64,000 nt of DNA from Halovivax asiaticus JCM 14624. Lineage in GTDB: Archaea > Halobacteriota > Halobacteria > Halobacteriales > Natrialbaceae. Shown here piece after piece: positions 1 to 64,000 of this stretch. Within the stretch, counting starts at the first letter, position 1. Each line of letters opens with the position of its first letter. The stretch covers positions 1 through 64,000 of the forward strand of contig NZ_AOIQ01000012.1 in the NCBI RefSeq assembly GCF_000337515.1, read 5' to 3'. Position numbers and translations under genes: made by a program. The notes under the pieces were generated by a model. That model saw only the letters and a list, made by a program, of their open reading frames with translations. It was not told the origin of the DNA and did no database searches.

Positions 1-270
1 TGTCTCGCCCTCCGTCAGCGCGATCGTCGGGTTCTCCTCGCCTTCGATCCCCGACGGCGACTTCCCCTCCCAGTGCGTCGTCATGCCCTTGAACAGGATC
101 TCATTGCCCGGTTCGATCTCGACGGCACCGCCCCCACTGTCGTCGTTGTTGTCGCCAGAGCTATCGTCGTCACCGTCGCTACTTCCACAGCCTGCCAGGG
201 TGGTCGCCGCTGCGGCAGCACCAGTCAGCTTGAGTGCTGTTCGTCGCGAAACATCGTGTGATCGGGTCAT
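1..270 (-). CDS. Halocyanin/plastocyanin-like lipoprotein (3' end outside window)
   Basis: Only the first 90 codons lie in the window; the gene runs off the left edge. The N-terminus is a twin-arginine lipoprotein signal (SRRTALKLTGAA, then the lipobox LAGC at about residues 24-27). A Ser/Asp/Gly-rich linker follows, and then the start of a globular domain containing THWEGKSPSGIEGEENP. This arrangement is common in haloarchaeal small blue-copper (halocyanin-like) lipoproteins, which sit outside the membrane and shuttle electrons. The copper ligands would lie beyond the edge and cannot be checked. The start codon is the ATG complementary to 268-270. Confidence 0.6.
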   Translation of the reverse strand, partial: MTRSHDVSRRTALKLTGAAAAATTLAGCGSSDGDDDSSGDNNDDSGGGAVEIEPGNEILFKGMTTHWEGKSPSGIEGEENPTIALTEGET

Positions 271-556
271 CGGGAATGTGTTTGGACTGAGCAGGTAAAA
301 ACGAACCGTTAGACACCCGTCGCGGGTGATGGTACCACGAAGCGTGTGCAATGGAACCGACGATTTTAGTCGGGAAGGGTTACCGAGACCGGTACTGGAT
401 CGACCGGATCGGCCGTGTCCCTGTTCGACGGTGACCCAGTGTACAGCCCATTCCGCGATCGGGCTCGAGACCGATAGACGAGCCGGGCACAGACGGAGAG
501 GCGGCTTTTGCCGTTACTACTGTGCATAAACAACGTTGCGGACATTACTATAAAAC
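271..556. other. Intergenic region between divergent lipoprotein gene and metY
   Basis: No credible coding frame is present: the open frames here have arginine/serine-rich translations typical of the reverse of GC-rich DNA. The right end carries the metY promoter. Nothing else recognisable was seen. Confidence 0.5.
524..530 (+). promoter_or_regulatory. TATA box of metY
   Basis: The sequence GCATAAA lies about 27 nt upstream of the ATG at 557, and there is no Shine-Dalgarno between them. This is the spacing expected for a leaderless haloarchaeal transcript beginning at or next to the start codon, and it supports the long N-terminus of the encoded protein. Confidence 0.45.
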
Positions 557-1972
557 ATGGATAATGAGCGCGATTCGCCCAAATCTGGCGACGGGCGGTC
601 GGCTACTCGAGACGAGCGAACGAAAAAAGGAACACCGGCGAAAATAGAGCGATCTGCGAACGGTAATCGGGACACAGCGCTCGCCACCCGGAGTATTCAC
701 GCAGGCTATCGGCCAGATCCGGGCACCGGCGCCGCCGCGACACCGATCGTCCAGTCGACCTCGTACGAGTTCGTCGACGCCGACGATGCGGCGGCGCGCT
801 ACGCACTGGAGCGCGACGACTACATCTACTCGCGGATCGCCAATCCGACGGTCGACGCACTCGAGACACGACTCACCGAACTCGCCGGCGGTACCGGCGC
901 CGTGGCGACGGGTAGCGGGATGGCAGCCCTCGACGCGATTACGCTGCCGCTCGCCGGCGTCGGCGACAACGTCGTCTGCTCGACCGACACCTACGGGGGC
1001 ACGACGGCGTACTTCCGCTCGACCGCCGCTCGTCGGGGTATCGAACCGCGGTTCGTCCCGACACTCGACACGGACGCGTACGCCGACGCGATCGACGCCG
1101 ACACTGCGTTCGTTCACGTCGAGACGATCGGCAACCCGTCGCTCGTCACGCCGGATTTCGAGGAGATCTCGTCGATCGCTCACGACCACGGCGTCCCTCT
1201 CGTCGTGGACAACACGTTCGCCACGCCAGCGCTCTGTCGTCCCCTCGAGCACGGCGCCGATATCGTCTGGACGTCGACGACGAAGTGGCTTCACGGCCAC
1301 GGAACCACGCTCGGCGGAGTCCTGATCGACGGCGGGAGCTTCCCCTGGCGCGACCACGCGGAGCGGTACCCCGAACTCGCCGGCGAGAACCCGGCCTACG
1401 CCGACGTCGACTTCGGTCGGGACTTCGCCGAGGCCCCCTTCGCCGCCGCGGCGCGATTCCGGTCACTCAGAAGCCTCGGCAACGGTCAATCACCCGTCGA
1501 CGCCTGGCAGACGCTGCAGGGGCTGGAGACGCTCCCACTTCGCATGGCTCGCCACTGTGAGAACGCCGCGATCGTCGCCGACTACCTCGCCGACCACGAC
1601 GACGTTGCCTGGGTCGCCTATCCCGGCCTGGACTCACACGAGACCCACGACACCGCGAAGCGGTACCTGGACGACTTCGGTGGAATGCTCGCCTTCGGAC
1701 TCGCAAGCGGGGACGACGCCAGCCCCTCCGCGTTCGAAGCGGGCAAACGCTTCTGCGAATCCGTCGAACTAGCCTCCTTCCTCGCCAACGTCGGCGACGC
1801 GAAGACGCTCGTCATCCACCCGGCGAGTACGACCCACGGGCAACTCACTCCGGACGAGCGGGCCGACGCAGGCGTCTCCGAGGACCTGGTCCGTGTCTCA
1901 GTGGGGCTCGAAGAGCCGGCAGACCTGCTCGCGGATTTCGAGCGGGCGATCGAGCGAGCGACGGAGTCGTAA
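557..1972 (+). CDS. metY: O-acetylhomoserine sulfhydrylase (MetY), PLP-dependent
   Basis: 471 aa, Cys/Met-metabolism PLP enzyme family. It joins O-acetylhomoserine and sulfide to give homocysteine in the cytoplasm. Visible signatures are the N-terminal HAGYRPDPGTGA...TPIVQSTSYEF, YSRIANPTV, the active-site segment TSTTKWLHGHGT with PLP lysine K243, the insert rich in F/Y before LRSLGNGQSPVDAW that separates MetY from cystathionine gamma-synthase, and the C-terminal ANVGDAKTLVIHPASTTHGQL. About 40 residues precede the usual family start; the TATA spacing favours keeping them. The partner metX lies 4.8 kb downstream, separated by the biotin operon, so the two probably form a direct-sulfhydrylation pathway. 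Cystathionine gamma-synthase/lyase is the alternative but fits less well. Confidence 0.88.
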   Translation: MDNERDSPKSGDGRSATRDERTKKGTPAKIERSANGNRDTALATRSIHAGYRPDPGTGAAATPIVQSTSYEFVDADDAAARYALERDDYIYSRIANPTVDALETRLTELAGGTGAVATGSGMAALDAITLPLAGVGDNVVCSTDTYGGTTAYFRSTAARRGIEPRFVPTLDTDAYADAIDADTAFVHVETIGNPSLVTPDFEEISSIAHDHGVPLVVDNTFATPALCRPLEHGADIVWTSTTKWLHGHGTTLGGVLIDGGSFPWRDHAERYPELAGENPAYADVDFGRDFAEAPFAAAARFRSLRSLGNGQSPVDAWQTLQGLETLPLRMARHCENAAIVADYLADHDDVAWVAYPGLDSHETHDTAKRYLDDFGGMLAFGLASGDDASPSAFEAGKRFCESVELASFLANVGDAKTLVIHPASTTHGQLTPDERADAGVSEDLVRVSVGLEEPADLLADFERAIERATES

Positions 1973-2184
1973 GCGGTGGGATCGTCGGCTCGGGACCACG
2001 CTCCGAATCGGAGCGAGTCTCAGGAGGACGCCTAGCGGGGAATCAACCAGAGCAGGAGAGGGTAATCAATGGGAGGAAAAATGGAGAGTGAACCGCCAGA
2101 AACGGCTGCCGACTGTGGTCAGTGGTCGCCAGCAGATCGACCTCGTCCGTCGTTTCACCGTAGTCATCGGGGAGAAAAAGACAA

Positions 2185-2191
2185 TCTTTAT
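2185..2191 (+). promoter_or_regulatory. TATA box of the biotin operon
   Basis: CTTTATT lies about 27 nt upstream of the GTG at 2217. This spacing supports that GTG as a leaderless start for bioB and places one promoter in front of the four overlapping bio genes. Confidence 0.45.
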
Positions 2192-2216
2192 TGGCTCGTA
2201 AACCAGCCCATGGATC

Positions 2217-3338
2217 GTGGTTTACGAGACCGGCAATCAGACGGTGGACGACGCAGTCGACAGAGTCGTCGCTGGTGAGCGCCTCGATCGCCGCGACGGG
2301 CTGGCACTCGTCGCACAGCCGCTCTCCGACCTCGCGCCGGCAGCCGACGCCGTCAGGGCACACTTCGGCGACGACACCGTCGACGCCTGCTCTATCGTCA
2401 ACGCGAAGGCTGGCAACTGCGCCGAGGACTGCGGCTTTTGCGCACAGTCGGTCCACTTCGACACCGGGATCGACACGTACGGCTTCCTCGATCCCGAAGA
2501 GATCCTCGCCGCAGCGAAACGGGCGGAACGCGACGGCGCCCAGCGGTTCGGGATCGTCGTCGCGGAGAAAGGTGTCTCGAAGGAACACCGCCCCGACGAG
2601 TGGGCCGACGTCCTCAGGGCGATCCGACTGGTTCGCGACGAGACCGACGTCGAGGTCGACGCAAGCCTCGGCATCCTCACGCGCGAGGAAGCGGAGATCC
2701 TGGCCGACGAGGGGATCAATCACTACAATCACAACATCGAGACCTCCCCGCGATATTTCCCCGAGATCATCGATAGCCACCGCTTCGAGGACCGCGTGAA
2801 GACGCTCGAACGCGCCAAGGACGTCGGGATGGACCTCTGTGCGGGTGTGATCCTCGGCATGGGCGAGGCGCCGACCGACCGCGTCGACGCGGCGATCGCG
2901 CTCCAGGAGATCGGGGTCTCCTCGCTCCCGGTGAACGTGTTGAACCCCGTCGCCGGGACGCCGCTTGGCGAACGCTTTGGCGACTCACCGGCGATCACGA
3001 CCGCCGAGATCCTCACGACCATCGCCGTCTACCGACTGCTGCATCCCGAGGCGCGGGTGCGGCTGACGGGTGGTCGCGAGGTCGCCCTCGAACCCGACGA
3101 ACAACACCTACCCTTCGAGGCGGGTGCCGACGGCATCCTCACCGGCGACTACCTCACCACGTCGGGCCAGTCACCCGGCGACGACATCGAGGTGATCGAA
3201 CGGGCGGGGCTGGAGCCGAATACAGCGGTCAACGACTTCGAGCCGGAGTCGGTCACCGGACACCCCGACGACGAGTCCGACCGCGTCGAGACGGCCGCCG
3301 GGACGGCGACGAGCGTCGCCGACGCGGTCGACGAGTGA
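2217..3338 (+). CDS. bioB: Biotin synthase (radical SAM), type II-like cysteine pattern
   Basis: 373 aa. It inserts sulfur into dethiobiotin, the last step of biotin synthesis. The radical-SAM cluster motif CAEDCGFC has its cysteines at 68, 72 and 75. BioB-family segments YNHNIETS, LCAGVILGMGE, LPVNVLNPVAGTP and VRLTGGRE are clear. The two cysteines that in E. coli BioB (C97, C128) help hold the sacrificial [2Fe-2S] cluster are absent: the regions read RFGIVVAEKG and VDASLGILT. Only C208, equivalent to C188, remains, and an extra cysteine (C58) precedes the radical-SAM motif. This resembles the type II BioB class. The last 40 residues are an acidic tail. GTG start, first gene of bioB-U-F-D. 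Confidence 0.93.
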   Translation: MVYETGNQTVDDAVDRVVAGERLDRRDGLALVAQPLSDLAPAADAVRAHFGDDTVDACSIVNAKAGNCAEDCGFCAQSVHFDTGIDTYGFLDPEEILAAAKRAERDGAQRFGIVVAEKGVSKEHRPDEWADVLRAIRLVRDETDVEVDASLGILTREEAEILADEGINHYNHNIETSPRYFPEIIDSHRFEDRVKTLERAKDVGMDLCAGVILGMGEAPTDRVDAAIALQEIGVSSLPVNVLNPVAGTPLGERFGDSPAITTAEILTTIAVYRLLHPEARVRLTGGREVALEPDEQHLPFEAGADGILTGDYLTTSGQSPGDDIEVIERAGLEPNTAVNDFEPESVTGHPDDESDRVETAAGTATSVADAVDE

Positions 3339-4498
3339 GTACAGATCGACGAGAGGAGAATCGCGATACGGTCGACAGAGACGAAAAACCAATGGACGAC
3401 ATACGCTTTGCCGTACTCGGAACGGGTGGCATCGGGAGACGAACGCTCGAGGTCGGACAGGACAAGGACGAGTTGACGCCGGTCGCGGCGTGTGACCGCA
3501 ACGGGATCGCCATCGACCACGACGGACTCGACGTCGAGGAGTTACTGGCGGCGACCGAAGGCAACGTCGCGAGCGGACCGACCGACGACGAAATCGAAAT
3601 CGACGGCGGTACGTCGGCAGACGGCGGCGGGGCGTCGACCGACGACGCTGCCGGCGGGACCACCGGCGGCGTCAAACAGTCCGGCGACGGTGCCGGGATC
3701 GTCGCCTCCAGACAGGGCACGCCGACGGAGACGCCGATCGACGACGTCATCGCCGAGAGCGACGAGATCGACGCCGTCGTGCTGGCGCTGCCGAACCTGG
3801 AACACGACTTCATCCCGCGTGTCGCGGAACGGTTCGCCGCAGCCGACTACGAGGGCGTTCTGGTCGACGTCCTCAAGCGCTCGCGGGTGATCGGTATGCT
3901 CGACGACCGCGCGGAGACGCTAGTCGACGCGGGCATCACTTTCGTCTGCGGCGCCGGCGCGACGCCCGGATTCCTCACCGGCGCGGCCGCGCTCGCCGCC
4001 CAGTCGTTCGTCGAGGTCGAAGACGTCGAGATCTGGTGGGGCGTCGGGCTCAAGTCCGGCTACGAGGACAATCGAGGCACCGTCCGCGAGGATATCGCTC
4101 ACCTGGACGGTTACGACGTGGAGACGGCCCGCGAGATGAGCGAGGCCGAGATCGAAGCGCTCATCGACGATCACGACGGCGTGCTGGAGTTCCAGGACAT
4201 GGAACACGCCGACGACGTACTCTTGGAACGGGCGGGTATCTGCGACGCCGACGACGTCACCGTCGGCGGGGTACTCGACGTCCGCTCCGACGAGAAACCG
4301 ACCACGACGACGGTCCGGGTCACGGGTCGGACCTTCGACGGCGAGCGCGGGACGAACACGTTCCAACTCGACGATGCGACGAGTATGGAAGCGAACGTCA
4401 ACGGGCCCGCACTCGGCTACGTAAAAGCCGCAGTACGGCGAAATCGTGCCGGCGACTTCGGCGTCTTCGGGCCGGCGGAACTGCTGCCCGGATTCTGA
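3335..4498 (+). CDS. bioU: BioU-like (S)-8-amino-7-oxononanoate synthase, replacing BioA
   Basis: 387 aa, NAD(P)-binding oxidoreductase of the saccharopine-dehydrogenase-like type. The Rossmann motif VLGTGGIGRR follows the second possible start (ATG 3392). The body includes LVDVLKRSRVIGML and FVCGAGATPGFLTGAAA. In cyanobacterial BioU an active-site lysine donates its side-chain amine to 8-amino-7-oxononanoate (KAPA), giving the diamino precursor and replacing BioA in a suicide reaction. K181 (from GTG 3335) in VLKRS is the candidate lysine. Gene order bioB-bioU-bioF-bioD without bioA supports the role. A Gly/Asp-rich insert spans about residues 85-130. The GTG overlaps the bioB stop, as elsewhere in this operon, but ATG 3392 is also plausible. 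The identification rests on context and fold, not an alignment. Confidence 0.72.
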   Translation: MSTDRREENRDTVDRDEKPMDDIRFAVLGTGGIGRRTLEVGQDKDELTPVAACDRNGIAIDHDGLDVEELLAATEGNVASGPTDDEIEIDGGTSADGGGASTDDAAGGTTGGVKQSGDGAGIVASRQGTPTETPIDDVIAESDEIDAVVLALPNLEHDFIPRVAERFAAADYEGVLVDVLKRSRVIGMLDDRAETLVDAGITFVCGAGATPGFLTGAAALAAQSFVEVEDVEIWWGVGLKSGYEDNRGTVREDIAHLDGYDVETAREMSEAEIEALIDDHDGVLEFQDMEHADDVLLERAGICDADDVTVGGVLDVRSDEKPTTTTVRVTGRTFDGERGTNTFQLDDATSMEANVNGPALGYVKAAVRRNRAGDFGVFGPAELLPGF

Positions 4499-5712
4499 TG
4501 GCCGAAGACCCCACGATCGATCGCGGGTTCGACCTCGACCGGCGGCTCCGCGAGCGCGAACAGGCGACCCTGCGTCGCCACCTCGACCCCGCGGCGACGG
4601 TCGATGCGCGGACGCGCTTCGCCGAGGATCCGCGGGGCGAAGCGCCGACGTTCGGGGCGAAGCGGCTCGTCTTCGCGTCGAACAATTACCTCGGGCTGGC
4701 GACCGACGACCGCGTCCGGCGCGCTGCCGAACGCGGCGCCAGTGTCGGAACCGGTGCCGGCGCCTCACGCCTCATCACAGGCGATACGGGTCACCACCGG
4801 GCACTGGAACGCGACCTCGCCGCGTGCAAGGCGACAGAACGCGCGCTGGTGTTCTCCTCGGGCTACGCGGCCAACGTCGGCACCATCGCGGCGCTGGCGC
4901 CCGACGTCATCTTCTCGGACGAACTGAACCACGCGAGTATCATCGACGGCTGCCGGCTGGCCGGTGCGGAGACGGTCGTGTACGACCACCGCGACCCCGA
5001 CGACCTGCGCGATCGAATGGCCGCCCGAGAGCGGGCTGGCGGCGACGACGAGGCCTGGCTGGTCGTCACCGACACGGTGTTCTCGATGGACGGCGACGTG
5101 GCCCCGCTCGAAGATCTCTGTACCGTCGCCGACGCGTTCGGCGCGTGGGTGATGGTCGACGAGGCCCACGCGACGGGCGTCTTCGGTGACGGCGGCGGAA
5201 TCGTCCAGCGCGAGGGGCTGGCCGACCGGGTGGACGTCCAGCTGGGAACGCTATCGAAGGCGCTGGCCAGTCAGGGCGGTTACGTCGCCGGCGACGAAGC
5301 GCTCGTCGAGTACCTGTCGAACGTGGCGCGGTCGTTCGTCTTCTCGACCGGACTGGCGCCCCCGGCCGCCGCGGCTGCCCGCGAAGCGCTGCGGATCGCC
5401 CGGGAGGGCGAGCGGACCGCCACGCTGTGGGAGCACGTGGAGACGCTCCGGCGGGGCCTCGAATCGATGGGCTACGAGGTCAGGGGGGAGACGCAGATTC
5501 TCCCCGTCGTAGTTGGTGATCGTCACGATGCGCTCGCACTCAGCGAGCGCCTCCGGGAGCGTGGCATCGTCGCGACGGCGATCCGACCCCCGACGGTGCC
5601 CGACGGGACCAGTCGCATCCGCGTGACGCCGATGGCTACCCACACCGACACGGAGATCCAGACCTGTCTCAATGCGTTCGAATCGGCGGGATCGGCGGTG
5701 GGGCTGCTATGA
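4498..5712 (+). CDS. bioF: 8-amino-7-oxononanoate synthase (KAPA synthase)
   Basis: 404 aa, alpha-oxoamine synthase family of PLP enzymes. It condenses pimeloyl thioester with alanine to give KAPA. Motifs are FASNNYLGLA, GTGAGASRLITGDTGHH, SDELNHASIIDGCRL, DTVFSMDGDVAPL, VDEAHATGVFG and the PLP-lysine segment GTLSKALASQGGY. The start ATG overlaps the bioU stop (TGATG) and the 3' end overlaps the bioD start (ATGA), so translation is probably coupled. In this operon its product would be the substrate of BioU. Glycine C-acetyltransferase is a close relative, but the operon settles the assignment. Confidence 0.92.
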   Translation: MAEDPTIDRGFDLDRRLREREQATLRRHLDPAATVDARTRFAEDPRGEAPTFGAKRLVFASNNYLGLATDDRVRRAAERGASVGTGAGASRLITGDTGHHRALERDLAACKATERALVFSSGYAANVGTIAALAPDVIFSDELNHASIIDGCRLAGAETVVYDHRDPDDLRDRMAARERAGGDDEAWLVVTDTVFSMDGDVAPLEDLCTVADAFGAWVMVDEAHATGVFGDGGGIVQREGLADRVDVQLGTLSKALASQGGYVAGDEALVEYLSNVARSFVFSTGLAPPAAAAAREALRIAREGERTATLWEHVETLRRGLESMGYEVRGETQILPVVVGDRHDALALSERLRERGIVATAIRPPTVPDGTSRIRVTPMATHTDTEIQTCLNAFESAGSAVGLL

Positions 5713-6395
5713 CCGACCGATCGCTCTCAGCGAGTCGGGACTTCGCCGTGGTCGGGACCGACACCGGCGTCGGGAAGACGGTCGTCACCGCCGGACTGGT
5801 CGGGTGGCTCCGGGACGATGGCGTCGACGCGCGGGCGATCAAGCCCTGCCAGACCGGCCATCCGCCGGACGACGACGCCGAGTTCGTCGGCGACGCCTGC
5901 GGCGATCCGGCGGCCGCGACTTGTCTCCGTCGGCTCGAACCCGCGCTGGCCCCCGCCGTCGCCGCGAGGCAGGCAAACGCCGACCTCGGTTACGAACGGA
6001 TTCGAGACGGCTGTCGGGACGCGCTCGAGGCGGCCTCGATCGGCGTCGTCGAGGGGATTGGCGGCCTCCGCGTCCCACTTTCGGATGGACGGGAGGTCGT
6101 CGATCTCATCGCCGATCTGGAACTCCCGGCGCTCGTCGTCGCCCGATCGGGACTGGGGACGCTCAACCACAGCGCACTCACCGTCGAGGCGCTCGAACGG
6201 CGCGGCATCGAGGTCCACGGGATCGTCCTCAACGAGTACGAGGGCGCCGACGTGGCCGAACGAACGAACCCCAGCGTGCTGGCGTCGATGACCGAGCGGC
6301 CGGTGTGGACGCTGGCGCCGATCTCGACCGACCGGCCGGGTACCGTTCCTGCCGCCGTCGAGGACGCGCTCGATCCGGACGTGTTCCCGCACTGA
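5709..6395 (+). CDS. bioD: Dethiobiotin synthetase
   Basis: 228 aa. It closes the ureido ring of biotin using 7,8-diaminononanoate, CO2 and ATP. The P-loop GTDTGVGKTVV is near residues 15-25; KPCQTG and VEGIGGLRVPLSDG are typical BioD segments, and the C-terminal region VLNEYEGADVAERTNPSVL matches the nucleotide-recognition part. Last gene of the operon, overlapping bioF by 4 nt. Confidence 0.92.
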   Translation: MTDRSLSASRDFAVVGTDTGVGKTVVTAGLVGWLRDDGVDARAIKPCQTGHPPDDDAEFVGDACGDPAAATCLRRLEPALAPAVAARQANADLGYERIRDGCRDALEAASIGVVEGIGGLRVPLSDGREVVDLIADLELPALVVARSGLGTLNHSALTVEALERRGIEVHGIVLNEYEGADVAERTNPSVLASMTERPVWTLAPISTDRPGTVPAAVEDALDPDVFPH

Positions 6396-6766
6396 GAACC
6401 GGCCGGCCCACTATTTTCGTTGACCAGTTGCGTCGATGTTCGGGAGACGAATACCTGCCGGGGAGACGCATACCTGTTGGGGAGACGACCACCGGGTCGG
6501 GCGACGAACTCGAATTTCGATGCGGACGATTCTTGCCGTAACTGGCAGTTATTAACCTCCACAGAGATATGCACTATACACATGGTTCGTCGGGACGCGT
6601 CGGCAATTCGCGACGGGGAATCGTCGGCGGATCGTCCGGTGACGGCAGGTAGCGATACCGCTGGCAAGGTATCCGCTAGCGATGGCATCACCGGCAGGAC
6701 GGCCGGAGGCGATCGAACAGGCGCATCCACGCGAACCGAATCGACGTGGCAGCGAGCGGCCCAGCT
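6396..6766. other. Intergenic region upstream of metX with leader or short ORF
   Basis: A TATA-like TTATTAACC lies at about 6547-6555, roughly 27 nt upstream of an ATG at 6582. From there an open frame of 71 codons runs to 6797, ending inside the first codons of metX. Its translation (Ser/Thr/Arg/Gly-rich, no motif) does not look like a folded protein. The segment therefore holds either a leader of roughly 185 nt for metX or a short upstream ORF. Nothing else was seen. Confidence 0.4.
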
Positions 6767-8011
6767 ATGGCGACCGACAGCGGGGTGGCCGCGGTGAGCG
6801 CGGAGCGAGTCGACCTCGGATCGTTCACGTTCGAATGTGGTGAGAGCGTTCCCGCACTCGAGGTCGCCTACGAAACCTACGGTGAGTTTACGGGTTCGAA
6901 TGCCGTCCTCGTTTGCCACGCCCTCACCGGCAGTGCACACGTCGCCAGACGCGGGAAAGCGGGCACAGGGGTGACCGACCAGACGACCGCCGGCCAGGCT
7001 CGCGCCTGGTGGGACGACACGGTCGGTCCGGGGGCGGCGATCGACACCACGGAGTACTTCGTCGTCTGCGCGAACGTGCCCGGATCCTGTTACGGAACGA
7101 CCGGCCCCGCAAGCGAGAATCCCGAGACGGGCGAACCCTACGGAAGCGCGTTCCCGCCGGTGACCGTCGGCGACTGGACGCGGGCGCAGCGTCGCCTGCT
7201 AGACGAACTCGGTGTGGGCCGGTTGCACGCCGTCGTCGGCGGCTCCGTCGGCGGGATGAACGCCCTCGAGTGGGTCCGTCGCTATCCCGACGACGTCGAT
7301 CGCGTCGCCGCCATCGCGACCGCTCCCCGACTCGACGCACAGTGTCTCGCGCTGGATGCCATCGCCCGGCGCGCCATCACGAACGACCCCAACTGGAACG
7401 GCGGCGACTACTACGGCGACGATCGACCGGACCCGGATCAGGGACTCGGGCTCGCTCGCCAGCTCGGCCACGTCATGTACCTCTCGAAGGACTCCATGGC
7501 CGAGAAATTCGGTCGACGGTCGGCGGGGCGCGACGCCGCCGGCGAGCGGTTCCCACCTGGTCCGGCGGCCGACTTCTTCCCCTACCGCGACGTCGAGTCC
7601 TACCTCGATTACAACGCCGACAGGTTCGTCGACCGGTTCGACGCCAACAGCTACTGCTACCTCACGCAGGCGATGGACGACTTCGACCTCGCCGCCGGTT
7701 TCGGCTCGGTCGCCGACGCACTCGCCGCATTCGCCGGGGAAGCCCTGGTCGTGAGTTTCACCGGCGACTGGCACTTCACGGTCGAGCAATCGAGCGCCGT
7801 CGCCGGCGGTTTCCGGGAGACGGGAACGGCGGTCGCCCACCACGTCGTCGATTCGACGCACGGCCACGACGCGTTCCTCGTCGAACCCGAACGCCTGAAC
7901 CCGCCGCTCGCGGATTTCCTCGTCGACGGCGTGGCCGGACGGGCGGTGACGGACGCCGATAACGCGACGGAACGTGACGGCCACGCCCCCGTTCACACCG
8001 GCCTGTTTTAA
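6767..8011 (+). CDS. metX: Homoserine O-acetyltransferase (MetX)
   Basis: 414 aa from ATG 6767; GTG 6746 and GTG 6794 are also possible starts. Alpha/beta-hydrolase fold enzyme that acetylates homoserine to feed MetY. Signatures are [29 protein letters not shown], the nucleophile elbow [12 protein letters not shown] (serine at 7244-7246), [12 protein letters not shown] with the catalytic Asp, and [10 protein letters not shown] with the catalytic His near the C-terminus. Length is normal for the family. It converges on the sensor-kinase gene, with stop codons overlapping by 4 nt. Confidence 0.92.
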
Positions 8012-9747
8012 ACCGCGGCCGCCCGCCCGACGGGGACGATACCGGTCAGTTCGATCCGCGCGCCACCCGTCCGCGATTCCGTTATCTCGACAGTCCACCC
8101 GTGTGCTTCGGCGATGCTCTGAACGATGGAAAGGCCGAGTCCGGTACCGGTCTCGGCGGTCGTATACCCGGCATCGAGCACGTCGGCTCGCTCGCCGGCG
8201 GGAATTCCCGGCCCGTCATCGGCCACGTAGAACCCGAACGACTCGCCCTCGATCAGGATCGATTCGTCGTCGGTGTCGATGGTCCCGACCGTGACGGTCG
8301 GAGTCCCATCGGCGTGATCGATCGCATTTCGAAAGAGGTTCTCGAGCAGGCGCTGGAGTTTTCGTCGATCAGCCGCGAACGTCATCGAGTCGACTACCTC
8401 GAGGGTCGCCTCACCGGTATCGACCTGCTGCCACCCATCCTCGGCGATGGCGTCGAGGGTCACCGGTTCGGTGTCGTCGACGCCACCACCGTCCCTGGCC
8501 ATCGTGAGTACGTCCTCGATGATCGTCTCCATCCGATCGAACGACCGCTCGGCGGGCTCTAAATTGTCGAGGTCGCCCGTCTCCGTCGTCATGTCAACGT
8601 AACCGCGAGCGACGTTGATCGGATTCCGGAGGTCGTGCGAGACGACGCTGACGACGCGTTCGAGTTGCTCGTTCTGGTGTTCGAGTTGGCGCTGGCGTCG
8701 GCGCTGGTGAGTGTTGTCGTGCAGGAGGAACTGGCGGCCGACCAGCCGGTCGTGGTCGTCGAACAGTGGATAGATTCGGATCTCGAAGCTTCGTCGTTCG
8801 TCGTCGGCCTGCACGTCGATTTCGTCCTCGACTCGCTCCGCGTCTTCGTAGCGATCCAGAAGTTCCGCGTGCGTGGGGACGACCGTCCGGACGTGTTCGC
8901 CGAGGACGGCGTCCCGGTCGACGCCGAAGAGTACCGCCGCGGCGGGATTGAGATCAACGAGGCGATCGTCCCTGTCGAGGACGAAGACGGCGTCGTCGAT
9001 CGCGTCGACGACGTGATCCCGGGCGATCGGCGTCACGTCCATGAGTTGATAGCTGAAGATCGCCCAGCCGAAGGCCAGACTGGTGACGACGTACGCCGTG
9101 GGTGCGAGATCGACGGGCACGAGCCCTCCCTGGTAGACGAGGTTTCCGACGAATGGCGACAGTGATCCGAGGAGCACGGCCAGGCCCTGCTTGCGGTAGA
9201 GCGAGCGGTTGCGGAAGATGTACTCGAGCAGGAAAAAGAGGCCGACCACCGAGAGTCCGTAGGCGTACAAGATGTGAACGGTGAACGCCGGTCCCCACTC
9301 GCTGGTGACTCCCGTCATATCGGTCGAGGACGGCTCGAAGACTGCCCAGAGAAGATCCGGGGCGAACCACGCGACGAGCGATATCGCAACCGGATGGATC
9401 GCGAGCAAACCGACCGTCTTCCGCGTCGCGAACCGCTCGCGGCCGGTAAACTCGAGTGCGAACCCGAACCAGCCCGCCACGGTGAGTCCAATCCCCAGGT
9501 ACATCACCCGGTTCCAGAACGTGGTGAGCCAGAACGGCCCGTCGAAGACGTACGGACCGGTGGCGATGCGCAGGAGGACCATCGCCGACCAGGTCGTGGC
9601 GCCCGCCACGACCGTCACGAGTGACGTCGCCCCCGGTTCGTCGCGGTGACGCCACGCGTAGTATCCGAGACCGAGCGAAAGGACGACCCCAGCGATATTG
9701 GCGAGGACGTACAGAATCGCCCAGAAGGGCAGGTCGCCGACAGCCAT
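8008..9747 (-). CDS. 7TM-PAS sensor histidine kinase
   Basis: 579 aa. The first about 235 residues form seven membrane helices of the 7TM histidine-kinase N-terminal type. A PAS domain follows (about 245-355, starting [21 protein letters not shown]), then a HisKA domain with the H-box [11 protein letters not shown] (phospho-accepting H371) and an HATPase domain with the N-box [20 protein letters not shown] and [11 protein letters not shown]. It would sense a membrane or cytoplasmic signal and phosphorylate a response regulator. No response regulator gene is adjacent, so it is an orphan in this window. A TATA-like AACTATAGG lies about 37 nt upstream of the ATG. Confidence 0.9.
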
Positions 9748-9955
9748 TGTAGCGATACTCCGAATCGGAACCAGGGCGACCTATAGTTACTGGCCAGGCC
9801 GATTCGAGCGGCGTACCGGGCCGAACAGCGCGTCGCATCGGTCCGGACGACGGCTCGGGCTCAGCCGTTCGAACTCGCTCGGGCGACCCGGACCGTTCTA
9901 TCCGCACCGAATGGGACCGGAACGTTCAAGCGAAACCCCTCCCAGACCCGATATA

Positions 9956-10624
9956 ATGTCAAACCAGCCGAAATACCGCCACGGCGGCCCCGTCGAAGAC
10001 GACGAATCGACCGCCGACGAATCACGAACACTGCCGTCGGTTCACGAGCGCATCCCGGTCGTCGGCGGACTGCTCACCGGTGCCGCGGCAGCCCTCACCA
10101 CCTACGTGCTCGCGCTCCTGGCGACGTTTGCAGGCAGACAGGGGTCGAACGCGTGGGGTACCACCGAGTCACCACCACACGTGATGACGGAAGCAGGGTG
10201 GACGACCCTCATGAACCTCGGCGCTGGCCTGAATATCGACGGGGAGTCGCCAAGCCGTGGGGTTCGGTACGGGCTGTTTCACTTCGCTACCAGTCCAGCC
10301 TATACGCTCCTCTGCTTCCTGCTCATAGTCGGCGCGGGATACGGAATCGCGTCCTGCGTCGAGACGAATTCGGTGCGAGAACGGCTCGGGGCCTCGCTCC
10401 TCGTCGTTCCCGCCTACGTTCTGTCGGCGGCACTCCTCGCCACCTTCGCGACCTGGGAACCAACGACCGACGCACGATCTGCATCCGAGATTCAGATGGT
10501 GTCCGTCGACGTCGCCGACGCGGTACTCTACCCAGGCGTGGTCTTTCCGGCGGTGCTCGCCCTGCTGGGTGCATCGCTGGCTATCGGGTATCGGGCGTTC
10601 GTCGCCAATCGCGATCCGTACTAA
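9956..10624 (+). CDS. Haloarchaeal four-helix membrane protein, function unknown
   Basis: 222 aa from ATG 9956. About 40 hydrophilic N-terminal residues precede a hydrophobic helix at about 45-65 (VGGLLTGAAAALTTYVLALL). An extracellular loop follows, then three further helices (PAYTLLCFLLIVGAGYGIA, LVVPAYVLSAALLATFAT, LYPGVVFPAVLALLGASLAI). I recognise no catalytic motif. The longer in-frame extension upstream is Arg/Ser-rich and was rejected. It diverges from the sensor kinase across a 208-bp gap. Confidence 0.6.
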   Translation: MSNQPKYRHGGPVEDDESTADESRTLPSVHERIPVVGGLLTGAAAALTTYVLALLATFAGRQGSNAWGTTESPPHVMTEAGWTTLMNLGAGLNIDGESPSRGVRYGLFHFATSPAYTLLCFLLIVGAGYGIASCVETNSVRERLGASLLVVPAYVLSAALLATFATWEPTTDARSASEIQMVSVDVADAVLYPGVVFPAVLALLGASLAIGYRAFVANRDPY

Positions 10625-10680
10625 CGTACTGCCGAGCGCAAGTGGGCAGGGAGGGTGGAAATCAGCGGAGGCCGACGGAC

Positions 10681-11070
10681 TCAATCGGCGGGTTGGCCGG
10701 TCTCTTCGTGGTTGTGTCCCTCAGAGCTGGTCGCTCGGAGAACCGGCAGGGCAGCGACGATTGGCTCGACACTGCCAACCACGTCTCGACCGAGTGCGCG
10801 AAGGCGCTCCCGACGGGTCGTCTTCGGCGTGTCTGGAAGCGGCGAACGAACGATCGCGACCAGCGACCACATCGTCCCCGTGACGAACGCGCCGAGTGCC
10901 GAGAAGGGCATTCCGAGGGTCGCAAAGGTGATTCCGTACACGATACCGATCGTCATCGAAGGGACGCTCGTTCCGAGAGGGACGCGTGCGTTCGCGTCAC
11001 GGAGGGTCGGCGCCAGAAATCCGATCGAAAGGCTGCTACCGATCATGAAGACGAAGTCTTGCCACATCAT
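10681..11070 (-). CDS. Small conserved haloarchaeal membrane protein
   Basis: 129 aa from the ATG at 11068-11070 (MMWQDFVFMIGSSLS). Two or three hydrophobic helices occupy the first 75 residues: VFMIGSSLSIGFLAPTL, then MTIGIVYGITFATLGM and ALGAFVTGTMWSLVAIV. The cytoplasmic tail of about 55 residues is basic, then His/Glu-rich. The sequence TLRDANARVPLGTS between helices is typical of a conserved haloarchaeal family of unknown role. A TATA-like CTTATTTAC about 27 nt upstream supports this start and a leaderless transcript. Confidence 0.65.
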   Translation of the reverse strand: MMWQDFVFMIGSSLSIGFLAPTLRDANARVPLGTSVPSMTIGIVYGITFATLGMPFSALGAFVTGTMWSLVAIVRSPLPDTPKTTRRERLRALGRDVVGSVEPIVAALPVLRATSSEGHNHEETGQPAD

Positions 11071-11553
11071 CGAGAGAGCCGAGTGGAGGAGAGTAAATAA
11101 GGGCTTCTCTATCAATAACGGTCGTTTAGCGTTATCTTTCCGGCATGCAACCAGTAGTAATTCCTTATTCTGTCACTCTGTCTCGTACTCTCACGGTTTC
11201 ACGGGGAGATCGTCGATATTTCGGCCCCACGAGCGTCTATGTCCCGCTTCTCATTCGTCGGGAGTCGATCAAACGGTCGCTACGAATTGAAACGGCGCGT
11301 AACGGTCAGTTACCCGACTCGAATTCGGCTCGGAAACGCCGCCCGGCGAACCGTCTTCTTGCGATACCGTGGCACGGCGAAACAGCGGGCGATTACTCCG
11401 CTATTCGACTCGAAGGCAGTTCATTCAAAACCATTTCCGAACCCAACTATCCCGATTCGACCGCGTTCGACGACCGAGAGGCGGAGAACCGGTAGTCAGC
11501 CCCTCTGGCGACCGCGCAGGCAGAGAGAGCCGGGCGGCCGTCGAGGGACGAAG
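11071..11553. other. Intergenic region, lower GC, no gene seen
   Basis: The segment between two leftward genes has visibly lower GC than its surroundings and no convincing coding frame. It holds the promoter of the 10681-11070 gene (TATA at about 11095-11103). Just upstream is an inverted repeat ATAACG (11115-11120)/CGTTAT (11130-11135), which could bind a regulator. Confidence 0.4.
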
Positions 11554-12201
11554 TCAGTTCGCGGCGGGGAGAACGCCCTCGTCAGCCAGCGCCCGGCGAA
11601 GGTCGGTCATCGTCGCGACCGTGCGGTCGCAGGCAGGGTCGACTGCTGGTTTCGGGTCGAATCCGATCGCCAGGTCCGCGACCGTGAGCATCGGAAGGTC
11701 GTTCGCACCGTCGCCGACTGCCACGGTCGCAGAAAGCGAGATCGAGACCGTGTCCGTGAGCGATTCGAGTGCATCGTCCTTCGTCCCAGAGACGAGCGGG
11801 CCCTCGACCTCACCGGTCAGCGTGCCGTCGGCGCGTGGGAGGCGGTTCGCCACCACGTGATCGACGGCGACGCCCGCTCGGTCGAGAGCCGCCTCGACGC
11901 CGCGTTCGAACCCGCCGGTGAGGATCGCCGTCGTCACCCCGGCCGCGTCGAGTTCGTCGATCACGTCGGCCGCACCGGGACGCAGTTCGACCCGGTCGAA
12001 CGCGGCCTGCGCCTCGGAAACGTCGAGCCCATCCAGTAAGGCAGCTCGCTCCCGCAGGCTCGTCGCGTAGTCGATCTCGTCGTTCATCGCGCGTTCGGTG
12101 ATGGTATCCATCTCGTCGGCGACGCCGCATCGCTCGCCGAGCAGGACAGTCATCTCCGAATCGGACAACGTTCCGTCGAAGTCGAAGGCCACGAGGGGCA
12201 T
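11554..12201 (-). CDS. serB: Phosphoserine phosphatase (HAD family)
   Basis: 215 aa. It dephosphorylates phosphoserine, the last step of serine synthesis. HAD motif I is FDFDGTLSDS at residues 5-14, motif II is in AILTGGF, the motif III lysine is in SGTKDDALE, and motif IV is GDGANDLPML. Length and motif spacing fit SerB. It is divergent from serA across 113 bp, so the two serine genes share a promoter region. Confidence 0.92.
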   Translation of the reverse strand: MPLVAFDFDGTLSDSEMTVLLGERCGVADEMDTITERAMNDEIDYATSLRERAALLDGLDVSEAQAAFDRVELRPGAADVIDELDAAGVTTAILTGGFERGVEAALDRAGVAVDHVVANRLPRADGTLTGEVEGPLVSGTKDDALESLTDTVSISLSATVAVGDGANDLPMLTVADLAIGFDPKPAVDPACDRTVATMTDLRRALADEGVLPAAN

Positions 12202-12314
12202 GCCCGCAGGTTCGAACGGGAACGGTTTACCAGTTTACGTTCGCGCAAAGACGACGGCGTCGCCAATGCTGCGCCCTCCGCAACTGTTTACTCAGCCCGG
12301 GAGTGAGATGAGAT

Positions 12315-13892
12315 ATGCAGGTTCTTGTCACCGATCCTATCGCAGACGCGGGGCTCGACGTCCTCCGCGACGCCGGCTTCGACGTAGAGACAGGGTACGA
12401 ACTCGACGGCGAGGCGCTTCTCGACGCGGTCGCCGACGCCAACGCGCTCATCGTTCGCTCGGGGACGGAGGTAACGCGTGAGGTGCTCGAGGCGGGCGAG
12501 GATCTCGTCATCGTCGGACGGGCCGGGATCGGCGTCGACAACATCGACATCGACGCGGCGACGGACGAGGGCGTCATCGTCGCCAACGCCCCCGAAGGGA
12601 ACGTCCGCGCGGCCGCCGAGCACACCGTGGCGATGACGTTCGCCGCCGCGCGGTCGATCCCGCAGGCGCACGGCCGACTGAAAGCCGGCGAGTGGGCCAA
12701 GAGCGAGTTCCTCGGGACGGAACTCAAGGGAACAACGCTCGGCGTCGTCGGCCTGGGCCGGGTCGGCCAGGAAGTCGCGAAGAAACTGGACGCGCTGGGG
12801 ATGGACATCGTCGCCTTCGACCCCTACATCGCGCAAGAGCGAGCCGAACGCCTGGGCGCGACGCTCGTCGACCTCGAGGCGTGTCTCGACGCCGCCGACG
12901 TCCTGACGATCCACACGCCGCTCACCCCCGAGACGGAGGGCATGATCGGCGCCGACGAACTCGAGTCGCTCGACGGCGGCTACCTGATCAACGTCGGCCG
13001 GGGCGGCATCGTCGACGAGGACGCCCTCGCCGCGGCCGTCGAGGCGGGCACGCTCGCGGGCGCCGCCCTCGACGTTTTCGCCGAGGAGCCGCTTCCCGAG
13101 GACTCGGCGCTGCTCGACGTCGACGACGTCGTCCTCACGCCGCACCTGGGCGCGTCGACGGCGGCCGCCCAGCAGAACGTCGCGACCTCGACGGCCGAAC
13201 AGGTCGTCGCCGCCCTCTCCGGCGACCCCGTCGCGAACGCGCTGAACGCCCCGTCGATCGACGAAACCGCGTTCGCCCGACTGGAGCCCTACGTCGAACT
13301 CGCCGGAACCGCGGGACGCATTGCGACGCAGCTGCTCGACGGCCGCATCGAGGGCGTCGAGGTAACCTACGAGGGCGAACTCGCCGACGAGGACGTCGAG
13401 TTCGTCACCGCCAGCGCGCTCGAAGGTGTCTTCTCCCCACTCGAGTGGCAGGTCAACGCCGTCAACGCGCCCCAGATCGCCGAAGACCGTGGCGTCGAAG
13501 TTACCGAATCGAAGACGCGCCAGACCGAGGACTTCCAGAGTCTCCTCTCCGTCACAGTCTCGAACGGCGAGACGGCCATCACCGTCGAGGGAACGCTCTT
13601 CGCCGGCGAGGACCCCCGCATCGTCCGTGTCGATGACTACCGGGTCGACGCGATCCCCCACGGCAAGATGGTCGTCACCCGCAACACCGACGAACCTGGT
13701 GTCATCGGCCTCATCGGGAGCATCATGGGCGAGTACGACGTCAACATCGCCGGCCTGTTCAACGCCCGCGAGGCGATCGGTGGCGAGGCGCTCACCGTCT
13801 ACAACGTCGACGGCGAGGTGCCCGACGAGGCGCGCGCGGAACTCGAAGCGGACGAACGCATCATCGACGTGAGACAACTCACGCTCGACTAG
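12315..13892 (+). CDS. serA: D-3-phosphoglycerate dehydrogenase
   Basis: 525 aa, long SerA form. It oxidises 3-phosphoglycerate with NAD+ as the first step of serine synthesis. The substrate-binding N-domain contains RSGTEVTREVL and GRAGIGVDNID. The Rossmann motif is VVGLGRVGQEVA (about residues 145-156). Catalytic-region segments are NVGRGGIVDE and LTPHLGAST. An intervening domain follows, then a C-terminal ACT domain (VVTRNTDEPGVIGLIGSIMGE...), the usual site of serine feedback. A TATA-like TTTACT lies about 27 nt upstream of the ATG, indicating a leaderless message. Confidence 0.96.
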   Translation: MQVLVTDPIADAGLDVLRDAGFDVETGYELDGEALLDAVADANALIVRSGTEVTREVLEAGEDLVIVGRAGIGVDNIDIDAATDEGVIVANAPEGNVRAAAEHTVAMTFAAARSIPQAHGRLKAGEWAKSEFLGTELKGTTLGVVGLGRVGQEVAKKLDALGMDIVAFDPYIAQERAERLGATLVDLEACLDAADVLTIHTPLTPETEGMIGADELESLDGGYLINVGRGGIVDEDALAAAVEAGTLAGAALDVFAEEPLPEDSALLDVDDVVLTPHLGASTAAAQQNVATSTAEQVVAALSGDPVANALNAPSIDETAFARLEPYVELAGTAGRIATQLLDGRIEGVEVTYEGELADEDVEFVTASALEGVFSPLEWQVNAVNAPQIAEDRGVEVTESKTRQTEDFQSLLSVTVSNGETAITVEGTLFAGEDPRIVRVDDYRVDAIPHGKMVVTRNTDEPGVIGLIGSIMGEYDVNIAGLFNAREAIGGEALTVYNVDGEVPDEARAELEADERIIDVRQLTLD

Positions 13893-13942
13893 CATCGACG
13901 CGACTCCGTTCCACTGAACGAAAACGCATCTTATACTACCGA

Positions 13943-14317
13943 CTAGTTTCCGGGGAGTAGACGGCGGAGCCGCGATCCAACTGACGCGGTCGATCGCGCC
14001 GACGCGTCGGACCGATCCGAACCGTCCGATTCCCGCTCCGCTAACACCCACTCGTACCGCTCGACGAGCGCCTGCCGGTGGCGCTCACTGGCGACAAGTT
14101 CGCGCTCTAACGCCCGGATACGAGCGCGCAACCGTTCGCGTTCGATCGCGGCGGCGACGTCGGTCGAATCGTGTGAGTTGGACTCGACGGGCGTCACCGT
14201 CACTGTCGCGTTGCCCGCGGTCGTCTCGCCGTCGGTGGCGGTCGGGTCACCGTCGGGTTCCGAGTCGCACGCAGCCTCCTCGCACGGTCGTGGGGTGGGA
14301 TGGTGCTGGGCTACCAT
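13943..14317 (-). CDS. Coiled-coil haloarchaeal protein, unknown function
   Basis: 124 aa. The N-terminal half is Thr/Asp/Glu-rich and probably disordered. The middle (AAIERERLRARIRALERELVA, continued to about residue 100) is a strongly heptad-like coiled coil, followed by a Ser/Asp-rich linker and a basic C-terminus ending RLRRLLPGN. No enzyme motif. Composition is consistent with a real gene; function unknown. Confidence 0.55.
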   Translation of the reverse strand: MVAQHHPTPRPCEEAACDSEPDGDPTATDGETTAGNATVTVTPVESNSHDSTDVAAAIERERLRARIRALERELVASERHRQALVERYEWVLAERESDGSDRSDASARSTASVGSRLRRLLPGN

Positions 14318-14409
14318 CGGGACACATGCCTACGTCGGGGGCGTCCAAAAGGTTCAGTCAGCCAATCGTCAGACGAACCACTGGCAGTCGAATTCCGGAT
14401 CGCCGGGCG

Positions 14410-15534
14410 TCACGACTCGTCGTTATGACGGCTGTTACTGCTGTCACCGCTGGCGCCGGTACCAGCCCCCGTCCCGTCAGACCCCCATGCCATCGAGACG
14501 TTCGCAAGACCCACGCCGCCGGAAGTGACGACCCTGACGGAGATGGACGACTCGAAGGGTTCGTCGACCGAGGCCGGCCGAGTACTGGTGGCTTCCAGCG
14601 CCCCATCCTGAATCGAGAGGTAGACCCGTTCGCCCGAGGCAAGTTGGGTCTCGATCGTCCCGCGGTAGGTCTCCTCGGCATCGTCAACTGTCACTGTCGT
14701 CCCCGCAGGAACTGGGTCGTCTCCGGAGCTCTCGAGTTCGAGGGCCTCGCCGTCAGTTATCGGATCGACGTCCACGGCCACGTCGTCGAAGGCACTGTCG
14801 GGGACTGATTCGACCCACGAAGGCTCAGCCGGGTCGACGCCGCCGACGGCACCGATCTCGTACTCGATCGATCCACCGGGGGCGGTCAGCGTGGCCGACG
14901 CCCGATGGATCACGCCGCGTTCGTCGGCGACGAGCGTCGCGCTCGCCAGATCGTCGGCTGAATTGGCGTTCTCAGTGAGATCGTCGGCAACGAGTGTCGT
15001 CTGTGTCTCGCCTGCTCGCTCGTCGGCCGCGTCGACGGTGAACGCTCCGGACTCGAACGAACCGAAGAGGAACCCGGGCTGGACGAACTCACTGAGCGGA
15101 TCCGATCGCCTCTCGGTGACTTCGTATCGAGGTTCTTCACTGACTTCGTATCTGGTAATTGACTGTGACCCGGTATACCAGCCGTCGATGGTTTCGGTGG
15201 TTCCCTCCCGCTCGATCGTCGCCGATAACCGAAGTGGGTCCCCATCCGGACCGCTTTCGACCGTTACGTCGTAGTCGGTCGACGATCGGCCGTCGTCGCT
15301 GGCCGATTCCTGCATGTCGAGTTCGAGTTCGAACCCACCCGAACGCAGCCGGTCCTCGTGGGCCGAAAACAGCGCTTCGGGATCGTCGAGGGTCTCGTCT
15401 GAGACGCCCGGTGGTCGCGCTGGAGACGTCTCATCGTTGTCTGTCGAATCGAGCATACCGTCGTCGAGACAGCCAGCGAGGGCGGCGAGCGATGCCGTCG
15501 CGAGAAACGCACGGCGGGAGCGGGGAGTGGGCAT
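14410..15534 (-). CDS. Tat-type lipoprotein, unknown function
   Basis: 374 aa from the ATG at 15532-15534. The N-terminus (RSRRAFLATASLAALAGC) combines a twin-arginine signal with a lipobox, so the protein should be exported folded and lipid-anchored. The mature part is acidic, beta-rich and Ser/Thr-rich, without cofactor motifs. Its C-terminal part looks like a small immunoglobulin-type module, and the last 25 residues are low-complexity Gly/Ser. A TATA-like AGTATTATG lies about 30 nt upstream. Confidence 0.65.
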   Translation of the reverse strand: MPTPRSRRAFLATASLAALAGCLDDGMLDSTDNDETSPARPPGVSDETLDDPEALFSAHEDRLRSGGFELELDMQESASDDGRSSTDYDVTVESGPDGDPLRLSATIEREGTTETIDGWYTGSQSITRYEVSEEPRYEVTERRSDPLSEFVQPGFLFGSFESGAFTVDAADERAGETQTTLVADDLTENANSADDLASATLVADERGVIHRASATLTAPGGSIEYEIGAVGGVDPAEPSWVESVPDSAFDDVAVDVDPITDGEALELESSGDDPVPAGTTVTVDDAEETYRGTIETQLASGERVYLSIQDGALEATSTRPASVDEPFESSISVRVVTSGGVGLANVSMAWGSDGTGAGTGASGDSSNSRHNDES

Positions 15535-15636
15535 ATAACCACACCTAACCGGGAGAAACCATAATACTTTCCAATACGTATAATGGAAAATGATGCTGGT
15601 TGTCAGCGGTTGTAACGGCACGGCGGACGGGTGACG

Positions 15637-16902
15637 CTACGTTCTGCCGTCGAGGTGCGCGAGCACGCCGTCGAGATCGTCGGGAACGAGTTCCGATTCG
15701 GTTCCTGCTGCGGCCGCAGCGTCGGGGTCCTTGAGGAGATGGCCGGTGGTGAGACAGACCACGTCCTCCTCGCTCCCGACGACACCGTCTTCGCGGAGTT
15801 TCCGCAGGCCGGCGAGCGAGGCGGCCGAGGCGGGTTCGACGCCGATTCCCGCACCGGCGAGGGCTCGCTGGGCGTCGGTGATCGCGGCGTCCGAGACGGC
15901 GACCGCAGCCCCACCCGTCTCGCGGATTCCTGGCAGGGCCTTCGGTGCGTTGACGGGGTTGCCGATCCGGATCGCCGTGGCGCGCGTTTCGACGTCGTCC
16001 CATCGACGGACCGCGCCGGCCCCGGTCTCGATCGCCTCGACCATCGGGGCGGCGCCCGCGGCCTGCACGCCGGTGAGTTTTGGCACGTCGTCGACGGCGA
16101 GGTCGCCCGCCTGCACGAGTTCACGGAACGCTTTGTACAGCGCCGCGGTGTTGCCGGCGTTGCCGACGGGCAGGACGATCCGGTCGGGAACGGTGTCGTG
16201 GTCGGCGCGGAACCGCTCGAGGATTTCGAGGCCGATCGTCTTCTGGCCCTCGAGGCGGAACGGGTTGAGCGAGTTGAGCAGGTAGGCCTCGCCGCGAGCG
16301 GCGAGTTCCTGGACGAGGTCGAGACAGGCGTCGAAGTTGCCGTCGACTTCGAGGATACGCGCCCCGTGGAGGCTCGCCTGCGCGACCTTCCCCGCCGCGA
16401 CCTTGCCGGCCGGGAGCAGGACGAGCGTCTCCATCCCGGCCCGGGAGCCGTACGCCGAGAGGGCGGCGCTCGTGTTTCCGGTCGAGGCGCACGCCAGACG
16501 CTCGACGCCGAGTTCGTGTGCGACCGCGACGCCGACGGTCATCCCCCGATCTTTGAACGAGCCCGTCGGATTCATCCCCTCGTGTTTGATTCGTAGCGTC
16601 TCGACGCCGACGTCGTCCCTCAGCTCCGGAACGCGGTACAGTGGGGTTCCGCCCTCCTGAATCGTCACGCCGCGGTCGAGTGGGAGCGCATCCGCGTAGC
16701 GCCAGACGCCCTCGCCGGCGAACGCGTCGAATCCAGCCGGCTCGGCGTAACGCACCTCGAGGAGGCCACCACAGTCGTCGCAGGTGTATCGAATCGCGTC
16801 GAACGGCGGTGACGCTTCACCGCACTCGATGCAGGCGAGCCAAACGCCGTCCTGGGCGTCGGCAGGCGGCTCGGGCGACTCCGCGGTCAGCGACAGGTCC
16901 AT
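15637..16902 (-). CDS. thrC: Threonine synthase
   Basis: 421 aa, fold-type II PLP enzyme that converts O-phosphohomoserine to threonine. The N-terminus carries a zinc-ribbon-like pair CIECGE...CDDCGG, common in archaeal ThrC. The PLP lysine lies in GMNPTGSFKDRGM. The phosphate-binding loop region is LPVGNAGNTAALYKA, and ACASTGNTSAALSAYG is also typical. A TATA-like TTTTTGA lies about 27 nt upstream of the ATG, so the message is probably leaderless. Confidence 0.93.
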   Translation of the reverse strand: MDLSLTAESPEPPADAQDGVWLACIECGEASPPFDAIRYTCDDCGGLLEVRYAEPAGFDAFAGEGVWRYADALPLDRGVTIQEGGTPLYRVPELRDDVGVETLRIKHEGMNPTGSFKDRGMTVGVAVAHELGVERLACASTGNTSAALSAYGSRAGMETLVLLPAGKVAAGKVAQASLHGARILEVDGNFDACLDLVQELAARGEAYLLNSLNPFRLEGQKTIGLEILERFRADHDTVPDRIVLPVGNAGNTAALYKAFRELVQAGDLAVDDVPKLTGVQAAGAAPMVEAIETGAGAVRRWDDVETRATAIRIGNPVNAPKALPGIRETGGAAVAVSDAAITDAQRALAGAGIGVEPASAASLAGLRKLREDGVVGSEEDVVCLTTGHLLKDPDAAAAAGTESELVPDDLDGVLAHLDGRT

Positions 16903-17074
16903 ACCCTTGCGAGGGGTTCCCGGGTCAAAAACGAGGCGATGGTGGCAGCACTCGTCACCTCGTGGTGCCGCCTCGTCGAGCTGGAACGAAGTCGGCGCTG
17001 CTGGAGTATCGTCGCGGAGAGCAGAGGGACGACAAGCGGTCGATCGACGGGCGATGCGCTGGCGGCAGCGACGC

Positions 17075-17152
17075 TCAGACGGCGAAGAACGCCAGCAACA
17101 GTGCTGGCCCCCCGACCAGCAAGAGCGTCGCGACGATCAATCGGAGTTGCAT
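17075..17152 (-). CDS. 25-residue membrane peptide (small ORF)
   Basis: A complete 26-codon frame from ATG (17150-17152) to TGA (17075-17077). The product starts MQLRLIVATLLLVGG and continues to LLLAFFAV: a basic N-terminal cap and one hydrophobic helix with a central Gly-Gly-Pro. It is supported by a strong, well-placed TATA box 26-36 nt upstream with a palindrome between the TATA box and the start. It lies downstream of argF but has its own promoter. Similar one-helix mini-proteins are common in haloarchaea; the function is unknown. Confidence 0.6.
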   Translation of the reverse strand: MQLRLIVATLLLVGGPALLLAFFAV

Positions 17153-17159
17153 ATACGTT

Positions 17160-17188
17160 GTGGCCAAATGGCCACCAGATATATAATC
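17160..17188 (-). promoter_or_regulatory. Strong TATA box plus palindromic operator candidate
   Basis: Read on the minus strand, ATTATATATC (17178-17188) is followed by the inverted repeat GTGGCCA-TT-TGGCCAC (17160-17175) and then, 8 nt on, the ATG of the 25-residue peptide. A palindrome between the TATA box and the transcription start is the classic place for an archaeal repressor to block polymerase loading. Confidence 0.5.
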
Positions 17189-17305
17189 TATGCGGATTTT
17201 TCAGCGTGAGCGACGATACCGAGTGACAGTAACGAGTCGTTACTCGCCCGACGTGACGGGGTCGGCGGTCTCTCCATTTTCGGTCGGGTCGACGGGCCGG
17301 TCCCG

Positions 17306-18280
17306 TTAGGGCTGGAGCCAGCCGAGCAGTCCCTTCTGGGCGTGAAGCCGATTCTCCGCCTGCTGCCAGACAATCGACCGATCACCCTCGAGAACCTGCC
17401 CGGTGATCTCCTCGCCGCGGTGGGCCGGCAGGCAGTGCATAACCGACACGTCGTCGGGGGCCGCCGCGAGAAGCGACTCGTTCACCTGGTACGGCCCGAG
17501 CGCGTCGATGCGCTCCGCACGCTGGGCTTCCTGGCCCATACTCACCCAGACATCGGTGTAGACGACGTCCGCACCCGCGACCGCCGCCTCGGGGTCGGTC
17601 GTGACTGTCGGTGCCGTGCCGATCTCGCCGGCCCGGTCGAGGACCGCGTCGTCGACGCCGTAGCCTGCGGGTGTCGCGATCGTGCAGTCGATCCCCGTGA
17701 GCGCACAGCCGAGGGCGAACGACTGGGCGACGTTGTTTCCGTCACCGACCCAGGTCGCGCGTACGTCGTCGAACGGGCCGACGGTCTCCCGGATGGTGAG
17801 GAGGTCGGCCAGCGTCTGACAGGGATGTGCGTCGTCGGTGAGCCCGTTGATCACCGGCACGTCCGAGAAGCGGGCGAGCTCCTCGAGATCCGCGTGGTCG
17901 AACAGCCGGGCCATCACGACGTCGACGTAGCGAGAGAGCGCGCGGGCGGTGTCGCGGATCGGTTCGCCGTTTCCCAGCTGAATGTCGTCCTCGCCGAGGA
18001 AGATGGCGTGGCCGCCGAGCTGGGTCATCCCCGTCTCGAAGGAGACGCGCGTTCGCGTGCTCGGTTTCTCGAAGAGCATCCCCAGCGTCTGGCCCGACAG
18101 GTCGGCGTGGGTCCAGCCCCGCCGCTGTGCCACCTTGTACTCGGCGGCGAGGTCGAGGACGGCCGCGAGGTCGGCCCGCGAGAGGTCGTCCACGTCGGTA
18201 ACGTGGGTCACGTCGGTCGCATTCGGGCCAGTCGGGTCGTCGGTCGGTGCGGTCGGGTCGGTGTTCGGCTGGTAGCTCAT
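17306..18280 (-). CDS. argF: Ornithine carbamoyltransferase
   Basis: 324 aa from the ATG at 18278-18280, which overlaps the lysK stop by 4 nt. It transfers carbamoyl to ornithine, giving citrulline. Motifs are FEKPSTRTRVSFE (carbamoyl-phosphate binding), DDIQLGNGEPIRDTAR, DDAHPCQTLADLL (HPCQ), WVGDGNNVAQS and MHCLPAHRGEEI (ornithine binding). About 25 extra Thr/Asp-rich residues precede the usual N-terminus. It is the last gene of the leftward arginine operon. Confidence 0.95.
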   Translation of the reverse strand: MSYQPNTDPTAPTDDPTGPNATDVTHVTDVDDLSRADLAAVLDLAAEYKVAQRRGWTHADLSGQTLGMLFEKPSTRTRVSFETGMTQLGGHAIFLGEDDIQLGNGEPIRDTARALSRYVDVVMARLFDHADLEELARFSDVPVINGLTDDAHPCQTLADLLTIRETVGPFDDVRATWVGDGNNVAQSFALGCALTGIDCTIATPAGYGVDDAVLDRAGEIGTAPTVTTDPEAAVAGADVVYTDVWVSMGQEAQRAERIDALGPYQVNESLLAAAPDDVSVMHCLPAHRGEEITGQVLEGDRSIVWQQAENRLHAQKGLLGWLQP

Positions 18281-19536
18281 TGGGGATCGGAATCTGTCGG
18301 GGAGTGGTGGGTCGTCGGCGGACGGTTCGACTGGCCAACGTCGACGAGGCGCTGGCCGACGGCGTCGAGGACGGCGATCGATCGGTCGTACGCCGCAAGC
18401 GAGAGGTGCTCGTCGGGCGCGTGGTCGAGCGAGGAGTCGCCCGGACCGTAGGTCGCCATCGGGCGGTCCCACGCCGCGGCGAAGACGTTCATGTCGCTCG
18501 TCCCGGTCTTTCGGAGGAGGCGGGGGTCGCCGTCCGCCTCGCGAATAGCGACGCGAAACGCGCGGGCAACGGGCGTGCGCGGACTGGCCATCACCGGGGC
18601 GATTGCGTCCGCCAGTTCGAGCCCACCGGCGAAATCGGCGGTAACGGATGCGAGCGTCGACTCGACCGTCTCGACCGACAGTCCCGGTGGAACACGAACC
18701 TGAAAGTCGACTCGCGCCTCGACGGACAGGCCGCCGTCGGCCGGCCCGCCCTCGATGGCGACCGGCTTGGACGTCACCGACTCGAACGTGGACTGGTCCG
18801 GCAGAGTCGAGTCGGGCACGGTCGAGTCGTCTCCGGGCGAGATCAGGGCGTCACAGGCCGACTCGACGGCCGCCCACCACGCCATCGCGTCCTGAACGGC
18901 GGTGGGTTCCGGCCGCGAGGCGTGCGTCGAGTCCGTCGTCGCGGCGTACGTGCCGGCGACGAGGCCGCGATAGCCGAGCGTGATGCCGTCGACGCCCGAG
19001 GGTTCGCCGTTGACGACCGCCGCGGGCGGCTCGCGCGTCTCGACGAGGTGGCGCGCCCCGCGCGAATCGGTCTCCTCGCCGACGACGCCGGCGAACGAGC
19101 TCCCGGTCCTGACGGCCGCGACCGCCATCGCGCACAGCGGCCCGGTGGCGTCGACGCTTCCGCGGCCCCAGAGATCGGCGTCGTCGACGGTCGCCGCGTC
19201 GTCGAGGTCGAGTTCCTCGTCGGCAGCGGCCACCGCATCGGACTCGGCCGCCTCGCCGTTCGCAGTGAGGCGAACGGGAACGTCGCCCGGAACGGTGTCG
19301 ACGTGGGAGGTAAAGAGGACGGCGTCGTCGGCCGGTGCGCGAACGTTGCCGACGTCGTCGAGCCACACCTCACGGTCGTGGGCGTCGAAGAAGGTAGCCA
19401 GTCGCTCGGCGGCCGTCCCCTCGTCGCCCGAGACCGAGGGCGTCGAGACCATGTCGACCAGCAACTCGCGGGCGGTCTCGGTCGAGACGTCGGTCCCCAC
19501 CGCAGGCGTATCGTGGGCGTTCGTGGGCGTGGTCAT
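18277..19536 (-). CDS. lysK: LysW-aminoacid (ornithine/lysine) hydrolase, M20 family
   Basis: 419 aa M20 metallopeptidase. It releases ornithine (or lysine) from the C-terminal Glu of the carrier protein LysW. Metal and catalytic segments are FTSHVDTVPG, LWGRGSVDATGP, GVVGEETDSRGARH, VVNGEPSG and a late His in SLDHAPDEHLSL. TGTSDMN near the C-terminus is typical of LysK/ArgE. A clear ribosome-binding sequence GGAGGAATC lies about 10 nt upstream of the start, unlike most genes here. Placement between argD and argF, plus lysW, supports an arginine-pathway role. Acetylornithine deacetylase (ArgE) is the alternative label. Confidence 0.88.
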   Translation of the reverse strand: MTTPTNAHDTPAVGTDVSTETARELLVDMVSTPSVSGDEGTAAERLATFFDAHDREVWLDDVGNVRAPADDAVLFTSHVDTVPGDVPVRLTANGEAAESDAVAAADEELDLDDAATVDDADLWGRGSVDATGPLCAMAVAAVRTGSSFAGVVGEETDSRGARHLVETREPPAAVVNGEPSGVDGITLGYRGLVAGTYAATTDSTHASRPEPTAVQDAMAWWAAVESACDALISPGDDSTVPDSTLPDQSTFESVTSKPVAIEGGPADGGLSVEARVDFQVRVPPGLSVETVESTLASVTADFAGGLELADAIAPVMASPRTPVARAFRVAIREADGDPRLLRKTGTSDMNVFAAAWDRPMATYGPGDSSLDHAPDEHLSLAAYDRSIAVLDAVGQRLVDVGQSNRPPTTHHSPTDSDPQ

Positions 19537-19561
19537 ACGTCGATTCCTCCGATCATCGTGG

Positions 19562-20716
19562 TCATGATTCGACGGTGTCCGCCAGCGTGTCTTCGAGCGC
19601 TTCGACGAGCGCGTGGACGTGCGATTCGGTGAGCGTGAGCGGCGGGAGCAGGCGAACCACCGATCTCCCGGCGGGCAGCGCGAGGATACCGTGTTCCATC
19701 GCGAGGTCGCGCAGGACGCGATTCGCGCCGCGTCCCACCTCGAGCCCGCGCATGAGGCCCAGTCCGCGCACCTCGTCGGTCGGCAGGTCGGCCCGCGAGA
19801 GTTCGTCGACGAGCGTCGCGCCGACGGCCGCCGCGTTGGCCGGGAGTTCCTCGTCGACGATAACGTCGAGCGTTGCAGTCGCCGCCGCGGCGACGAGCGG
19901 GTTCCCGGCAAACGTCGAGCCGTGAGATGCGGCGCCCTCGGCGATCCAGTCCGCACAGAGCGTCGCACCCATCGGGAGGCCGCTCGCGAGGCCCTTCGCG
20001 GTCGTGAGGACGTCCGGGACGACCGGCGAGTCGACGAGCGCGTCGTTCTCGCAGGCCCAGATCGATCCGGTGCGCCCGAGGCCGGTCTGGATCTCGTCGA
20101 AGAGCAGCGCCGACCCGGTCTCGTGGGTTACCTCGCGAGCGGCCTGGAGGTAGCCCGCAGGTGCAGCGTTGATGCCGCCTTCGCCCTGGATGGGTTCGAG
20201 AATGACCGCGGCCGTCTCGTCGTCGACGGCCGCTTCGAGCGCCGCCGCATCACCGTAGGGGACGAACTCGACGTCGGCCAGCAGGGGTTCGTACGGCGCC
20301 TTGTACTTTGGCTTCCAGGTCGTCGAGAGACTCCCGGCGGTGCGGCCGTGGAACGCCCCGCGGGCGGCGACAAACTTCGTGTTGCCGGTCGCGCTGCGGG
20401 CGAACTTCAGGGCCGCCTCGTTGGCCTCGGTGCCCGAGTTGCAGAGCCAGACGTTCTCGATATCGCCCGGTGCCAGGGCGGCGAGCTGGGTAGTTACGAT
20501 CGAGCGCGCCTCGACCGGGTACGACCCCTGCACGAAGAGGAGGTCGCTCGCTTGCTCCTGGATCGCGCCGACCACGTCCGGGTGGCAGTGGCCGGCGGGT
20601 GTGCAGGCGTAGCTGGCGCCGAAGTCGAGGTACTCGGTGCCGTCGTCACCCGTCAGCGTGACGTCCTGGCCCGATTCGATCGTGATCGGCTTCTGGGAGT
20701 AGACGAAGCCACTCAC
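19562..20716 (-). CDS. argD: LysW-gamma-semialdehyde aminotransferase (ArgD/LysJ)
   Basis: 384 aa class III PLP aminotransferase. It aminates LysW-bound glutamate semialdehyde to LysW-ornithine, with glutamate as donor. Visible: CTPAGHCHPDVV, NSGTEANEAALKFAR, GAFHGRTAGSL, LEPIQGEGGIN, FDEIQTGLGRTG and the PLP lysine in TTAKGLASGLPMGA. The start overlaps the argB stop by 4 nt. The enzyme could also act on aminoadipate semialdehyde for lysine. Confidence 0.92.
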   Translation of the reverse strand: MSGFVYSQKPITIESGQDVTLTGDDGTEYLDFGASYACTPAGHCHPDVVGAIQEQASDLLFVQGSYPVEARSIVTTQLAALAPGDIENVWLCNSGTEANEAALKFARSATGNTKFVAARGAFHGRTAGSLSTTWKPKYKAPYEPLLADVEFVPYGDAAALEAAVDDETAAVILEPIQGEGGINAAPAGYLQAAREVTHETGSALLFDEIQTGLGRTGSIWACENDALVDSPVVPDVLTTAKGLASGLPMGATLCADWIAEGAASHGSTFAGNPLVAAAATATLDVIVDEELPANAAAVGATLVDELSRADLPTDEVRGLGLMRGLEVGRGANRVLRDLAMEHGILALPAGRSVVRLLPPLTLTESHVHALVEALEDTLADTVES

Positions 20717-21732
20717 GACTCGCTCACCCCGCGTTCGTCGCCTGCGTCGTCGGAGACGACGGCCTCGGGGGAGTCTGCGTCGTCGAGGACGCCGGCTTCG
20801 GACCCGTCGGCGTCGTCGGTCCCGTGCCCATCAGTGGCGGACCCATGTCCAGCGGCGGCGGTTGCGTCTCCAGCGCCGGTCGCCGTTCCGACCGCCCCGG
20901 GCGTGATCGTCGTTCCCGCCCCGTCGAGCGCGGTGAGCACCGGGCTGTTCGCGTTCGCATCGGCGACGACGACCGACGACGCCCCCGTCTCGAGGGCTTC
21001 CGCCGCCGCCATCATCTTCTTCGTCATGAACCCAGTCGCGGCGTCCTCCAGGACCTCGAATTCGGCTTCCGTCGTCGCCGACTCGATCAGCGTCGACTCG
21101 TCGTCGGGGTCCGCGTAGACGCCGGCGACGTCGGTCAACACGACGAGATCGGCCTCGAGCGCGCCCGCCACGGCCGCGGCCGCACGGTCGGCATCGACGT
21201 TGACAGCGGTGTACCCACCGTCGGACTCGGCGCCAAGGATCGGGCCACCCACGACGGGGACGTACCCGCCTGCCTGGAGCGTTTCCAGCAGGTCGGCGTT
21301 GACCGACTCGAGCGTGCCGGAGTGGTCGCCGCGTTTGATCTTCTTCGTGCCGTCCTCGAGGACGCGCACAGCAGACTTCCGGTTGCCGGCGAGCAACTTG
21401 CCGTCGAGGCCAGAGAGACCGACTGCGTCGACGCCCTCGTTCTGCAGCGCCTCCACGAGGTCCGTGTTGACCGTCCCGGCCATCGCCATTGTGAACGCCT
21501 CCATCGCCGTCTCGTCGGTGAATCGACCGACGACGCCGCCGGGTGTCTCGACGTAGGTCGGCTCCTCGCCGAGCGCTTCGAGCGTCTCGTCGACGGCGGT
21601 CGAGCCGCCGTGGACGACCGCGACCGGGCGGCCGTTGGCCGACAGGTGAGCCACGTCGGCGAGCGCGCCCGCGGGATCGACCGCGTTCGCGCCGCCGATC
21701 TTGATCACGACCGGCGTCACGTCGTCGGTCAT
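20713..21732 (-). CDS. argB: LysW-glutamate kinase (ArgB/LysZ) with acidic C-terminal extension
   Basis: 339 aa amino-acid kinase. It phosphorylates the side chain of LysW-bound glutamate. Kinase motifs are VIKIGGANAVDP, AVVHGGSTAVDE, SGLDGKLLAGNRKS, VNVDADRAAAAVAGAL, LVVLTDVAGVYADP and TGFMTKKMMAAAEAL. The kinase core ends near residue 280; the last about 60 residues are Asp/Gly/Ala-rich low complexity, an unusual extension for the family. Overlaps both neighbours by 4 nt. The start is the ATG at 21730-21732; the longer open frame upstream lies inside argC. Confidence 0.93.
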   Translation of the reverse strand: MTDDVTPVVIKIGGANAVDPAGALADVAHLSANGRPVAVVHGGSTAVDETLEALGEEPTYVETPGGVVGRFTDETAMEAFTMAMAGTVNTDLVEALQNEGVDAVGLSGLDGKLLAGNRKSAVRVLEDGTKKIKRGDHSGTLESVNADLLETLQAGGYVPVVGGPILGAESDGGYTAVNVDADRAAAAVAGALEADLVVLTDVAGVYADPDDESTLIESATTEAEFEVLEDAATGFMTKKMMAAAEALETGASSVVVADANANSPVLTALDGAGTTITPGAVGTATGAGDATAAAGHGSATDGHGTDDADGSEAGVLDDADSPEAVVSDDAGDERGVSES

Positions 21733-22886
21733 GGCGATCCCACCGGGTGGAGTCCCGCGAAGTCGAGGCCGGCCGTCTCCGCGAAGCCGAGCGCGATGTT
21801 GGCCGCGTGGACGGCCTGGCCCGCCGAGCCCTTCATCACGTTGTCGATCGCCGAAAAGACGACGACGCGCCCGTTCGACGGGTCGAGCTCGAAACCGACC
21901 TCCGCGACGTTCGTCCCCGCGACGGCCTTCGGCTCGGGGTAGCGATAGACGCCAGAACCGCCCGCCGCGAGGCGGACGAACGGTTCGTCCTCGTAGCATT
22001 CGCGGTAGGCCGTCCACAGATCACCCTCCGAGACGGGGGCATCGGGGAATACATGGCTCGTCGCGCTCGCGCCGCGAACCATGTCCACCGCGTGGCAGGT
22101 AAAGGCGACCGAGGTGTCCAGCCACTGCTCGATCTCCGCCTCGTGGCGGTGACCGGTCGGCGCGTACGGGCGGACGACGCCCGAGCGCTCGGCGTGGCTC
22201 GAAGCCGCCCCACCGCCGGCGCCGCCCTCCGAGGAGCCGACCTTGACGTCGACGACGATCTGTTCGTCGCCGCCGGGTTCGCCCGCGCCATCCCCGTCGG
22301 TCGCGCCGGTCTCCCCGCCGAGAATCCCGTGCTCGAACAGCGGATAGAGCCCGAGGATCGTCGCGGTGGCGTTACAGCCCCCGCTCGCGATCAGGTCCGC
22401 TCCCGGCAGGTTCTCGCGATTGAGTTCGGGCAGGGCGTACTCGGCCCGCTCGAGGTACGCGGGCGCGTCGTGGCCGTCGTACCACTCGTCGTACTGTGCC
22501 GCGGTGTCCAGACGGAAGTCCGCCGAGAGGTCGACCACGGTGTCCGCCGCGTCGAAGAACTCGTCGATGCGGCCCATCGAAACGCCGTGGGGCGTCGCGG
22601 CGAAGAGCACGTCCACCGATTCCAGCGCCGTCGGCTCGGTGTAGCGTAGCTCGGTCCCGCGAAGCGGCGGGTGCGTCGAGCCGATACTCTTGCCGGCATG
22701 CTGGCGACTCGTCGCCTGCTGGAGGTCGAAGTGTGGATGGCCAGCCAGCAGACGCAAGAGTTCGCCGCCGGCGAAGCCGCTGGCGCCGACGACGCTCGCG
22801 GTCACCGTCTTCGCGGCCGCAGTCTCGGTAACGGCGGTCGTGTCGTCGGCATCGGTCGTCGCCGCAGTCGACGTACCGCCCGCCAT
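21729..22886 (-). CDS. argC: LysW-glutamyl-phosphate reductase (ArgC/LysY)
   Basis: 385 aa. It reduces the LysW-bound acyl phosphate to semialdehyde with NADPH. The Rossmann start is VTASVVGASGFAGGELLRLL after an Ala/Thr-rich leader of about 27 residues. Also present are FAATPHGVSMG, DLSADFRL and the catalytic cysteine in IASGGCNATATIL. A Gly/Asp-rich insert (about residues 195-225) interrupts the domain, a halophilic feature. C-terminal FSAIDNVMKGSAGQAVH is family-typical. The start ATG overlaps the lysX stop (ATGA). Confidence 0.94.
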   Translation of the reverse strand: MAGGTSTAATTDADDTTAVTETAAAKTVTASVVGASGFAGGELLRLLAGHPHFDLQQATSRQHAGKSIGSTHPPLRGTELRYTEPTALESVDVLFAATPHGVSMGRIDEFFDAADTVVDLSADFRLDTAAQYDEWYDGHDAPAYLERAEYALPELNRENLPGADLIASGGCNATATILGLYPLFEHGILGGETGATDGDGAGEPGGDEQIVVDVKVGSSEGGAGGGAASSHAERSGVVRPYAPTGHRHEAEIEQWLDTSVAFTCHAVDMVRGASATSHVFPDAPVSEGDLWTAYRECYEDEPFVRLAAGGSGVYRYPEPKAVAGTNVAEVGFELDPSNGRVVVFSAIDNVMKGSAGQAVHAANIALGFAETAGLDFAGLHPVGSP

Positions 22887-23770
22887 CAGGCGGTCACCTC
22901 CAGCTTCGAATCGGCCGCTGAATCGGCCGTCTCCTCGAGCCAATCGACGACCGCCGCGGGCACGTCGACGTCGACGGCCCCGTTCAGCGCCTTGAACTCG
23001 ACGGTGTGGTTGACCTCGTGGACGGTGTACCCGTTGTCGGTTTCCATCAAGTCGATACCCAGGAGCCCACCACCGACGGCGTCGCTGGCCGCGGCGACCA
23101 CGTCCGCGATCTCGTCGTCGATCTCGAGGGCGGTCGTCTCGGCACCCGCGGCCGCGTTCGTGATCCAGTGGTCCGACGAGCGGACCATCCCCGCGATCGG
23201 CTCGCCGTCGACGGCGAGGACGCGCAGGTCGCGGCCGGGCTTGTCGACGAACTCCTGGACGTAGAACACCTTGTGCTCGTAGTGACCGAGCGTCGATTTG
23301 TGCTCCAGGATGGCCTCGGCGGCGCTTGGCGAGTCGATCTTGGCCATCAGACGCCCCCAGGAGCCGACGACCGGCTTGAGTACGCATGGATAGCCGAACG
23401 ATTCGATGGCGCTGAGCGCGCTGTCGGTGGTGAACGCCACCGTCGTCGCGGGCGTGGGGACACCCGCGCCGTCGAGCGCGAGGCTCGTACGCACTTTGTC
23501 GGCACAGACCGTCGCCGTCTCCGACCCGTTCACGACTGGGACGCCGTAGGCTGACAGGAACTGCGTGACGTAGACGCTGCGACTCGTCGCGAGACAGCGA
23601 TCGACGACGAGGTCGAGGTCCGCGAGGATCTCGGGCGCCTCGCCGATCGCCAGCTCCAGTTCGCGGACGTCGATCTTCACGACGTCGTGGCCGCGCTCGC
23701 GCAGTTCCGACAGCAGAAGCTTCTCGTCCGCGCGGATGCGCGAGTAGCAGATCCCGATCTGCACACTCAC
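22886..23770 (-). CDS. lysX: LysW ligase (LysX/ArgX), ATP-grasp
   Basis: 294 aa ATP-grasp ligase of the RimK type. It attaches the alpha-amino group of glutamate (or aminoadipate) to the C-terminal Glu of LysW, protecting it through the pathway. Visible segments are RCLATSRSVYVTQFLSAYG, GYPCVLKPVVGSWGRL, YVQEFVDKPGRDLRVLAVDG, GIDLMETDNGYTVHEVN and NHTVEFK in the metal/substrate region. Substrate preference cannot be decided by eye. Flanked by lysW (4-nt overlap) and argC, next to argF/argG/argH, which argues for arginine synthesis. Confidence 0.92.
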   Translation of the reverse strand: MSVQIGICYSRIRADEKLLLSELRERGHDVVKIDVRELELAIGEAPEILADLDLVVDRCLATSRSVYVTQFLSAYGVPVVNGSETATVCADKVRTSLALDGAGVPTPATTVAFTTDSALSAIESFGYPCVLKPVVGSWGRLMAKIDSPSAAEAILEHKSTLGHYEHKVFYVQEFVDKPGRDLRVLAVDGEPIAGMVRSSDHWITNAAAGAETTALEIDDEIADVVAAASDAVGGGLLGIDLMETDNGYTVHEVNHTVEFKALNGAVDVDVPAAVVDWLEETADSAADSKLEVTA

Positions 23771-23931
23771 TCACCCCAGTCCTCTTCGAGCTCGGGGGCC
23801 CGGTCGAGGACTGGTGGCGCGGTCTCGATCACTTCGAGTTCGACGCCGCAAGTCGTACAGTCGACGATCTCTCCCGCCTCCAGGTCGTCGTGCAGGGACA
23901 CGTCGGCCCCGCACGCTGTGCACGTCGTCAT
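23767..23931 (-). CDS. lysW: Amino-group carrier protein LysW
   Basis: 54 aa. A zinc-ribbon carrier with C4-x2-C7 and C25-x2-C28, an acidic body, and the hallmark C-terminus EEDWGE whose last Glu is the attachment point for the substrate. Intermediates of arginine (and possibly lysine) synthesis stay bound to it while ArgB, ArgC, ArgD and LysK act. The start is the ATG at 23929-23931; an in-frame extension upstream is excluded because it crosses the TATA box. It is the first gene of the lysW-lysX-argC-argB-argD-lysK-argF operon. Confidence 0.95.
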   Translation of the reverse strand: MTTCTACGADVSLHDDLEAGEIVDCTTCGVELEVIETAPPVLDRAPELEEDWGE

Positions 23932-23966
23932 TGTACCCCCAACTCCGGGGTACACCCATATAAATT
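23932..23966 (-). promoter_or_regulatory. lysW operon promoter with palindromic operator candidate
   Basis: On the minus strand, a TATA box (AATTTATATGG, about 23956-23966) is followed by the inverted repeat TGTACCCC/GGGGTACA (arms 23947-23954 and 23932-23939, 7-nt spacer). The repeat abuts the start codon and so covers the likely transcription start. A second AT-rich tract (23979-23996) lies further upstream. Confidence 0.55.
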
Positions 23967-24152
23967 CGTCGAACTTGTTTATAAAATTATATATTTGCAC
24001 TGCACGCTAACACTGTTTGCAGCAGCCTTGCACCGCGATTTCGTGTCGAATGTCATTTCGATTGAATAGTGTCCCCTGGCGGGGACCGCGGCCGTCCCCG
24101 TCGCGGTCGACGGACTGGTGAACGTGGCGTGACCGAACCGACGAGTTCGCGA

Positions 24153-25619
24153 TCAGACATAGGTCGACACCACCTCCAGGCGGCGCTCGTCGGCGGTCCC
24201 GAGAACGCACGCGGCGTTCGCGTGCAGTTCGCGATCGGCCTCGATCGACGTCGAGACGGCCGTGAGCTGGTCGGCGACCGCCTCCGGCGCGGGCCCACCC
24301 GTCGAATCGCGACTCGCGACGCTCGATTCCGGATCGAGCGCGTCGTCGAGCGCACCGGAGGCGACGAACTCGGAGAGCGGCGCGTCGAGGTGTACCACGG
24401 CGGCGTCCGCGAGCGCCTCGCGGATCGACACGTCGGGCTCCTCGGCTGCGGCCGCCGCCTCAGCGACGATCTCGTGCGCCGTGCGGAAGGGGACGCCCGT
24501 CGTTGCGAGGAGGTCGGCGACGCCCGTGGCCGTCGAGAACCCCTCGCCGGCCGCCGCGGAGAGCGATTCCGCGTTCCAGTCGGCCGTCGCGGCCGCCCCG
24601 GCGGCCACCTCGGTCGCCTCGGTCACGGCATCGACGGTCTCCCAGACGTGCGGCGTCGCACGCTGCAGATCGCGGTTGTACGCGCGCGGGAGGCCCTTGA
24701 GCGTCGTCGTGAGGCCCTGGACGCCGGCCGCCGCGTCACCCGCGACCGCGCGGACGAGTTCGAGCGTGTCCGGATTCACCTTCTGCGGCATGATCGACGA
24801 GGTCGACGAGTAGTCGTCGGCGAGGTCGACGAACCCGCGGTTCGCGAAGACGATCAGGTCCTCGGCAAGTCCCGAGAGCGTCGTCGCCAGCGTCGAGAGT
24901 GCCTGGGTCGTCTCGAGGAGGACGTCGCGACCCGCGACGGCGTCCGTCGCGTTCGACAGGACCGACGAGAAGCCGAGCAACTCGGCGGTGCGTTCACGAT
25001 CGATGTCGAACGGCGTGCCGGCGAACGCCGCAGCGCCGAGCGGCGAGGCGTCGAGCCGGTCGAAGGCGTCGAAAAGGCGTGTCGTGTCGCGTGCGACCGC
25101 CGACTCGTAAGAGAGCGCCCACTGGGCGACGGTCGTCGGCTGGGCGGGCTGTAAGTGCGTGTAGCCCGGCATGATCGTCTCCGTGTGACCGTCAGCGATT
25201 TCGGCGAGCGCCTCGCGCAGCACGAGCGTCGCCTCGATTGCCTCGTGGACGTCCTCACGGAGGCGGTAGCGGATGCAGGTCGCGACCTCGTCGTTGCGCG
25301 AGCGCGCAGTGTGCATCCGCCCGCCGTCCGGGCCGACGCGGTCGATGACTGCCGTCTCGATCGCCTCGTGGACGTCCTCTCCCTCGGGAAGCGCGTCGTG
25401 GCCCGCGGCCTCGATCTCGTCCAGCGCACCGAGGATCGCCCCCGCCGTCTCGTCGTCGACGATATCGCACTCGGCGAGCATCACGACGTGGGCGCGATCG
25501 ACCGCGAGGTCGGCCGCGAAGATGCGCTCGTCCGCCGCGAGCGAGGACAGGAAGTCCCGCGCGGGGCCGCCGCTGAAGCGGTCGCGGCGAACAACGCCCT
25601 CGGCGTCGGAATCGTTCAT
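24153..25619 (-). CDS. argH: Argininosuccinate lyase
   Basis: 488 aa, fumarase/aspartase superfamily. It splits argininosuccinate to arginine and fumarate. Signatures are HTARSRNDEVATCIRYRLR, MPGYTHLQPAQPTTVAQW, LLGFSSVLSNATDAVAGRD, DDYSSTSSIMPQKVNPD (catalytic-serine loop) and GLPRAYNRDLQ. The start is the ATG at 25617-25619, 2 nt after the argG stop, so argG-argH is one transcript. A 220-bp gap with its own promoter separates it from lysW. Confidence 0.95.
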   Translation of the reverse strand: MNDSDAEGVVRRDRFSGGPARDFLSSLAADERIFAADLAVDRAHVVMLAECDIVDDETAGAILGALDEIEAAGHDALPEGEDVHEAIETAVIDRVGPDGGRMHTARSRNDEVATCIRYRLREDVHEAIEATLVLREALAEIADGHTETIMPGYTHLQPAQPTTVAQWALSYESAVARDTTRLFDAFDRLDASPLGAAAFAGTPFDIDRERTAELLGFSSVLSNATDAVAGRDVLLETTQALSTLATTLSGLAEDLIVFANRGFVDLADDYSSTSSIMPQKVNPDTLELVRAVAGDAAAGVQGLTTTLKGLPRAYNRDLQRATPHVWETVDAVTEATEVAAGAAATADWNAESLSAAAGEGFSTATGVADLLATTGVPFRTAHEIVAEAAAAAEEPDVSIREALADAAVVHLDAPLSEFVASGALDDALDPESSVASRDSTGGPAPEAVADQLTAVSTSIEADRELHANAACVLGTADERRLEVVSTYV

Positions 25620-25621
25620 CG

Positions 25622-26896
25622 TCACTCCGTGGAATCGTCGGTCGTCATGGATTCGTCGACGCCGCCGTCGGTTGCGAGTGTGGGCGAGTCCGTCGACGAG
25701 GCGTCGTCCGCTCCGTCGATGGCCGCGATCGACTCGTTCGCGAGACGGCGCTGGAAGCCGTGGTACTTCGCGACGCCGGTGGCGTCCGCCTGCTCGATCT
25801 TCCCGACGGCCTCCGTGTCGAAGGAGGCGTGGTCGGCCGAGTAGGCGGCGTACGCGCTGTCGCGTCCGACGGCGCGGGCCTGGCCACCCTCGAACCGGAT
25901 GGTGACCGTGCCCGTGACGCGCTGTTGTGTCTCGGCGACGAAGGCGTCGAGCGCGCCGACGAGCGGTGCGTCGATCAGGCCCTCGTAGGCCTTTTCGGCC
26001 CACTTCGCGTCGATCGTGTCCTTGAACTGGCGCTCCTCCTGGGTGAGGACGAGCGCTTCGAGCGCCTCGTGAGCCGCGAGTAACGTGGTCGCGGCCGGGT
26101 GCTCGTAGTTCTCACGGACTTTCAGGCCGAGCATACGGTCTTCCATCGTGTCGGTGCGACCGACACCGTAGGCGCCGGCGACATCGTTCAGGTGCTCGAC
26201 GAGGGAGACGGGGTCGTAGGCCTCCCCATCGACGGCGACCGGATAGCCATCCTCGAATTCGATCTCGATCTCGGCCGTCTCGCCCGACGGCGCGTCGGTC
26301 CACTCGTAGATCTCTTCGCCGGGCACGTAGCTCGGGTCCTCGAGTTCCTTGCCCTCGACGGAACGGCTCCAGAGGTTCGTGTCGATCGACCAGTCGCCCT
26401 CGTTGCCACCCTCGACGGGCAGATCCTTCTCGGCCGCGTACGCCTGTTCCCACTCGCGCGTGAGCCCGAGTTCGCGCACGGGCGCGATGACCTCCATGTC
26501 CGAGTCGCGCCAGATGGCCTCGAATCGCAGCTGGTCGTTGCCCTTCCCGGTGCAGCCGTGAGCGAGGCCGGTACAGCCGTGCTCCTCGGCGACCTCGAGG
26601 ATGGCCTCGGCGATCACCGGCCGCGCCAGCGCCGTCCCCAGCGGGTAGCCCTGGTAGGTCGCGTTCGCACGAACGCCCTCGAGACAGAGGTCAGCAAATT
26701 CCGCTTTCGCGTCGACGACGACGTGCTCCAGATCGAGCGCGTCGGCCGTTGCCGCGGCCTCCTCGAACTCCGATTCGGGTTGCCCGACGTCGACCGTGAC
26801 GCCGAGCACCTCGTCGTATCCGTACTCCTCCGCGAGCAGCGGGACACAGACCGTCGTGTCCAGCCCGCCCGAGAACGCGAGTGCAACGCGTGTCAT
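25622..26896 (-). CDS. argG: Argininosuccinate synthase
   Basis: 424 aa. It joins citrulline and aspartate with ATP. N-terminal ALAFSGGLDTTVC is the PP-loop; YPLGTALARPVIA, GCTGKGNDQLRFE, LWSRSVEGKELEDP and DTMEDRMLGLKVRENYEHPA are typical. About 40 C-terminal residues are Ser/Thr/Asp-rich and beyond the usual family end. A TATA-like AATTTATGTT (about 26925-26934) lies roughly 30 nt upstream of the ATG. First gene of argG-argH. Confidence 0.95.
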   Translation of the reverse strand: MTRVALAFSGGLDTTVCVPLLAEEYGYDEVLGVTVDVGQPESEFEEAAATADALDLEHVVVDAKAEFADLCLEGVRANATYQGYPLGTALARPVIAEAILEVAEEHGCTGLAHGCTGKGNDQLRFEAIWRDSDMEVIAPVRELGLTREWEQAYAAEKDLPVEGGNEGDWSIDTNLWSRSVEGKELEDPSYVPGEEIYEWTDAPSGETAEIEIEFEDGYPVAVDGEAYDPVSLVEHLNDVAGAYGVGRTDTMEDRMLGLKVRENYEHPAATTLLAAHEALEALVLTQEERQFKDTIDAKWAEKAYEGLIDAPLVGALDAFVAETQQRVTGTVTIRFEGGQARAVGRDSAYAAYSADHASFDTEAVGKIEQADATGVAKYHGFQRRLANESIAAIDGADDASSTDSPTLATDGGVDESMTTDDSTE

Positions 26897-27048
26897 GTGG
26901 TATCCGAGTGAAGCACCCCCACCAACATAAATTCGTTGTTGTTACTTTCGTAATTAAATCGCAGAGTGCACACTATCGACGATTCGTGGATGAAGACGCA
27001 TCCAACGCTAGAGAATTTGCAACACCGGTATCGAGGGAGTGAGTAAGA

Positions 27049-27200
27049 GGTGGGCCTAACGGCCCGGTCGGAACGCTCGCGGTCGCCGAGTCGCGTCGCT
27101 CCCCTGGGAATCGAACCCGGAGCGAGACGCGAGGGACATTAGAAGACTACACACGCCAGACCGGCTTAAAGGACACGGTTCCAGCAACCGGACGCCGTAC
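27049..27200 (-). ncRNA. Candidate structured RNA with T-arm-like hairpin
   Basis: Between argG and a wHTH gene, with no credible protein. Visible stems: GGGCC-TAAC-GGCCC (27052-27065); a long hairpin from 27091 to 27132 with TCGCG outer arms and a 7-bp TCGCTCC/GGAGCGA stem around a tRNA T-arm-like loop GGGTTCGATTCCC; CTCG/CGAG flanking arms near 27076-27090; CGGTT/AACCG at about 27176-27190. CCGGTC and GACCGG can close about 100 nt. It contains CTTCTAA, the anticodon-loop sequence of the window's tRNA-Arg, but no acceptor or D stem that would make a tRNA. Transcription and strand are inferred; the segment could also be a tRNA-derived relic. The rest of 26897-27218 holds the argG promoter and nothing else seen. 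Confidence 0.3.
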
Positions 27201-27218
27201 GGACGGGCAACCGGCGAA

Positions 27219-28430
27219 TCACCCCGCGTCTTCTCCGTCGTCAGTAGCCGGCCCACCGACGTCCGTCTCGGCGTCGACCGCCGAGCCCGGTTCGTGATCC
27301 GGCACCGCCAGGACGTTCTCCCGTCCGAGCCGGAACACTTCGACCGCCCCGCCGTCGCGCAGGTCGCCGACGACCTGACTCGTCTTCGCCTCGGTCCAGT
27401 CGAGTTCGGCGACGACCGTCTGTTGTTTCATCCGGCCACCGTTCGACCGCAAGAGCGAGAGGACCCGCTCTTCGTTACTCATGAGATCGGGCGACGGAGC
27501 CACCGATGGCTCGTCCGCCGGCACCGCCGGTTGATCCGCGTCCGGGTCCGTGCGGCGATCGGCGTCCGCACGACGGAACCACCACGCGACGGCGACGCCC
27601 AGGAGAACGATGGTGAGTCCGACGACGGCGAACGGAACGATCGATCGGGACGTATCGGGCGCAGCGCCGGCCGTCTCAGGTGGCGCCCCCTCGTGGATCA
27701 CTTCGATCCAGGGCTCGTCCTCGAGGAAATCCGTCTCCTCGCCGTGCCAGCCGACGACCGTCCGCCGATCGGTGTCGTCGGGGTCGGGACTCGCGTCCTG
27801 CAGGACGTAGCCGTCGGGCCACTGGATCCGGAGCGTGGCCCGGTCCTCCAGAGCGAATCGGGACAGTGCGTCGCCAGCGCCGATCCACTTCGGTTCGACC
27901 TGGGCGAACGAGGCCCAGCGGAACGTGACGATCACGTCGCCGTACGCCTGCGGCGTCATTCCCTCCTCGGTCCGGATAGCGAAGTCCGAGACGCCCATCT
28001 CGCGCCCGGTCGCGTTCTGTCCCGCCGCGACCGTGTCGTTCCACCGAGCGCGCTCACCGGCGAGGTAGCTCCCCGGCGACGCAGAAACGTTGGCTCGGAT
28101 ATCCTCCCACTCGGTCGCCGAGGCGTTGTCGGAGCGGAGGTATCGGTACGTGACAGTCACCGACGCCGAACTGTTCTCGAGGAGTTCGATTCGCGTCTTG
28201 ACCCGATCGAACTCCGTTACCAGCGTCGGATCGGTTTCGTTGGACTGGGGCTGCCACGTGACACCTGTCCCGAGCGAATCGTCAACCGGGGCGACAGCGC
28301 CATCGGTCGCGGTCGGAGCGGTGCTCGCGAGGACCGAGACGGAGCCGAGGCTGAGTGCGCCCACCACGAGCGCCGCGAGCAGCACACCACCGCACAGCAC
28401 CTGCACACCGCGAACTGGCCAACCGGCCAT
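27219..28430 (-). CDS. Membrane-anchored wHTH protein with extracellular domain
   Basis: 403 aa from the ATG at 28428-28430. A hydrophobic signal/anchor (about 5-35) is followed by an extracytoplasmic beta-rich domain of about 220 residues (QPQSNETDPTLVTEFDRVKT and onward). A transmembrane helix comes next (IVPFAVVGLTIVLLGVAVAWW, about 270-290), then a cytoplasmic winged helix (NEERVLSLLRSNGGRMKQQ...ELDWTEAKTSQVVGDL). This architecture is a known haloarchaeal family of putative one-component membrane regulators. The DNA target is unknown. The protein ends in an acidic tail. Divergent from the 28563 gene. Confidence 0.75.
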   Translation of the reverse strand: MAGWPVRGVQVLCGGVLLAALVVGALSLGSVSVLASTAPTATDGAVAPVDDSLGTGVTWQPQSNETDPTLVTEFDRVKTRIELLENSSASVTVTYRYLRSDNASATEWEDIRANVSASPGSYLAGERARWNDTVAAGQNATGREMGVSDFAIRTEEGMTPQAYGDVIVTFRWASFAQVEPKWIGAGDALSRFALEDRATLRIQWPDGYVLQDASPDPDDTDRRTVVGWHGEETDFLEDEPWIEVIHEGAPPETAGAAPDTSRSIVPFAVVGLTIVLLGVAVAWWFRRADADRRTDPDADQPAVPADEPSVAPSPDLMSNEERVLSLLRSNGGRMKQQTVVAELDWTEAKTSQVVGDLRDGGAVEVFRLGRENVLAVPDHEPGSAVDAETDVGGPATDDGEDAG

Positions 28431-28562
28431 CACACAGAGGTGACACCCCCGCCCATTAGATTGTTTTGTAATCGATTGCCACACGTTGACAGGGGCAGTC
28501 ATTTCGGTAGCCCAACCCGATCGACGGTGGTTTTTTGACCACCCCCTCGAAAGAAACGGCGC

Positions 28563-28748
28563 ATGAACGGAACACGCGCGTCGCTCGAGGTCGAAACGCT
28601 GCTAAAGCTTATTCTGTTATTGATCGCAGCGGTGCTTGTGCTCGAGCTGCTGGGTGAGGTGATCTCGCTCATCCCCGCGTTCCTCAGCAGCGTCGTCACA
28701 CTGCTCATCGCGCTGGTGATCGTCCTCTGGCTGCTCGACCAGATATAG
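28563..28748 (+). CDS. Small two-helix membrane protein
   Basis: 61 aa. After a short polar start (MNGTRASLEVETLLK) almost the whole chain is hydrophobic: LILLLIAAVLVLELLGEVIS and FLSSVVTLLIALVIVLWLL, ending DQI. Conserved-looking haloarchaeal small membrane protein, function unknown. The T-rich tract at 28531-28536, about 28 nt upstream of the ATG, lies inside an inverted repeat GGTGGT/ACCACC (28526-28543) and may be the TATA position. Confidence 0.65.
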   Translation: MNGTRASLEVETLLKLILLLIAAVLVLELLGEVISLIPAFLSSVVTLLIALVIVLWLLDQI

Positions 28749-28754
28749 GAGAGT

Positions 28755-28775
28755 ACTGCCGGCGCGATCGGCAGT
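28755..28775 (+). terminator. Hairpin downstream of 28563-28748 gene
   Basis: Inverted repeat ACTGCCG (28755-28761)/CGGCAGT (28769-28775) begins 7 nt after the stop codon. There is no T-run after it, so it may be an mRNA 3'-end stem rather than a strict terminator. Confidence 0.35.
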
Positions 28776-28848
28776 CCAAGACCACTGTTGCATTCCTCGC
28801 TCGCCCGCGAACCGCCACGCTCTTTGATCGACGACACCAGTCTTCGGT

Positions 28849-29349
28849 GTGTACAGCGTCAACGCTCCCGTCCCGGGCCGGGTGCGCCAGCTCGCGAGTC
28901 GGCTCTATCCCGACCTCCACGGCTTCGACCGCGTCCGCGAGACGCACTCGCTGCTCGTCAAGCGCCTCGGCGACGCCCCCGACGTGAACGCCCTGCAGCG
29001 GCGCACGCACCGCGCGCTCGAAGGCGCACCCGCCGTCGAAGCCGCCGTGACGGACATCGACTACTTCGCCGACCCGCCCGTCGGCTCCGCGCCCGTCGTC
29101 TACTTCGCCATCGAGAGCCCCGGCCTCGAACGGATCCACACCGACCTGGCCGACGTCTTCGATCCCGTGGCCGAACTCGAAGGCGAGGACTACGTCCCGC
29201 ACGTTACGCTGGCACGCGGTGGCGACGAAGCAGCGGCACGACGACTGGCCGAGCGCGAGATCGACCCGATCCGGTTCACCGTCTCGGAACTCGAGTTCTT
29301 CGACGGACAGCGCCGACTCCCGGTGAGTCGGGTCTCGTTGCCGGCCTGA
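28849..29349 (+). CDS. 2'-5' RNA ligase / cyclic phosphodiesterase family protein
   Basis: 166 aa, 2H phosphoesterase fold. The two His motifs are THSLLV (about residues 32-37) and HVTLAR (about residues 117-122), with the spacing of LigT/ThpR proteins; the first has Ser instead of Thr in H-x-[ST]. Such enzymes act on 2',3'-cyclic phosphate or 2'-5' linkages in RNA. GTG start; an alternative start is not obvious. Confidence 0.8.
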   Translation: MYSVNAPVPGRVRQLASRLYPDLHGFDRVRETHSLLVKRLGDAPDVNALQRRTHRALEGAPAVEAAVTDIDYFADPPVGSAPVVYFAIESPGLERIHTDLADVFDPVAELEGEDYVPHVTLARGGDEAAARRLAEREIDPIRFTVSELEFFDGQRRLPVSRVSLPA

Positions 29350-29402
29350 GAAAGGCGTCGGATAGGCCCGCTCGTGCCCCGACTACCCCACGCACCGTCA
29401 GC

Positions 29403-31601
29403 TCACGGTGCGGGCGGGTCGCCGTCGTAGGCGTCGTGGTCCGCGTAGAAGTTGCGCATGGCGAACGTGAGTTTCTGCGGTTCGATGTCGAGCAGTTCTT
29501 CGCGCGTCTCCATCGGGAACGTGCCGTTGACGCTATAGGTTCCCAGATCGCTCTTGGCACGGCGCGAGTAGCGCCGATCGAGGAGCGCGCGCACGCCGAC
29601 GTCGGTCGGCGACCGGAGGACACGACCGAGCGCCTGCCGGGTCTTCCGGACGGTCGGAATCTCGACGGCGTAGCGCCAGCCGGTGTCGGTGCCGTCGAAG
29701 GCGGCGTCGTAAGCCTCCTGGACCGCCTCGGCTCGTTCGTCTAAGTGCGGATACGCGACGCCGATCACGAGGACGGAGAGCGCGTCGTCGCCGTCGAAGC
29801 TGACGCCCTCCGCGAGGGTTCCCCACAGCGAGGTACAGAGCAGGCCGTCGTTGTCGGCGACGAACTCCTGCCGGATGTCCTCGACGGCCACCCCGGGCTC
29901 GTCGCGGTAGACGGTCGCGTCGACGAGCGGATCGACTCGCTCGGCGTAGCGGTCGGCTTCGCCGTAGTTGGGGAAGAAGGCGAGCGTGTTTCCGGGCGTC
30001 ATCCGGACGGCGTTCGCGATCGTCGTCGCGACGGTGTCCTGCACGTCGGGATCGTCGCGCTCGCTCGCGAACAGCGCCGGCGTCTCGACGGCGTAGGTTC
30101 GCCGGTTCGCCGCGGGGAAGTCCAGCCCGTAGGCTATCGTGACCGGATCGTCCATGCCCAGAACGGCCTCGGTGACGTCGAACGGCTGGAGGGTCGCGCT
30201 CATGAGGACCGCCGCCGAGAGGTCGTCGAAGAGCGCGCCGGTCACCCCCGTCGGCAGGCAGCTGTAGAGTTCGGCACGGCCGTATATCTCGTCGGTCCCC
30301 TCGTCTCGACGGGCGGCGAGGACCGGGTAGACGCCGGCGGCACCGCCCTCGTCCATCCAGGCGCGGACGAAGCGAGCCGCCTGCAGCGTCTGGCACTCCG
30401 TGCGCGTCTCGCGCTCGCCGTTGCGGTAGGCCTCCTCGTACTCCTCGTCCAGGTCCCGACCGAGGGAGGCGGCCGCCTCCAGATCGTCGTCGATTCCCTC
30501 GCCGGCGTACGACTGGAGGAACGAGAGGGTGAGGTCGTCACGGCGATCGTCGTTCGCGATGGCGACGTCGCGCCAGTTCTCGCCCACGCGCTCTCGGTCT
30601 CCGAACTCGAAGGAGCCCTCGTACGTTTCGCACAGTGTGTCGCGGAACGTTTCGAGAACGTTTCGGGCGGGTGCCGCCCTCGGATCGTCGCTATCCTCGA
30701 GTTCCTCGATCGCGGACGTGAACGTTCGCTCCGAGCACTCGCGGCTCGCGTGTTCGCGGGCGGCGTTCTCCAAGTTGTGCGCCTCGTCGAAGACGGCGAT
30801 GACGTCCTCGGGATCGCGACCCAACCAGCTGAAGAAGGCCTCGCGGATCCCTGGGTCGAGCAGATGGTGATAGTTACAGACCACGAGATCCACCCCCTCG
30901 ACGGTGTCCTTCAAGAGTTCGTAGCCACAGAGTTCGCGTTGCTCTGCGTACTCGTAGATCTGTTCCGGCGAGCGGACGTCGTCGAACAGCCAGGAGCGAA
31001 ATCGGTCCTCGACGTCCGGGTCGGTGAGGTTGTTGTGATAGTACGAACAGACGTTTCGATCGTCCAGGTCCGCGAGTTCACCCTCGAGGGCGTCGAGTTC
31101 GTCCATCACGGCCGCACGCGCTTCGGCGGCCGCCCCGTCGCCATCCTGGCTCCGTTCTAAGAGTTCCTCCTGACGACGTTCGAGCTCGGCGTACTCCGCT
31201 TCGGTCTCGACGAGGTCGTGAGTGGCGTCCCGGAGCGTCTGGCACTCCTCGTAGCCGACGTCGATGTGACACATCGCGCCCTTACCCTTGAAGACGACCG
31301 CGCGGACGTCCTCCGTCTCGACGATCGCACGAGCGTCGGCGACGAACTGACGCATCTGCTGGTGGACGTTCGTCGTGATGACGACCGTCTTGTCTTGCTC
31401 GCGCGCGACCGACAGCGCTGGAACGAGCGCCGAGAGCGTCTTGCCCGTCCCGCAGGCACCCTCGAAGAGGACGTCCTGGCCCCGAACCAGCGAGTTGTGG
31501 ATCCGGTCCATCGCCTCCCGCTGGTTCTCGTAGGGCTCGTCGTATGGGAAAAAGCGCAGGTAGTCGGCCGAGTCTGACACGGGCGGTGATAGGTGCCGCA
31601 T
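29403..31601 (-). CDS. XPD/Rad3-like ATP-dependent DNA helicase
   Basis: 732 aa superfamily 2 helicase. Walker A is GACGTGKTLSAL (about residues 48-59), the DEAH box is FDEAHNLE, and motif VI region is ALGRVLRSPTDVG. Four cysteines between Walker A and DEAH (C111, C120, C185, C225) match the Fe-S cluster arrangement of XPD, with a charged coiled-coil insert between C120 and C185. It probably unwinds DNA in repair or transcription-coupled processes. Start could be the ATG at 31601 or the GTG at about 31580 (VSDSADYLRF). Confidence 0.9.
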   Translation of the reverse strand: MRHLSPPVSDSADYLRFFPYDEPYENQREAMDRIHNSLVRGQDVLFEGACGTGKTLSALVPALSVAREQDKTVVITTNVHQQMRQFVADARAIVETEDVRAVVFKGKGAMCHIDVGYEECQTLRDATHDLVETEAEYAELERRQEELLERSQDGDGAAAEARAAVMDELDALEGELADLDDRNVCSYYHNNLTDPDVEDRFRSWLFDDVRSPEQIYEYAEQRELCGYELLKDTVEGVDLVVCNYHHLLDPGIREAFFSWLGRDPEDVIAVFDEAHNLENAAREHASRECSERTFTSAIEELEDSDDPRAAPARNVLETFRDTLCETYEGSFEFGDRERVGENWRDVAIANDDRRDDLTLSFLQSYAGEGIDDDLEAAASLGRDLDEEYEEAYRNGERETRTECQTLQAARFVRAWMDEGGAAGVYPVLAARRDEGTDEIYGRAELYSCLPTGVTGALFDDLSAAVLMSATLQPFDVTEAVLGMDDPVTIAYGLDFPAANRRTYAVETPALFASERDDPDVQDTVATTIANAVRMTPGNTLAFFPNYGEADRYAERVDPLVDATVYRDEPGVAVEDIRQEFVADNDGLLCTSLWGTLAEGVSFDGDDALSVLVIGVAYPHLDERAEAVQEAYDAAFDGTDTGWRYAVEIPTVRKTRQALGRVLRSPTDVGVRALLDRRYSRRAKSDLGTYSVNGTFPMETREELLDIEPQKLTFAMRNFYADHDAYDGDPPAP

Positions 31602-31649
31602 GCGATAAAAGCGTTCGTCCGAGGCCGACGCCGAACGTACCAGACCCGT

Positions 31650-32597
31650 TCACACCCCGGTATCGGGTTCCAGGTACACGCGCTGGATCTGGTCGTCGTG
31701 CGCCTTCAGGTCCCGTTCGATCTCGGCGATCCGCTCGTCGATGGCGTCGACGTCGGATTCGAACACGACGTCCGCCGTGACGAGTAACTCTTCGGCGCCG
31801 AAGAAGACGGTCCGGAAGTCGACGACTTCGCGGACGACGTCGGCGTTCGCCACGATCTCGCGGAGTTCACGTTCGGCGTCCGGCGAGAGGCTTTCACCCA
31901 GCAGGAGACGTTTGTTCTCCCAGGCGAGTGCAACCGCGAAGACCATGAGGAGTAACCCGATGAGGAGGGCTGAGGCGGCGTCGTAGACCCCGTTCCCCGT
32001 CGCCCGGGAGAGATAGACCCCGAAGAGGGCAATCCCCGCGCCAGCGAGTGCGATCGAGTCCTCGGTGAGTGCCGTCAGCGTCGTCACGTCGCTCGTTTTC
32101 CTGAACGCCTCGCGCAACGTCTCCCATCCGTGTTCGTCCATCTGGACGGAGATGCCCTCGTAGGCCTTCTTCAATGCCCAGGCCTCGAAGACGATTGCGC
32201 CGATCAGGACGGTGTAATTGACGTAGATGCCGTCGACGGCGCCGACGACCGGGAGCGGCGGGGTCTGGCTCATCGTCGTGTGCGAACCGTGGACCAGCGC
32301 ATCGTACCCGTGACGCGCGCTCTCCCAGCCCGCGATACCGAAGAGCATCACGCTGACGAGCATGCTGTAGAAGAACTGTGCCTTGCCGTAGCCGAACGGG
32401 TGTTGCCGGTCGGCCTCCTGAGCGCCGTAGCGAAGTCCGATCAGCAAAAATACCTGGTTGCCCGTGTCGGAGATGGAGTGATACGTCTCCGAGAGCATCG
32501 CCGGACTCAGCGTCAGGAGGTAGCCGACGAACTTCATCACGGCGATCGCCCCGTTGGCGATCAACGCGGCGATCACGACGGATCTGCTGTTGGCCAT
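31650..32597 (-). CDS. Cation diffusion facilitator (CDF) metal transporter
   Basis: 315 aa from the ATG at 32595-32597. Six membrane helices and a cytoplasmic C-terminal domain. The metal-site motifs are ETYHSISDTGNQ (H-x3-D) in helix 2 and a second site in TALTEDSIALAG (helix 5); HPFGYGKAQFFYS is the family signature. CDF proteins export Zn, Mn, Fe or Co in exchange for protons; the metal is not clear here. A TATA-like TTTTTATC lies about 28 nt upstream. The longer open frame upstream was rejected. Confidence 0.9.
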   Translation of the reverse strand: MANSRSVVIAALIANGAIAVMKFVGYLLTLSPAMLSETYHSISDTGNQVFLLIGLRYGAQEADRQHPFGYGKAQFFYSMLVSVMLFGIAGWESARHGYDALVHGSHTTMSQTPPLPVVGAVDGIYVNYTVLIGAIVFEAWALKKAYEGISVQMDEHGWETLREAFRKTSDVTTLTALTEDSIALAGAGIALFGVYLSRATGNGVYDAASALLIGLLLMVFAVALAWENKRLLLGESLSPDAERELREIVANADVVREVVDFRTVFFGAEELLVTADVVFESDVDAIDERIAEIERDLKAHDDQIQRVYLEPDTGV

Positions 32598-32768
32598 CGG
32601 CGTTTCGTACGAAGGGTGGTGATAAAAACGTGGGCGTCTCGCGATATACCGAGACGGGCCAGAACCGGCGGATTGAGCGTCGGCCGACACCCGCCGTCGC
32701 ACCCGAGATGAGTCGGGCGGTCGCTGCAAACCGAAAGATCCCTCCGCTGGGCTGGCGAACGCCCCACC

Positions 32769-33287
32769 ATGATCGCCGCCTTCTCCGATACGCATCGGAC
32801 CGAGGGACACGGGCTCGAAGGCGACGCCCTGGTCGCGGCGCGCGAGGCCGGCGCCATCGTCCACGCCGGCGACTTCAAGACGGAGTCGGTACTCGACGCG
32901 TTCCAGGCGTTCTCGGCTCCGTGTTTCGCCGTCTCGGGCAACGTCGACGAACCGGCCGTCACGGATCGACTCCCGACGGACCGGGTCGTCGATGCGGATG
33001 GAATCCGACTCGCGGTCCGCCACAGACCCAGCGGCGGCGAAACCGCCCTCGCCCTGTTCGGCCGGGAACACGACGCCGACGTCGTCGTGTTCGGGCACTC
33101 ACACCAGCCGACGCTCGTCGAAACGGACGACGTCGTCCTGTGTAATCCCGGCAGTCACGCCCAGCCGCGTGGGAACCGCCCCGGCTTCGCGACGGTCTCA
33201 CGCGAAGGCGATCGGCTGCAGGTCAGCGTTCGCGAACCTGACGGAACCGTGATCGAGGAGTGTACGACCGCCGCTGACGATCGATAA
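32769..33287 (+). CDS. Metallophosphoesterase (YfcE/MJ0936 type)
   Basis: 172 aa calcineurin-like phosphoesterase. Metal-binding motifs in order are FSDTH, IVHAGDF, VSGNVDEP, a His in VRHRPSG, and VFGHSHQP, with PGSHAQPR near the end. Length and motif order fit small archaeal phosphodiesterases active on model phosphodiesters; the natural substrate is unknown. It begins right after the divergent CDF promoter region. Confidence 0.87.
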   Translation: MIAAFSDTHRTEGHGLEGDALVAAREAGAIVHAGDFKTESVLDAFQAFSAPCFAVSGNVDEPAVTDRLPTDRVVDADGIRLAVRHRPSGGETALALFGREHDADVVVFGHSHQPTLVETDDVVLCNPGSHAQPRGNRPGFATVSREGDRLQVSVREPDGTVIEECTTAADDR

Positions 33288-33922
33288 CGCCGATTGCGCA
33301 CAAGCGGTTTCTCGTCGCGATAGTGATCGTATACGGAGCCGTGCGTCTTACATCGGACGACAACAGGCGTCGGCGAAAACGCTAAGATAGCGGGACTCGG
33401 CGACAACAGGCGTCGGCAAGGACTCCGTGACGACAGGCGTCGGGGAGGACTCCGTGACGACAGGCGTCGGGGAGGACACGACGATAGCAGGCGTCAGCGG
33501 GGACTTCGTCGGACGGCGGCCCACAGAGAGGGTTGGGCAGGCAGGGTGGGCCGACGCGTGGTAGCAGCGACACGGCCCGGGCAAGCCGTGTCACGCAGCC
33601 GGTGAACGGTGGGACAGTTCGCCGTCGGCCGCTACCGGACCCGACGCGGTGTGACGGGTCCGGCCGGGAGACGCCGACAGCGAACCGGTGGATGTCAGGT
33701 AGACCCCCGGACACGGACGCCCCGATCGAGCTCACCGGCGAGGGCCGACCAGGGCATACGATCGCTACACCCTCCCGAGAGTTATAACTCCGCCAAGGTA
33801 AAACGCGATTTTTAGCCACGGCGCTGCTCGACCGAGCGCCGAATCGTGGGTGTGACGGTCAGGTTTGGTCCAGGACTGGTGGCTTCGAAACAGCTTTCCC
33901 ACCCCCGACTGTACGGGCCAGT
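33288..33922. other. Long intergenic region with tandem repeats
   Basis: About 635 bp without a convincing gene. It contains the 27-bp tandem repeat cluster (33364-33510) and a perfect 12-bp palindrome GAGTTATAACTC (33779-33790) with a TATA-like core. The open frames on the minus strand mainly translate the repeat and lack protein-like composition. Confidence 0.5.
33364..33510. repeat. 27-bp tandem repeat cluster (minisatellite)
   Basis: The core CAGGCGTC recurs at 33364, 33407, 33434, 33461 and 33488. The last four are spaced exactly 27 bp, the first by 43 bp. Units read approximately GACGACAGGCGTCGGGGAG and then GACTCCGT, with few mismatches. As 27 is nine codons, the array stays open in frame and spells a nine-residue repeat on the minus strand, but no gene is evident. 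Confidence 0.75.
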
Positions 33923-34051
33923 ATGCTGGGTTCGATAACCGAAGATCCGGTGATCATCGCGATCGTCGTCATCCTGCTCACCCTGATCTTCTTTACCTAC
34001 CTGCTCCTCCGACGGACCGTCCTCGAGTTCCGCGACGGGTTGGAAAAGTAA
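33923..34051 (+). CDS. 42-residue single-helix membrane protein
   Basis: Complete frame ATG 33923 to TAA 34051. MLGSITEDPV is followed by a long hydrophobic helix (IIAIVVILLTLIFFTYLLL), then a basic/polar tail (RRTVLEFRDGLEK). The positive charges after the helix predict the C-terminus inside. The composition is clearly that of a membrane protein and resembles small conserved haloarchaeal membrane proteins. Function unknown. Confidence 0.65.
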   Translation: MLGSITEDPVIIAIVVILLTLIFFTYLLLRRTVLEFRDGLEK

Positions 34052-34137
34052 TCGTCGCAATCTGATCGAGTGACACCCCGACCGGCCGAGGAGAACCATC
34101 GAACGCAGAAATCACTGGCTGAACAGCACCAGCGTCG

Positions 34138-35154
34138 TTACTCGAACGTGGTCGTCACCCGGTCGATCACCGCTTCGATATCGGCTTCGTCGACATCGCG
34201 GTGGGTGCAAAAGCGGATCGTCGTCGGCCCGAACTGGGTGGCGAGGACGCCAGCCGATTCCAATCGCTCGAGGACGGTCTCCGCGTCGAGGCCCGTGGCA
34301 GCGACATCGGCGAGGACGATGTTCGTCTCCGGATCGGAGACGGCGAACCCGTCGACGTCGGCGAGACCTGCTGCGAGTCGATCGGCACGGTCGTGATCGG
34401 CCGCGAGATCGGAGACGTTCTCGAGCGCGTCGAGGCCGGGACCGGCGACGATGCCGATCTGGCGCATCCCGCCGCCGAAGAGTTTTCGGGTGCGCCGGGC
34501 GCGCTCGATGAAGTCCGCGTTGCCGGCGAGAATGGAACCGACGGGCGCACCGAGGCCCTTCGAGAGGCAGAACATGACCGAGTCGACGGACGCAGTGATG
34601 TCGGTAACCGGCACGTCCAGCGCCGTCGCGGCGTTGAAGACGCGTGCGCCGTCTAAGTGGACAGGAACGTCACGCTCGTGGGCCGCCTCGGCCGCCGCGG
34701 CGATGGCGTCGGAATCGATGGCGAGGCCACCGCGAGCGTTGTGCGTGTTTTCGAGCGTGAGTAGGCCGGTCCCCGGTCGGTGGAGGTCTTCGTCGACGTA
34801 GCCAGCGGCCACCTGCTCGGGTGTGGGGACGCCGCGTTCGGTATCGAGCATTCGTACCTGCAATCCGGCGTGCTGGGCCAGTCCGCCGAGTTCGTACTTG
34901 ACGACGTGGCTCTTGCGGTCCGTCAGGACCTCCTGGCCGCGTTCGGTGTGGACCCGGACGGCGATCTGGTTCCCCATCGTCCCCGTCGGGACGAACAGCG
35001 CGGCGTCCATCCCGACGCGGTCGGCGGCGCGCCGTTCGAGTTCGTTCACGGTCGGATCTTCACCGTAGACGTCGTCGCCCACGTCGGCCGTCGCAGCTGT
35101 CTCGCGCATGTGCTCGTCGGGTGTGGTGACGGTGTCGGAGCGGCAATCGATCAT
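34138..35154 (-). CDS. ltaE: L-threonine aldolase, PLP-dependent
   Basis: 338 aa from the ATG at 35152-35154. It cleaves threonine or allo-threonine to glycine and acetaldehyde. MIDCRSDTVTTP at the start, ADVGDDVYGEDPTVNELE, VPTGTMGNQIAV, LENTHNARGG, HLDGARVFNAA and the PLP lysine in MFCLSKGLGAPVGS are diagnostic. Normal length. No pathway partner is adjacent. Confidence 0.92.
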   Translation of the reverse strand: MIDCRSDTVTTPDEHMRETAATADVGDDVYGEDPTVNELERRAADRVGMDAALFVPTGTMGNQIAVRVHTERGQEVLTDRKSHVVKYELGGLAQHAGLQVRMLDTERGVPTPEQVAAGYVDEDLHRPGTGLLTLENTHNARGGLAIDSDAIAAAAEAAHERDVPVHLDGARVFNAATALDVPVTDITASVDSVMFCLSKGLGAPVGSILAGNADFIERARRTRKLFGGGMRQIGIVAGPGLDALENVSDLAADHDRADRLAAGLADVDGFAVSDPETNIVLADVAATGLDAETVLERLESAGVLATQFGPTTIRFCTHRDVDEADIEAVIDRVTTTFE

Positions 35155-35364
35155 GCCCCTCCTACCCACCGACTGGAGAAAAAAGGGCCGTTCCCGGCCG
35201 CGTTCGCCGAGCGACGCAAACCGCTCGACGGATTACCTCTGTGGCCGCTCGACACCCGTCGGGCGGCACCAGCAGGGCCGGACACCTGAAAGAAGGTCAC
35301 GCGGAACCGACGAGCGGTCCATCGAAACGAAAGGAGTATGCGACCGCTGGCGCAACCGACGCCC

Positions 35365-36444
35365 ATGGATCCGCGCATCCGCGAACACGCAGCAGTCGTC
35401 GCGAACCACTCGGTCGATCTGCAGGAAGGCGATACCGTCGTCGTCGACGCGCACCCGGTCGCCGAGGATCTCGTCGTCGCCCTCTTCGAGGAGATCGGCG
35501 ACGCAGGGGCGAAGCCGCTCTGGACGGTCAAACGAGCCGGCAAGCGAACCAGCCGCGCACACCTCAAAGCGGCCGGTGACGACTTCGAGACGCCGGAACA
35601 CGAACTCGCGCTCATCGAGGAGACCGACGTCTACATCGCCGTCCGCGCGGGGCCGAACGCCACCGAGACGAGCGACGTCCCGCCCGCGACGAACACCGCC
35701 TATCAACAAGCCTACCGACCGATTCAGGAGGAGCGGCTGGGCAAGCGCTGGTGTCTCACCCAGTATCCCTCGCCCGGCAACGCACAGCTCGCCGAGATGA
35801 GCACGGAAGGCTACGAGAACTTCGTCTGGGACGCCGTCAACAAGGACTGGGACGACCAGCGCGAGCACCAAGAACAGCTCGTCGATCTCCTGAATCCTGC
35901 CGACGAAGTTCGCATCAAAAGTGGCGAAGAGACAGACGTCACGATGTCCATCGCCGGCAACAAAGCGATCAACGACCACGGCAAGTTCAACCTCCCCGGC
36001 GGCGAGGTGTTCACGGCGCCCGTCGTCGACTCCGTCGAGGGAACGGTCCGCTTCGACATGCCGCTGTACCACCAGGGCCGTGAGGTCACCGACGCCTTCC
36101 TCGAGTTCGAGAACGGCGAGGTCGTCTCCCACGAGGCCGAAAAGAACGAAGCGGTCCTCACTGAGGTCCTCGAAACGGACGACGGCGCCCGTCGCCTCGG
36201 CGAACTCGGGATCGGCATGAACCGCGACATCGACGTCTTCACCTACAACATGCTCTTCGACGAGAAGATGGGCGACACCGTCCACATGGCCGTCGGCCGC
36301 GCCTACGACGAGACCGTCGGCGACGACAACGAGGCCAACGACTCGTCGATCCACGTCGACATGATCGTCGACATGAGCGAGGACTCGTTCATCGAGGTGG
36401 ACGGCGAGACGATTCAGGAAAACGGGACGTTTGTGTTCGAGTAG
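35365..36444 (+). CDS. M29-family aminopeptidase
   Basis: 359 aa from ATG 35365 (MDPRIREHA); ATG 35338 in the same frame would add nine residues and has an AAAGGAG three nt upstream. M29 metal-ligand segments are visible: NLPGGEVFTAP, LGELGIGMN, TVHMAVGRAYDE and SSIHVDMIVDM. AmpS/PepS-type enzymes remove N-terminal residues with Co/Zn/Mn. A strong hairpin starts directly after the stop codon. Confidence 0.9.
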   Translation: MDPRIREHAAVVANHSVDLQEGDTVVVDAHPVAEDLVVALFEEIGDAGAKPLWTVKRAGKRTSRAHLKAAGDDFETPEHELALIEETDVYIAVRAGPNATETSDVPPATNTAYQQAYRPIQEERLGKRWCLTQYPSPGNAQLAEMSTEGYENFVWDAVNKDWDDQREHQEQLVDLLNPADEVRIKSGEETDVTMSIAGNKAINDHGKFNLPGGEVFTAPVVDSVEGTVRFDMPLYHQGREVTDAFLEFENGEVVSHEAEKNEAVLTEVLETDDGARRLGELGIGMNRDIDVFTYNMLFDEKMGDTVHMAVGRAYDETVGDDNEANDSSIHVDMIVDMSEDSFIEVDGETIQENGTFVFE

Positions 36445-36595
36445 CGAGATTCGGAGCGCCAAAGGCGCGAGAATCTCGTAAACGCGAGCGGCGAAGCCGC
36501 GAGTAGCGCGGTTTTCGGACTGACGGCCTCAAACCGCGAAAATGCAAGCGGTGAACGGAGTGAACCGCGAGTAGCGAGATTCGAGTGAGAATCGC
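36439..36595. repeat. Array of extragenic palindromes downstream of aminopeptidase
   Basis: Five hairpins in a row: CGAGATTC/GAATCTCG with an inner GCGCC-AAA-GGCGC (36445-36478); GCGGC-GAA-GCCGC (36488-36500); CGCGGTTT/AAACCGCG (36507-36538); GCGGT/ACCGC (36548-36568); GATTC/GAATC (36578-36593). The connector CGAGTAGCG appears three times between them. This is a modular extragenic repeat. The first hairpin probably also shapes the 3' end of the aminopeptidase mRNA. Confidence 0.7.
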
Positions 36596-36706
36596 GCAAC
36601 TCGCGAACGACAGAGTCGTCGGGGCTATCGACCGAGAGAGACGAGAAACTGACGAGAGAGAAGGGTCGAACGGCAGATCGTCGACGATATCCGGCGGTCG
36701 TCGCGT

Positions 36707-36958
36707 TCAGCTCAATTTACTCGCAGCGAGCAAGAGCGCGACCATCCAGGTCGTGCCGGCGAGTGCGGCCCCGAGACCGATGACGGCGGTTTTCTGGTCC
36801 TCCGAGAGGGCCGATGGTTTCACGTGCGGGCCGACCGCGATGGCGGTGAAGAACACCACCGACAGGGCCAGAAAGCCCGACGCGGCGATCGTCACCAGGG
36901 ACGTCAGATCGGCGCCGCCGAGGAGCGCGACGCCGGTCGGAACTACGATACTCGACAT
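36707..36958 (-). CDS. Small two-helix membrane protein
   Basis: 83 aa. Hydrophobic helix LTSLVTIAASGFLALSVVFFTAIAVG, a short polar loop with KPSALSEDQKT, then AVIGLGAALAGTTWMVALLLAAS. No motif beyond that. A TATA-like ACAAATAC lies about 35 nt upstream of the ATG. Function unknown. Confidence 0.6.
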   Translation of the reverse strand: MSSIVVPTGVALLGGADLTSLVTIAASGFLALSVVFFTAIAVGPHVKPSALSEDQKTAVIGLGAALAGTTWMVALLLAASKLS

Positions 36959-37341
36959 GTGAGTCTCTATTCGGTCCTTTCGGCTCGTCGTATTTGTAGG
37001 CCCCGGTTTCCGCGAGCGGTCGGCGACGGCAATGTGGAGACCGTTCGATCGAGGGCGCTATCCGTTCGGGACGGACGAAGGCTGGATTGGTGACGCAAAA
37101 CTGTCGGCGGTGGATCGGATGGAAGGCCGATCCGTCCCCAGTGTGATGCCTCGCAGGGATGCCGACACGTCCCACGTGTTCGCTACAGGAATATTAGCCT
37201 ACCGGCGTCGAAAATTTTCGTCCAGATCGGCCGATCCGCGGCGGTATTTCGGTCAGCCACAGTCAATAGATATATGCCGGGCAAGCGTAAATTATTGTGT
37301 AGAATGGCCGCCGAACGGACGCCTCGAGACGGGAGGGGCAG
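36959..37341. other. Intergenic region with divergent promoters
   Basis: No convincing gene. The right part is AT-richer and holds a likely promoter of the zinc-ribbon gene (TAAATTATTG at about 37287-37296), and the left end holds that of the membrane protein. The long open frame starting at 37032 is arginine-rich and rejected. Confidence 0.4.
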
Positions 37342-37569
37342 ATGAGCGACGGCGACGAGTCACCAAACGGGCTGGCAGCGATCGACGACTGGACGAGGCT
37401 CGATCCACGGGAGTTGGCAGGTGTCGACATGAGCGAGGTCCCCGACGAGGCGCTCCCGACCGACAGACGGTGTCCGCGGTGTCACTGGCCCGTCTTCCAG
37501 ATCACCATGAACGGCCCGACGACACAGGTCCTCGGTCCATGCGGATGTCGCGTCGCTGTGGATTTCTAA
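37342..37569 (+). CDS. Small zinc-ribbon protein
   Basis: 75 aa. The acidic N-terminus includes a short segment DPRELAGVDMSEVPDEALP, followed by a zinc-binding pattern CPRCHW...GPCGC (C-x2-C and C-x-C about 25 residues apart). A good Shine-Dalgarno, GGAGGGG, lies 4-10 nt before the ATG. Such micro zinc-finger proteins are frequent in haloarchaea and often regulatory; the target is unknown. Confidence 0.7.
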   Translation: MSDGDESPNGLAAIDDWTRLDPRELAGVDMSEVPDEALPTDRRCPRCHWPVFQITMNGPTTQVLGPCGCRVAVDF

Positions 37570-37671
37570 CCCGATGGACGCGGCAAGCGAGGGTCCCAGT
37601 GGATTCCAGGGCCACTAGATTCGACGACTGCGACCGATTTTCCGTAGCGGTGTGCTGGCACCCCTGTCCCG

Positions 37672-38013
37672 TCAGATTTCCTGCCGACTGACGGATGACG
37701 ACGACCGCGAGCGAGCGGACAGGGGAAGCCAGCACCACACCGACCGAACGCAGATTACCGCGAGCGTGGCTCCGACGAGGAGCGTACAGAAGTACCACGG
37801 TTTGACCTGAATGACGGCCAGACCCGTCGTCGATGCGGGGACGATACCAAGGGCGAGGAGGTAGAACCCGGTGAGGAGACCCAGCGACTCCCGTTGGAAG
37901 CCGTGCCAGTAGAGGAGTCCGACGATGATCCCGGCGAGCAGTCCGAGCTGACCGGCGTGGAGTTCGGGAATCGTGCTGAAGATCGACGACAGGACGGTCT
38001 CGACGGTGGCCAT
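37672..38013 (-). CDS. Small multi-helix membrane protein
   Basis: 113 aa from the ATG at 38011-38013. Three to four helices: GQLGLLAGIIVGLLYWHGF, LGLLTGFYLLALGIVPAS, WYFCTLLVGATLAVICVRSV. C-terminal tail RSRSSSSVSRQEI. Conserved-looking but not recognised. Confidence 0.6.
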   Translation of the reverse strand: MATVETVLSSIFSTIPELHAGQLGLLAGIIVGLLYWHGFQRESLGLLTGFYLLALGIVPASTTGLAVIQVKPWYFCTLLVGATLAVICVRSVWCWLPLSARSRSSSSVSRQEI

Positions 38014-38109
38014 TCCTATCGAGGCATCGCCGGCCTGGCCCCTACATCGTTCCCTGTACGTGGCCACCAGCTAAGTGGGCGACTCCGGGACGGTACACGC
38101 TGTTCGTAC

Positions 38110-40548
38110 TCACTGGACGGCGTCGACTCGCCCCGGCTCCCGGTCGGCCGTGTTCGGTTCGACCGATTCCGGCTCGATCCGCGAGAGGCGCATCGCGTTG
38201 CCGGTGACGCCGACGGTCATCCCGGCGTCGCCTGCGAGGACGGCCAGCCAGATGGGGACGAGCCCGAAGGGGACGCCGACCGCGAGCGCGGCCTTGATCC
38301 CGAGACTGGCCCAGATGTTCTGCCGGATGACGCCGTTGGCGTCGTGGGCGAGTTCGTAGAGGTAGGGAAGTTTCGCGAGGTCGTCGCCCATGAGGGCGAT
38401 GTCGGCGGTTTCGAGCGCCGTATCGGTCCCCGCGGCGCCCATCGCGACGCCGACGGTGGCGGTCGCCAGCGCGGGCGCGTCGTTGATGCCGTCGCCGACC
38501 ATCGCCACGCCGCCGGCGGTGGTCCCGGTAGTGACCGACCGTTGCTCGTCGCCATCGTCGTGGTCGTCCATCAATGCCTCGATGGCGGCTACCTTCTCCT
38601 CGGGGAGGAGTTCCGCCCGGTAGCCGTCGACGCCGACCTGTTCGGCGATGGCGGCGGCCGTCCGCGCGTTGTCGCCGGTGAGCATGACGGTCCGTTCGAC
38701 GCCGAGATCGCGCAAGCGCTGGATGGTCCGTTTCGCGTCGGGGCGGATCTCGTCCGCGACGGCGATCACGCCCTCGAGTTCGTCCTCGGTGCCGACGAGG
38801 ACGACCGTCTTGCCTTCGGCCTGCAGTTCGGGGACGGTCTCCTCCAGCAGGTCGAGGCAGTTGTTCCGGTCGCACAGGTCACGCGCCGTCTGCGTGACCA
38901 CACCCCCGTCGGTCGCGGCGTGGACGTGCGAGAGATCGAAGCCCAGCTCTTCAAAGAGGCCGGGCTTGCCAGCGAAGTGGGTCGTCCCGTCCAGTTCGGC
39001 GCGGACGCCCTTGCCCGTGAGGCTCTCGAAGTCGGCGACGTCGCGCTCGGCGACCCCCGCCTCGTCCGCCGCGTCGACGATGGCCTCGCCGATCGGGTGT
39101 TCGCTGCGGCGTTCGAGCCCACGCGCACAGCGGAGGACGTCGGTCTCGGTGTTGTCGGACAACGGGACGACGTCGGTGACGGTGAGTTCGCCCTTCGTCA
39201 GGGTGCCCGTCTTGTCGAGCGCGACGACGTCGACCGCGCCCATCGCCTCTAAGTGATCCCCACCCTTGACGAGAACGCCGTTCTTCGCGGCGCTCGTGAT
39301 GCCGGAGACGACGGAGACGGGCGTCGAGATGACGAACGCGCAGGGACAGGCGAGCACCAGCAGCGTCAGGCCGTAGACGACGGCCGTCGGCCACGTGGTC
39401 CCGAGGACAGCGGGACTGGCGAGGGTGACGACGATCGCGAAGGTGACGACAGCGGGCGTGTAATAGTCCGCGAAGCGCTCGACGAATTGCTCGCGCTCGG
39501 TCTTGTTCGCCCGGGCGTCCTCGACCATGGAGACGATCCGCGAGAGCGTGTCGTCGCCGGCCGCCGCCGTGACCGCTACTTCGAGATAGCCACCCTCGTT
39601 GATCGTCCCGGCGTAAACCTCGTCACCCTCGGTCTTGTCGACGGGGACGCTCTCGCCCGTGATCGGCGCCTGATTGACGGCGCTCTCGCCGTCGACGACG
39701 GTGCCGTCGGTCGGGATCTTCTCGCCGGGTTTGACGAGGACGACGTCGCCCACGTCGACCGCCTCGACGGGAACCGTCACTTCCTCGCCGTCGCGCCGCA
39801 CGGTTGCTTCGTCCGGTGAGAGGTCCATCAGCTCACGCAGCGAGTTGCGCGCCCGGTCCATCGAGGCCGTCTCCAGAAGTTCGGCGATGCTGAAGAGGAA
39901 CGCGAGCGTCGCGGCCTCGAAGTACAGCGCCTCGCCGAACGCGAGACTCGCGACGAGAGCGCCGACGATCGCGGCGGACATCAGGAAGTCGATATCGAGA
40001 TTGCGGAGCTTCGCCGAGTAGTAGCCGCCGCGGAGGATCTCCTGGCCGCCCACGGCGACGGCGACGAGAAAGAGCACGTCGGCGAGGAAGAGGTCGGTCC
40101 CGACGAGCGTCCCGACCTGGGCGTTGGCCCCGTGAATGAAGAACTCGAGGAGGAGACCGAGTGCGACGAAGACGCCGCTGATCCAGGTCTTGATCCCCCG
40201 CGAACTCGTCCAGATGGCCGGCGACTCGTCGCCGGCCGCGTCGTTCGCTCCGGTCGCGTCTGCGCCCGCTCCGGTTTCAGCGGCCGGCGCACTCTCGCCG
40301 GTCGAGTCGGTCACCGCGTACCCGGCCCCCTCGATAGCACCGGCGATCTCCGCGTCCGTGGTGTTCTCGTCGTCGTACGCGACCGATACCGACCCAGTTG
40401 TCGGCCGCAGGTCGGTCTCGGAAATACCGTCGACACTCCCCAGCGCGTTCTCGACCTTCCCCGCACAGGAGGGACAGTCCATCTCGGGGACCGAGAACTC
40501 GGCGACGGCTGGGTCCGGATCGGGCGGTTGGTCGTCCGTCGAAGTCAT
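38110..40548 (-). CDS. Zn/Cd-type P1B ATPase (ZntA-like)
   Basis: 812 aa heavy-metal exporter. One N-terminal HMA domain with MDCPSCAGKV (about residues 23-32), then a Glu/Ala/Asp-rich linker. The TM6 metal motif is CPC (C401-P-C403 in LACPCAFVISTP), followed by the phosphorylation site DKTGTLTKG, TGDNARTA and MVGDGINDAPAL. The last helix pair contains LAVLAGDAGMT, the aspartate used by Zn/Cd/Pb ATPases. It pumps soft divalent metals out using ATP. TATA-like AATAAAAATC about 25 nt upstream of the ATG, so probably leaderless. The palindrome GTAGCTAC (40582-40589) just beyond might be a metal-regulator site. Confidence 0.92.
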   Translation of the reverse strand: MTSTDDQPPDPDPAVAEFSVPEMDCPSCAGKVENALGSVDGISETDLRPTTGSVSVAYDDENTTDAEIAGAIEGAGYAVTDSTGESAPAAETGAGADATGANDAAGDESPAIWTSSRGIKTWISGVFVALGLLLEFFIHGANAQVGTLVGTDLFLADVLFLVAVAVGGQEILRGGYYSAKLRNLDIDFLMSAAIVGALVASLAFGEALYFEAATLAFLFSIAELLETASMDRARNSLRELMDLSPDEATVRRDGEEVTVPVEAVDVGDVVLVKPGEKIPTDGTVVDGESAVNQAPITGESVPVDKTEGDEVYAGTINEGGYLEVAVTAAAGDDTLSRIVSMVEDARANKTEREQFVERFADYYTPAVVTFAIVVTLASPAVLGTTWPTAVVYGLTLLVLACPCAFVISTPVSVVSGITSAAKNGVLVKGGDHLEAMGAVDVVALDKTGTLTKGELTVTDVVPLSDNTETDVLRCARGLERRSEHPIGEAIVDAADEAGVAERDVADFESLTGKGVRAELDGTTHFAGKPGLFEELGFDLSHVHAATDGGVVTQTARDLCDRNNCLDLLEETVPELQAEGKTVVLVGTEDELEGVIAVADEIRPDAKRTIQRLRDLGVERTVMLTGDNARTAAAIAEQVGVDGYRAELLPEEKVAAIEALMDDHDDGDEQRSVTTGTTAGGVAMVGDGINDAPALATATVGVAMGAAGTDTALETADIALMGDDLAKLPYLYELAHDANGVIRQNIWASLGIKAALAVGVPFGLVPIWLAVLAGDAGMTVGVTGNAMRLSRIEPESVEPNTADREPGRVDAVQ

Positions 40549-40688
40549 TGGATCGACGTAGGCGCCGGATTTTTATTAATGTAGCTACCATATAGCGGCC
40601 CCTATCTAGCTATCCTTAACAAATAATCGCCCGTGAGTTAACAACCCTTCCAGCGTAGCGGCCGGGTAGCGACCGGCGACTCCGGCGC

Positions 40689-42050
40689 TCACTCGATCCA
40701 GACAGTCTTGCGGTTGACGAACTCGTGGATGCCTTCTTTCGAGAGTTCACGGCCGTAGCCGGAGTCCTTGACGCCGCCGAAGGGGACGCGCGGATCGGAT
40801 TTCGTGAGCTGGTTGATGAATGTACAGCCGGCGTCGATCCGGCCGGCGACGCGCTCGCCACGGTCGCGGTCTTCGGTCCAAATGGACGCGCCGAGCCCGA
40901 AGCGCGTGTCGTTGGCCTTCTCGATGGCTTCGGCTTCGTCCCCGACCGTGAAGACCGAGGCGACGGGGCCGAAGAGTTCCTCGCTGTCGGCCGGACAGTT
41001 GGCCGGGATGTCGGTCAGGACCGTCGGCGGGTAGTACGCGCCCTCTCGATCCATCGGTTCGCCGCCAGCGAGCACGGTCGCACCGGCCTCGACACTCGCC
41101 TCGACCTGTTCGTGGAGGTGTTCCATCGCCCCCTCGCTAGACTGCGGTCCCACGTCGGTGTCCTCGTCCATCGGATCGCCGACCGTGAGCGCTTCGACCT
41201 CGTCGACGAGTTTCTCGGTGAACTCCTCGGCGACGGACTCGTGGACGATGAAGCGCTTGGCGGCGATACAGGACTGGCCGCCGTTCAAGTTTCGCGCCAG
41301 TGCGCCGGTCTCGGCTGCGGCGTCCAGGTCGGCGTCGTCGAAGACGATGAACGGGTCGCTCCCGCCGAGTTCGAGGACGGTCGGTTTCAACTGGTCACTA
41401 GCGGTCGACGCCACGGCGCGACCCGCCGGGCCGCTCCCGGTGAGTGTCGCCGCGCGGACGCGGTCGTCCTCGACGATGGCGTCGACCAGATCGGAGGGGA
41501 TGAGCAGTGACTGGAAGGCGCCCTCGGGGAAGCCCGCCTCGCGGAAGATCTCCTCGATCGCGAGCGCACAGCCGGGGACGTTCGAGGCGTGTTTCAGCAG
41601 GCCGACGTTGCCCGCGGCGAGCGAGGGCGCGGCGAAGCGAAACACCTGCCAGAAGGGATAGTTCCACGGCATGACCGCCAGTACGGGGCCGATCGGATCG
41701 TACCGCGTCTTGGCCGTCGTCCCCGGCGGGCTCGGGTAGTACTCGTCGGCGAGGTAGGCTTCTGCGTACTCGGCGTAGTGTTCACAGCCCCACGCACACT
41801 TCTCGACCTCGCTCTCGGCCTGCGAGATTGGTTTGCCCATCTCCCGAGTCATCAGTTCGGCAAACTCTCGCTTGCGATCGCGAAGGATCTCTGCCGCGTT
41901 GACGAGCAGTTCCTGGCGTTCGCGCATCGGGACGTCGCGCCAGTCTGCGTACGCGTCGGTCGCGCGGTCGAGCGCCGCATCGACGTCGTCCGCCGAATCG
42001 GCCTCGTAGGTGTCGATTCGTTCGTTCGTCGCCGGGTTTGTCGTCTCCAT
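40689..42050 (-). CDS. NAD(P)-dependent aldehyde dehydrogenase (succinate-semialdehyde type)
   Basis: 453 aa ALDH superfamily. Catalytic residues are E227 in VLELGGSDP and C261 in NGGQSCIAAKRFIV; MPWNYPFWQVFRFAAP and LKHASNVPGCALAIE bind cofactor. C-terminal TKSDPRVPFGGVKDSGYGREL is typical. The short N-terminus and KHASNV motif resemble the YneI/Sad group of succinate-semialdehyde dehydrogenases; the substrate is an inference. Confidence 0.85.
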   Translation of the reverse strand: METTNPATNERIDTYEADSADDVDAALDRATDAYADWRDVPMRERQELLVNAAEILRDRKREFAELMTREMGKPISQAESEVEKCAWGCEHYAEYAEAYLADEYYPSPPGTTAKTRYDPIGPVLAVMPWNYPFWQVFRFAAPSLAAGNVGLLKHASNVPGCALAIEEIFREAGFPEGAFQSLLIPSDLVDAIVEDDRVRAATLTGSGPAGRAVASTASDQLKPTVLELGGSDPFIVFDDADLDAAAETGALARNLNGGQSCIAAKRFIVHESVAEEFTEKLVDEVEALTVGDPMDEDTDVGPQSSEGAMEHLHEQVEASVEAGATVLAGGEPMDREGAYYPPTVLTDIPANCPADSEELFGPVASVFTVGDEAEAIEKANDTRFGLGASIWTEDRDRGERVAGRIDAGCTFINQLTKSDPRVPFGGVKDSGYGRELSKEGIHEFVNRKTVWIE

Positions 42051-42212
42051 GTCGCGGTGGTTGCACGGACAGGCCTATCAGTGTTCCTTCGTCTGCAAGC
42101 CCCGGCGACCAGATTCGGGGCACCGTCACAGCGGGACCTGATGACCGGGACCACCAATGTGGGTTGTCATCAATGAACAATTTTTTTGTCACAGTCACCC
42201 CGGGACCCATAT

Positions 42213-42308
42213 ATGGATGGAACGGATTACGCGGTAGTCTTTGCACTGGACGTGATCGCGACCGTCGCCGGAATCTTCCTGTACATCGCGATCGGCGGAT
42301 CGTTCTGA
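42213..42308 (+). CDS. 31-residue single-helix membrane peptide
   Basis: Frame ATG 42213 to TGA 42308. MDGTDYAVVFALDVIATV continues as one hydrophobic helix to GGSF. An A/T tract (about 42177-42187) lies roughly 30 nt upstream of the ATG, where a TATA box would be expected. Codon use resembles neighbouring genes. A small-protein call without homology evidence. Confidence 0.45.
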   Translation: MDGTDYAVVFALDVIATVAGIFLYIAIGGSF

Positions 42309-42393
42309 GCGCGGGCCGATATGTCTCCCAACGTCGACGGACAACGCAGACGTCACCAGCGAGCGGGACGCGTCGGTCGAGTCGGGCACCCGT

Positions 42394-43710
42394 TCAGATC
42401 GCGTCGCGAACCGTCCGGGCCGACCGGGCGAACAGCGCCCCGACGCTCTCACGTCGGGCGACGAAGAGCGCGATCCCGAGGACGACGTAGACGGCCGTGT
42501 AGGCGTGGAGGACGAGCATACTGAGATCGTTGGCCGCCGGTTCAGCGTACGTCTGGATAATGAAGAACTCGATGAGTACCTGCGAGAGGAACAGGCCCAG
42601 CAGGCCGACCGCCTCGCGGGTACTGATCTCGAAGTTGGTCAGGATCGCGATGGCGAAGAAGCTCTGGGCGGCCGTGATCCAGATCTCAGCGGCCTGTTTC
42701 GAGTCGAACGGAAGCGCCTCGACCGCGCCCGCGGAGATGGAGTAGACGATGGCGAGCGTCCCGATGAGGAGCGTCCACTGGTTCAGCTTCGACGAGATGA
42801 GTGCGTTGAAGCCCGCGGTCGTCCGCGCCTTGTTCACCAGATAGGCGACGACAATCAGTTCCGGGCTCTCGGATGCCAGCGGCGCCAGCCACTGAATCAT
42901 GAAGAATTCCGGGATCCCGTTCTGGACACCGACCTGCTCTAATCCCTCCGCGAACGGGTGGACGGCGGTGAAGATGATCGTTCCGGAGAAAGCGAAGCCC
43001 CCGAGGACGACCGCAGCGCGGCCGAGTTGCGGATACTGCTGGAAGTATGCGGGGACGCCGCCGTGTTCCTCCGGTTCCTCGACGTCACCGCGGACGATCA
43101 CGACGAGATAGGTCACGTAGAGACCGACGAGGACGACCGTGTCCACGATGCCGATGCCACCGGCGAGCGGGACGAAGAAGGCGACCGCCGTCGCCGCGAG
43201 CAAGAAGACGATCTCGAGGGAGAGGTCCCGGTCCATCGTGACGACATCGGTGAGAAAGCCACCCCGGTGTTCGACCGCAGGGTCAGACCCGCCCCGGGCG
43301 CGATAGATGCTGTAGAGGGCGATCCCGGACCAGCCGAGACCGATGAGGATCCGATTCGCGCCGGTCATGTTCGCGACGGCGAGGTTCGCCGCCTCCGTAT
43401 CGCCGGCGCCGGCCTGCCAGGCGTAGAGCGCGTCGACCGCGTACTCGGGGGCGACCGCCAGGACGGCCAGGACGGCGATGGCGAACGCCCGTGGGACGTC
43501 CTTCTCGGCAGTCTCCGCGGCCCACGCCAGCAAAAACGACGCGCCCAGAATCGACGCGCCGGCGACGAGGACGGCGATTCCCGGTCCGATGTTAGCACCG
43601 GGATGAACGGTTCCGTAGCCGCCGTACGAGAAGAACGTGGCGAGCCAGGGAACGGTCAACAGAAACGTAACGGCGACCGCGACGAGCGGATGGCGTAACC
43701 GACGTGACAT
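42394..43710 (-). CDS. Sodium/calcium exchanger family membrane protein
   Basis: 438 aa, about 11-12 helices. The two alpha-repeat-like segments are VAPEYAVDAL...NLAVANMTGANRILIG in the first half and LASESPELIVVAYLVNKART in the second, as in the Ca2+:cation antiporter (CaCA) superfamily. It probably exchanges Na+ or H+ for Ca2+ or another cation. TATA-like ATTATATATC about 30 nt upstream of the ATG, with a palindrome TTGATCAA at 43710-43717 across the start. Confidence 0.85.
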   Translation of the reverse strand: MSRRLRHPLVAVAVTFLLTVPWLATFFSYGGYGTVHPGANIGPGIAVLVAGASILGASFLLAWAAETAEKDVPRAFAIAVLAVLAVAPEYAVDALYAWQAGAGDTEAANLAVANMTGANRILIGLGWSGIALYSIYRARGGSDPAVEHRGGFLTDVVTMDRDLSLEIVFLLAATAVAFFVPLAGGIGIVDTVVLVGLYVTYLVVIVRGDVEEPEEHGGVPAYFQQYPQLGRAAVVLGGFAFSGTIIFTAVHPFAEGLEQVGVQNGIPEFFMIQWLAPLASESPELIVVAYLVNKARTTAGFNALISSKLNQWTLLIGTLAIVYSISAGAVEALPFDSKQAAEIWITAAQSFFAIAILTNFEISTREAVGLLGLFLSQVLIEFFIIQTYAEPAANDLSMLVLHAYTAVYVVLGIALFVARRESVGALFARSARTVRDAI

Positions 43711-43891
43711 TGATCAACGATGACTGCACGCCCCCGATATATAATCCACAAGATATGCGGTCGATCGCCGCAGACAGCGTCTACAGCGAGCAGGACACAC
43801 GAATGCCACAGTTGCCGGCTAATCGGGAGAAGTCGCCGGAGAAGCACTCACAAAGCCAATATCAGCCAATACAGGGAGAGATGCGGGGCGA

Positions 43892-44086
43892 TCAGTCCTC
43901 GGGGAGGTACTCGACGGCTGCGTCGGCCGCACTCCGTTTCACGCTCTCGATGCCGCGCTCGGCTCCCTGTTTCGACGTGTACCCCTCGCCGCTATCGGCG
44001 ATAATCCGCCCGTTTCTCGCGACGAGTCGCCAGCGCCACTCGTCCGCACGATCGCGATACACCTCGAACGTTGCCCCGTTGCTCAT
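43892..44086 (-). CDS. DUF1508/UPF0339 (YegP-like) protein
   Basis: 64 aa. FEVYRDRADEWRWRLVARNG, then RIIADSGEGYTSKQGAERGI: the typical single YegP-like repeat seen in bacteria and haloarchaea. The role is unknown; homologs are often stress-linked. It lies beside a universal stress protein gene. Confidence 0.85.
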   Translation of the reverse strand: MSNGATFEVYRDRADEWRWRLVARNGRIIADSGEGYTSKQGAERGIESVKRSAADAAVEYLPED

Positions 44087-44209
44087 GTCCTCCCGATGCA
44101 GGGTGTCGCCACTAATAGCCTCGGGTCGCCAGCGCAGGTTTCGTATCGGGATGACTGTCGATGAGGCGACGCAGCCCGACCGTGGTTGGTCGCGACGGGA
44201 GACAGTCGG

Positions 44210-44638
44210 TCAGGTCTCCGGGATGACCGTCACCGGGACGCCCGCGCGCCGGATCGTCGTCTCGGCGACACTGCCGAGCATGAGCCGTTCGATACCACTG
44301 CGGCCGTGACTGCCCATCACGACGTGGTCGAAGTCGCCGGCGGTGGCGTGGGCGACGACCTCGTGGCCCGGTCGGCCGTACCGCCAGTCCGTCTCGATCG
44401 AGGCGTCGTACTCGGCGGCGATCGCCCGCGCCTCGTCGAAGTGTTCCGCTGCCAGCTCGGTCGCGCGTTCGCGCCACTGATGCCGGCCGTGATCGCTCCC
44501 CGCGTCGGTGTGATCGGCGAACGGTTCGACGACGTGGAGCACCTCGATCGACGCGTCCGGGAAGTGTTCGAAGGCGAACCGTAGCGCGGCCCCGGACGGG
44601 CCGCTCGCGTCGTACGGCACGAGAATACGCGACACCAT
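44210..44638 (-). CDS. Universal stress protein (UspA family)
   Basis: 142 aa from the ATG at 44636-44638. ILVPYDASGPSGAAL at the N-terminus and the ATP-binding signature GSHGRSGIERLMLGS (G-x2-G-x9-G-[ST]), followed by VAETTIRRAGVPVTVIPE. Cytoplasmic nucleotide-binding stress protein. Confidence 0.92.
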   Translation of the reverse strand: MVSRILVPYDASGPSGAALRFAFEHFPDASIEVLHVVEPFADHTDAGSDHGRHQWRERATELAAEHFDEARAIAAEYDASIETDWRYGRPGHEVVAHATAGDFDHVVMGSHGRSGIERLMLGSVAETTIRRAGVPVTVIPET

Positions 44639-44831
44639 ACTCGAAGCAATCGCGACCGGGTACAAAGTTGTGTGGGTCGGCCGAGCGAGATCGTGAGGCG
44701 TCGCCGGAGAGTGGGGTGCCCACATTGGCACGACAAGGAGGCCGTCGCGGTGGAGAACCTGGAAGGCGGGCCGCCAGTACCGACCCAACAGCTGTCACCC
44801 CTGTCGGTCGACGACTCGGTACCACGGTCGG

Positions 44832-45185
44832 CTAGAGAACGGTGTACCCGGCGAGGGTCAGGTACGGGGCGACGACGTGCCGGGGGACGGCCAGTTCGAC
44901 GGTCCCGCCGACTGCGTCGTACTGGACGAGTCCGACATCCTGCAACTGTGGAAGGTGACTGTGCACCAGCGCCGTTTCTACTCGTTCGCGGTGGTCAGGT
45001 ATCGACTGGCCTTCCTCGGCCGCGATGCGTTCGGCGAGGTCACTCACCGACATCGGTTCCAGCGAGGCGGCAAGCGAGGCCACTACACGCTGCCGTCGTT
45101 CGTCGGCGAAGGCCGCAAACAGCGCGGTGGGAGAGTGTTCGCGGGAGTCGTCCACTCGGGCTGAGTCGTGAGTTCGGGGGATCAT
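44832..45185 (-). CDS. Haloarchaeal winged-helix regulator (DUF7344 type)
   Basis: 117 aa from the ATG at 45183-45185. ALFAAFADERRQRVVASLA begins the wHTH, and DLAERIAAEEG..., ALVHSHLPQLQDVGLVQYD forms the recognition and wing part. ALVHSHLPKL-like strings are diagnostic of this haloarchaeal family. DNA target unknown. A TATA box within an inverted repeat lies about 100 nt upstream, implying an untranslated leader and possible autoregulation. Confidence 0.8.
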   Translation of the reverse strand: MIPRTHDSARVDDSREHSPTALFAAFADERRQRVVASLAASLEPMSVSDLAERIAAEEGQSIPDHRERVETALVHSHLPQLQDVGLVQYDAVGGTVELAVPRHVVAPYLTLAGYTVL

Positions 45186-45732
45186 GGTATCACGTGGAAC
45201 TGTCCCTGTCCGCCATTGCCGTTTCAGGGTGCGCAATTCGACAACTGCAGCGCACGGATACCACCATGTGTGTGAAGGAGTACCATAAGACTTCGTACTC
45301 CACAATGTGACAGTGACAAAAAGCGTCTGTGACGGCTAGGAGTTGGCTGGCGTTCTGTGGGGGTGTGACAAAAGACAACTGAAGGCGAAGTAACGATCGA
45401 CGAACGCCACATCCAGAGCAGACGGTCCAGCACCGTCGACCCGAGGCCCACCGACTCCGGCGTCGACGACGCGCCAGTCGGGTAGTGCGTCATTGTCGAC
45501 CCCTAATCACTCGTACTCCGATGCCAACGACGGCTAGTCGGTGGGCCGCGAGACGACGGGCGGACATCAGTCTCACATTTACCGTGTAACGGTCCGCGGC
45601 CCTCTTTGACCGGCCCGTGATCGTGTTCGTCGGGTTCTCCTCGGTCTCGAGGGGTGCCCGCGACGACTCGCCGACCGGCTCGACCGCGAGTCGGGGGCTG
45701 AACGAGAGCGATCAAATCCGCAGACAGAGACC
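45186..45732. other. Intergenic region between wHTH regulator and CHRD protein genes
   Basis: About 550 bp without a credible gene. It holds the inverted repeat at 45277-45301, and two direct repeats of GTGACAAAA about 53 bp apart (near 45311 and 45364). Open frames here are low-quality reverse frames. Confidence 0.4.
45277..45301 (-). promoter_or_regulatory. Inverted repeat flanking a TATA-like element
   Basis: GGAGTAC (45277-45283) and GTACTCC (45295-45301) are perfect inverted arms around an 11-nt spacer. On the minus strand the spacer reads GAAGTCTTATG and includes a TATA-like CTTATG. It lies upstream of the DUF7344-type regulator gene and is a good operator candidate. Confidence 0.45.
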
Positions 45733-46488
45733 ATGAGTAACGACACACCGGCGGAGACGGCGACATCGCAGCGTAACGGATCGAGAGGGATACACCGGCG
45801 GGGCATCCTGGCAGCCGGGGCGGCGACGGCGCTCGGAGCCAGCTTGGGGGTCTCGGCCACCGGCGTCGCCGCGCAGGACGACACCGGCGACTACCCCGGC
45901 CTCTCCATCGCCGCGCTGACCGGCGCCCAACAGACCGAAGAGATCGACACCGAGGCGACGGGTGGCGCGGTGGTCAGCGCGAACGAGGAGCGGAGCGAAC
46001 TCGAGTACGCCGTGCTCGTCCACGCGATCGAAGACGTGACGCAGGCGCACATCCACCTGGGCGCCGCGGGCGAGGATGGGCCGGTCGCGGTCTGGCTCTA
46101 TCCTGGCCCCGACGCCACCGAACCCGGGCTGGAGGAGGGCCGGTTCGACGGCATCCTCGCCACCGGAACGATCACCGAGGACCACCTCACCGAGGAGGTC
46201 GACGGCCAGACTATGGACGCGCTCTTGGAGCAGATCGCGAGCGGCGACACCTACGTGAACGTTCACACGGAGGCCAACCCCGCCGGCGAGATCAGAGGCC
46301 AGCTCCTGTCAGCCGCGGACGTGGCCGACGCGGTGACCGATACCGACGCGGACGACGAGCAGGGCGATGACGTCACGGACGATGATGCTTCGGGAGACGA
46401 CGCGACCGACAACGAGAGCGTCGGTGACGACGCCGGCAACGAGTCCAGCGGGAACGAAAGCGGCGGTGACGGCGGATACGGCGGCTGA
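45733..46488 (+). CDS. Exported CHRD-domain protein
   Basis: 251 aa. Signal with HRRGILAAGAATALGAS (twin-arginine-like) and a cleavable AxA region (GVAAQD). One CHRD domain covers about residues 55-195 (SIAALTGAQQTEEIDTEATG..., AHIHLGAAGEDGPVAVWL, YVNVHTEANPAGEIRGQL). The last 55 residues are Asp/Glu/Gly/Asn-rich and probably disordered. CHRD proteins are extracellular; the function is unclear. Confidence 0.85.
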   Translation: MSNDTPAETATSQRNGSRGIHRRGILAAGAATALGASLGVSATGVAAQDDTGDYPGLSIAALTGAQQTEEIDTEATGGAVVSANEERSELEYAVLVHAIEDVTQAHIHLGAAGEDGPVAVWLYPGPDATEPGLEEGRFDGILATGTITEDHLTEEVDGQTMDALLEQIASGDTYVNVHTEANPAGEIRGQLLSAADVADAVTDTDADDEQGDDVTDDDASGDDATDNESVGDDAGNESSGNESGGDGGYGG

Positions 46489-46544
46489 AGGCGTGACGCG
46501 AAGCGCGTAATCTAGTCGACCAGAGAAGGTCGGGCGACGTCGAA

Positions 46545-46784
46545 ATGATTACCTGGCGCGGCCGGGAAGGAGACGGCGTGAACGCTCGCCGTTCGCTCTC
46601 CCTTGGACTCGCCGCGGCGTGTTTCCTCTGGGCGATCGCAGTGATCGGGTTCGTCCTCGGCACGTATACGCCACTCCCCTCGGTAGCAGACCTGGAGCCG
46701 ATCGTCACCGCGGGGGCCGTCGTCGCGATCCTCGTCGGCATCGGGGTGGGCCTTCGGGACGGATATCGCTCGATCGTGGACTGA
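46545..46784 (+). CDS. Small two-helix membrane protein
   Basis: 79 aa; GTG 46578 (MNARRSLSLG) is an equally good start. Helices LGLAAACFLWAIAVIGFVLG and IVTAGAVVAILVGIGVGL with a short loop between. Function unknown. Confidence 0.6.
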   Translation: MITWRGREGDGVNARRSLSLGLAAACFLWAIAVIGFVLGTYTPLPSVADLEPIVTAGAVVAILVGIGVGLRDGYRSIVD

Positions 46785-46915
46785 GAGAGCCCACGACGTG
46801 GCTATGCAGTGCCCTGTGTCAGTGCCGGTTCGGCCTACTCGCCCGTCGGTGGCTGGAGTGGGTGGTCGGCGAATCCAGCCCTCGACGGTGCGTGTACAGC
46901 GTGGAAGTTCCGGTA

Positions 46916-47149
46916 TTATCCACGTTCACCCGTCGTTCGTTCGCCGGCCGTCTCATCGTCGTCCGCTCGCCCCTTGTACCGAGCCCAGAGTGCATCGAGG
47001 CCGAGCGAGATCACGAAGAAGAGTGCGGTGGTGCCACCCAGGAACACCCAGTCGATATCGTTCCGGACGTAGCCGAGCACGAGGAGGACGGCGAAGACGA
47101 CGAGTGCCTGGACGAGGCGGTCACGGAGCGTTTGTCCGACGAGTTCCAT
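46916..47149 (-). CDS. Small two-helix membrane protein
   Basis: 77 aa. LVQALVVFAVLLVLGYV, then a short loop with RNDID, then VFLGGTTALFFVISLGLDALW and an acidic/basic tail. No recognised motif. Confidence 0.6.
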   Translation of the reverse strand: MELVGQTLRDRLVQALVVFAVLLVLGYVRNDIDWVFLGGTTALFFVISLGLDALWARYKGRADDDETAGERTTGERG

Positions 47150-47284
47150 ACGGCGGCTATCGAGACGAGAGGGAATAAGACGTCGACATGCGGGCGCCGT
47201 GGTCTTCGCGAGGCCGGGTGGGTGACAGAGACGGTGTCGTCCTCAACTGGAGTGGCGGCGAGACCAGTATAAATTGAGAAGGGA

Positions 47285-47291
47285 TTTATAA
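47285..47291 (+). promoter_or_regulatory. TATA box of small lipoprotein gene
   Basis: TTTATAA lies 22-28 nt upstream of the ATG at 47313 with no Shine-Dalgarno, a textbook leaderless spacing that fixes the start codon. Confidence 0.55.
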
Positions 47292-47312
47292 TTGGGCTTT
47301 AGAGGACGCGCC

Positions 47313-47669
47313 ATGGACCGGAGAGAGTTTACGAAAGTCGCCGGCGCTGCCGCGACGATCCCCCTGCTCGCGGGCTGTTCCGATGCGGTGAGCGAGGTGA
47401 CCGGCGGGCTGGACGTCACCGGCATGAACGCTCGGACGACCACGTTCGGCAACATCGAACTCACTGCGCAAGTCGAAAACACCGCGTCGGATTCGAAATC
47501 GGGAACGCTGGTCGGGCAAGTCGACCTCGAAGGCGGGGACACGTTCACCGAACAGAAGGCGATCACGGTCGGCGCGAACCGAACCAACTCCTTCGAGATC
47601 GGGATCGATATCCCGGTCGCCGATTCGCTTTCCGGCGGGCAGTACACCTACGACGTCTGGCTGGACTGA
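47313..47669 (+). CDS. Small lipoprotein with Ig-like domain
   Basis: 118 aa. MDRREFTKVAGAAATIPLLAGC gives a twin-arginine lipoprotein signal with lipobox LAGC; the mature part (about 90 residues) is beta-rich and resembles extracellular adhesion/FxLYD-like modules (NIELTAQVENTASDSKSG, VGANRTNSFEIGI). Function unknown. Confidence 0.7.
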   Translation: MDRREFTKVAGAAATIPLLAGCSDAVSEVTGGLDVTGMNARTTTFGNIELTAQVENTASDSKSGTLVGQVDLEGGDTFTEQKAITVGANRTNSFEIGIDIPVADSLSGGQYTYDVWLD

Positions 47670-47794
47670 CGACGAGTTTCTGGGGACCACTGCCGCTCGA
47701 TGCTGAGGCGTACGTCGCGCACGAGGGCGTTTGTCACCACAGTAGTAATATCTAAATCACAAACCAATTATCTGGCAGAGAGGAAGGCTCGATC

Positions 47795-48670
47795 GTGCTC
47801 GCAGCCCCACCCCATGGCGCGGACGAACTGATGGCCGATAGCGCGTCCGACTCTCGGACGGGTGAGTGTACACTTTCCGACGGCCGCACGGTCGCCTATA
47901 CCACGAGTGGAGATCCCGACGGACTGCCCGTCTTTGTCCACCACGGTTCCCCTGGCTCGCGGTTGTTCGGCTCGCTCGTTACCGATTCCGCGAAGGCGGC
48001 AGGTTGTCGGCTGGTCATCCCCGATCGGCCAGGGTACGGTTGCTCGTCCCCACCGCCGGATGGATGGACGTGGAGCGACTGGCCTGCCGACCTCGATGCC
48101 GTCCGACGCGCGGAATCGATCGATCGCGCCGCCCACATGGGCTTTTCGGGGGGCGGCCCCTTCGCGATCGCAACGGCAGCTGCCGACTGGACGACGCGGA
48201 TCGCACTCGTCAGCACAGTCGTTCCTCCTGCCGAAAACGGTCTCGCGACGGTCTCGAAGATTCCCTACGGCCTCCGCGCACTCTTTCGCCTCTCGAGCGC
48301 TCTCGCTTCGGTCAGCGGCCCCGATCGCATCGTCGCGCAGTACACCGATCGTGCGGTTCCCGATCCAGTGACGCAGGCCGTCGGCGCTGACTTCCACGAA
48401 GCCCTCCGTCAGGGAACAAACGCGGTTGCCAGGGAGTGTCGCCGTTTCGCGAGAGAGTCACTCGACGCGGACGGCGTCGACAGCCCCCTCCGCTGGTGGC
48501 ACGGGACGGCAGATACGAACGCTGCGATCGAACCCGTCAGAACCCTCGCTGACGAGGTCGGAGCCGACGTGGTCGAATCCGACACCGACCATCTCGGTGT
48601 CCTCCTCGACCAGCAACGCGACATCTTCGAGTGGCTCACCGCAGACCGCCGTGTATCCGAAAGCGGGTGA
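47795..48670 (+). CDS. Alpha/beta hydrolase
   Basis: 291 aa from GTG 47795, or 279 from ATG 47831 (MADSASDS). FVHHGSPGSRLFG is the oxyanion region, GFSGGGPFA the nucleophile elbow, and DTDHLGVL carries the late His. An Asp in WHGTADTNAA completes the triad. Substrate unknown. A TATA-like AATTATC about 27 nt upstream of the GTG makes that start plausible. Confidence 0.85.
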   Translation: MLAAPPHGADELMADSASDSRTGECTLSDGRTVAYTTSGDPDGLPVFVHHGSPGSRLFGSLVTDSAKAAGCRLVIPDRPGYGCSSPPPDGWTWSDWPADLDAVRRAESIDRAAHMGFSGGGPFAIATAAADWTTRIALVSTVVPPAENGLATVSKIPYGLRALFRLSSALASVSGPDRIVAQYTDRAVPDPVTQAVGADFHEALRQGTNAVARECRRFARESLDADGVDSPLRWWHGTADTNAAIEPVRTLADEVGADVVESDTDHLGVLLDQQRDIFEWLTADRRVSESG

Positions 48671-48836
48671 AGCGGAGCGACGCCATCGGTCGAGCGGAGA
48701 GCGAACGAGGCCGGTTTTTCGTCGTGATGAACGGCCGTGACAGCACACTGGCCTCCAGTACGAAGTCCCCCGTTTCAACGAGCGGCTCCGTACATCCATT
48801 ACCCCAGCTGCCCTACAGGCACGTAATACGATACCA

Positions 48837-51140
48837 ATGGACGAGCACACCGATCAACCAGGAGACGAGTCGTCGGGGGAGCACGATCCCCACAGTATCG
48901 GAAGCGACAGCGAGGGGCGGATGGGAACCGACGAATCGCCCGTCGAGGAGTCGGTGCGTGAATCGGAAGCCACAGACACTGCTGGAAGTCGGCACCCTGC
49001 CGAAGCGTCGCACCACGAACACGGATCGGACAATCCCGACGAACACGGATCGGACGGGCACGGCAGACACGGAGCGGACGGCCACGGCGAACACGGAACT
49101 GGCGGTCACGACGACCACGGAGGGATGCACGCTGGGCACGAACAGCTGTTCCGTCGGCGCTTTTTCGTCTCGACGCTGCTCTCGGTCCCGGTGCTCCTCT
49201 ACAGTGAGACGCTTCAGGAGTGGCTCGGCTTCACCGTTCCGGCGGTTCCCGGCAGCGAATGGATCACCCCCGTCTTCGCGGTAATCGTCTTCGCGTACGG
49301 GGGCGTTCCGTTCCTTCGGATGGCGGTTCCGGAAGTGACGGATCGGGCGCCGGGAATGATGACGCTCATTTCGATGGCGATCACCGTCGCATTCGTCTAC
49401 AGCCTCGCGAGCGTCTTCGACCTGGCCGAGACGGCGTTCTTCTGGGAGTTGGTGACCCTGATCGACATCATGCTGCTGGGCCACTGGATCGAGATGCGGT
49501 CGGTCCGGCGGGCGTCGAGCGCCATCGACGAACTGGCGGAGTTGTTGCCCGATACGGCCGAACGACTCACCGAGGATGGCGAGACCGAGGAGGTACCGGT
49601 GAGTGCGCTCTCGGAGGGCGACCGCGTCCTCGTCCGCCCGGGTGCGAGTGTGCCGGCCGATGCGGTCGTCGTGGAGGGCGAGTCGGACGTGAACGAGGCG
49701 ATGATTACGGGCGAATCGAGGCCGGTGTCGAAAGAACCCGGCGACGAAGTCATCGGCGGGACCGTCAATGGCGACGGGAGCCTCCGCGCGCGGATCGACG
49801 CCACGGGAGAGAAAACCACGCTGGCCGGAATCATGCGGTTGGTCGAGGAGGCCCAGCGAAGCACGTCGCGGACGCAGGTACTCGCCGACCGAGCCGCTGG
49901 TTGGCTGTTCTACGTCGCGGTGTCGGCGGCGCTCGTCACGGCAGTGGCCTGGACGCTGGCAACGACGTTCGATGCCGCCGTCATCGAGCGGGTCGTCACG
50001 GTGCTGGTGATCGCGTGCCCGCACGCGCTCGGGCTGGCCATCCCACTCGTCGTCGCGATCAACACGTCGCTCGCAGCCCGAAACGGGATGTTGGTCCGCG
50101 ATCGCATCGCGATGGAACGAGCGCGGAACCTCGACACGATCATCTTCGACAAGACTGGAACGCTCACGGAGGGCGAGCACGGGGTCGTCGCGTCGGTAAC
50201 CGTCGACGGCGTCGATGAGAACGAGGCGCTGGCGCTGGCCGCGGCTGTGGAGGGAGATTCCGAGCACATGATCGCCCGTGCCATCCGCGAAGCCGCCGCC
50301 GAGCGAGGCGTCGAGACGCCGGCTTCGGATGATTTCGAGGCGATGAAGGGTCGTGGGGTCAGGGCAGTCGTCGACGGTGACGAGGTGTTCGTCGGCGGCC
50401 CGAACCTCCTGACCCACCTCGACAGCGCGGTCCCCTCGGACCTCCAGACCTTCGCCGAAGAAGCCGGAGAGAACGCCCAGACTGTCGTCTATCTCGTCCG
50501 TGAGGGAGAAGCGATCGCGGCCTTCGCCATGGCCGACGTGATCCGTGCGGAGAGTTACCGGGTCGTCGACGCGCTCCACGACCTCGAGGTCGAGGTCGCG
50601 ATGCTCACCGGTGACTCAGCGGACGTGGCGAACGCAGTTGCGGCGGAACTGGGCATCGATACGGTGTTCGCCGAGGTCCTGCCAGAAGACAAGGACGTGA
50701 CGGTCCAGGAACTCCAGGACCAGGGGAAACTGGTCGGGATGGTCGGCGACGGCGTCAACGATGCGCCGGCGCTCACCCGAGCGGACGTCGGCATCGCCAT
50801 CGGCAGCGGGACCGACGTGGCCGTCCAGTCGGCCGACGTGATCCTCGTCCAGAACAATCCCGTGGACGTCGTTCGACTCGTGACGCTGAGCAAGGCGAGC
50901 TACCGGAAGATGCAAGAGAACATCGTCTGGGCGGCCGGCTACAACGTCGTCGCACTTCCGCTGGCCGCAGGAATACTGGCACCGATCGGGTTCCTCCTCT
51001 CACCGGCCGTTGGTGCACTGTTGATGTCCCTCAGCACGGTGATCGTCGCAGTCAATGCACAGCTGCTTCGTCGGGTGGACCTTTCGGTCCCGGGGCTTCC
51101 CGACGGATCCACACCGGAGAGATCTCAGCCTGCTGAGTGA
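48837..51140 (+). CDS. copB: CopB-type copper P1B ATPase with His-rich N-terminus
   Basis: 767 aa. Instead of an HMA domain, the N-terminal about 105 residues are hydrophilic and full of histidines in repeats such as [18 protein letters not shown]. The TM6 motif is CPH (C394-P-H396 in [13 protein letters not shown]), the hallmark of the P1B-3 group. Phosphorylation site D438 in [30 protein letters not shown]. Helices 7 and 8 contain [11 protein letters not shown] and [15 protein letters not shown]. It should export copper or silver. It is followed by a Met-rich SHOCT protein and a YHS permease on the same strand. Confidence 0.93.
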
Positions 51141-51375
51141 CAACGGTCGTTCACGGACGGGATGGCGTCGGCATGGGTGTTTGAACTGGTGTGTACAGGC
51201 GTCGGCGATGACGCCGTTGGATATGAGCGCCGATGGACGACCGACGGAGCCCTCCGGAGAACGGCCACGATCCGATGAACAGGATCCACCCGGACCAAGA
51301 CAGATTGTATTCCAAGGATTCGGGCCCACACTACCTTGATATCATAAGGACAATCGAAGTAAACGCTGCACCCGT

Positions 51376-51407
51376 CCCTCTAGATAGGGGTCGCGTCTCG
51401 ACGCGAC
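51376..51407. promoter_or_regulatory. Two adjacent inverted repeats upstream of SHOCT gene
   Basis: CCCT-CTAGAT-AGGG (51376-51389) is followed directly by GTCGCGT-CTCG-ACGCGAC (51390-51407), ending 15 nt before the ATG. The first contains a TATA-like core; the second would form a hairpin in the 5' leader or bind a dimeric regulator. The remainder of 51141-51422 shows no gene. Confidence 0.45.
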
Positions 51408-51422
51408 TCACGATCCAAAATC

Positions 51423-51794
51423 ATGACCACCGATACGACCACTCGCCGATTAGTCTGGCTCGTCCTGCTACTCGTCGGTGCACTCATCGTCCTCCCCACG
51501 TTCGGCATGTGGGGTGGCATGATGGGATCCGGTCCGATGATGGATGGGGTGTGGGGTGACCACATGTGGGGCACAGGTGGACCAGCCGCCTGGATGTTCA
51601 TCATCGGCGTTGGTGTGCAGTTACTCTTCCTCGCCCTGGTCATCGGCGCCCTGTACCTCGGCTACCAGGCGCTACATGGGCGGGAAGAATCGACCGATCC
51701 TGCACTCGACGAGCTCCGATCTGCCTACGCACGAGGCGACCTGAGCGACGAAGAGTACGAACGGCGCCTGGAACGGCTCGAAAACGAATCGTAA
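51423..51794 (+). CDS. Membrane protein with Met/Trp/His loop and SHOCT domain
   Basis: 123 aa. Helix 1 (LVWLVLLLVGALIVLPTF) is followed by an unusual loop GMWGGMMGSGPMMDGVW then GDHMWGTGG, rich in Met, Trp and His. Helix 2 (WMFIIGVGVQLLFLALVIGALYLG) is followed by a cytoplasmic SHOCT motif (DELRSAYARGDLSDEEYER). Methionine-rich extracytoplasmic loops are typical copper ligands. The gene lies between copB and a YHS-domain permease, 10 nt before the latter. The metal role is inferred. Confidence 0.8.
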   Translation: MTTDTTTRRLVWLVLLLVGALIVLPTFGMWGGMMGSGPMMDGVWGDHMWGTGGPAAWMFIIGVGVQLLFLALVIGALYLGYQALHGREESTDPALDELRSAYARGDLSDEEYERRLERLENES

Positions 51795-51804
51795 CAGCAC
51801 ATCT

Positions 51805-53193
51805 ATGCAGGCAGCACTTGACACAGCGGTGGTCGAGGCGCTCCGAATCGGGTTCGGCTTCCTCTGGACGGCGGCGTGGGCGATCATCATGGGACTGGTG
51901 ATCACCAGTCTCGTCCAGGTCTACGTCTCGAAAGAGCGAATGGCGTCGGTGCTCGGGGACGGCGATATCGCCGGCGTCACGAAAGCGACGGTGTTCGGTG
52001 CGGCCAGCAGTGGCTGCAGCTTCGGCGCCGTCGCCATCGGTAAGGGACTGTTCAAGAAAGGCGCCCACGTCGTGACCTTCCTCGCGTTCATGTTCGCCTC
52101 AACGAACCTCATCGTCGAACTCGGCCTGATGATCCTGATCCTGCTCGGCTGGGAGTTCCTCGTCGCCGAGTTGCTCGGCGGCGTGATCCTCATCGCAGTG
52201 ATGGCGGTCATCGTCCACCTGACGCTTCCGGAGACCCTGTTCGAGGACGTCCGCGCCGAACTGAACCAGCAAGATCACGATCACGGCGTCTCCGAGGACC
52301 CGACCTGCGGAATGGAAGGAAAAGACGAGTATTCGCTCGTGACGGACGGCGGAGAAACCCTGAAATTCTGCTCTGCGGGGTGTATGGAGACCTATCGACA
52401 GGAGGCGGCGAGCAGCGGTGGCTGGCGAGACGAACTGCGGTCGTGGGGCGGGTGGTACAAAGTCGGCAACCAGTATCGAAAGGAGTGGTCGATGCTCTAC
52501 AAAGACGTGATCGCGGGCTTTCTGATCTCGGGATTCGTCATCGTGTTCGTGCCTCAGTGGGTCTGGAACACGCTGTTCCTCCAGGGCGACGGGCTGCTAG
52601 TCAGCGCCGAGAACGCGGTCATGGGAGTGGCCATCGCGGTCATCAGCTTCGTCGGGAGCATGGGGAACGTCCCGTTCGCCGTCGCGCTCTGGGGCGGCGG
52701 TGTGAGCTTTGCCGGCGTCATCGCGTTCGTCTACGCAGACCTCATCACGATCCCCGTACTCAACGTCTACCGAAAGTACTACGGCTGGAAGGTGATGGCC
52801 TACATCCTCGGCGTATTCTTCGTGACGATGGCGTTCACGGGCTTTCTCATGGAACAGCTGTTCGACGTCCTCGGGATCGTCCCCGATCTCGCTGGCGGTA
52901 TGACTGCGAGCGAGCAGACCTATTTCGAACTGAACTACACCTTCTACCTCAACCTGATCGCGTTCGCGCTCTCTGGCTTCCTCTTCTACGTCTACCGGCG
53001 GGGACTCGGCGCACCGGGTCAGTATCGGGACCCGGTGTGCGGGATGCGCACCGACGACGACGGACCGAGCGTGTCGCACGACGGCGAGACCTATCACTTC
53101 TGTTCGACGGCGTGCAAACGATCGTTCGAGGAACAGCCTGACAGCTACGCCACGGTCGATCCGGTCATCTCGGAAGGCCACGATCACCACTGA
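51805..53193 (+). CDS. COG0701/DUF318-type permease with two YHS metal-binding domains
   Basis: 462 aa. The N-terminal half-permease (about 1-150) has SSGCSFGAVAIGKGLFKKGA and FASTNLIVELGLMILIL; the C-terminal half (about 235-400) has VGSMGNVPFAVALWGGGVSF and YADLITIPVLNVYRKYYG. A YHS/TRASH module sits between them (DPTCGMEGKDEYSL...KFCSAGCMETY) and another at the C-terminus (DPVCGMRTDDDG...YHFCSTACKRSF). Cysteines in C-G-M and F-C-S-x2-C likely bind metal. The tail ends EGHDHH. Probably transports or senses a soft metal, most likely copper given copB upstream. Arsenic permeases are a related family, but no ars gene is near. Confidence 0.82.
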   Translation: MQAALDTAVVEALRIGFGFLWTAAWAIIMGLVITSLVQVYVSKERMASVLGDGDIAGVTKATVFGAASSGCSFGAVAIGKGLFKKGAHVVTFLAFMFASTNLIVELGLMILILLGWEFLVAELLGGVILIAVMAVIVHLTLPETLFEDVRAELNQQDHDHGVSEDPTCGMEGKDEYSLVTDGGETLKFCSAGCMETYRQEAASSGGWRDELRSWGGWYKVGNQYRKEWSMLYKDVIAGFLISGFVIVFVPQWVWNTLFLQGDGLLVSAENAVMGVAIAVISFVGSMGNVPFAVALWGGGVSFAGVIAFVYADLITIPVLNVYRKYYGWKVMAYILGVFFVTMAFTGFLMEQLFDVLGIVPDLAGGMTASEQTYFELNYTFYLNLIAFALSGFLFYVYRRGLGAPGQYRDPVCGMRTDDDGPSVSHDGETYHFCSTACKRSFEEQPDSYATVDPVISEGHDHH

Positions 53194-53252
53194 GACGTTG
53201 CTGGCTCGAGACTTTCCGGCTATCCCTTCGCTCTCGCGCAGCGAATGCGTAT

Positions 53253-53273
53253 GGGCACGATGGGATTCGAACC
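53253..53273. repeat. Duplicate of the tRNA-Arg 3' end (att-like remnant)
   Basis: A 21-bp stretch starting GGGCACGATGGGATTCG is identical to 53377-53397, the 3' acceptor/T-arm part of the tRNA-Arg gene 124 bp away, in the same orientation. The match ends sharply on both sides. Such duplications of tRNA 3' ends are the footprint of site-specific integration. No integrase lies between the copies, so this is a scar at most. Confidence 0.6.
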
Positions 53274-53375
53274 GAAGCCAGACGTGCTCGCTCACGCCGT
53301 TCGCTGCGCGCGACTGGCAGGGCTCGAATCCAACGAGGTACGCTCAGCACGGCTCACTATCGTTCGCCGGCGGAG

Positions 53376-53450
53376 CGGGCACGATGGGATTCGAACCCAC
53401 GACCGTCGGATTAGAAGTCCGACGCTCTATCCGGACTGAGCTACGTGCCC
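53376..53450 (-). tRNA. tRNA-Arg (anticodon TCT)
   Basis: 75-nt cloverleaf on the minus strand. Acceptor GGGCACG/CGTGCCC, D-arm GCTC...GAGC, anticodon stem TCGGA/TCCGA with loop CTTCTAA (anticodon TCT), T-arm GTGGG-TTCGAAT-CCCAT, discriminator G. No intron and no encoded CCA. It reads arginine AGA codons, which are rare in this GC-rich genome. Confidence 0.96.
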
Positions 53451-53551
53451 TCGCAAACAGGTTCCGTCGCGGGTGGCATAAGCGGTATGGATTTGGCCCT
53501 TATCCCGCCGAAGCCGGAAGACCGTTGGTGACCGAGGCCTTGCAGTCATCC

Positions 53552-54313
53552 ATGCACCTGCCGGATGTCACCTGGCCCGAGGTGGCGGCGTACGACGAAT
53601 CGATCGCATTGGTACCGCTGGGCTCGACGGAGCAACACGGTCCGCACCTCCCCGAGGGGACAGATCATATGATCGCCCGCGGGCTGGCTCGCGAGGCCGC
53701 CGAACGGACTGGCTATCTCTGTACACCCACCATCACGATCGGCGTGAGCGACCACCACCGGCAGTTCCCCGGGACGATGTGGGTCGAACCGCCCGTGTTT
53801 CGGGACTACGTCGAGAGTCTCACGCGGAACCTGACCGCCCACGGCATCGACCGCGTCATCTACGTCAACGCCCACGGCGGCAACGTCCAGCACCTCCAGG
53901 AGGTCTCGAAACGCCTCCACAAAGACGGCACCGCCTACGCCATCGAGTGGATGTGGGACGAGTCCATCCCGGAACTCGTCGACGAACTCTTCGAGACCAA
54001 CGGTCCCCACGCGGGGCCGAAGGAGACGTCGATGGTCGCCTACCTCGAGGACCTCGTCCGCGAGGACGAACTCGACGCGGCGTACGAGGGCGGGATGGCG
54101 CCCGTCGATCGCGAGACGTTTACGCGCAACGGCGCACGCGTCTTCCACGATTCGATCGAGAACTCGGCGAACGGGTCATTCGGCGACCCACGAGACGCCT
54201 CCGCCGAGAAGGGCGCACAGCTCTTCGAGGCCGCCACCGACCAGCTCGTCGACCTCGCCGACTGGCTGGTCGACCGGCCGAAAGACGACCTGCTCCCCGC
54301 CGAATACGTCTGA
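53552..54313 (+). CDS. Creatininase-family hydrolase (possible ArfB)
   Basis: 253 aa from ATG 53552. Metal ligands of the creatininase family are visible in GSTEQHGPHLPEGTDHMIA, SDHHRQFPGTMW, YVNAHGGNVQHLQ and AGPKETSMVAY. In archaea this family includes ArfB, the formamide hydrolase of riboflavin/F420 synthesis; whether this is ArfB or a paralog cannot be told here. The upstream in-frame extension crosses the tRNA gene and is not coding. Confidence 0.82.
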   Translation: MHLPDVTWPEVAAYDESIALVPLGSTEQHGPHLPEGTDHMIARGLAREAAERTGYLCTPTITIGVSDHHRQFPGTMWVEPPVFRDYVESLTRNLTAHGIDRVIYVNAHGGNVQHLQEVSKRLHKDGTAYAIEWMWDESIPELVDELFETNGPHAGPKETSMVAYLEDLVREDELDAAYEGGMAPVDRETFTRNGARVFHDSIENSANGSFGDPRDASAEKGAQLFEAATDQLVDLADWLVDRPKDDLLPAEYV

Positions 54314-54461
54314 GAGCGCGCAGCGAGTCGTATGCGAGGTCCAGACGCCCCGACGACGAAAACGGCGACGCTCGTGGCGGTCGAATCGGGCAATCGCACC
54401 TAAACGGCCTGCGCCTGCCCCTGACACATTCACCCGTCTCCTGGCTGTCGGTTGCGGTGCA

Positions 54462-54701
54462 ATGTGCGCTCACTACACCGACGACGAGGAGGGAAAACGC
54501 GTGGTAACCAGCGACGGCGACGAGATCGGCATGGTCAAAGAGGTCAGAGACGGCCAGCTTCACGTCGACCCTGACCCGGGGATGACGGACTCGATCAAGG
54601 CGACACTCGGGTGGGGCGACGCCGACGAGGGAACCTACGCATTAGACGACGACCACGTCAAGTCCGTCAGCGACGACGAGATCCACCTCAGCCGGATGTA
54701 G
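54462..54701 (+). CDS. Small acidic PRC-barrel-like protein
   Basis: 79 aa, very acidic. KRVVTSDGDEIGMVKEVRDGQLHVDP looks like the first beta strands of a PRC-barrel, and DDDHVKSVSDDEIHLSRM like the last. Conserved-looking haloarchaeal protein of unknown role. Confidence 0.65.
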   Translation: MCAHYTDDEEGKRVVTSDGDEIGMVKEVRDGQLHVDPDPGMTDSIKATLGWGDADEGTYALDDDHVKSVSDDEIHLSRM

Positions 54702-54812
54702 CGCCCGCGGAGATCCTGCAGCCGAAACCTGATCCCTCGGCTGAAATCTGGTCCTCCCCGCCTGGACCCGAACCCACAGCCCTTATGCTCGTCTCGCCAG
54801 TATCGAGAGCCA

Positions 54813-55379
54813 ATGCACGTCATCGGAACCGTCGGGTTACCGGGCAGCGGCAAGGGAGAGGCGGCGACGGTCGCCCGCGAGGCGGGGATCCCCGTGGTGA
54901 CGATGGGCGACGTGGTGCGCCAGGAGACCGCCGACCGCGGCCTGGATCCGGCGACGGATCACGGGGCGGTCGCGCAGGCGCTGCGCGACGAGGACGGCCC
55001 GACGGCGATCGCCCAGCGGTCGCTGCCGATGATCGAAGATCGCCTCGAGACCCACGACGCGGTCCTCGTCGACGGGATCCGGTCGGACGACGAGGTCGAT
55101 GTCTTCGAGGACGCCTTCGGTGACGACTTCACGCTCGTGAGTATCGAAGCGCCGGCCGATATCCGCCGAGAGCGCCTCGACGACAGGGGACGCGACGCGG
55201 GCGCGGCCGACGGCGGCGAATCGCTCGACGCACGCGACGAACGCGAACTCGGCTGGGGGATGGGCGAGGCGATGGCCGACGCCGACGTCGTCGTCGAAAA
55301 CACGGACACGCTGGCGGCGTTCCACGAGCGCGTCCGCGAGATCATCACCACCGACGCCGATCTACAGGTCGACCAATGA
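54813..55379 (+). CDS. UPF0200 nucleotide kinase-like P-loop protein
   Basis: 188 aa. P-loop GTVGLPGSGKGE at residues 5-16, then VVTMGDVVRQETADRG and LVDGIRSDDEVDVFED. It resembles dephospho-CoA/adenylate kinases and the archaeal UPF0200 family. Substrate unknown. Its stop overlaps the UPF0201 start by 4 nt, and the two families commonly occur together. Confidence 0.85.
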   Translation: MHVIGTVGLPGSGKGEAATVAREAGIPVVTMGDVVRQETADRGLDPATDHGAVAQALRDEDGPTAIAQRSLPMIEDRLETHDAVLVDGIRSDDEVDVFEDAFGDDFTLVSIEAPADIRRERLDDRGRDAGAADGGESLDARDERELGWGMGEAMADADVVVENTDTLAAFHERVREIITTDADLQVDQ

Positions 55380-55813
55380 GCGAAGACACCAGCGAGCCCG
55401 GCGAGGCGATCTATCGCGTCGACGTCGAGATCACGGCACCTGTCTTCGATACGGAAGTAACGGATCGGGTTCGCGATGCGGTCGCGAACATCGTGCCGGA
55501 AGCCGACCTCGAGGAGCGCCACGGCGAGATCTACGGTCGGGCCCACTCGCTCGAGCACCTCTCGGAGCTGCTCCACCGCCACGAGATCCTCGATACCGCC
55601 AGAAGTGAGTTCTTCACCAACCGCGACGGCAACAGCTTCACGTTTGCGCTCAAAAAGCAACCGGCGTTGGAAGAGCGGGCGACCTTCGCCGTCGGCGAAC
55701 CGGACGAACTCGGGGAGATCGATATTCGCGTGACGGTCGAGGAACCATCGCTCGAGGACTACGTCGACCATGTCGCGCCGCCAACCGAGGACGGCACGCC
55801 GATCGAGTCCTGA
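55376..55813 (+). CDS. UPF0201 RNA-binding domain protein
   Basis: 145 aa. YRVDVEITAPVFDTEVTDRV, HSLEHLSELLHRHEILDTAR and SFTFALKKQPALEERATFAV match the UPF0201 family, often annotated as a coaxial-stack RNA-binding-like domain near exosome or kinase genes. Translationally coupled to the UPF0200 kinase. Acidic tail. Confidence 0.85.
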   Translation: MSEDTSEPGEAIYRVDVEITAPVFDTEVTDRVRDAVANIVPEADLEERHGEIYGRAHSLEHLSELLHRHEILDTARSEFFTNRDGNSFTFALKKQPALEERATFAVGEPDELGEIDIRVTVEEPSLEDYVDHVAPPTEDGTPIES

Positions 55814-55910
55814 CTACAACCCGATAGGTCTGGTCGTAACAGGCCCAGGAACCCTCGAACGGCCACAAACGGCCCGGAGACTTAACTACCGGGACTATCA
55901 GTACCGGTAT

Positions 55911-56927
55911 ATGTTGCCGACAGCGGACGGCGCGACGTGGGACGCCAACCCGTCCGAAGCGTTCGCGACACTCGGACACGAGACGCGCCTTGACGTTCTG
56001 GGCGCGCTCTGGGCAGCCGACGGGCCCATGCGCTACGAAGCGTTGCGCCGAACGGTCGCCCCCGACGACCGGGGAAACTTCGGGTACCACCTCGACAAGC
56101 TCGCCGGCCACTTCATCAGAAAGTCGGATTCGGGGTACGAGCTCCGGCTGGCGGGTGAGCAAGTCGTCCGAGCGATCGTCGCGGGGACGATTACGGCGAA
56201 TCCGGAACTATCGTCACGAGCGGTCGACAGCGAATGTGTCTTCTGCGGCGCGCCGGTCGAACTTCGCTACGACGACGAGACGATCACCGTCCAGTGTACG
56301 GCCTGTGCGGGACTCGTCGGTGGCGACCTTCCGCGGGGAACGTTCATGCACTACGAGTTTCCACCCGGCGGACTCTCCGGCCGATCGCCGGAGGAGATCG
56401 TCGATGCCGCCCACACCTACTACGACGCGAAGATCATCCCGATGATGCGGGGAATTTGCCCGATCTGTGCAGGCCAGATCGAGACGCGCGTCGAGGTCTG
56501 TGAGGACCACGAACCGATCGCTGACGACAACGAACCGGTCAGTGACGACGATACACCGACCGACGAACTCTGTTCGAACTGCGACTCGCGCACCGAAGCC
56601 TGGGCGATCCTCCAGTGTGAACGGTGCCGGTACACCAGACGATCGGTCCTCTGGTTTTCGATCTTGACTCACCCGGGTGTCGTCGCGTTCTACTACGATC
56701 ACGGCGTCGACGATCCGGTCCCCCTGCGCAAGCTGACGTGGGAGCGCGCACAGATCGAACGGACCGTCAGCGTCGACATCGTCGAACGGGAGCCGGACGT
56801 GTTCCGGATCTGCCTCCAGATCGACGAGGAGCAACTCGTCGCCGAGCTGGGTGACGACCTGTGCGTCAGATCCGTCGACCGAATTCCCGCCGACGAGCAA
56901 GGGGCGTCGACAGCCAACACGTCGTAA
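55911..56927 (+). CDS. wHTH transcriptional regulator with zinc-finger domains
   Basis: 338 aa. The N-terminal ArsR-like winged helix (about 15-95) includes FATLGHETRLDVLGALW and NFGYHLDKLAGHFI. Cysteine pairs follow: CVFCGAPVEL...CTACAG, CPICAGQIE, CSNCDS, CERCRY, implying two or more zinc ribbons. This is a haloarchaeal regulator family; the effector is unknown. A TATA-like CTTAACT lies about 28 nt upstream of ATG 55911, fixing the start; the longer frame upstream is rejected. Confidence 0.82.
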   Translation: MLPTADGATWDANPSEAFATLGHETRLDVLGALWAADGPMRYEALRRTVAPDDRGNFGYHLDKLAGHFIRKSDSGYELRLAGEQVVRAIVAGTITANPELSSRAVDSECVFCGAPVELRYDDETITVQCTACAGLVGGDLPRGTFMHYEFPPGGLSGRSPEEIVDAAHTYYDAKIIPMMRGICPICAGQIETRVEVCEDHEPIADDNEPVSDDDTPTDELCSNCDSRTEAWAILQCERCRYTRRSVLWFSILTHPGVVAFYYDHGVDDPVPLRKLTWERAQIERTVSVDIVEREPDVFRICLQIDEEQLVAELGDDLCVRSVDRIPADEQGASTANTS

Positions 56928-56962
56928 CAGTTGAGTATTCAACAGTAGTGGCGTACGGGAAG

Positions 56963-56972
56963 GCTATTTATT
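56963..56972 (+). promoter_or_regulatory. TATA box of DUF7344-type regulator
   Basis: CTATTTATTC lies 24-33 nt upstream of the ATG at 56996, indicating a leaderless transcript. Confidence 0.5.
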
Positions 56973-56995
56973 CGATAGTGGTGTAACCAATCCTG

Positions 56996-57310
56996 ATGCC
57001 CAAAACGGTTGTCGACGGGGACGGAAGCACAGTCTGGCGCCTCCTCGGCGAACCACGCCGCCACCACGTGCTCCGACACCTGGACGACACGGGAGAGCCG
57101 ACGACGACGGCCGACCTCTCGCGGGCGATCACCGAGTACTGCGACGGCGACGACGAACAGGTCAGGCTCGCGCTCAGACACGTCGACGTCCCGAAACTGG
57201 CCGACGCCGACGTCCTCGAGTACGAGCCGGAACGGGACCGGATCGAGCCGACGCCGCGAGTCGAGACGCTGTGTGCGGTGCTCGACGCCGTCGACGAACG
57301 GCTGGGGTGA
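56996..57310 (+). CDS. Haloarchaeal winged-helix regulator (DUF7344 type)
   Basis: 104 aa. VWRLLGEPRRHHVLRHLDD starts the wHTH; LSRAITEYCDGDDEQVRLAL and HVDVPKLADADVLEYEPE complete it. Same family as the 44832-45185 gene but diverged. It follows the zinc-finger regulator gene and may be independently transcribed. Confidence 0.78.
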   Translation: MPKTVVDGDGSTVWRLLGEPRRHHVLRHLDDTGEPTTTADLSRAITEYCDGDDEQVRLALRHVDVPKLADADVLEYEPERDRIEPTPRVETLCAVLDAVDERLG

Positions 57311-57419
57311 TCCCCGACGGTCGATCGACAGTCGGCCGAACGAGGGTCGGCGAGTGTGAGTGACGAGTGGAGCGGAACGGAGTCGCAGCCCCGTGGAGTC
57401 ACCGCTTGGTGCACTCGTC

Positions 57420-57487
57420 GGGTCCCGAGAGTCGTTGGGTCCGGAGGGTCATCGGGCCCCGAGGGTTGTCAGGTTCGGAGTCACAAA
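57420..57487. repeat. Degenerate 17-bp tandem repeat
   Basis: Four consecutive 17-bp units beginning GGGTCCCGAG, GGGTCCGGAG, GGGCCCCGAG and AGGTTCGGAG, at 57420, 57437, 57454 and 57471. They lie in the 210-bp gap between the wHTH gene and the 3' end of the SRP54 gene. Confidence 0.6.
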
Positions 57488-57520
57488 ACTGAGCGAGCTA
57501 GCGATCGCCACACCGTCAGA

Positions 57521-58918
57521 TTATCCGAACGGGCCGCCACCGCCACCCATCCCGCCCATGCCACCGCCTCCGCCGCCTCCCATCTGCTGCATCATGCGCT
57601 GCATCTCCTTCTCCGAGCCCATCCCCTGGAACTGCTTCATGGTCCGTTCCATCAGTTTGAACTGGTCTAGGAGTTCGCGGACGGATTCCTCGCTGGTGCC
57701 GGAGCCACGGGCGATGCGCTCGATCTGGCTGGCGCCGATCGCGCGCGGGTACTCCTTCTCGGCGTCGGTCATCGAATCCATGATGACCCGGAAGGTGTGC
57801 ATGCGCTCTTCGGTGACGTCCATCGCGTCGTCGGGCAGCTGATCCTTGATGCCGCCGCCCATGCCGGGGATCATGTCGAGCACCTGCGAGAGCGGGCCCA
57901 TGTTGTTCATCGCCTCGAGTTGCTTCTGCATGTCGTTCAGGGTGAAGTTACCCTGCAGCATCTCCTCGGGGTCCCAGTCATCCTCTTCGATGTCCGTCTG
58001 GTCCATCGCGCGCTCGACGCGTTCGGCGAGCTGGGCCAGGTCGCCCATCCCGAGCAGTCGGGAGATGAACCCTTCGGGCTCGAAGCGCTCGATGTCGTCG
58101 ACCTCCTCGCCGGTCCCGAGGAAGGCGATCGAGGAGTCGGTCTGGTCGACCGCCGCCAGTGCGCCGCCACCTTTCGCCGTCCCGTCTAACTTCGTGATGA
58201 CGACGCCGTCGATGCCGATGGAGTCGTGGAACTCGCGGGCCTGGTCCTTCGCACCCTGACCGATCGCGGCGTCGAGGACGAGCAAGGAGATGTCCGGATC
58301 CACGACGCGCTCGATCTCCTCGATTTCGTCGATCAGGTCGTCTTCCAAGGCGTGGCGACCGGCGGTGTCGACGATGTGGACGTCGGCGTTGGCCGTCTCC
58401 TCGAGGCCGGTGCGCGCGATCTCGACGGGATCTTCCGAGTCGGGATCGCCGTAGAATTCGACCTCCGCACGCTCGGTCATCTGTTTCGCCTGGTCGAAAG
58501 CGCCCGGCCGGAAGGTGTCGGTCTGGATGACCGCCGGTTTGAGTCCCTTCGTCGAGAACCACCAGGCCATCTTGGCCGCGGAGGTCGTCTTCCCCGACCC
58601 CTGCAGCCCGGCCAGCAGGATCGTCTGATCTTCGAGCGGGAGCTCCGTCGACTCGCCGATGAGGTCGACGAGTTCCTCGTAGACGATGCGCAGGACGAAG
58701 TCGCGCGCCGGCGTCCCCGCGGGCGGCTCCTCTTCTAACGCACGCGTCTCGATGTTCTCCGAGAGCTCCATCACGAGCGAGACGTCGACGTCGGCCGACA
58801 GCAGCGAGCGCTGGATCTCCGTGACGACCGACTCGACGTCGGCCTCGCTGATACGAGATTTGCCCCGGAGGTCGTCTAAGGTCCCCCGCAGCGAACTGCC
58901 GAGATCGTCGAGTACCAT
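57521..58918 (-). CDS. srp54: Signal recognition particle protein SRP54
   Basis: 465 aa. The helical N domain (1-90) is followed by the G domain with P-loop GLQGSGKTT (about 104-112), [10 protein letters not shown] and [15 protein letters not shown]. The M domain (from about 300) includes [17 protein letters not shown] and [16 protein letters not shown]. The C-terminus is Met/Gly-rich ([19 protein letters not shown]). It binds 7S RNA and signal sequences and docks with FtsY, encoded 3 kb away. TATA-like CTTTAAC about 30 nt upstream. Confidence 0.97.
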
Positions 58919-59124
58919 TTGCCGAGCCTACGCGGCGCGCTCGTTAAAGGCTTTTCTCGCGCGGACGATCGTGTCGGCCCGATCGGCGGCCGTGACTGGG
59001 CCAGCCGACGTCGCCGGTGACGGCGGCCCACCCGATGACTGCTGGAAGCGCCAGCGGCTCGGACAGCCAGCCAGTTCCCGAAAGAACCAGCAACGCTTTC
59101 CACGGAACCAGCCGAACACCAAGT

Positions 59125-59361
59125 ATGAGCGACGACACGACAGCCGACGGCGGACAGCAGACCGAGGAGGAGCCGACGAATGGGTCCGAAGCCGTAACGA
59201 CCGTCAGGATCACCGTCGAAGACGGCCTCTGGATCGCCGCGGACGACGAGACCGGGATCTCCAGTCAGGGCCCCACCAAGTTTGACGCCTTGCGGAATCT
59301 CGCGGCGACGCTCGAAACCGTCGAGGAAGGCGACGAAGCCGACGACGAGGACTGGCTCTGA
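59125..59361 (+). CDS. HicB-like small protein, no toxin partner
   Basis: 78 aa from ATG 59125. After a Thr/Glu/Gly-rich leader, VRITVEDGLWIAADDETG and SSQGPTKFDALRNLAATLE form the partial RNase-H-like fold seen in HicB antitoxins and related haloarchaeal orphans. There is no HicA gene or C-terminal DNA-binding domain here, so an antitoxin role is uncertain. Confidence 0.65.
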   Translation: MSDDTTADGGQQTEEEPTNGSEAVTTVRITVEDGLWIAADDETGISSQGPTKFDALRNLAATLETVEEGDEADDEDWL

Positions 59362-59399
59362 GGCCACAACGTTTTGTCAGTCCGCCCGAACCTGTTGAC

Positions 59400-59810
59400 A
59401 TGGAAGCCGACTGTCCGTTCTGCGAGATCGTCGCCGGGGGAGGCGACGCCGCCGAAGTCTATCGAACCGACGAGGCCGTAGCGTTCCTCGACGCCAGCCC
59501 GGCCGTCGACGGTCACACGCTGGTGATCCCGACGAGCCACCGCGAGGAGATCACGACCGCCCCGGTGCCGACGCGCCAAGCCGTCTTCGACGCCGTCGGC
59601 CACGTTTCCGATGCCCTCGAACAGGCACTCGATCCCGACGGCTTCAGCGTATTCCACACCTCCGGCCCGCTCGTCGGCAGGATCGACCACGCCCACGTCC
59701 ACGTCCTGCCTCGCAGTGGCGACGACGGGATCTCCCTCTCGCTCGAGCGCGACTCGCTGGAGGCGGAGCGGGCCGAAACGCTCGCAGAGCGAATTCGGTC
59801 GAACAGCTGA
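59400..59810 (+). CDS. HIT-family nucleotide hydrolase
   Basis: 136 aa. CPFCEIVAG at the start, HTLVIPTSHREEI in the middle and the HIT motif HAHVHVLP (H-x-H-x-H) with the catalytic histidine. Such proteins hydrolyse AMP-linked or dinucleoside phosphates. Ends in a charged helix. Confidence 0.92.
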   Translation: MEADCPFCEIVAGGGDAAEVYRTDEAVAFLDASPAVDGHTLVIPTSHREEITTAPVPTRQAVFDAVGHVSDALEQALDPDGFSVFHTSGPLVGRIDHAHVHVLPRSGDDGISLSLERDSLEAERAETLAERIRSNS

Positions 59811-59834
59811 GGAACAATCCGGAAGCGAAACCGA

Positions 59835-60662
59835 TCACTTCCGCGCGATTCGCGGGGACAGGACGTACTCCACGGAGCCCTCGCCGTCGGCGATCTCGAA
59901 CCCGAGCGAGATCGGCGTCTCCGTCCCGATCCTGAGATCGACGGCCGCATCACCGGGGATGGCCCGGCTCATGTCGCGGAGGTACTCGAGGGAGTACAGT
60001 GAACGGGCCTCGCCCGGGGTGAACGCCTGGAGGTCGGTCGCCTCGAATTCCAGCGAGACGGAGTCGACGTCCCCGTCGGCCTCGATCCGAAGCGCCTCGT
60101 CAGCCAGGGCGATCGAGAGGTGGTTCGCTACCAGATCGGTCGCCCCGACGAACCGGTCGACGGTCGCGCTTGGCAGGACGGCCCCGCCACCGTACTCGAA
60201 ACGCAGTTCCGTCGGATCCGGCGGCGAGCGGATCGTCTCGGGGTCGAGCAGCCCCATCTCGTATCGAAGCTCGCCGATACCGACACGGAGGTGACGCGTC
60301 CCTGCGTCCACGGCGAGGGTCACCGGCCGATCGCGATCGGCCAGCCCGACGATCGTTCCGAGCCGTTCGACGTCGAGGCCGAACGTTCCGTTCGCGCCGT
60401 CGTAGGTCTCGAACGCACCGGCAGCGAGGTCCACGTTGACGGAAGCGACGACGGCCGGGTCGGTCGCAATGACCGACAGCCCATCGTCGTCGAATTCGAG
60501 GCGACACTCGGTGACCAGCGCGGAGAGCGCGTCGATCACCGTCGAGAGCGTCCCGGCATCGACGCGCGCCACGATGGTAGCGTTGGAGAGGTTTCGCTCC
60601 CCGTTCGATCCGGCCCCACTCACCGCACTTCCGGCGTCGTTCACGTTCGTCATGCGTGTCAT
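59835..60662 (-). CDS. PCNA-like DNA sliding clamp (divergent, N-terminally extended)
   Basis: 275 aa from the ATG at 60660-60662; ATG 60653 is also possible. PCNA fold signatures: ALVTECRLEFDDDGLSVIATD, DPAVVASVNVDLAAGAFETY, SLYSLEYLRDMSRAIPGDA and the C-terminal SVEYVLSPRIARK. Compared with typical haloarchaeal PCNA (about 247 aa, starting MF-x-A), about 25 Ser/Gly/Asn-rich residues are added at the N-terminus and many core positions differ. It may be the main clamp or a second paralog. TATA-like CCTTAACC lies about 25 nt upstream of the ATG; divergent from the next gene. Confidence 0.85.
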   Translation of the reverse strand: MTRMTNVNDAGSAVSGAGSNGERNLSNATIVARVDAGTLSTVIDALSALVTECRLEFDDDGLSVIATDPAVVASVNVDLAAGAFETYDGANGTFGLDVERLGTIVGLADRDRPVTLAVDAGTRHLRVGIGELRYEMGLLDPETIRSPPDPTELRFEYGGGAVLPSATVDRFVGATDLVANHLSIALADEALRIEADGDVDSVSLEFEATDLQAFTPGEARSLYSLEYLRDMSRAIPGDAAVDLRIGTETPISLGFEIADGEGSVEYVLSPRIARK

Positions 60663-60768
60663 CTACACCCGGTCGACGTCGGTTAAGGATTTCGACCGTT
60701 TTCGAACCCATAACCCGTATCGGAGTATACTTATATCCCTGTTCGAATATCATAATCAGAAATAGAGT

Positions 60769-61326
60769 ATGTCCGGTGAAACACGCGACCGCGGAATCCT
60801 CAGCCCGGCTGACCGAGCGTACCTCCGCGGCGAGACGACGCTCGCGAGCGAACAGTCCGAACGAAACACGAGAGCCAGGATCCGAAGCCGGATCGCTGAA
60901 TCGCTCCGAGACTTCGAACTCCTGATCGAACACCTCTCGGAACGAGACCGGCGGCTCCTCTTCGAAGGCGAAGACGGAATCGAGACGTTCGACGCGCTCG
61001 TCTCGGCGTTCGCCTTCCTCTACGAAGGGGTCGACGAGACTGGCCTCTCCTTCGAGCACGTTCTCTCGGAGGGAATCAACCTCGCCGAGGCGAAGCGGGA
61101 CCGAGCGGCCGTCGTCGATCTCGACGTCGCCCTTCAGACGCTCACCGTCGAACAGCTCCGCGAGAAACTCCGTCGAGGAGACGCCCTCTCACTCCCGGAA
61201 CTCGCTGTGGCGCAGGCAAGCGAGGAGATCACGCCCGACGAACTGACCCGCTACGCCGCCAGCCGATCGGAGGAACCAACGGCCATCGACGACGGGCGAA
61301 TCCAGTCCAAAGTCACCGACTTCTAA
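60769..61326 (+). CDS. Haloarchaeal conserved protein, unknown function
   Basis: 185 aa. DRGILSPADRAYLRGE begins a family with several paralogs in haloarchaea; the first half is alpha-helical and charged (RIRSRIAESLRDFELLIEHL). No catalytic motif. TATA-like ACTTATATCC lies about 35 nt upstream. It is divergent from the PCNA gene. Confidence 0.75.
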   Translation: MSGETRDRGILSPADRAYLRGETTLASEQSERNTRARIRSRIAESLRDFELLIEHLSERDRRLLFEGEDGIETFDALVSAFAFLYEGVDETGLSFEHVLSEGINLAEAKRDRAAVVDLDVALQTLTVEQLREKLRRGDALSLPELAVAQASEEITPDELTRYAASRSEEPTAIDDGRIQSKVTDF

Positions 61327-61446
61327 CCCAGAAAACCGACGGCGCCCCCACTGACGACGGATAGCGCAATCGACGCTGCCGTCTCGGTTCTCCCCGCCCG
61401 TCCGTCCATCGACGCCATCACCGAACCGAGCCCACGAGCGAGCGGG

Positions 61447-61875
61447 TCAGAGCCCGGACGCAGCATCGGCTGAGTCGGACGGGTTCCGCTCGAAGAACAC
61501 CGCTTGTCTGGCGAACAGATACACCAGCAGGAGGAGTTGGACGATCGGGAGTTCGCCGAGAGTCAGCTCGGACAATCGAGCCGTCTCCAGAAGGATGACG
61601 AGCATCAGTCCCAGGGTCGTGAGCGTCCACGCGATCCAGTTCCGGCGCCACAGCCCCCACGCGAGCAGGACGAGCGAGAGGCCGATCACCGGAGCGAGCG
61701 ACGCGAGCGGCGTCGGATCGGCGTAGATGCTGCCGTAGCCCCAGACGATCCACAGGAGACCGTTCAGCGCGACCAGCAGACTCACCAGCGTGACCCCAAG
61801 CGGAGTTCCAGAATCACCGTCGGAGGTGCCTGGGGAACCGTGGCCGGTGTCGGCAGGGGCGGCAGGGTCGGCCAT
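61447..61875 (-). CDS. Four-helix membrane protein
   Basis: 142 aa. A Gly/Ser/Asp-rich leader is followed by helices LVSLLVALNGLLWIVWGYG, LAPVIGLSLVLLAWGLW, WTLTTLGLMLVILLE and VQLLLLVYLFARQAVFF. Unknown function. TATA-like AAATAAG lies about 28 nt upstream of the ATG. Confidence 0.65.
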   Translation of the reverse strand: MADPAAPADTGHGSPGTSDGDSGTPLGVTLVSLLVALNGLLWIVWGYGSIYADPTPLASLAPVIGLSLVLLAWGLWRRNWIAWTLTTLGLMLVILLETARLSELTLGELPIVQLLLLVYLFARQAVFFERNPSDSADAASGL

Positions 61876-61972
61876 CGATAGTTGCGTTTCGAGTACGCTC
61901 CACTTATTTGGTCGGGACGAGCGAAGGGATCGTTACTTCACCGTCGAACGGAGAAAACCTTCGACTGAGGCG

Positions 61973-63232
61973 TCACTCCTCGGCGAGCAATCGATTCGCG
62001 AGTTCGTCGGGGTCGAACCGCTCCAGATCGTCGTAGCCCTGGCCGACGCCGAGGAAGATGATCGGCTTGCCGGTCACCTGGGCGATGGAGATGGCGGCGC
62101 CGCCGTTGGAGTCGGCGTCGGCCTTCGTCAGGATCGCGCCGTCCATCTCGACGGCCTCGTTGAACTCGCGGGCACGTTTGACCGCGTCCTGGCCCGCGAC
62201 GGCCTCGTCGACGAACAGCGTCATGTCCGGGTCGACGACGCGACCGATCTTCTCCAACTGGTCCATCAGGCCCTCGTCGGTGTGGAGTCGGCCAGCCGTG
62301 TCGCCGAGGACGACGTCGACGTCGTTCGCCTCGGCGTACTCCACGGCGTCGTAGAGCACCGCGGCGGGGTCGCCGCCCTGCTCGTGGGTGATGAGCTTCG
62401 TCCCGCGGGCTTCGGCGTGCTCCTTGATCTGCTCGTTCGCGCCGGCCCGGTAGGTGTCGCCGTTGGCCATCACGGTCGAGTAGCCCCGGGCATCGAGCCA
62501 GCGGTCGAGTTTGGCGATCGAGGTCGTCTTCCCGACGCCGTTGACGCCGGTGAAGACGATGACGAGCGGTTTCTCGGCCTCGGCCACCCGTTCCTCGACG
62601 TCGAACTGGCCGACGCTGATCACGTCTTTGATCGCCGTCCGCAACGCGTCCTCGACGACCTCGCCGGTCGAGGTGGTGAAGGTTCGCGTCTCCCCGACCA
62701 GTTCGTCGCGCATCGTGCCGACGATCTCGTCGACGACACTCACCTCGACGTCGGAGGAGAGCAAGGCCAGTTCGAGCTGGTCGAGCGGCCCCTTCAGGTC
62801 CGCCTCCTCGATGACGAACTTCCCGCGGGCGAGCGAAGCCGCTTTGCGCCCGAATCCGGGGCCGTCCGAGGCGGACTCGTCAGTATCAGCGGCGACGCCC
62901 CCGCGATAGCCGCCCGACTCGCCGTCGGCTGACGACCCCACAGAGGCGTCAGTCGGCTCCCGCTCGGCGTCGGTAGCCATCCCTTCGGTGGTGTCAGCGG
63001 AGGCTCCCTCGGTGGCGTCAACGGACGCCCGCTCGGTAGTTGCCGTCCGTTCGCCAGCCGACGGATCCGGACGCTCGTCGGCCCCGCCGGTCGGTTCGGC
63101 TGCGCTCGCGTCGGCCGCAGCCGCCGTTTCCTCGGGCGCGTCCGCCTCGTCTAGCTCCTCTGCGTTCTCGTCTGCGACGTCTTCGGCCTCCGATCGGAAG
63201 CTCCCGAGTTTCTCCTTCAGGTTGTCGAACAT
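61973..63232 (-). CDS. ftsY: SRP receptor FtsY
   Basis: 419 aa. The N-terminal about 125 residues are a highly acidic Ala/Asp/Thr/Glu-rich A domain. The NG domain then contains FTGVNGVGKTTSIAKL (P-loop), GDTYRAGANEQ, LGDTAGRLHTDEGLM and TKADADSNGGAAIS. It docks SRP54-ribosome complexes at the membrane. 4 nt after the pfdA stop, so the two are co-transcribed. Confidence 0.96.
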   Translation of the reverse strand: MFDNLKEKLGSFRSEAEDVADENAEELDEADAPEETAAAADASAAEPTGGADERPDPSAGERTATTERASVDATEGASADTTEGMATDAEREPTDASVGSSADGESGGYRGGVAADTDESASDGPGFGRKAASLARGKFVIEEADLKGPLDQLELALLSSDVEVSVVDEIVGTMRDELVGETRTFTTSTGEVVEDALRTAIKDVISVGQFDVEERVAEAEKPLVIVFTGVNGVGKTTSIAKLDRWLDARGYSTVMANGDTYRAGANEQIKEHAEARGTKLITHEQGGDPAAVLYDAVEYAEANDVDVVLGDTAGRLHTDEGLMDQLEKIGRVVDPDMTLFVDEAVAGQDAVKRAREFNEAVEMDGAILTKADADSNGGAAISIAQVTGKPIIFLGVGQGYDDLERFDPDELANRLLAEE

Positions 63233-63236
63233 GGCC

Positions 63237-63692
63237 CTACTCGTCCGGCTCTCCCTGACCGCCTAGGGCGCCCATCTGCTGTTGCATCGCCTGCTGCTGG
63301 AGTTGCTGGGCCTGCTGTTCGAGCTGGGTGCTCTCGGCTTCGAGTTCGGAGATCTCTTCGGTTACCTCGTCGATGCGGTCGTCGAGACGGTCGGCCTTGG
63401 AATCGAGCGTCTCGACCGCGTCGTCCTGTTCGAATTCGGCCGCGTAGTCGCCGCCGAGTTCGACGATGACCTCGTCGATGTCCTGAACCTCGGCGCGGAC
63501 GTACGCCCCGCCACCGAGGGGAACCTGCACGATCGAACCCGATTCGAGAGATTCGACGGCGTCGATCGCCTCGTCGACGGCGGTCTGCTCGTTGCGAATC
63601 TCCTCGACGCTCTCCTGTAGCGCCTCGATCTGCTCTTCGATCTGCTGGAGTTCCTGCGAGAGGGCCTGTAGCTCCTGCTGGCTTCCACTCAT
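63237..63692 (-). CDS. pfdA: Prefoldin subunit alpha
   Basis: 151 aa. Two long coiled-coil helices (LQALSQELQQIEEQIEALQE... and DRIDEVTEEISELEAE...) flank a beta-hairpin core (VQVPLGGGAYVRAEV), the prefoldin alpha architecture. The C-terminus is Gln/Met-rich. It holds nascent proteins for the thermosome. A Shine-Dalgarno-like GAGGTGA precedes the ATG. First gene of pfdA-ftsY. Confidence 0.94.
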   Translation of the reverse strand: MSGSQQELQALSQELQQIEEQIEALQESVEEIRNEQTAVDEAIDAVESLESGSIVQVPLGGGAYVRAEVQDIDEVIVELGGDYAAEFEQDDAVETLDSKADRLDDRIDEVTEEISELEAESTQLEQQAQQLQQQAMQQQMGALGGQGEPDE

Positions 63693-63941
63693 CGGCGGGT
63701 CACCTCACTCTCAGTGACTGGGCTGGACAGTTTCGTCGCGAACGTACGCGCCGCAGTTTCGTTCATGTACTGCGTTCCGGCAGGCAGGCGGAAGAATGTT
63801 CCCTTCCAGCTATCGACTGCTGGGCACCGACGGAGCGGGGACGGGATCGTCGAGCCGAGCGATACCGGCCGGTAGACGGCTAGTTGTGACGTATCGCCGG
63901 AAAACGATCGACTGGGTCACTGTGTCGTGTCGCGACCGACC
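63693..63941. other. Intergenic region upstream of pfdA
   Basis: About 250 bp with no convincing gene. It holds the pfdA-ftsY promoter and the 3' flank of the next leftward gene. Confidence 0.4.
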
Positions 63942-64000
63942 TCACTGCAGGTAGCCCAGGGCGTCCTCGATGCGTCCCAGTTCGGGGCCGGTCGTGTCCT
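63942..64000 (-). CDS. C-terminus of a leftward gene (partial, unknown)
   Basis: The last 18 codons and the TGA stop (63942-63944) of a gene entering from the right edge; it ends in ELGRIEDALGYLQ. Too short to identify. It is called because the frame is open to the edge and its composition is protein-like. Confidence 0.35.
   Translation of the reverse strand, partial: DTTGPELGRIEDALGYLQ

Follow-up and report, generated by a model that had tools for sequence, protein, structure and literature searches.

A probable haloarchaeal BioU in the bioB-U-F-D biotin operon

The second gene of the biotin operon examined here very probably encodes a haloarchaeal BioU that acts by the self-sacrificing chemistry of its Synechocystis counterpart, in an operon that is most likely repressed by BirA. 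BioU as a kind of enzyme is already known from cyanobacteria; the finding is that of a widespread, mis-annotated archaeal branch, so that a one-shot biosynthetic enzyme of cyanobacteria is now seen in about 38% (150/391) of the sampled Halobacteria genomes as well. Haloarchaeal BioU fills a gap in the table of a 2018 survey, where Halobacteria appear with bioF, bioD and bioB and without bioA or bioW (PMC6138646). We found no paper on haloarchaeal BioU in the literature searched; the original report (Sakaki et al. 2020), which lay outside that search, may mention archaeal homologues.

The second gene and its functional residues

The window, that is the whole stretch of 64,000 nucleotides analysed, belongs to contig 12 in a genome of 3.24 Mb that is 99% complete and that the relatives found place among the haloarchaea. 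Four open reading frames with overlapping ends, bioB, bioU, bioF and bioD in that order, occupy positions 2217-6395 on the forward strand. The NCBIfam models identify bioB (biotin synthase, 2217..3338; TIGR00433, 337.8 bits, cut-off 225), bioD (dethiobiotin synthase, 5709..6395; TIGR00347, 114.8 bits, cut-off 83.3) and, marginally, bioF (8-amino-7-oxononanoate synthase, 4498..5712; TIGR00858, 424.9 bits, cut-off 426.45). The ORF coordinates and these matches bear out the sequence-only reading, which had described overlapping bioB, oxidoreductase, bioF and bioD genes. In its longest reading, bioU spans 3335..4498 on the same strand and encodes 387 amino acids. Relatives of the protein begin at the methionine encoded at 3392 (residue 20 of this reading), making this ATG the likeliest start (368 amino acids), so that translation probably leaves out the 19 residues at the N-terminus of the longest reading and the 368-residue numbering is to be preferred. 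The operon is flanked by genes for O-acetylhomoserine aminocarboxypropyltransferase (557-1972) and homoserine O-acetyltransferase (metX, 6746-8011), two consecutive steps of the methionine pathway.

The sequence-only reading had taken the oxidoreductase to be BioU-like, and both its sequence and its predicted fold agree. Its best PDB sequence matches are the entries for Synechocystis BioU (Slr0355; E 8.5e-86), to which it aligns in two stretches (residues 20-73 and 124-387 of the 387-residue reading); about 47% of the 316 aligned residues are identical. The AlphaFold model (mean pLDDT 81) retrieves as its top five PDB fold matches 6itd, 6k37, 6ir4, 6k38 and 6k36, which are all five BioU structures, at target-normalised TM scores of 0.91-0.92 and about 41% identity. 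The next fold matches, diaminopimelate and D-amino acid dehydrogenases, reach a TM score of only about 0.5. The two BioU proteins have in common their fold and NAD(P)-binding domain, two functional residues (K124 and H233 in Synechocystis) and a place in the bioB/F/D pathway that BioA would otherwise fill. Unlike the Synechocystis protein, that of the window is the product of a bioB-U-F-D operon, which carries a BirA-type operator.

A further difference lies within the Rossmann domain, where haloarchaeal BioU carries an acidic linker that is absent from Slr0355. In the model, this linker (residues 59-99 of the 368-residue reading; 3566..3688, forward strand) has a pLDDT below 50 and is predicted to be disordered; among haloarchaea the aligned stretch varies in length from 34 to 84 amino acids. 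The inserted linker and the limited identity to Slr0355 explain why the protein matches the NCBIfam BioU model NF047886 convincingly (E 9e-100) but scores 333.8 bits, under the curated cut-off of 600. This cut-off is a naming threshold rather than a defining biochemical feature and was apparently set for cyanobacterial sequences, which is probably why archaeal BioU is not named automatically. Pfam has no family for the second gene.

The functional residues are in place. The lysine of DVLKRSRV (K181 of the longest reading), singled out earlier as a candidate for the sacrificial residue, aligns with Synechocystis K124 both in the Slr0355 alignment and in the K124A structure 6itd; it is K162 in the 368-residue numbering (codon 3875..3877, forward strand). 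Likewise, Synechocystis H233, whose H233A mutant has been solved as 6k38, aligns with H272 (H291 in the longest reading; codon 4205..4207, forward strand). Each residue is invariant in all 113 sequences of an alignment that includes Slr0355 and some same-species duplicates drawn from two collections. The lysine's DxLKR context in haloarchaeal BioU recurs in Slr0355 and in a divergent relative that belongs to a different class of the phylum. Some BioU sequences appeared to lack the lysine, an artefact of the pattern used in the search (LV/LI versus MI before the aspartate). A non-suicide BioU with serine in place of the lysine reportedly exists in Haloferax; we found none in the papers searched or in a 15-genome genus, presumably Haloferax (one member matches an H. 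elongans protein at 100%), and the BioUs found there keep the lysine.

Secondhand summaries of the BioU mechanism name K124 as the amino-group donor (PMC12915131, PMC7133116). From homology to Synechocystis BioU, we infer the same chemistry and a single turnover in haloarchaea, with the product of 3335..4498 predicted to convert 8-amino-7-oxononanoate to diaminononanoate(-carbamate). BioF would supply the 8-amino-7-oxononanoate, which BioU would condense with the ε-amino group of its own K162. The adduct would be reduced by NAD(P)H and its amine then carboxylated, after which an NAD(P)+-dependent oxidation would free the diaminononanoate carbamate and leave the lysine as allysine. Each BioU protein would thereby yield one product. 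BioD would then close the ureido ring and BioB insert the sulfur.

An alternative is that the enzyme forms DAPA catalytically: ammonia or free lysine would provide the nitrogen, and the conserved lysine would form no more than a transient adduct. The fold relatives, meso-diaminopimelate dehydrogenase and D-amino acid dehydrogenase, are ordinary amine dehydrogenases and would suit such a reaction, but we consider it improbable given that the lysine and the histidine of a single-turnover enzyme are both invariant in the 113 sequences and that the DxLKR context extends from Slr0355 to the divergent relative. We give an equally low probability to a variant in which each haloarchaeal BioU protein, in its salt-rich cytoplasm, goes through many turnovers, either by repair of its allysine or by use of an outside amine, and in which the acidic linker would be part of the change. 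The finding also makes it possible to ask by genetics whether cells really spend a whole protein on each molecule of the vitamin.

The missing BioA and the distribution of bioU

BioA acts at the same pathway step as BioU, yet it is a PLP-dependent aminotransferase with full turnover and an unrelated fold. The lack of bioA from the operon, noted earlier, extends to the whole genome: the best match to the BioA model TIGR00508 reaches 215.8 of the required 405 bits and comes from an ArgD/LysJ-like protein. This is one of three class-III aminotransferases in the genome, whose best NCBIfam matches are to acetylornithine transaminase/ArgD/LysJ, to an acetylornithine-type family and to glutamate-1-semialdehyde aminomutase (HemL-like), only the last of them exceeding its cut-off. 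None of 391 Halobacteria genomes holds a protein above the TIGR00508 cut-off, which 6 of 14 control genomes pass.

Among these 391 genomes, 150 have strong matches to BioU, 151 have BioD and 180 have BioB. Every one of the 150 BioU genomes also has BioD and BioB (Fisher P 3e-110 for the co-occurrence, a descriptive value that ignores phylogeny). In the single genome with BioD only (G226), contigs end inside bioF, which places the bioB-bioU side in an assembly gap. The order bioB-U-F-D holds at 69 of 80 loci in named genomes, the remainder being contig ends or changes of order. In Haloferax mediterranei, HFX_5076, 5077 and 5079 (bioD, bioF and bioB) respond together to the loss of an Lsm protein (PMC10779274); by its position, HFX_5078 would be bioU.

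The second gene could instead encode a regulator or an unrelated oxidoreductase, with a class-III aminotransferase performing the BioA step. In plasmid records, the homologues from haloarchaea do go under the names 'transcriptional regulator' and 'hypothetical protein', and Synechocystis BioU sediments in an RNase-dependent manner, ranking eighth among the RNA-dependent proteins in a gradient experiment (PMC12475003). This explanation is largely refuted, and we consider it very unlikely: the fold and the functional residues are those of BioU, the aminotransferases stay far under the bioA cut-off, and it would give no reason why BioU occurs without exception alongside BioD.

Thirty of the 391 genomes have bioB without a strong BioU match, and in 13 of those examined bioB stands alone within 15 kb, an arrangement compatible with the finishing of imported dethiobiotin. 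Others retain remnants of bioU, either N-terminal (G100, from the window's own genus, and G214) or C-terminal (G312 and G181), and none of these four has bioD above the cut-off. The bioF gene is intact beside bioB in G181 (L057), G033 (L047), G241 (L050), G312 (L168) and G214 (L169), although of bioU and bioD these loci keep remnants at most. In four of these five genomes, its dN/dS against BioU-bearing congeners is 0.10-0.20, similar to that between BioU-bearing congeners: purifying selection on bioF persists despite the loss of bioU and bioD. We saw no replacement enzyme beside bioB-bioF in these loci; in three of them, the adjoining open reading frame looks like replication factor C. At two further loci, L165 (G264) and L166 (G247), bioU is frameshifted while bioB, bioF and bioD are intact, reflecting either sequencing error or early decay.

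Taken together, the fold, the conserved lysine and histidine, the absence of BioA, the co-occurrence with BioD and the disappearance of bioD where bioU is deleted argue that BioU performs the DAPA step.

Promoter and putative BirA operator

The start of the operon has the layout of an archaeal promoter. In 98 distinct haloarchaeal bioB upstream regions, a T-rich element lies at -30 to -26, with T at -28 in all 98, and is preceded by CC..AA at -38 to -33; in the window, the TATA-like element is TTTATT (2187..2192, forward strand). From this layout, the bio mRNA would be leaderless or near-leaderless.

Over the bioB start codon lies a perfect palindrome, CTCGTAAACC-N14-GGTTTACGAG (2195..2228, unstranded), which we take to be akin to the BirA box of bacteria. 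The window holds one match to the inner part of the palindrome, with none expected from shuffled sequence, and the 3.24-Mb genome holds exact copies of this inner part at two places: at bioB, and 6 bp upstream of the bioY open reading frame (L184), which is followed by an ABC-type ATPase. The left, non-coding half-site, GTnAAC, is found at a fixed spacing in nearly all of the 98 distinct bioB starts. On the coding side, valine codon 2 of bioB is GTT in 98/98, though GTT makes up 8% of the valine codons in these genes. The genome also encodes a BirA with a DNA-binding domain (HTH_11 and BPL domains; ORF L153:1228-2145). With the palindrome GTAAACC-N14-GGTTTAC at bioB and bioY and a BirA protein with a helix-turn-helix, it resembles a BirA regulon; it departs from one in that the operator, at which binding is predicted, extends over the start codon, in an archaeal transcript that is apparently leaderless. 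The palindrome, its conserved half-site, the helix-turn-helix BirA and the promoter layout together make BirA control of the operon likely, an assignment read from its anatomy, and biotin-charged BirA would most likely repress it by way of this palindrome.

The presence of bioY and its adjoining ABC-transporter ATPase raises the question of whether the operon is non-functional and biotin is taken up from outside, and our failure to find BioW in the genome, as a source of pimelate, would fit. We regard this as very unlikely, since all four bio genes are intact, the operator is conserved and two congeners of the window's organism keep bioU at about 90% identity.

Relatives outside Halobacteria and on plasmids

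Among 383 genomes searched within the phylum, two from outside the class Halobacteria gave strong BioU matches, one of them partial. The intact protein (G665, locus L181) keeps the lysine, in DALKRSQA, and the histidine, in MEHADD. It is nearer to Slr0355 (56% identity) than to haloarchaeal BioU (48%) and, unlike the latter, has no long linker. Its operon reads bioB-bioW-bioU-bioF-bioD and so includes the bioW that the window's genome lacks. Viruses and phages gave no BioU match.

In Haloferax larsenii, a 344-kb plasmid (NZ_CP078064.1, L157) carries the entire bioB-U-F-D operon, and bioU is found in six other haloarchaeal plasmid records, so the pathway may move between species. Public annotation hides BioU as a 'transcriptional regulator'.
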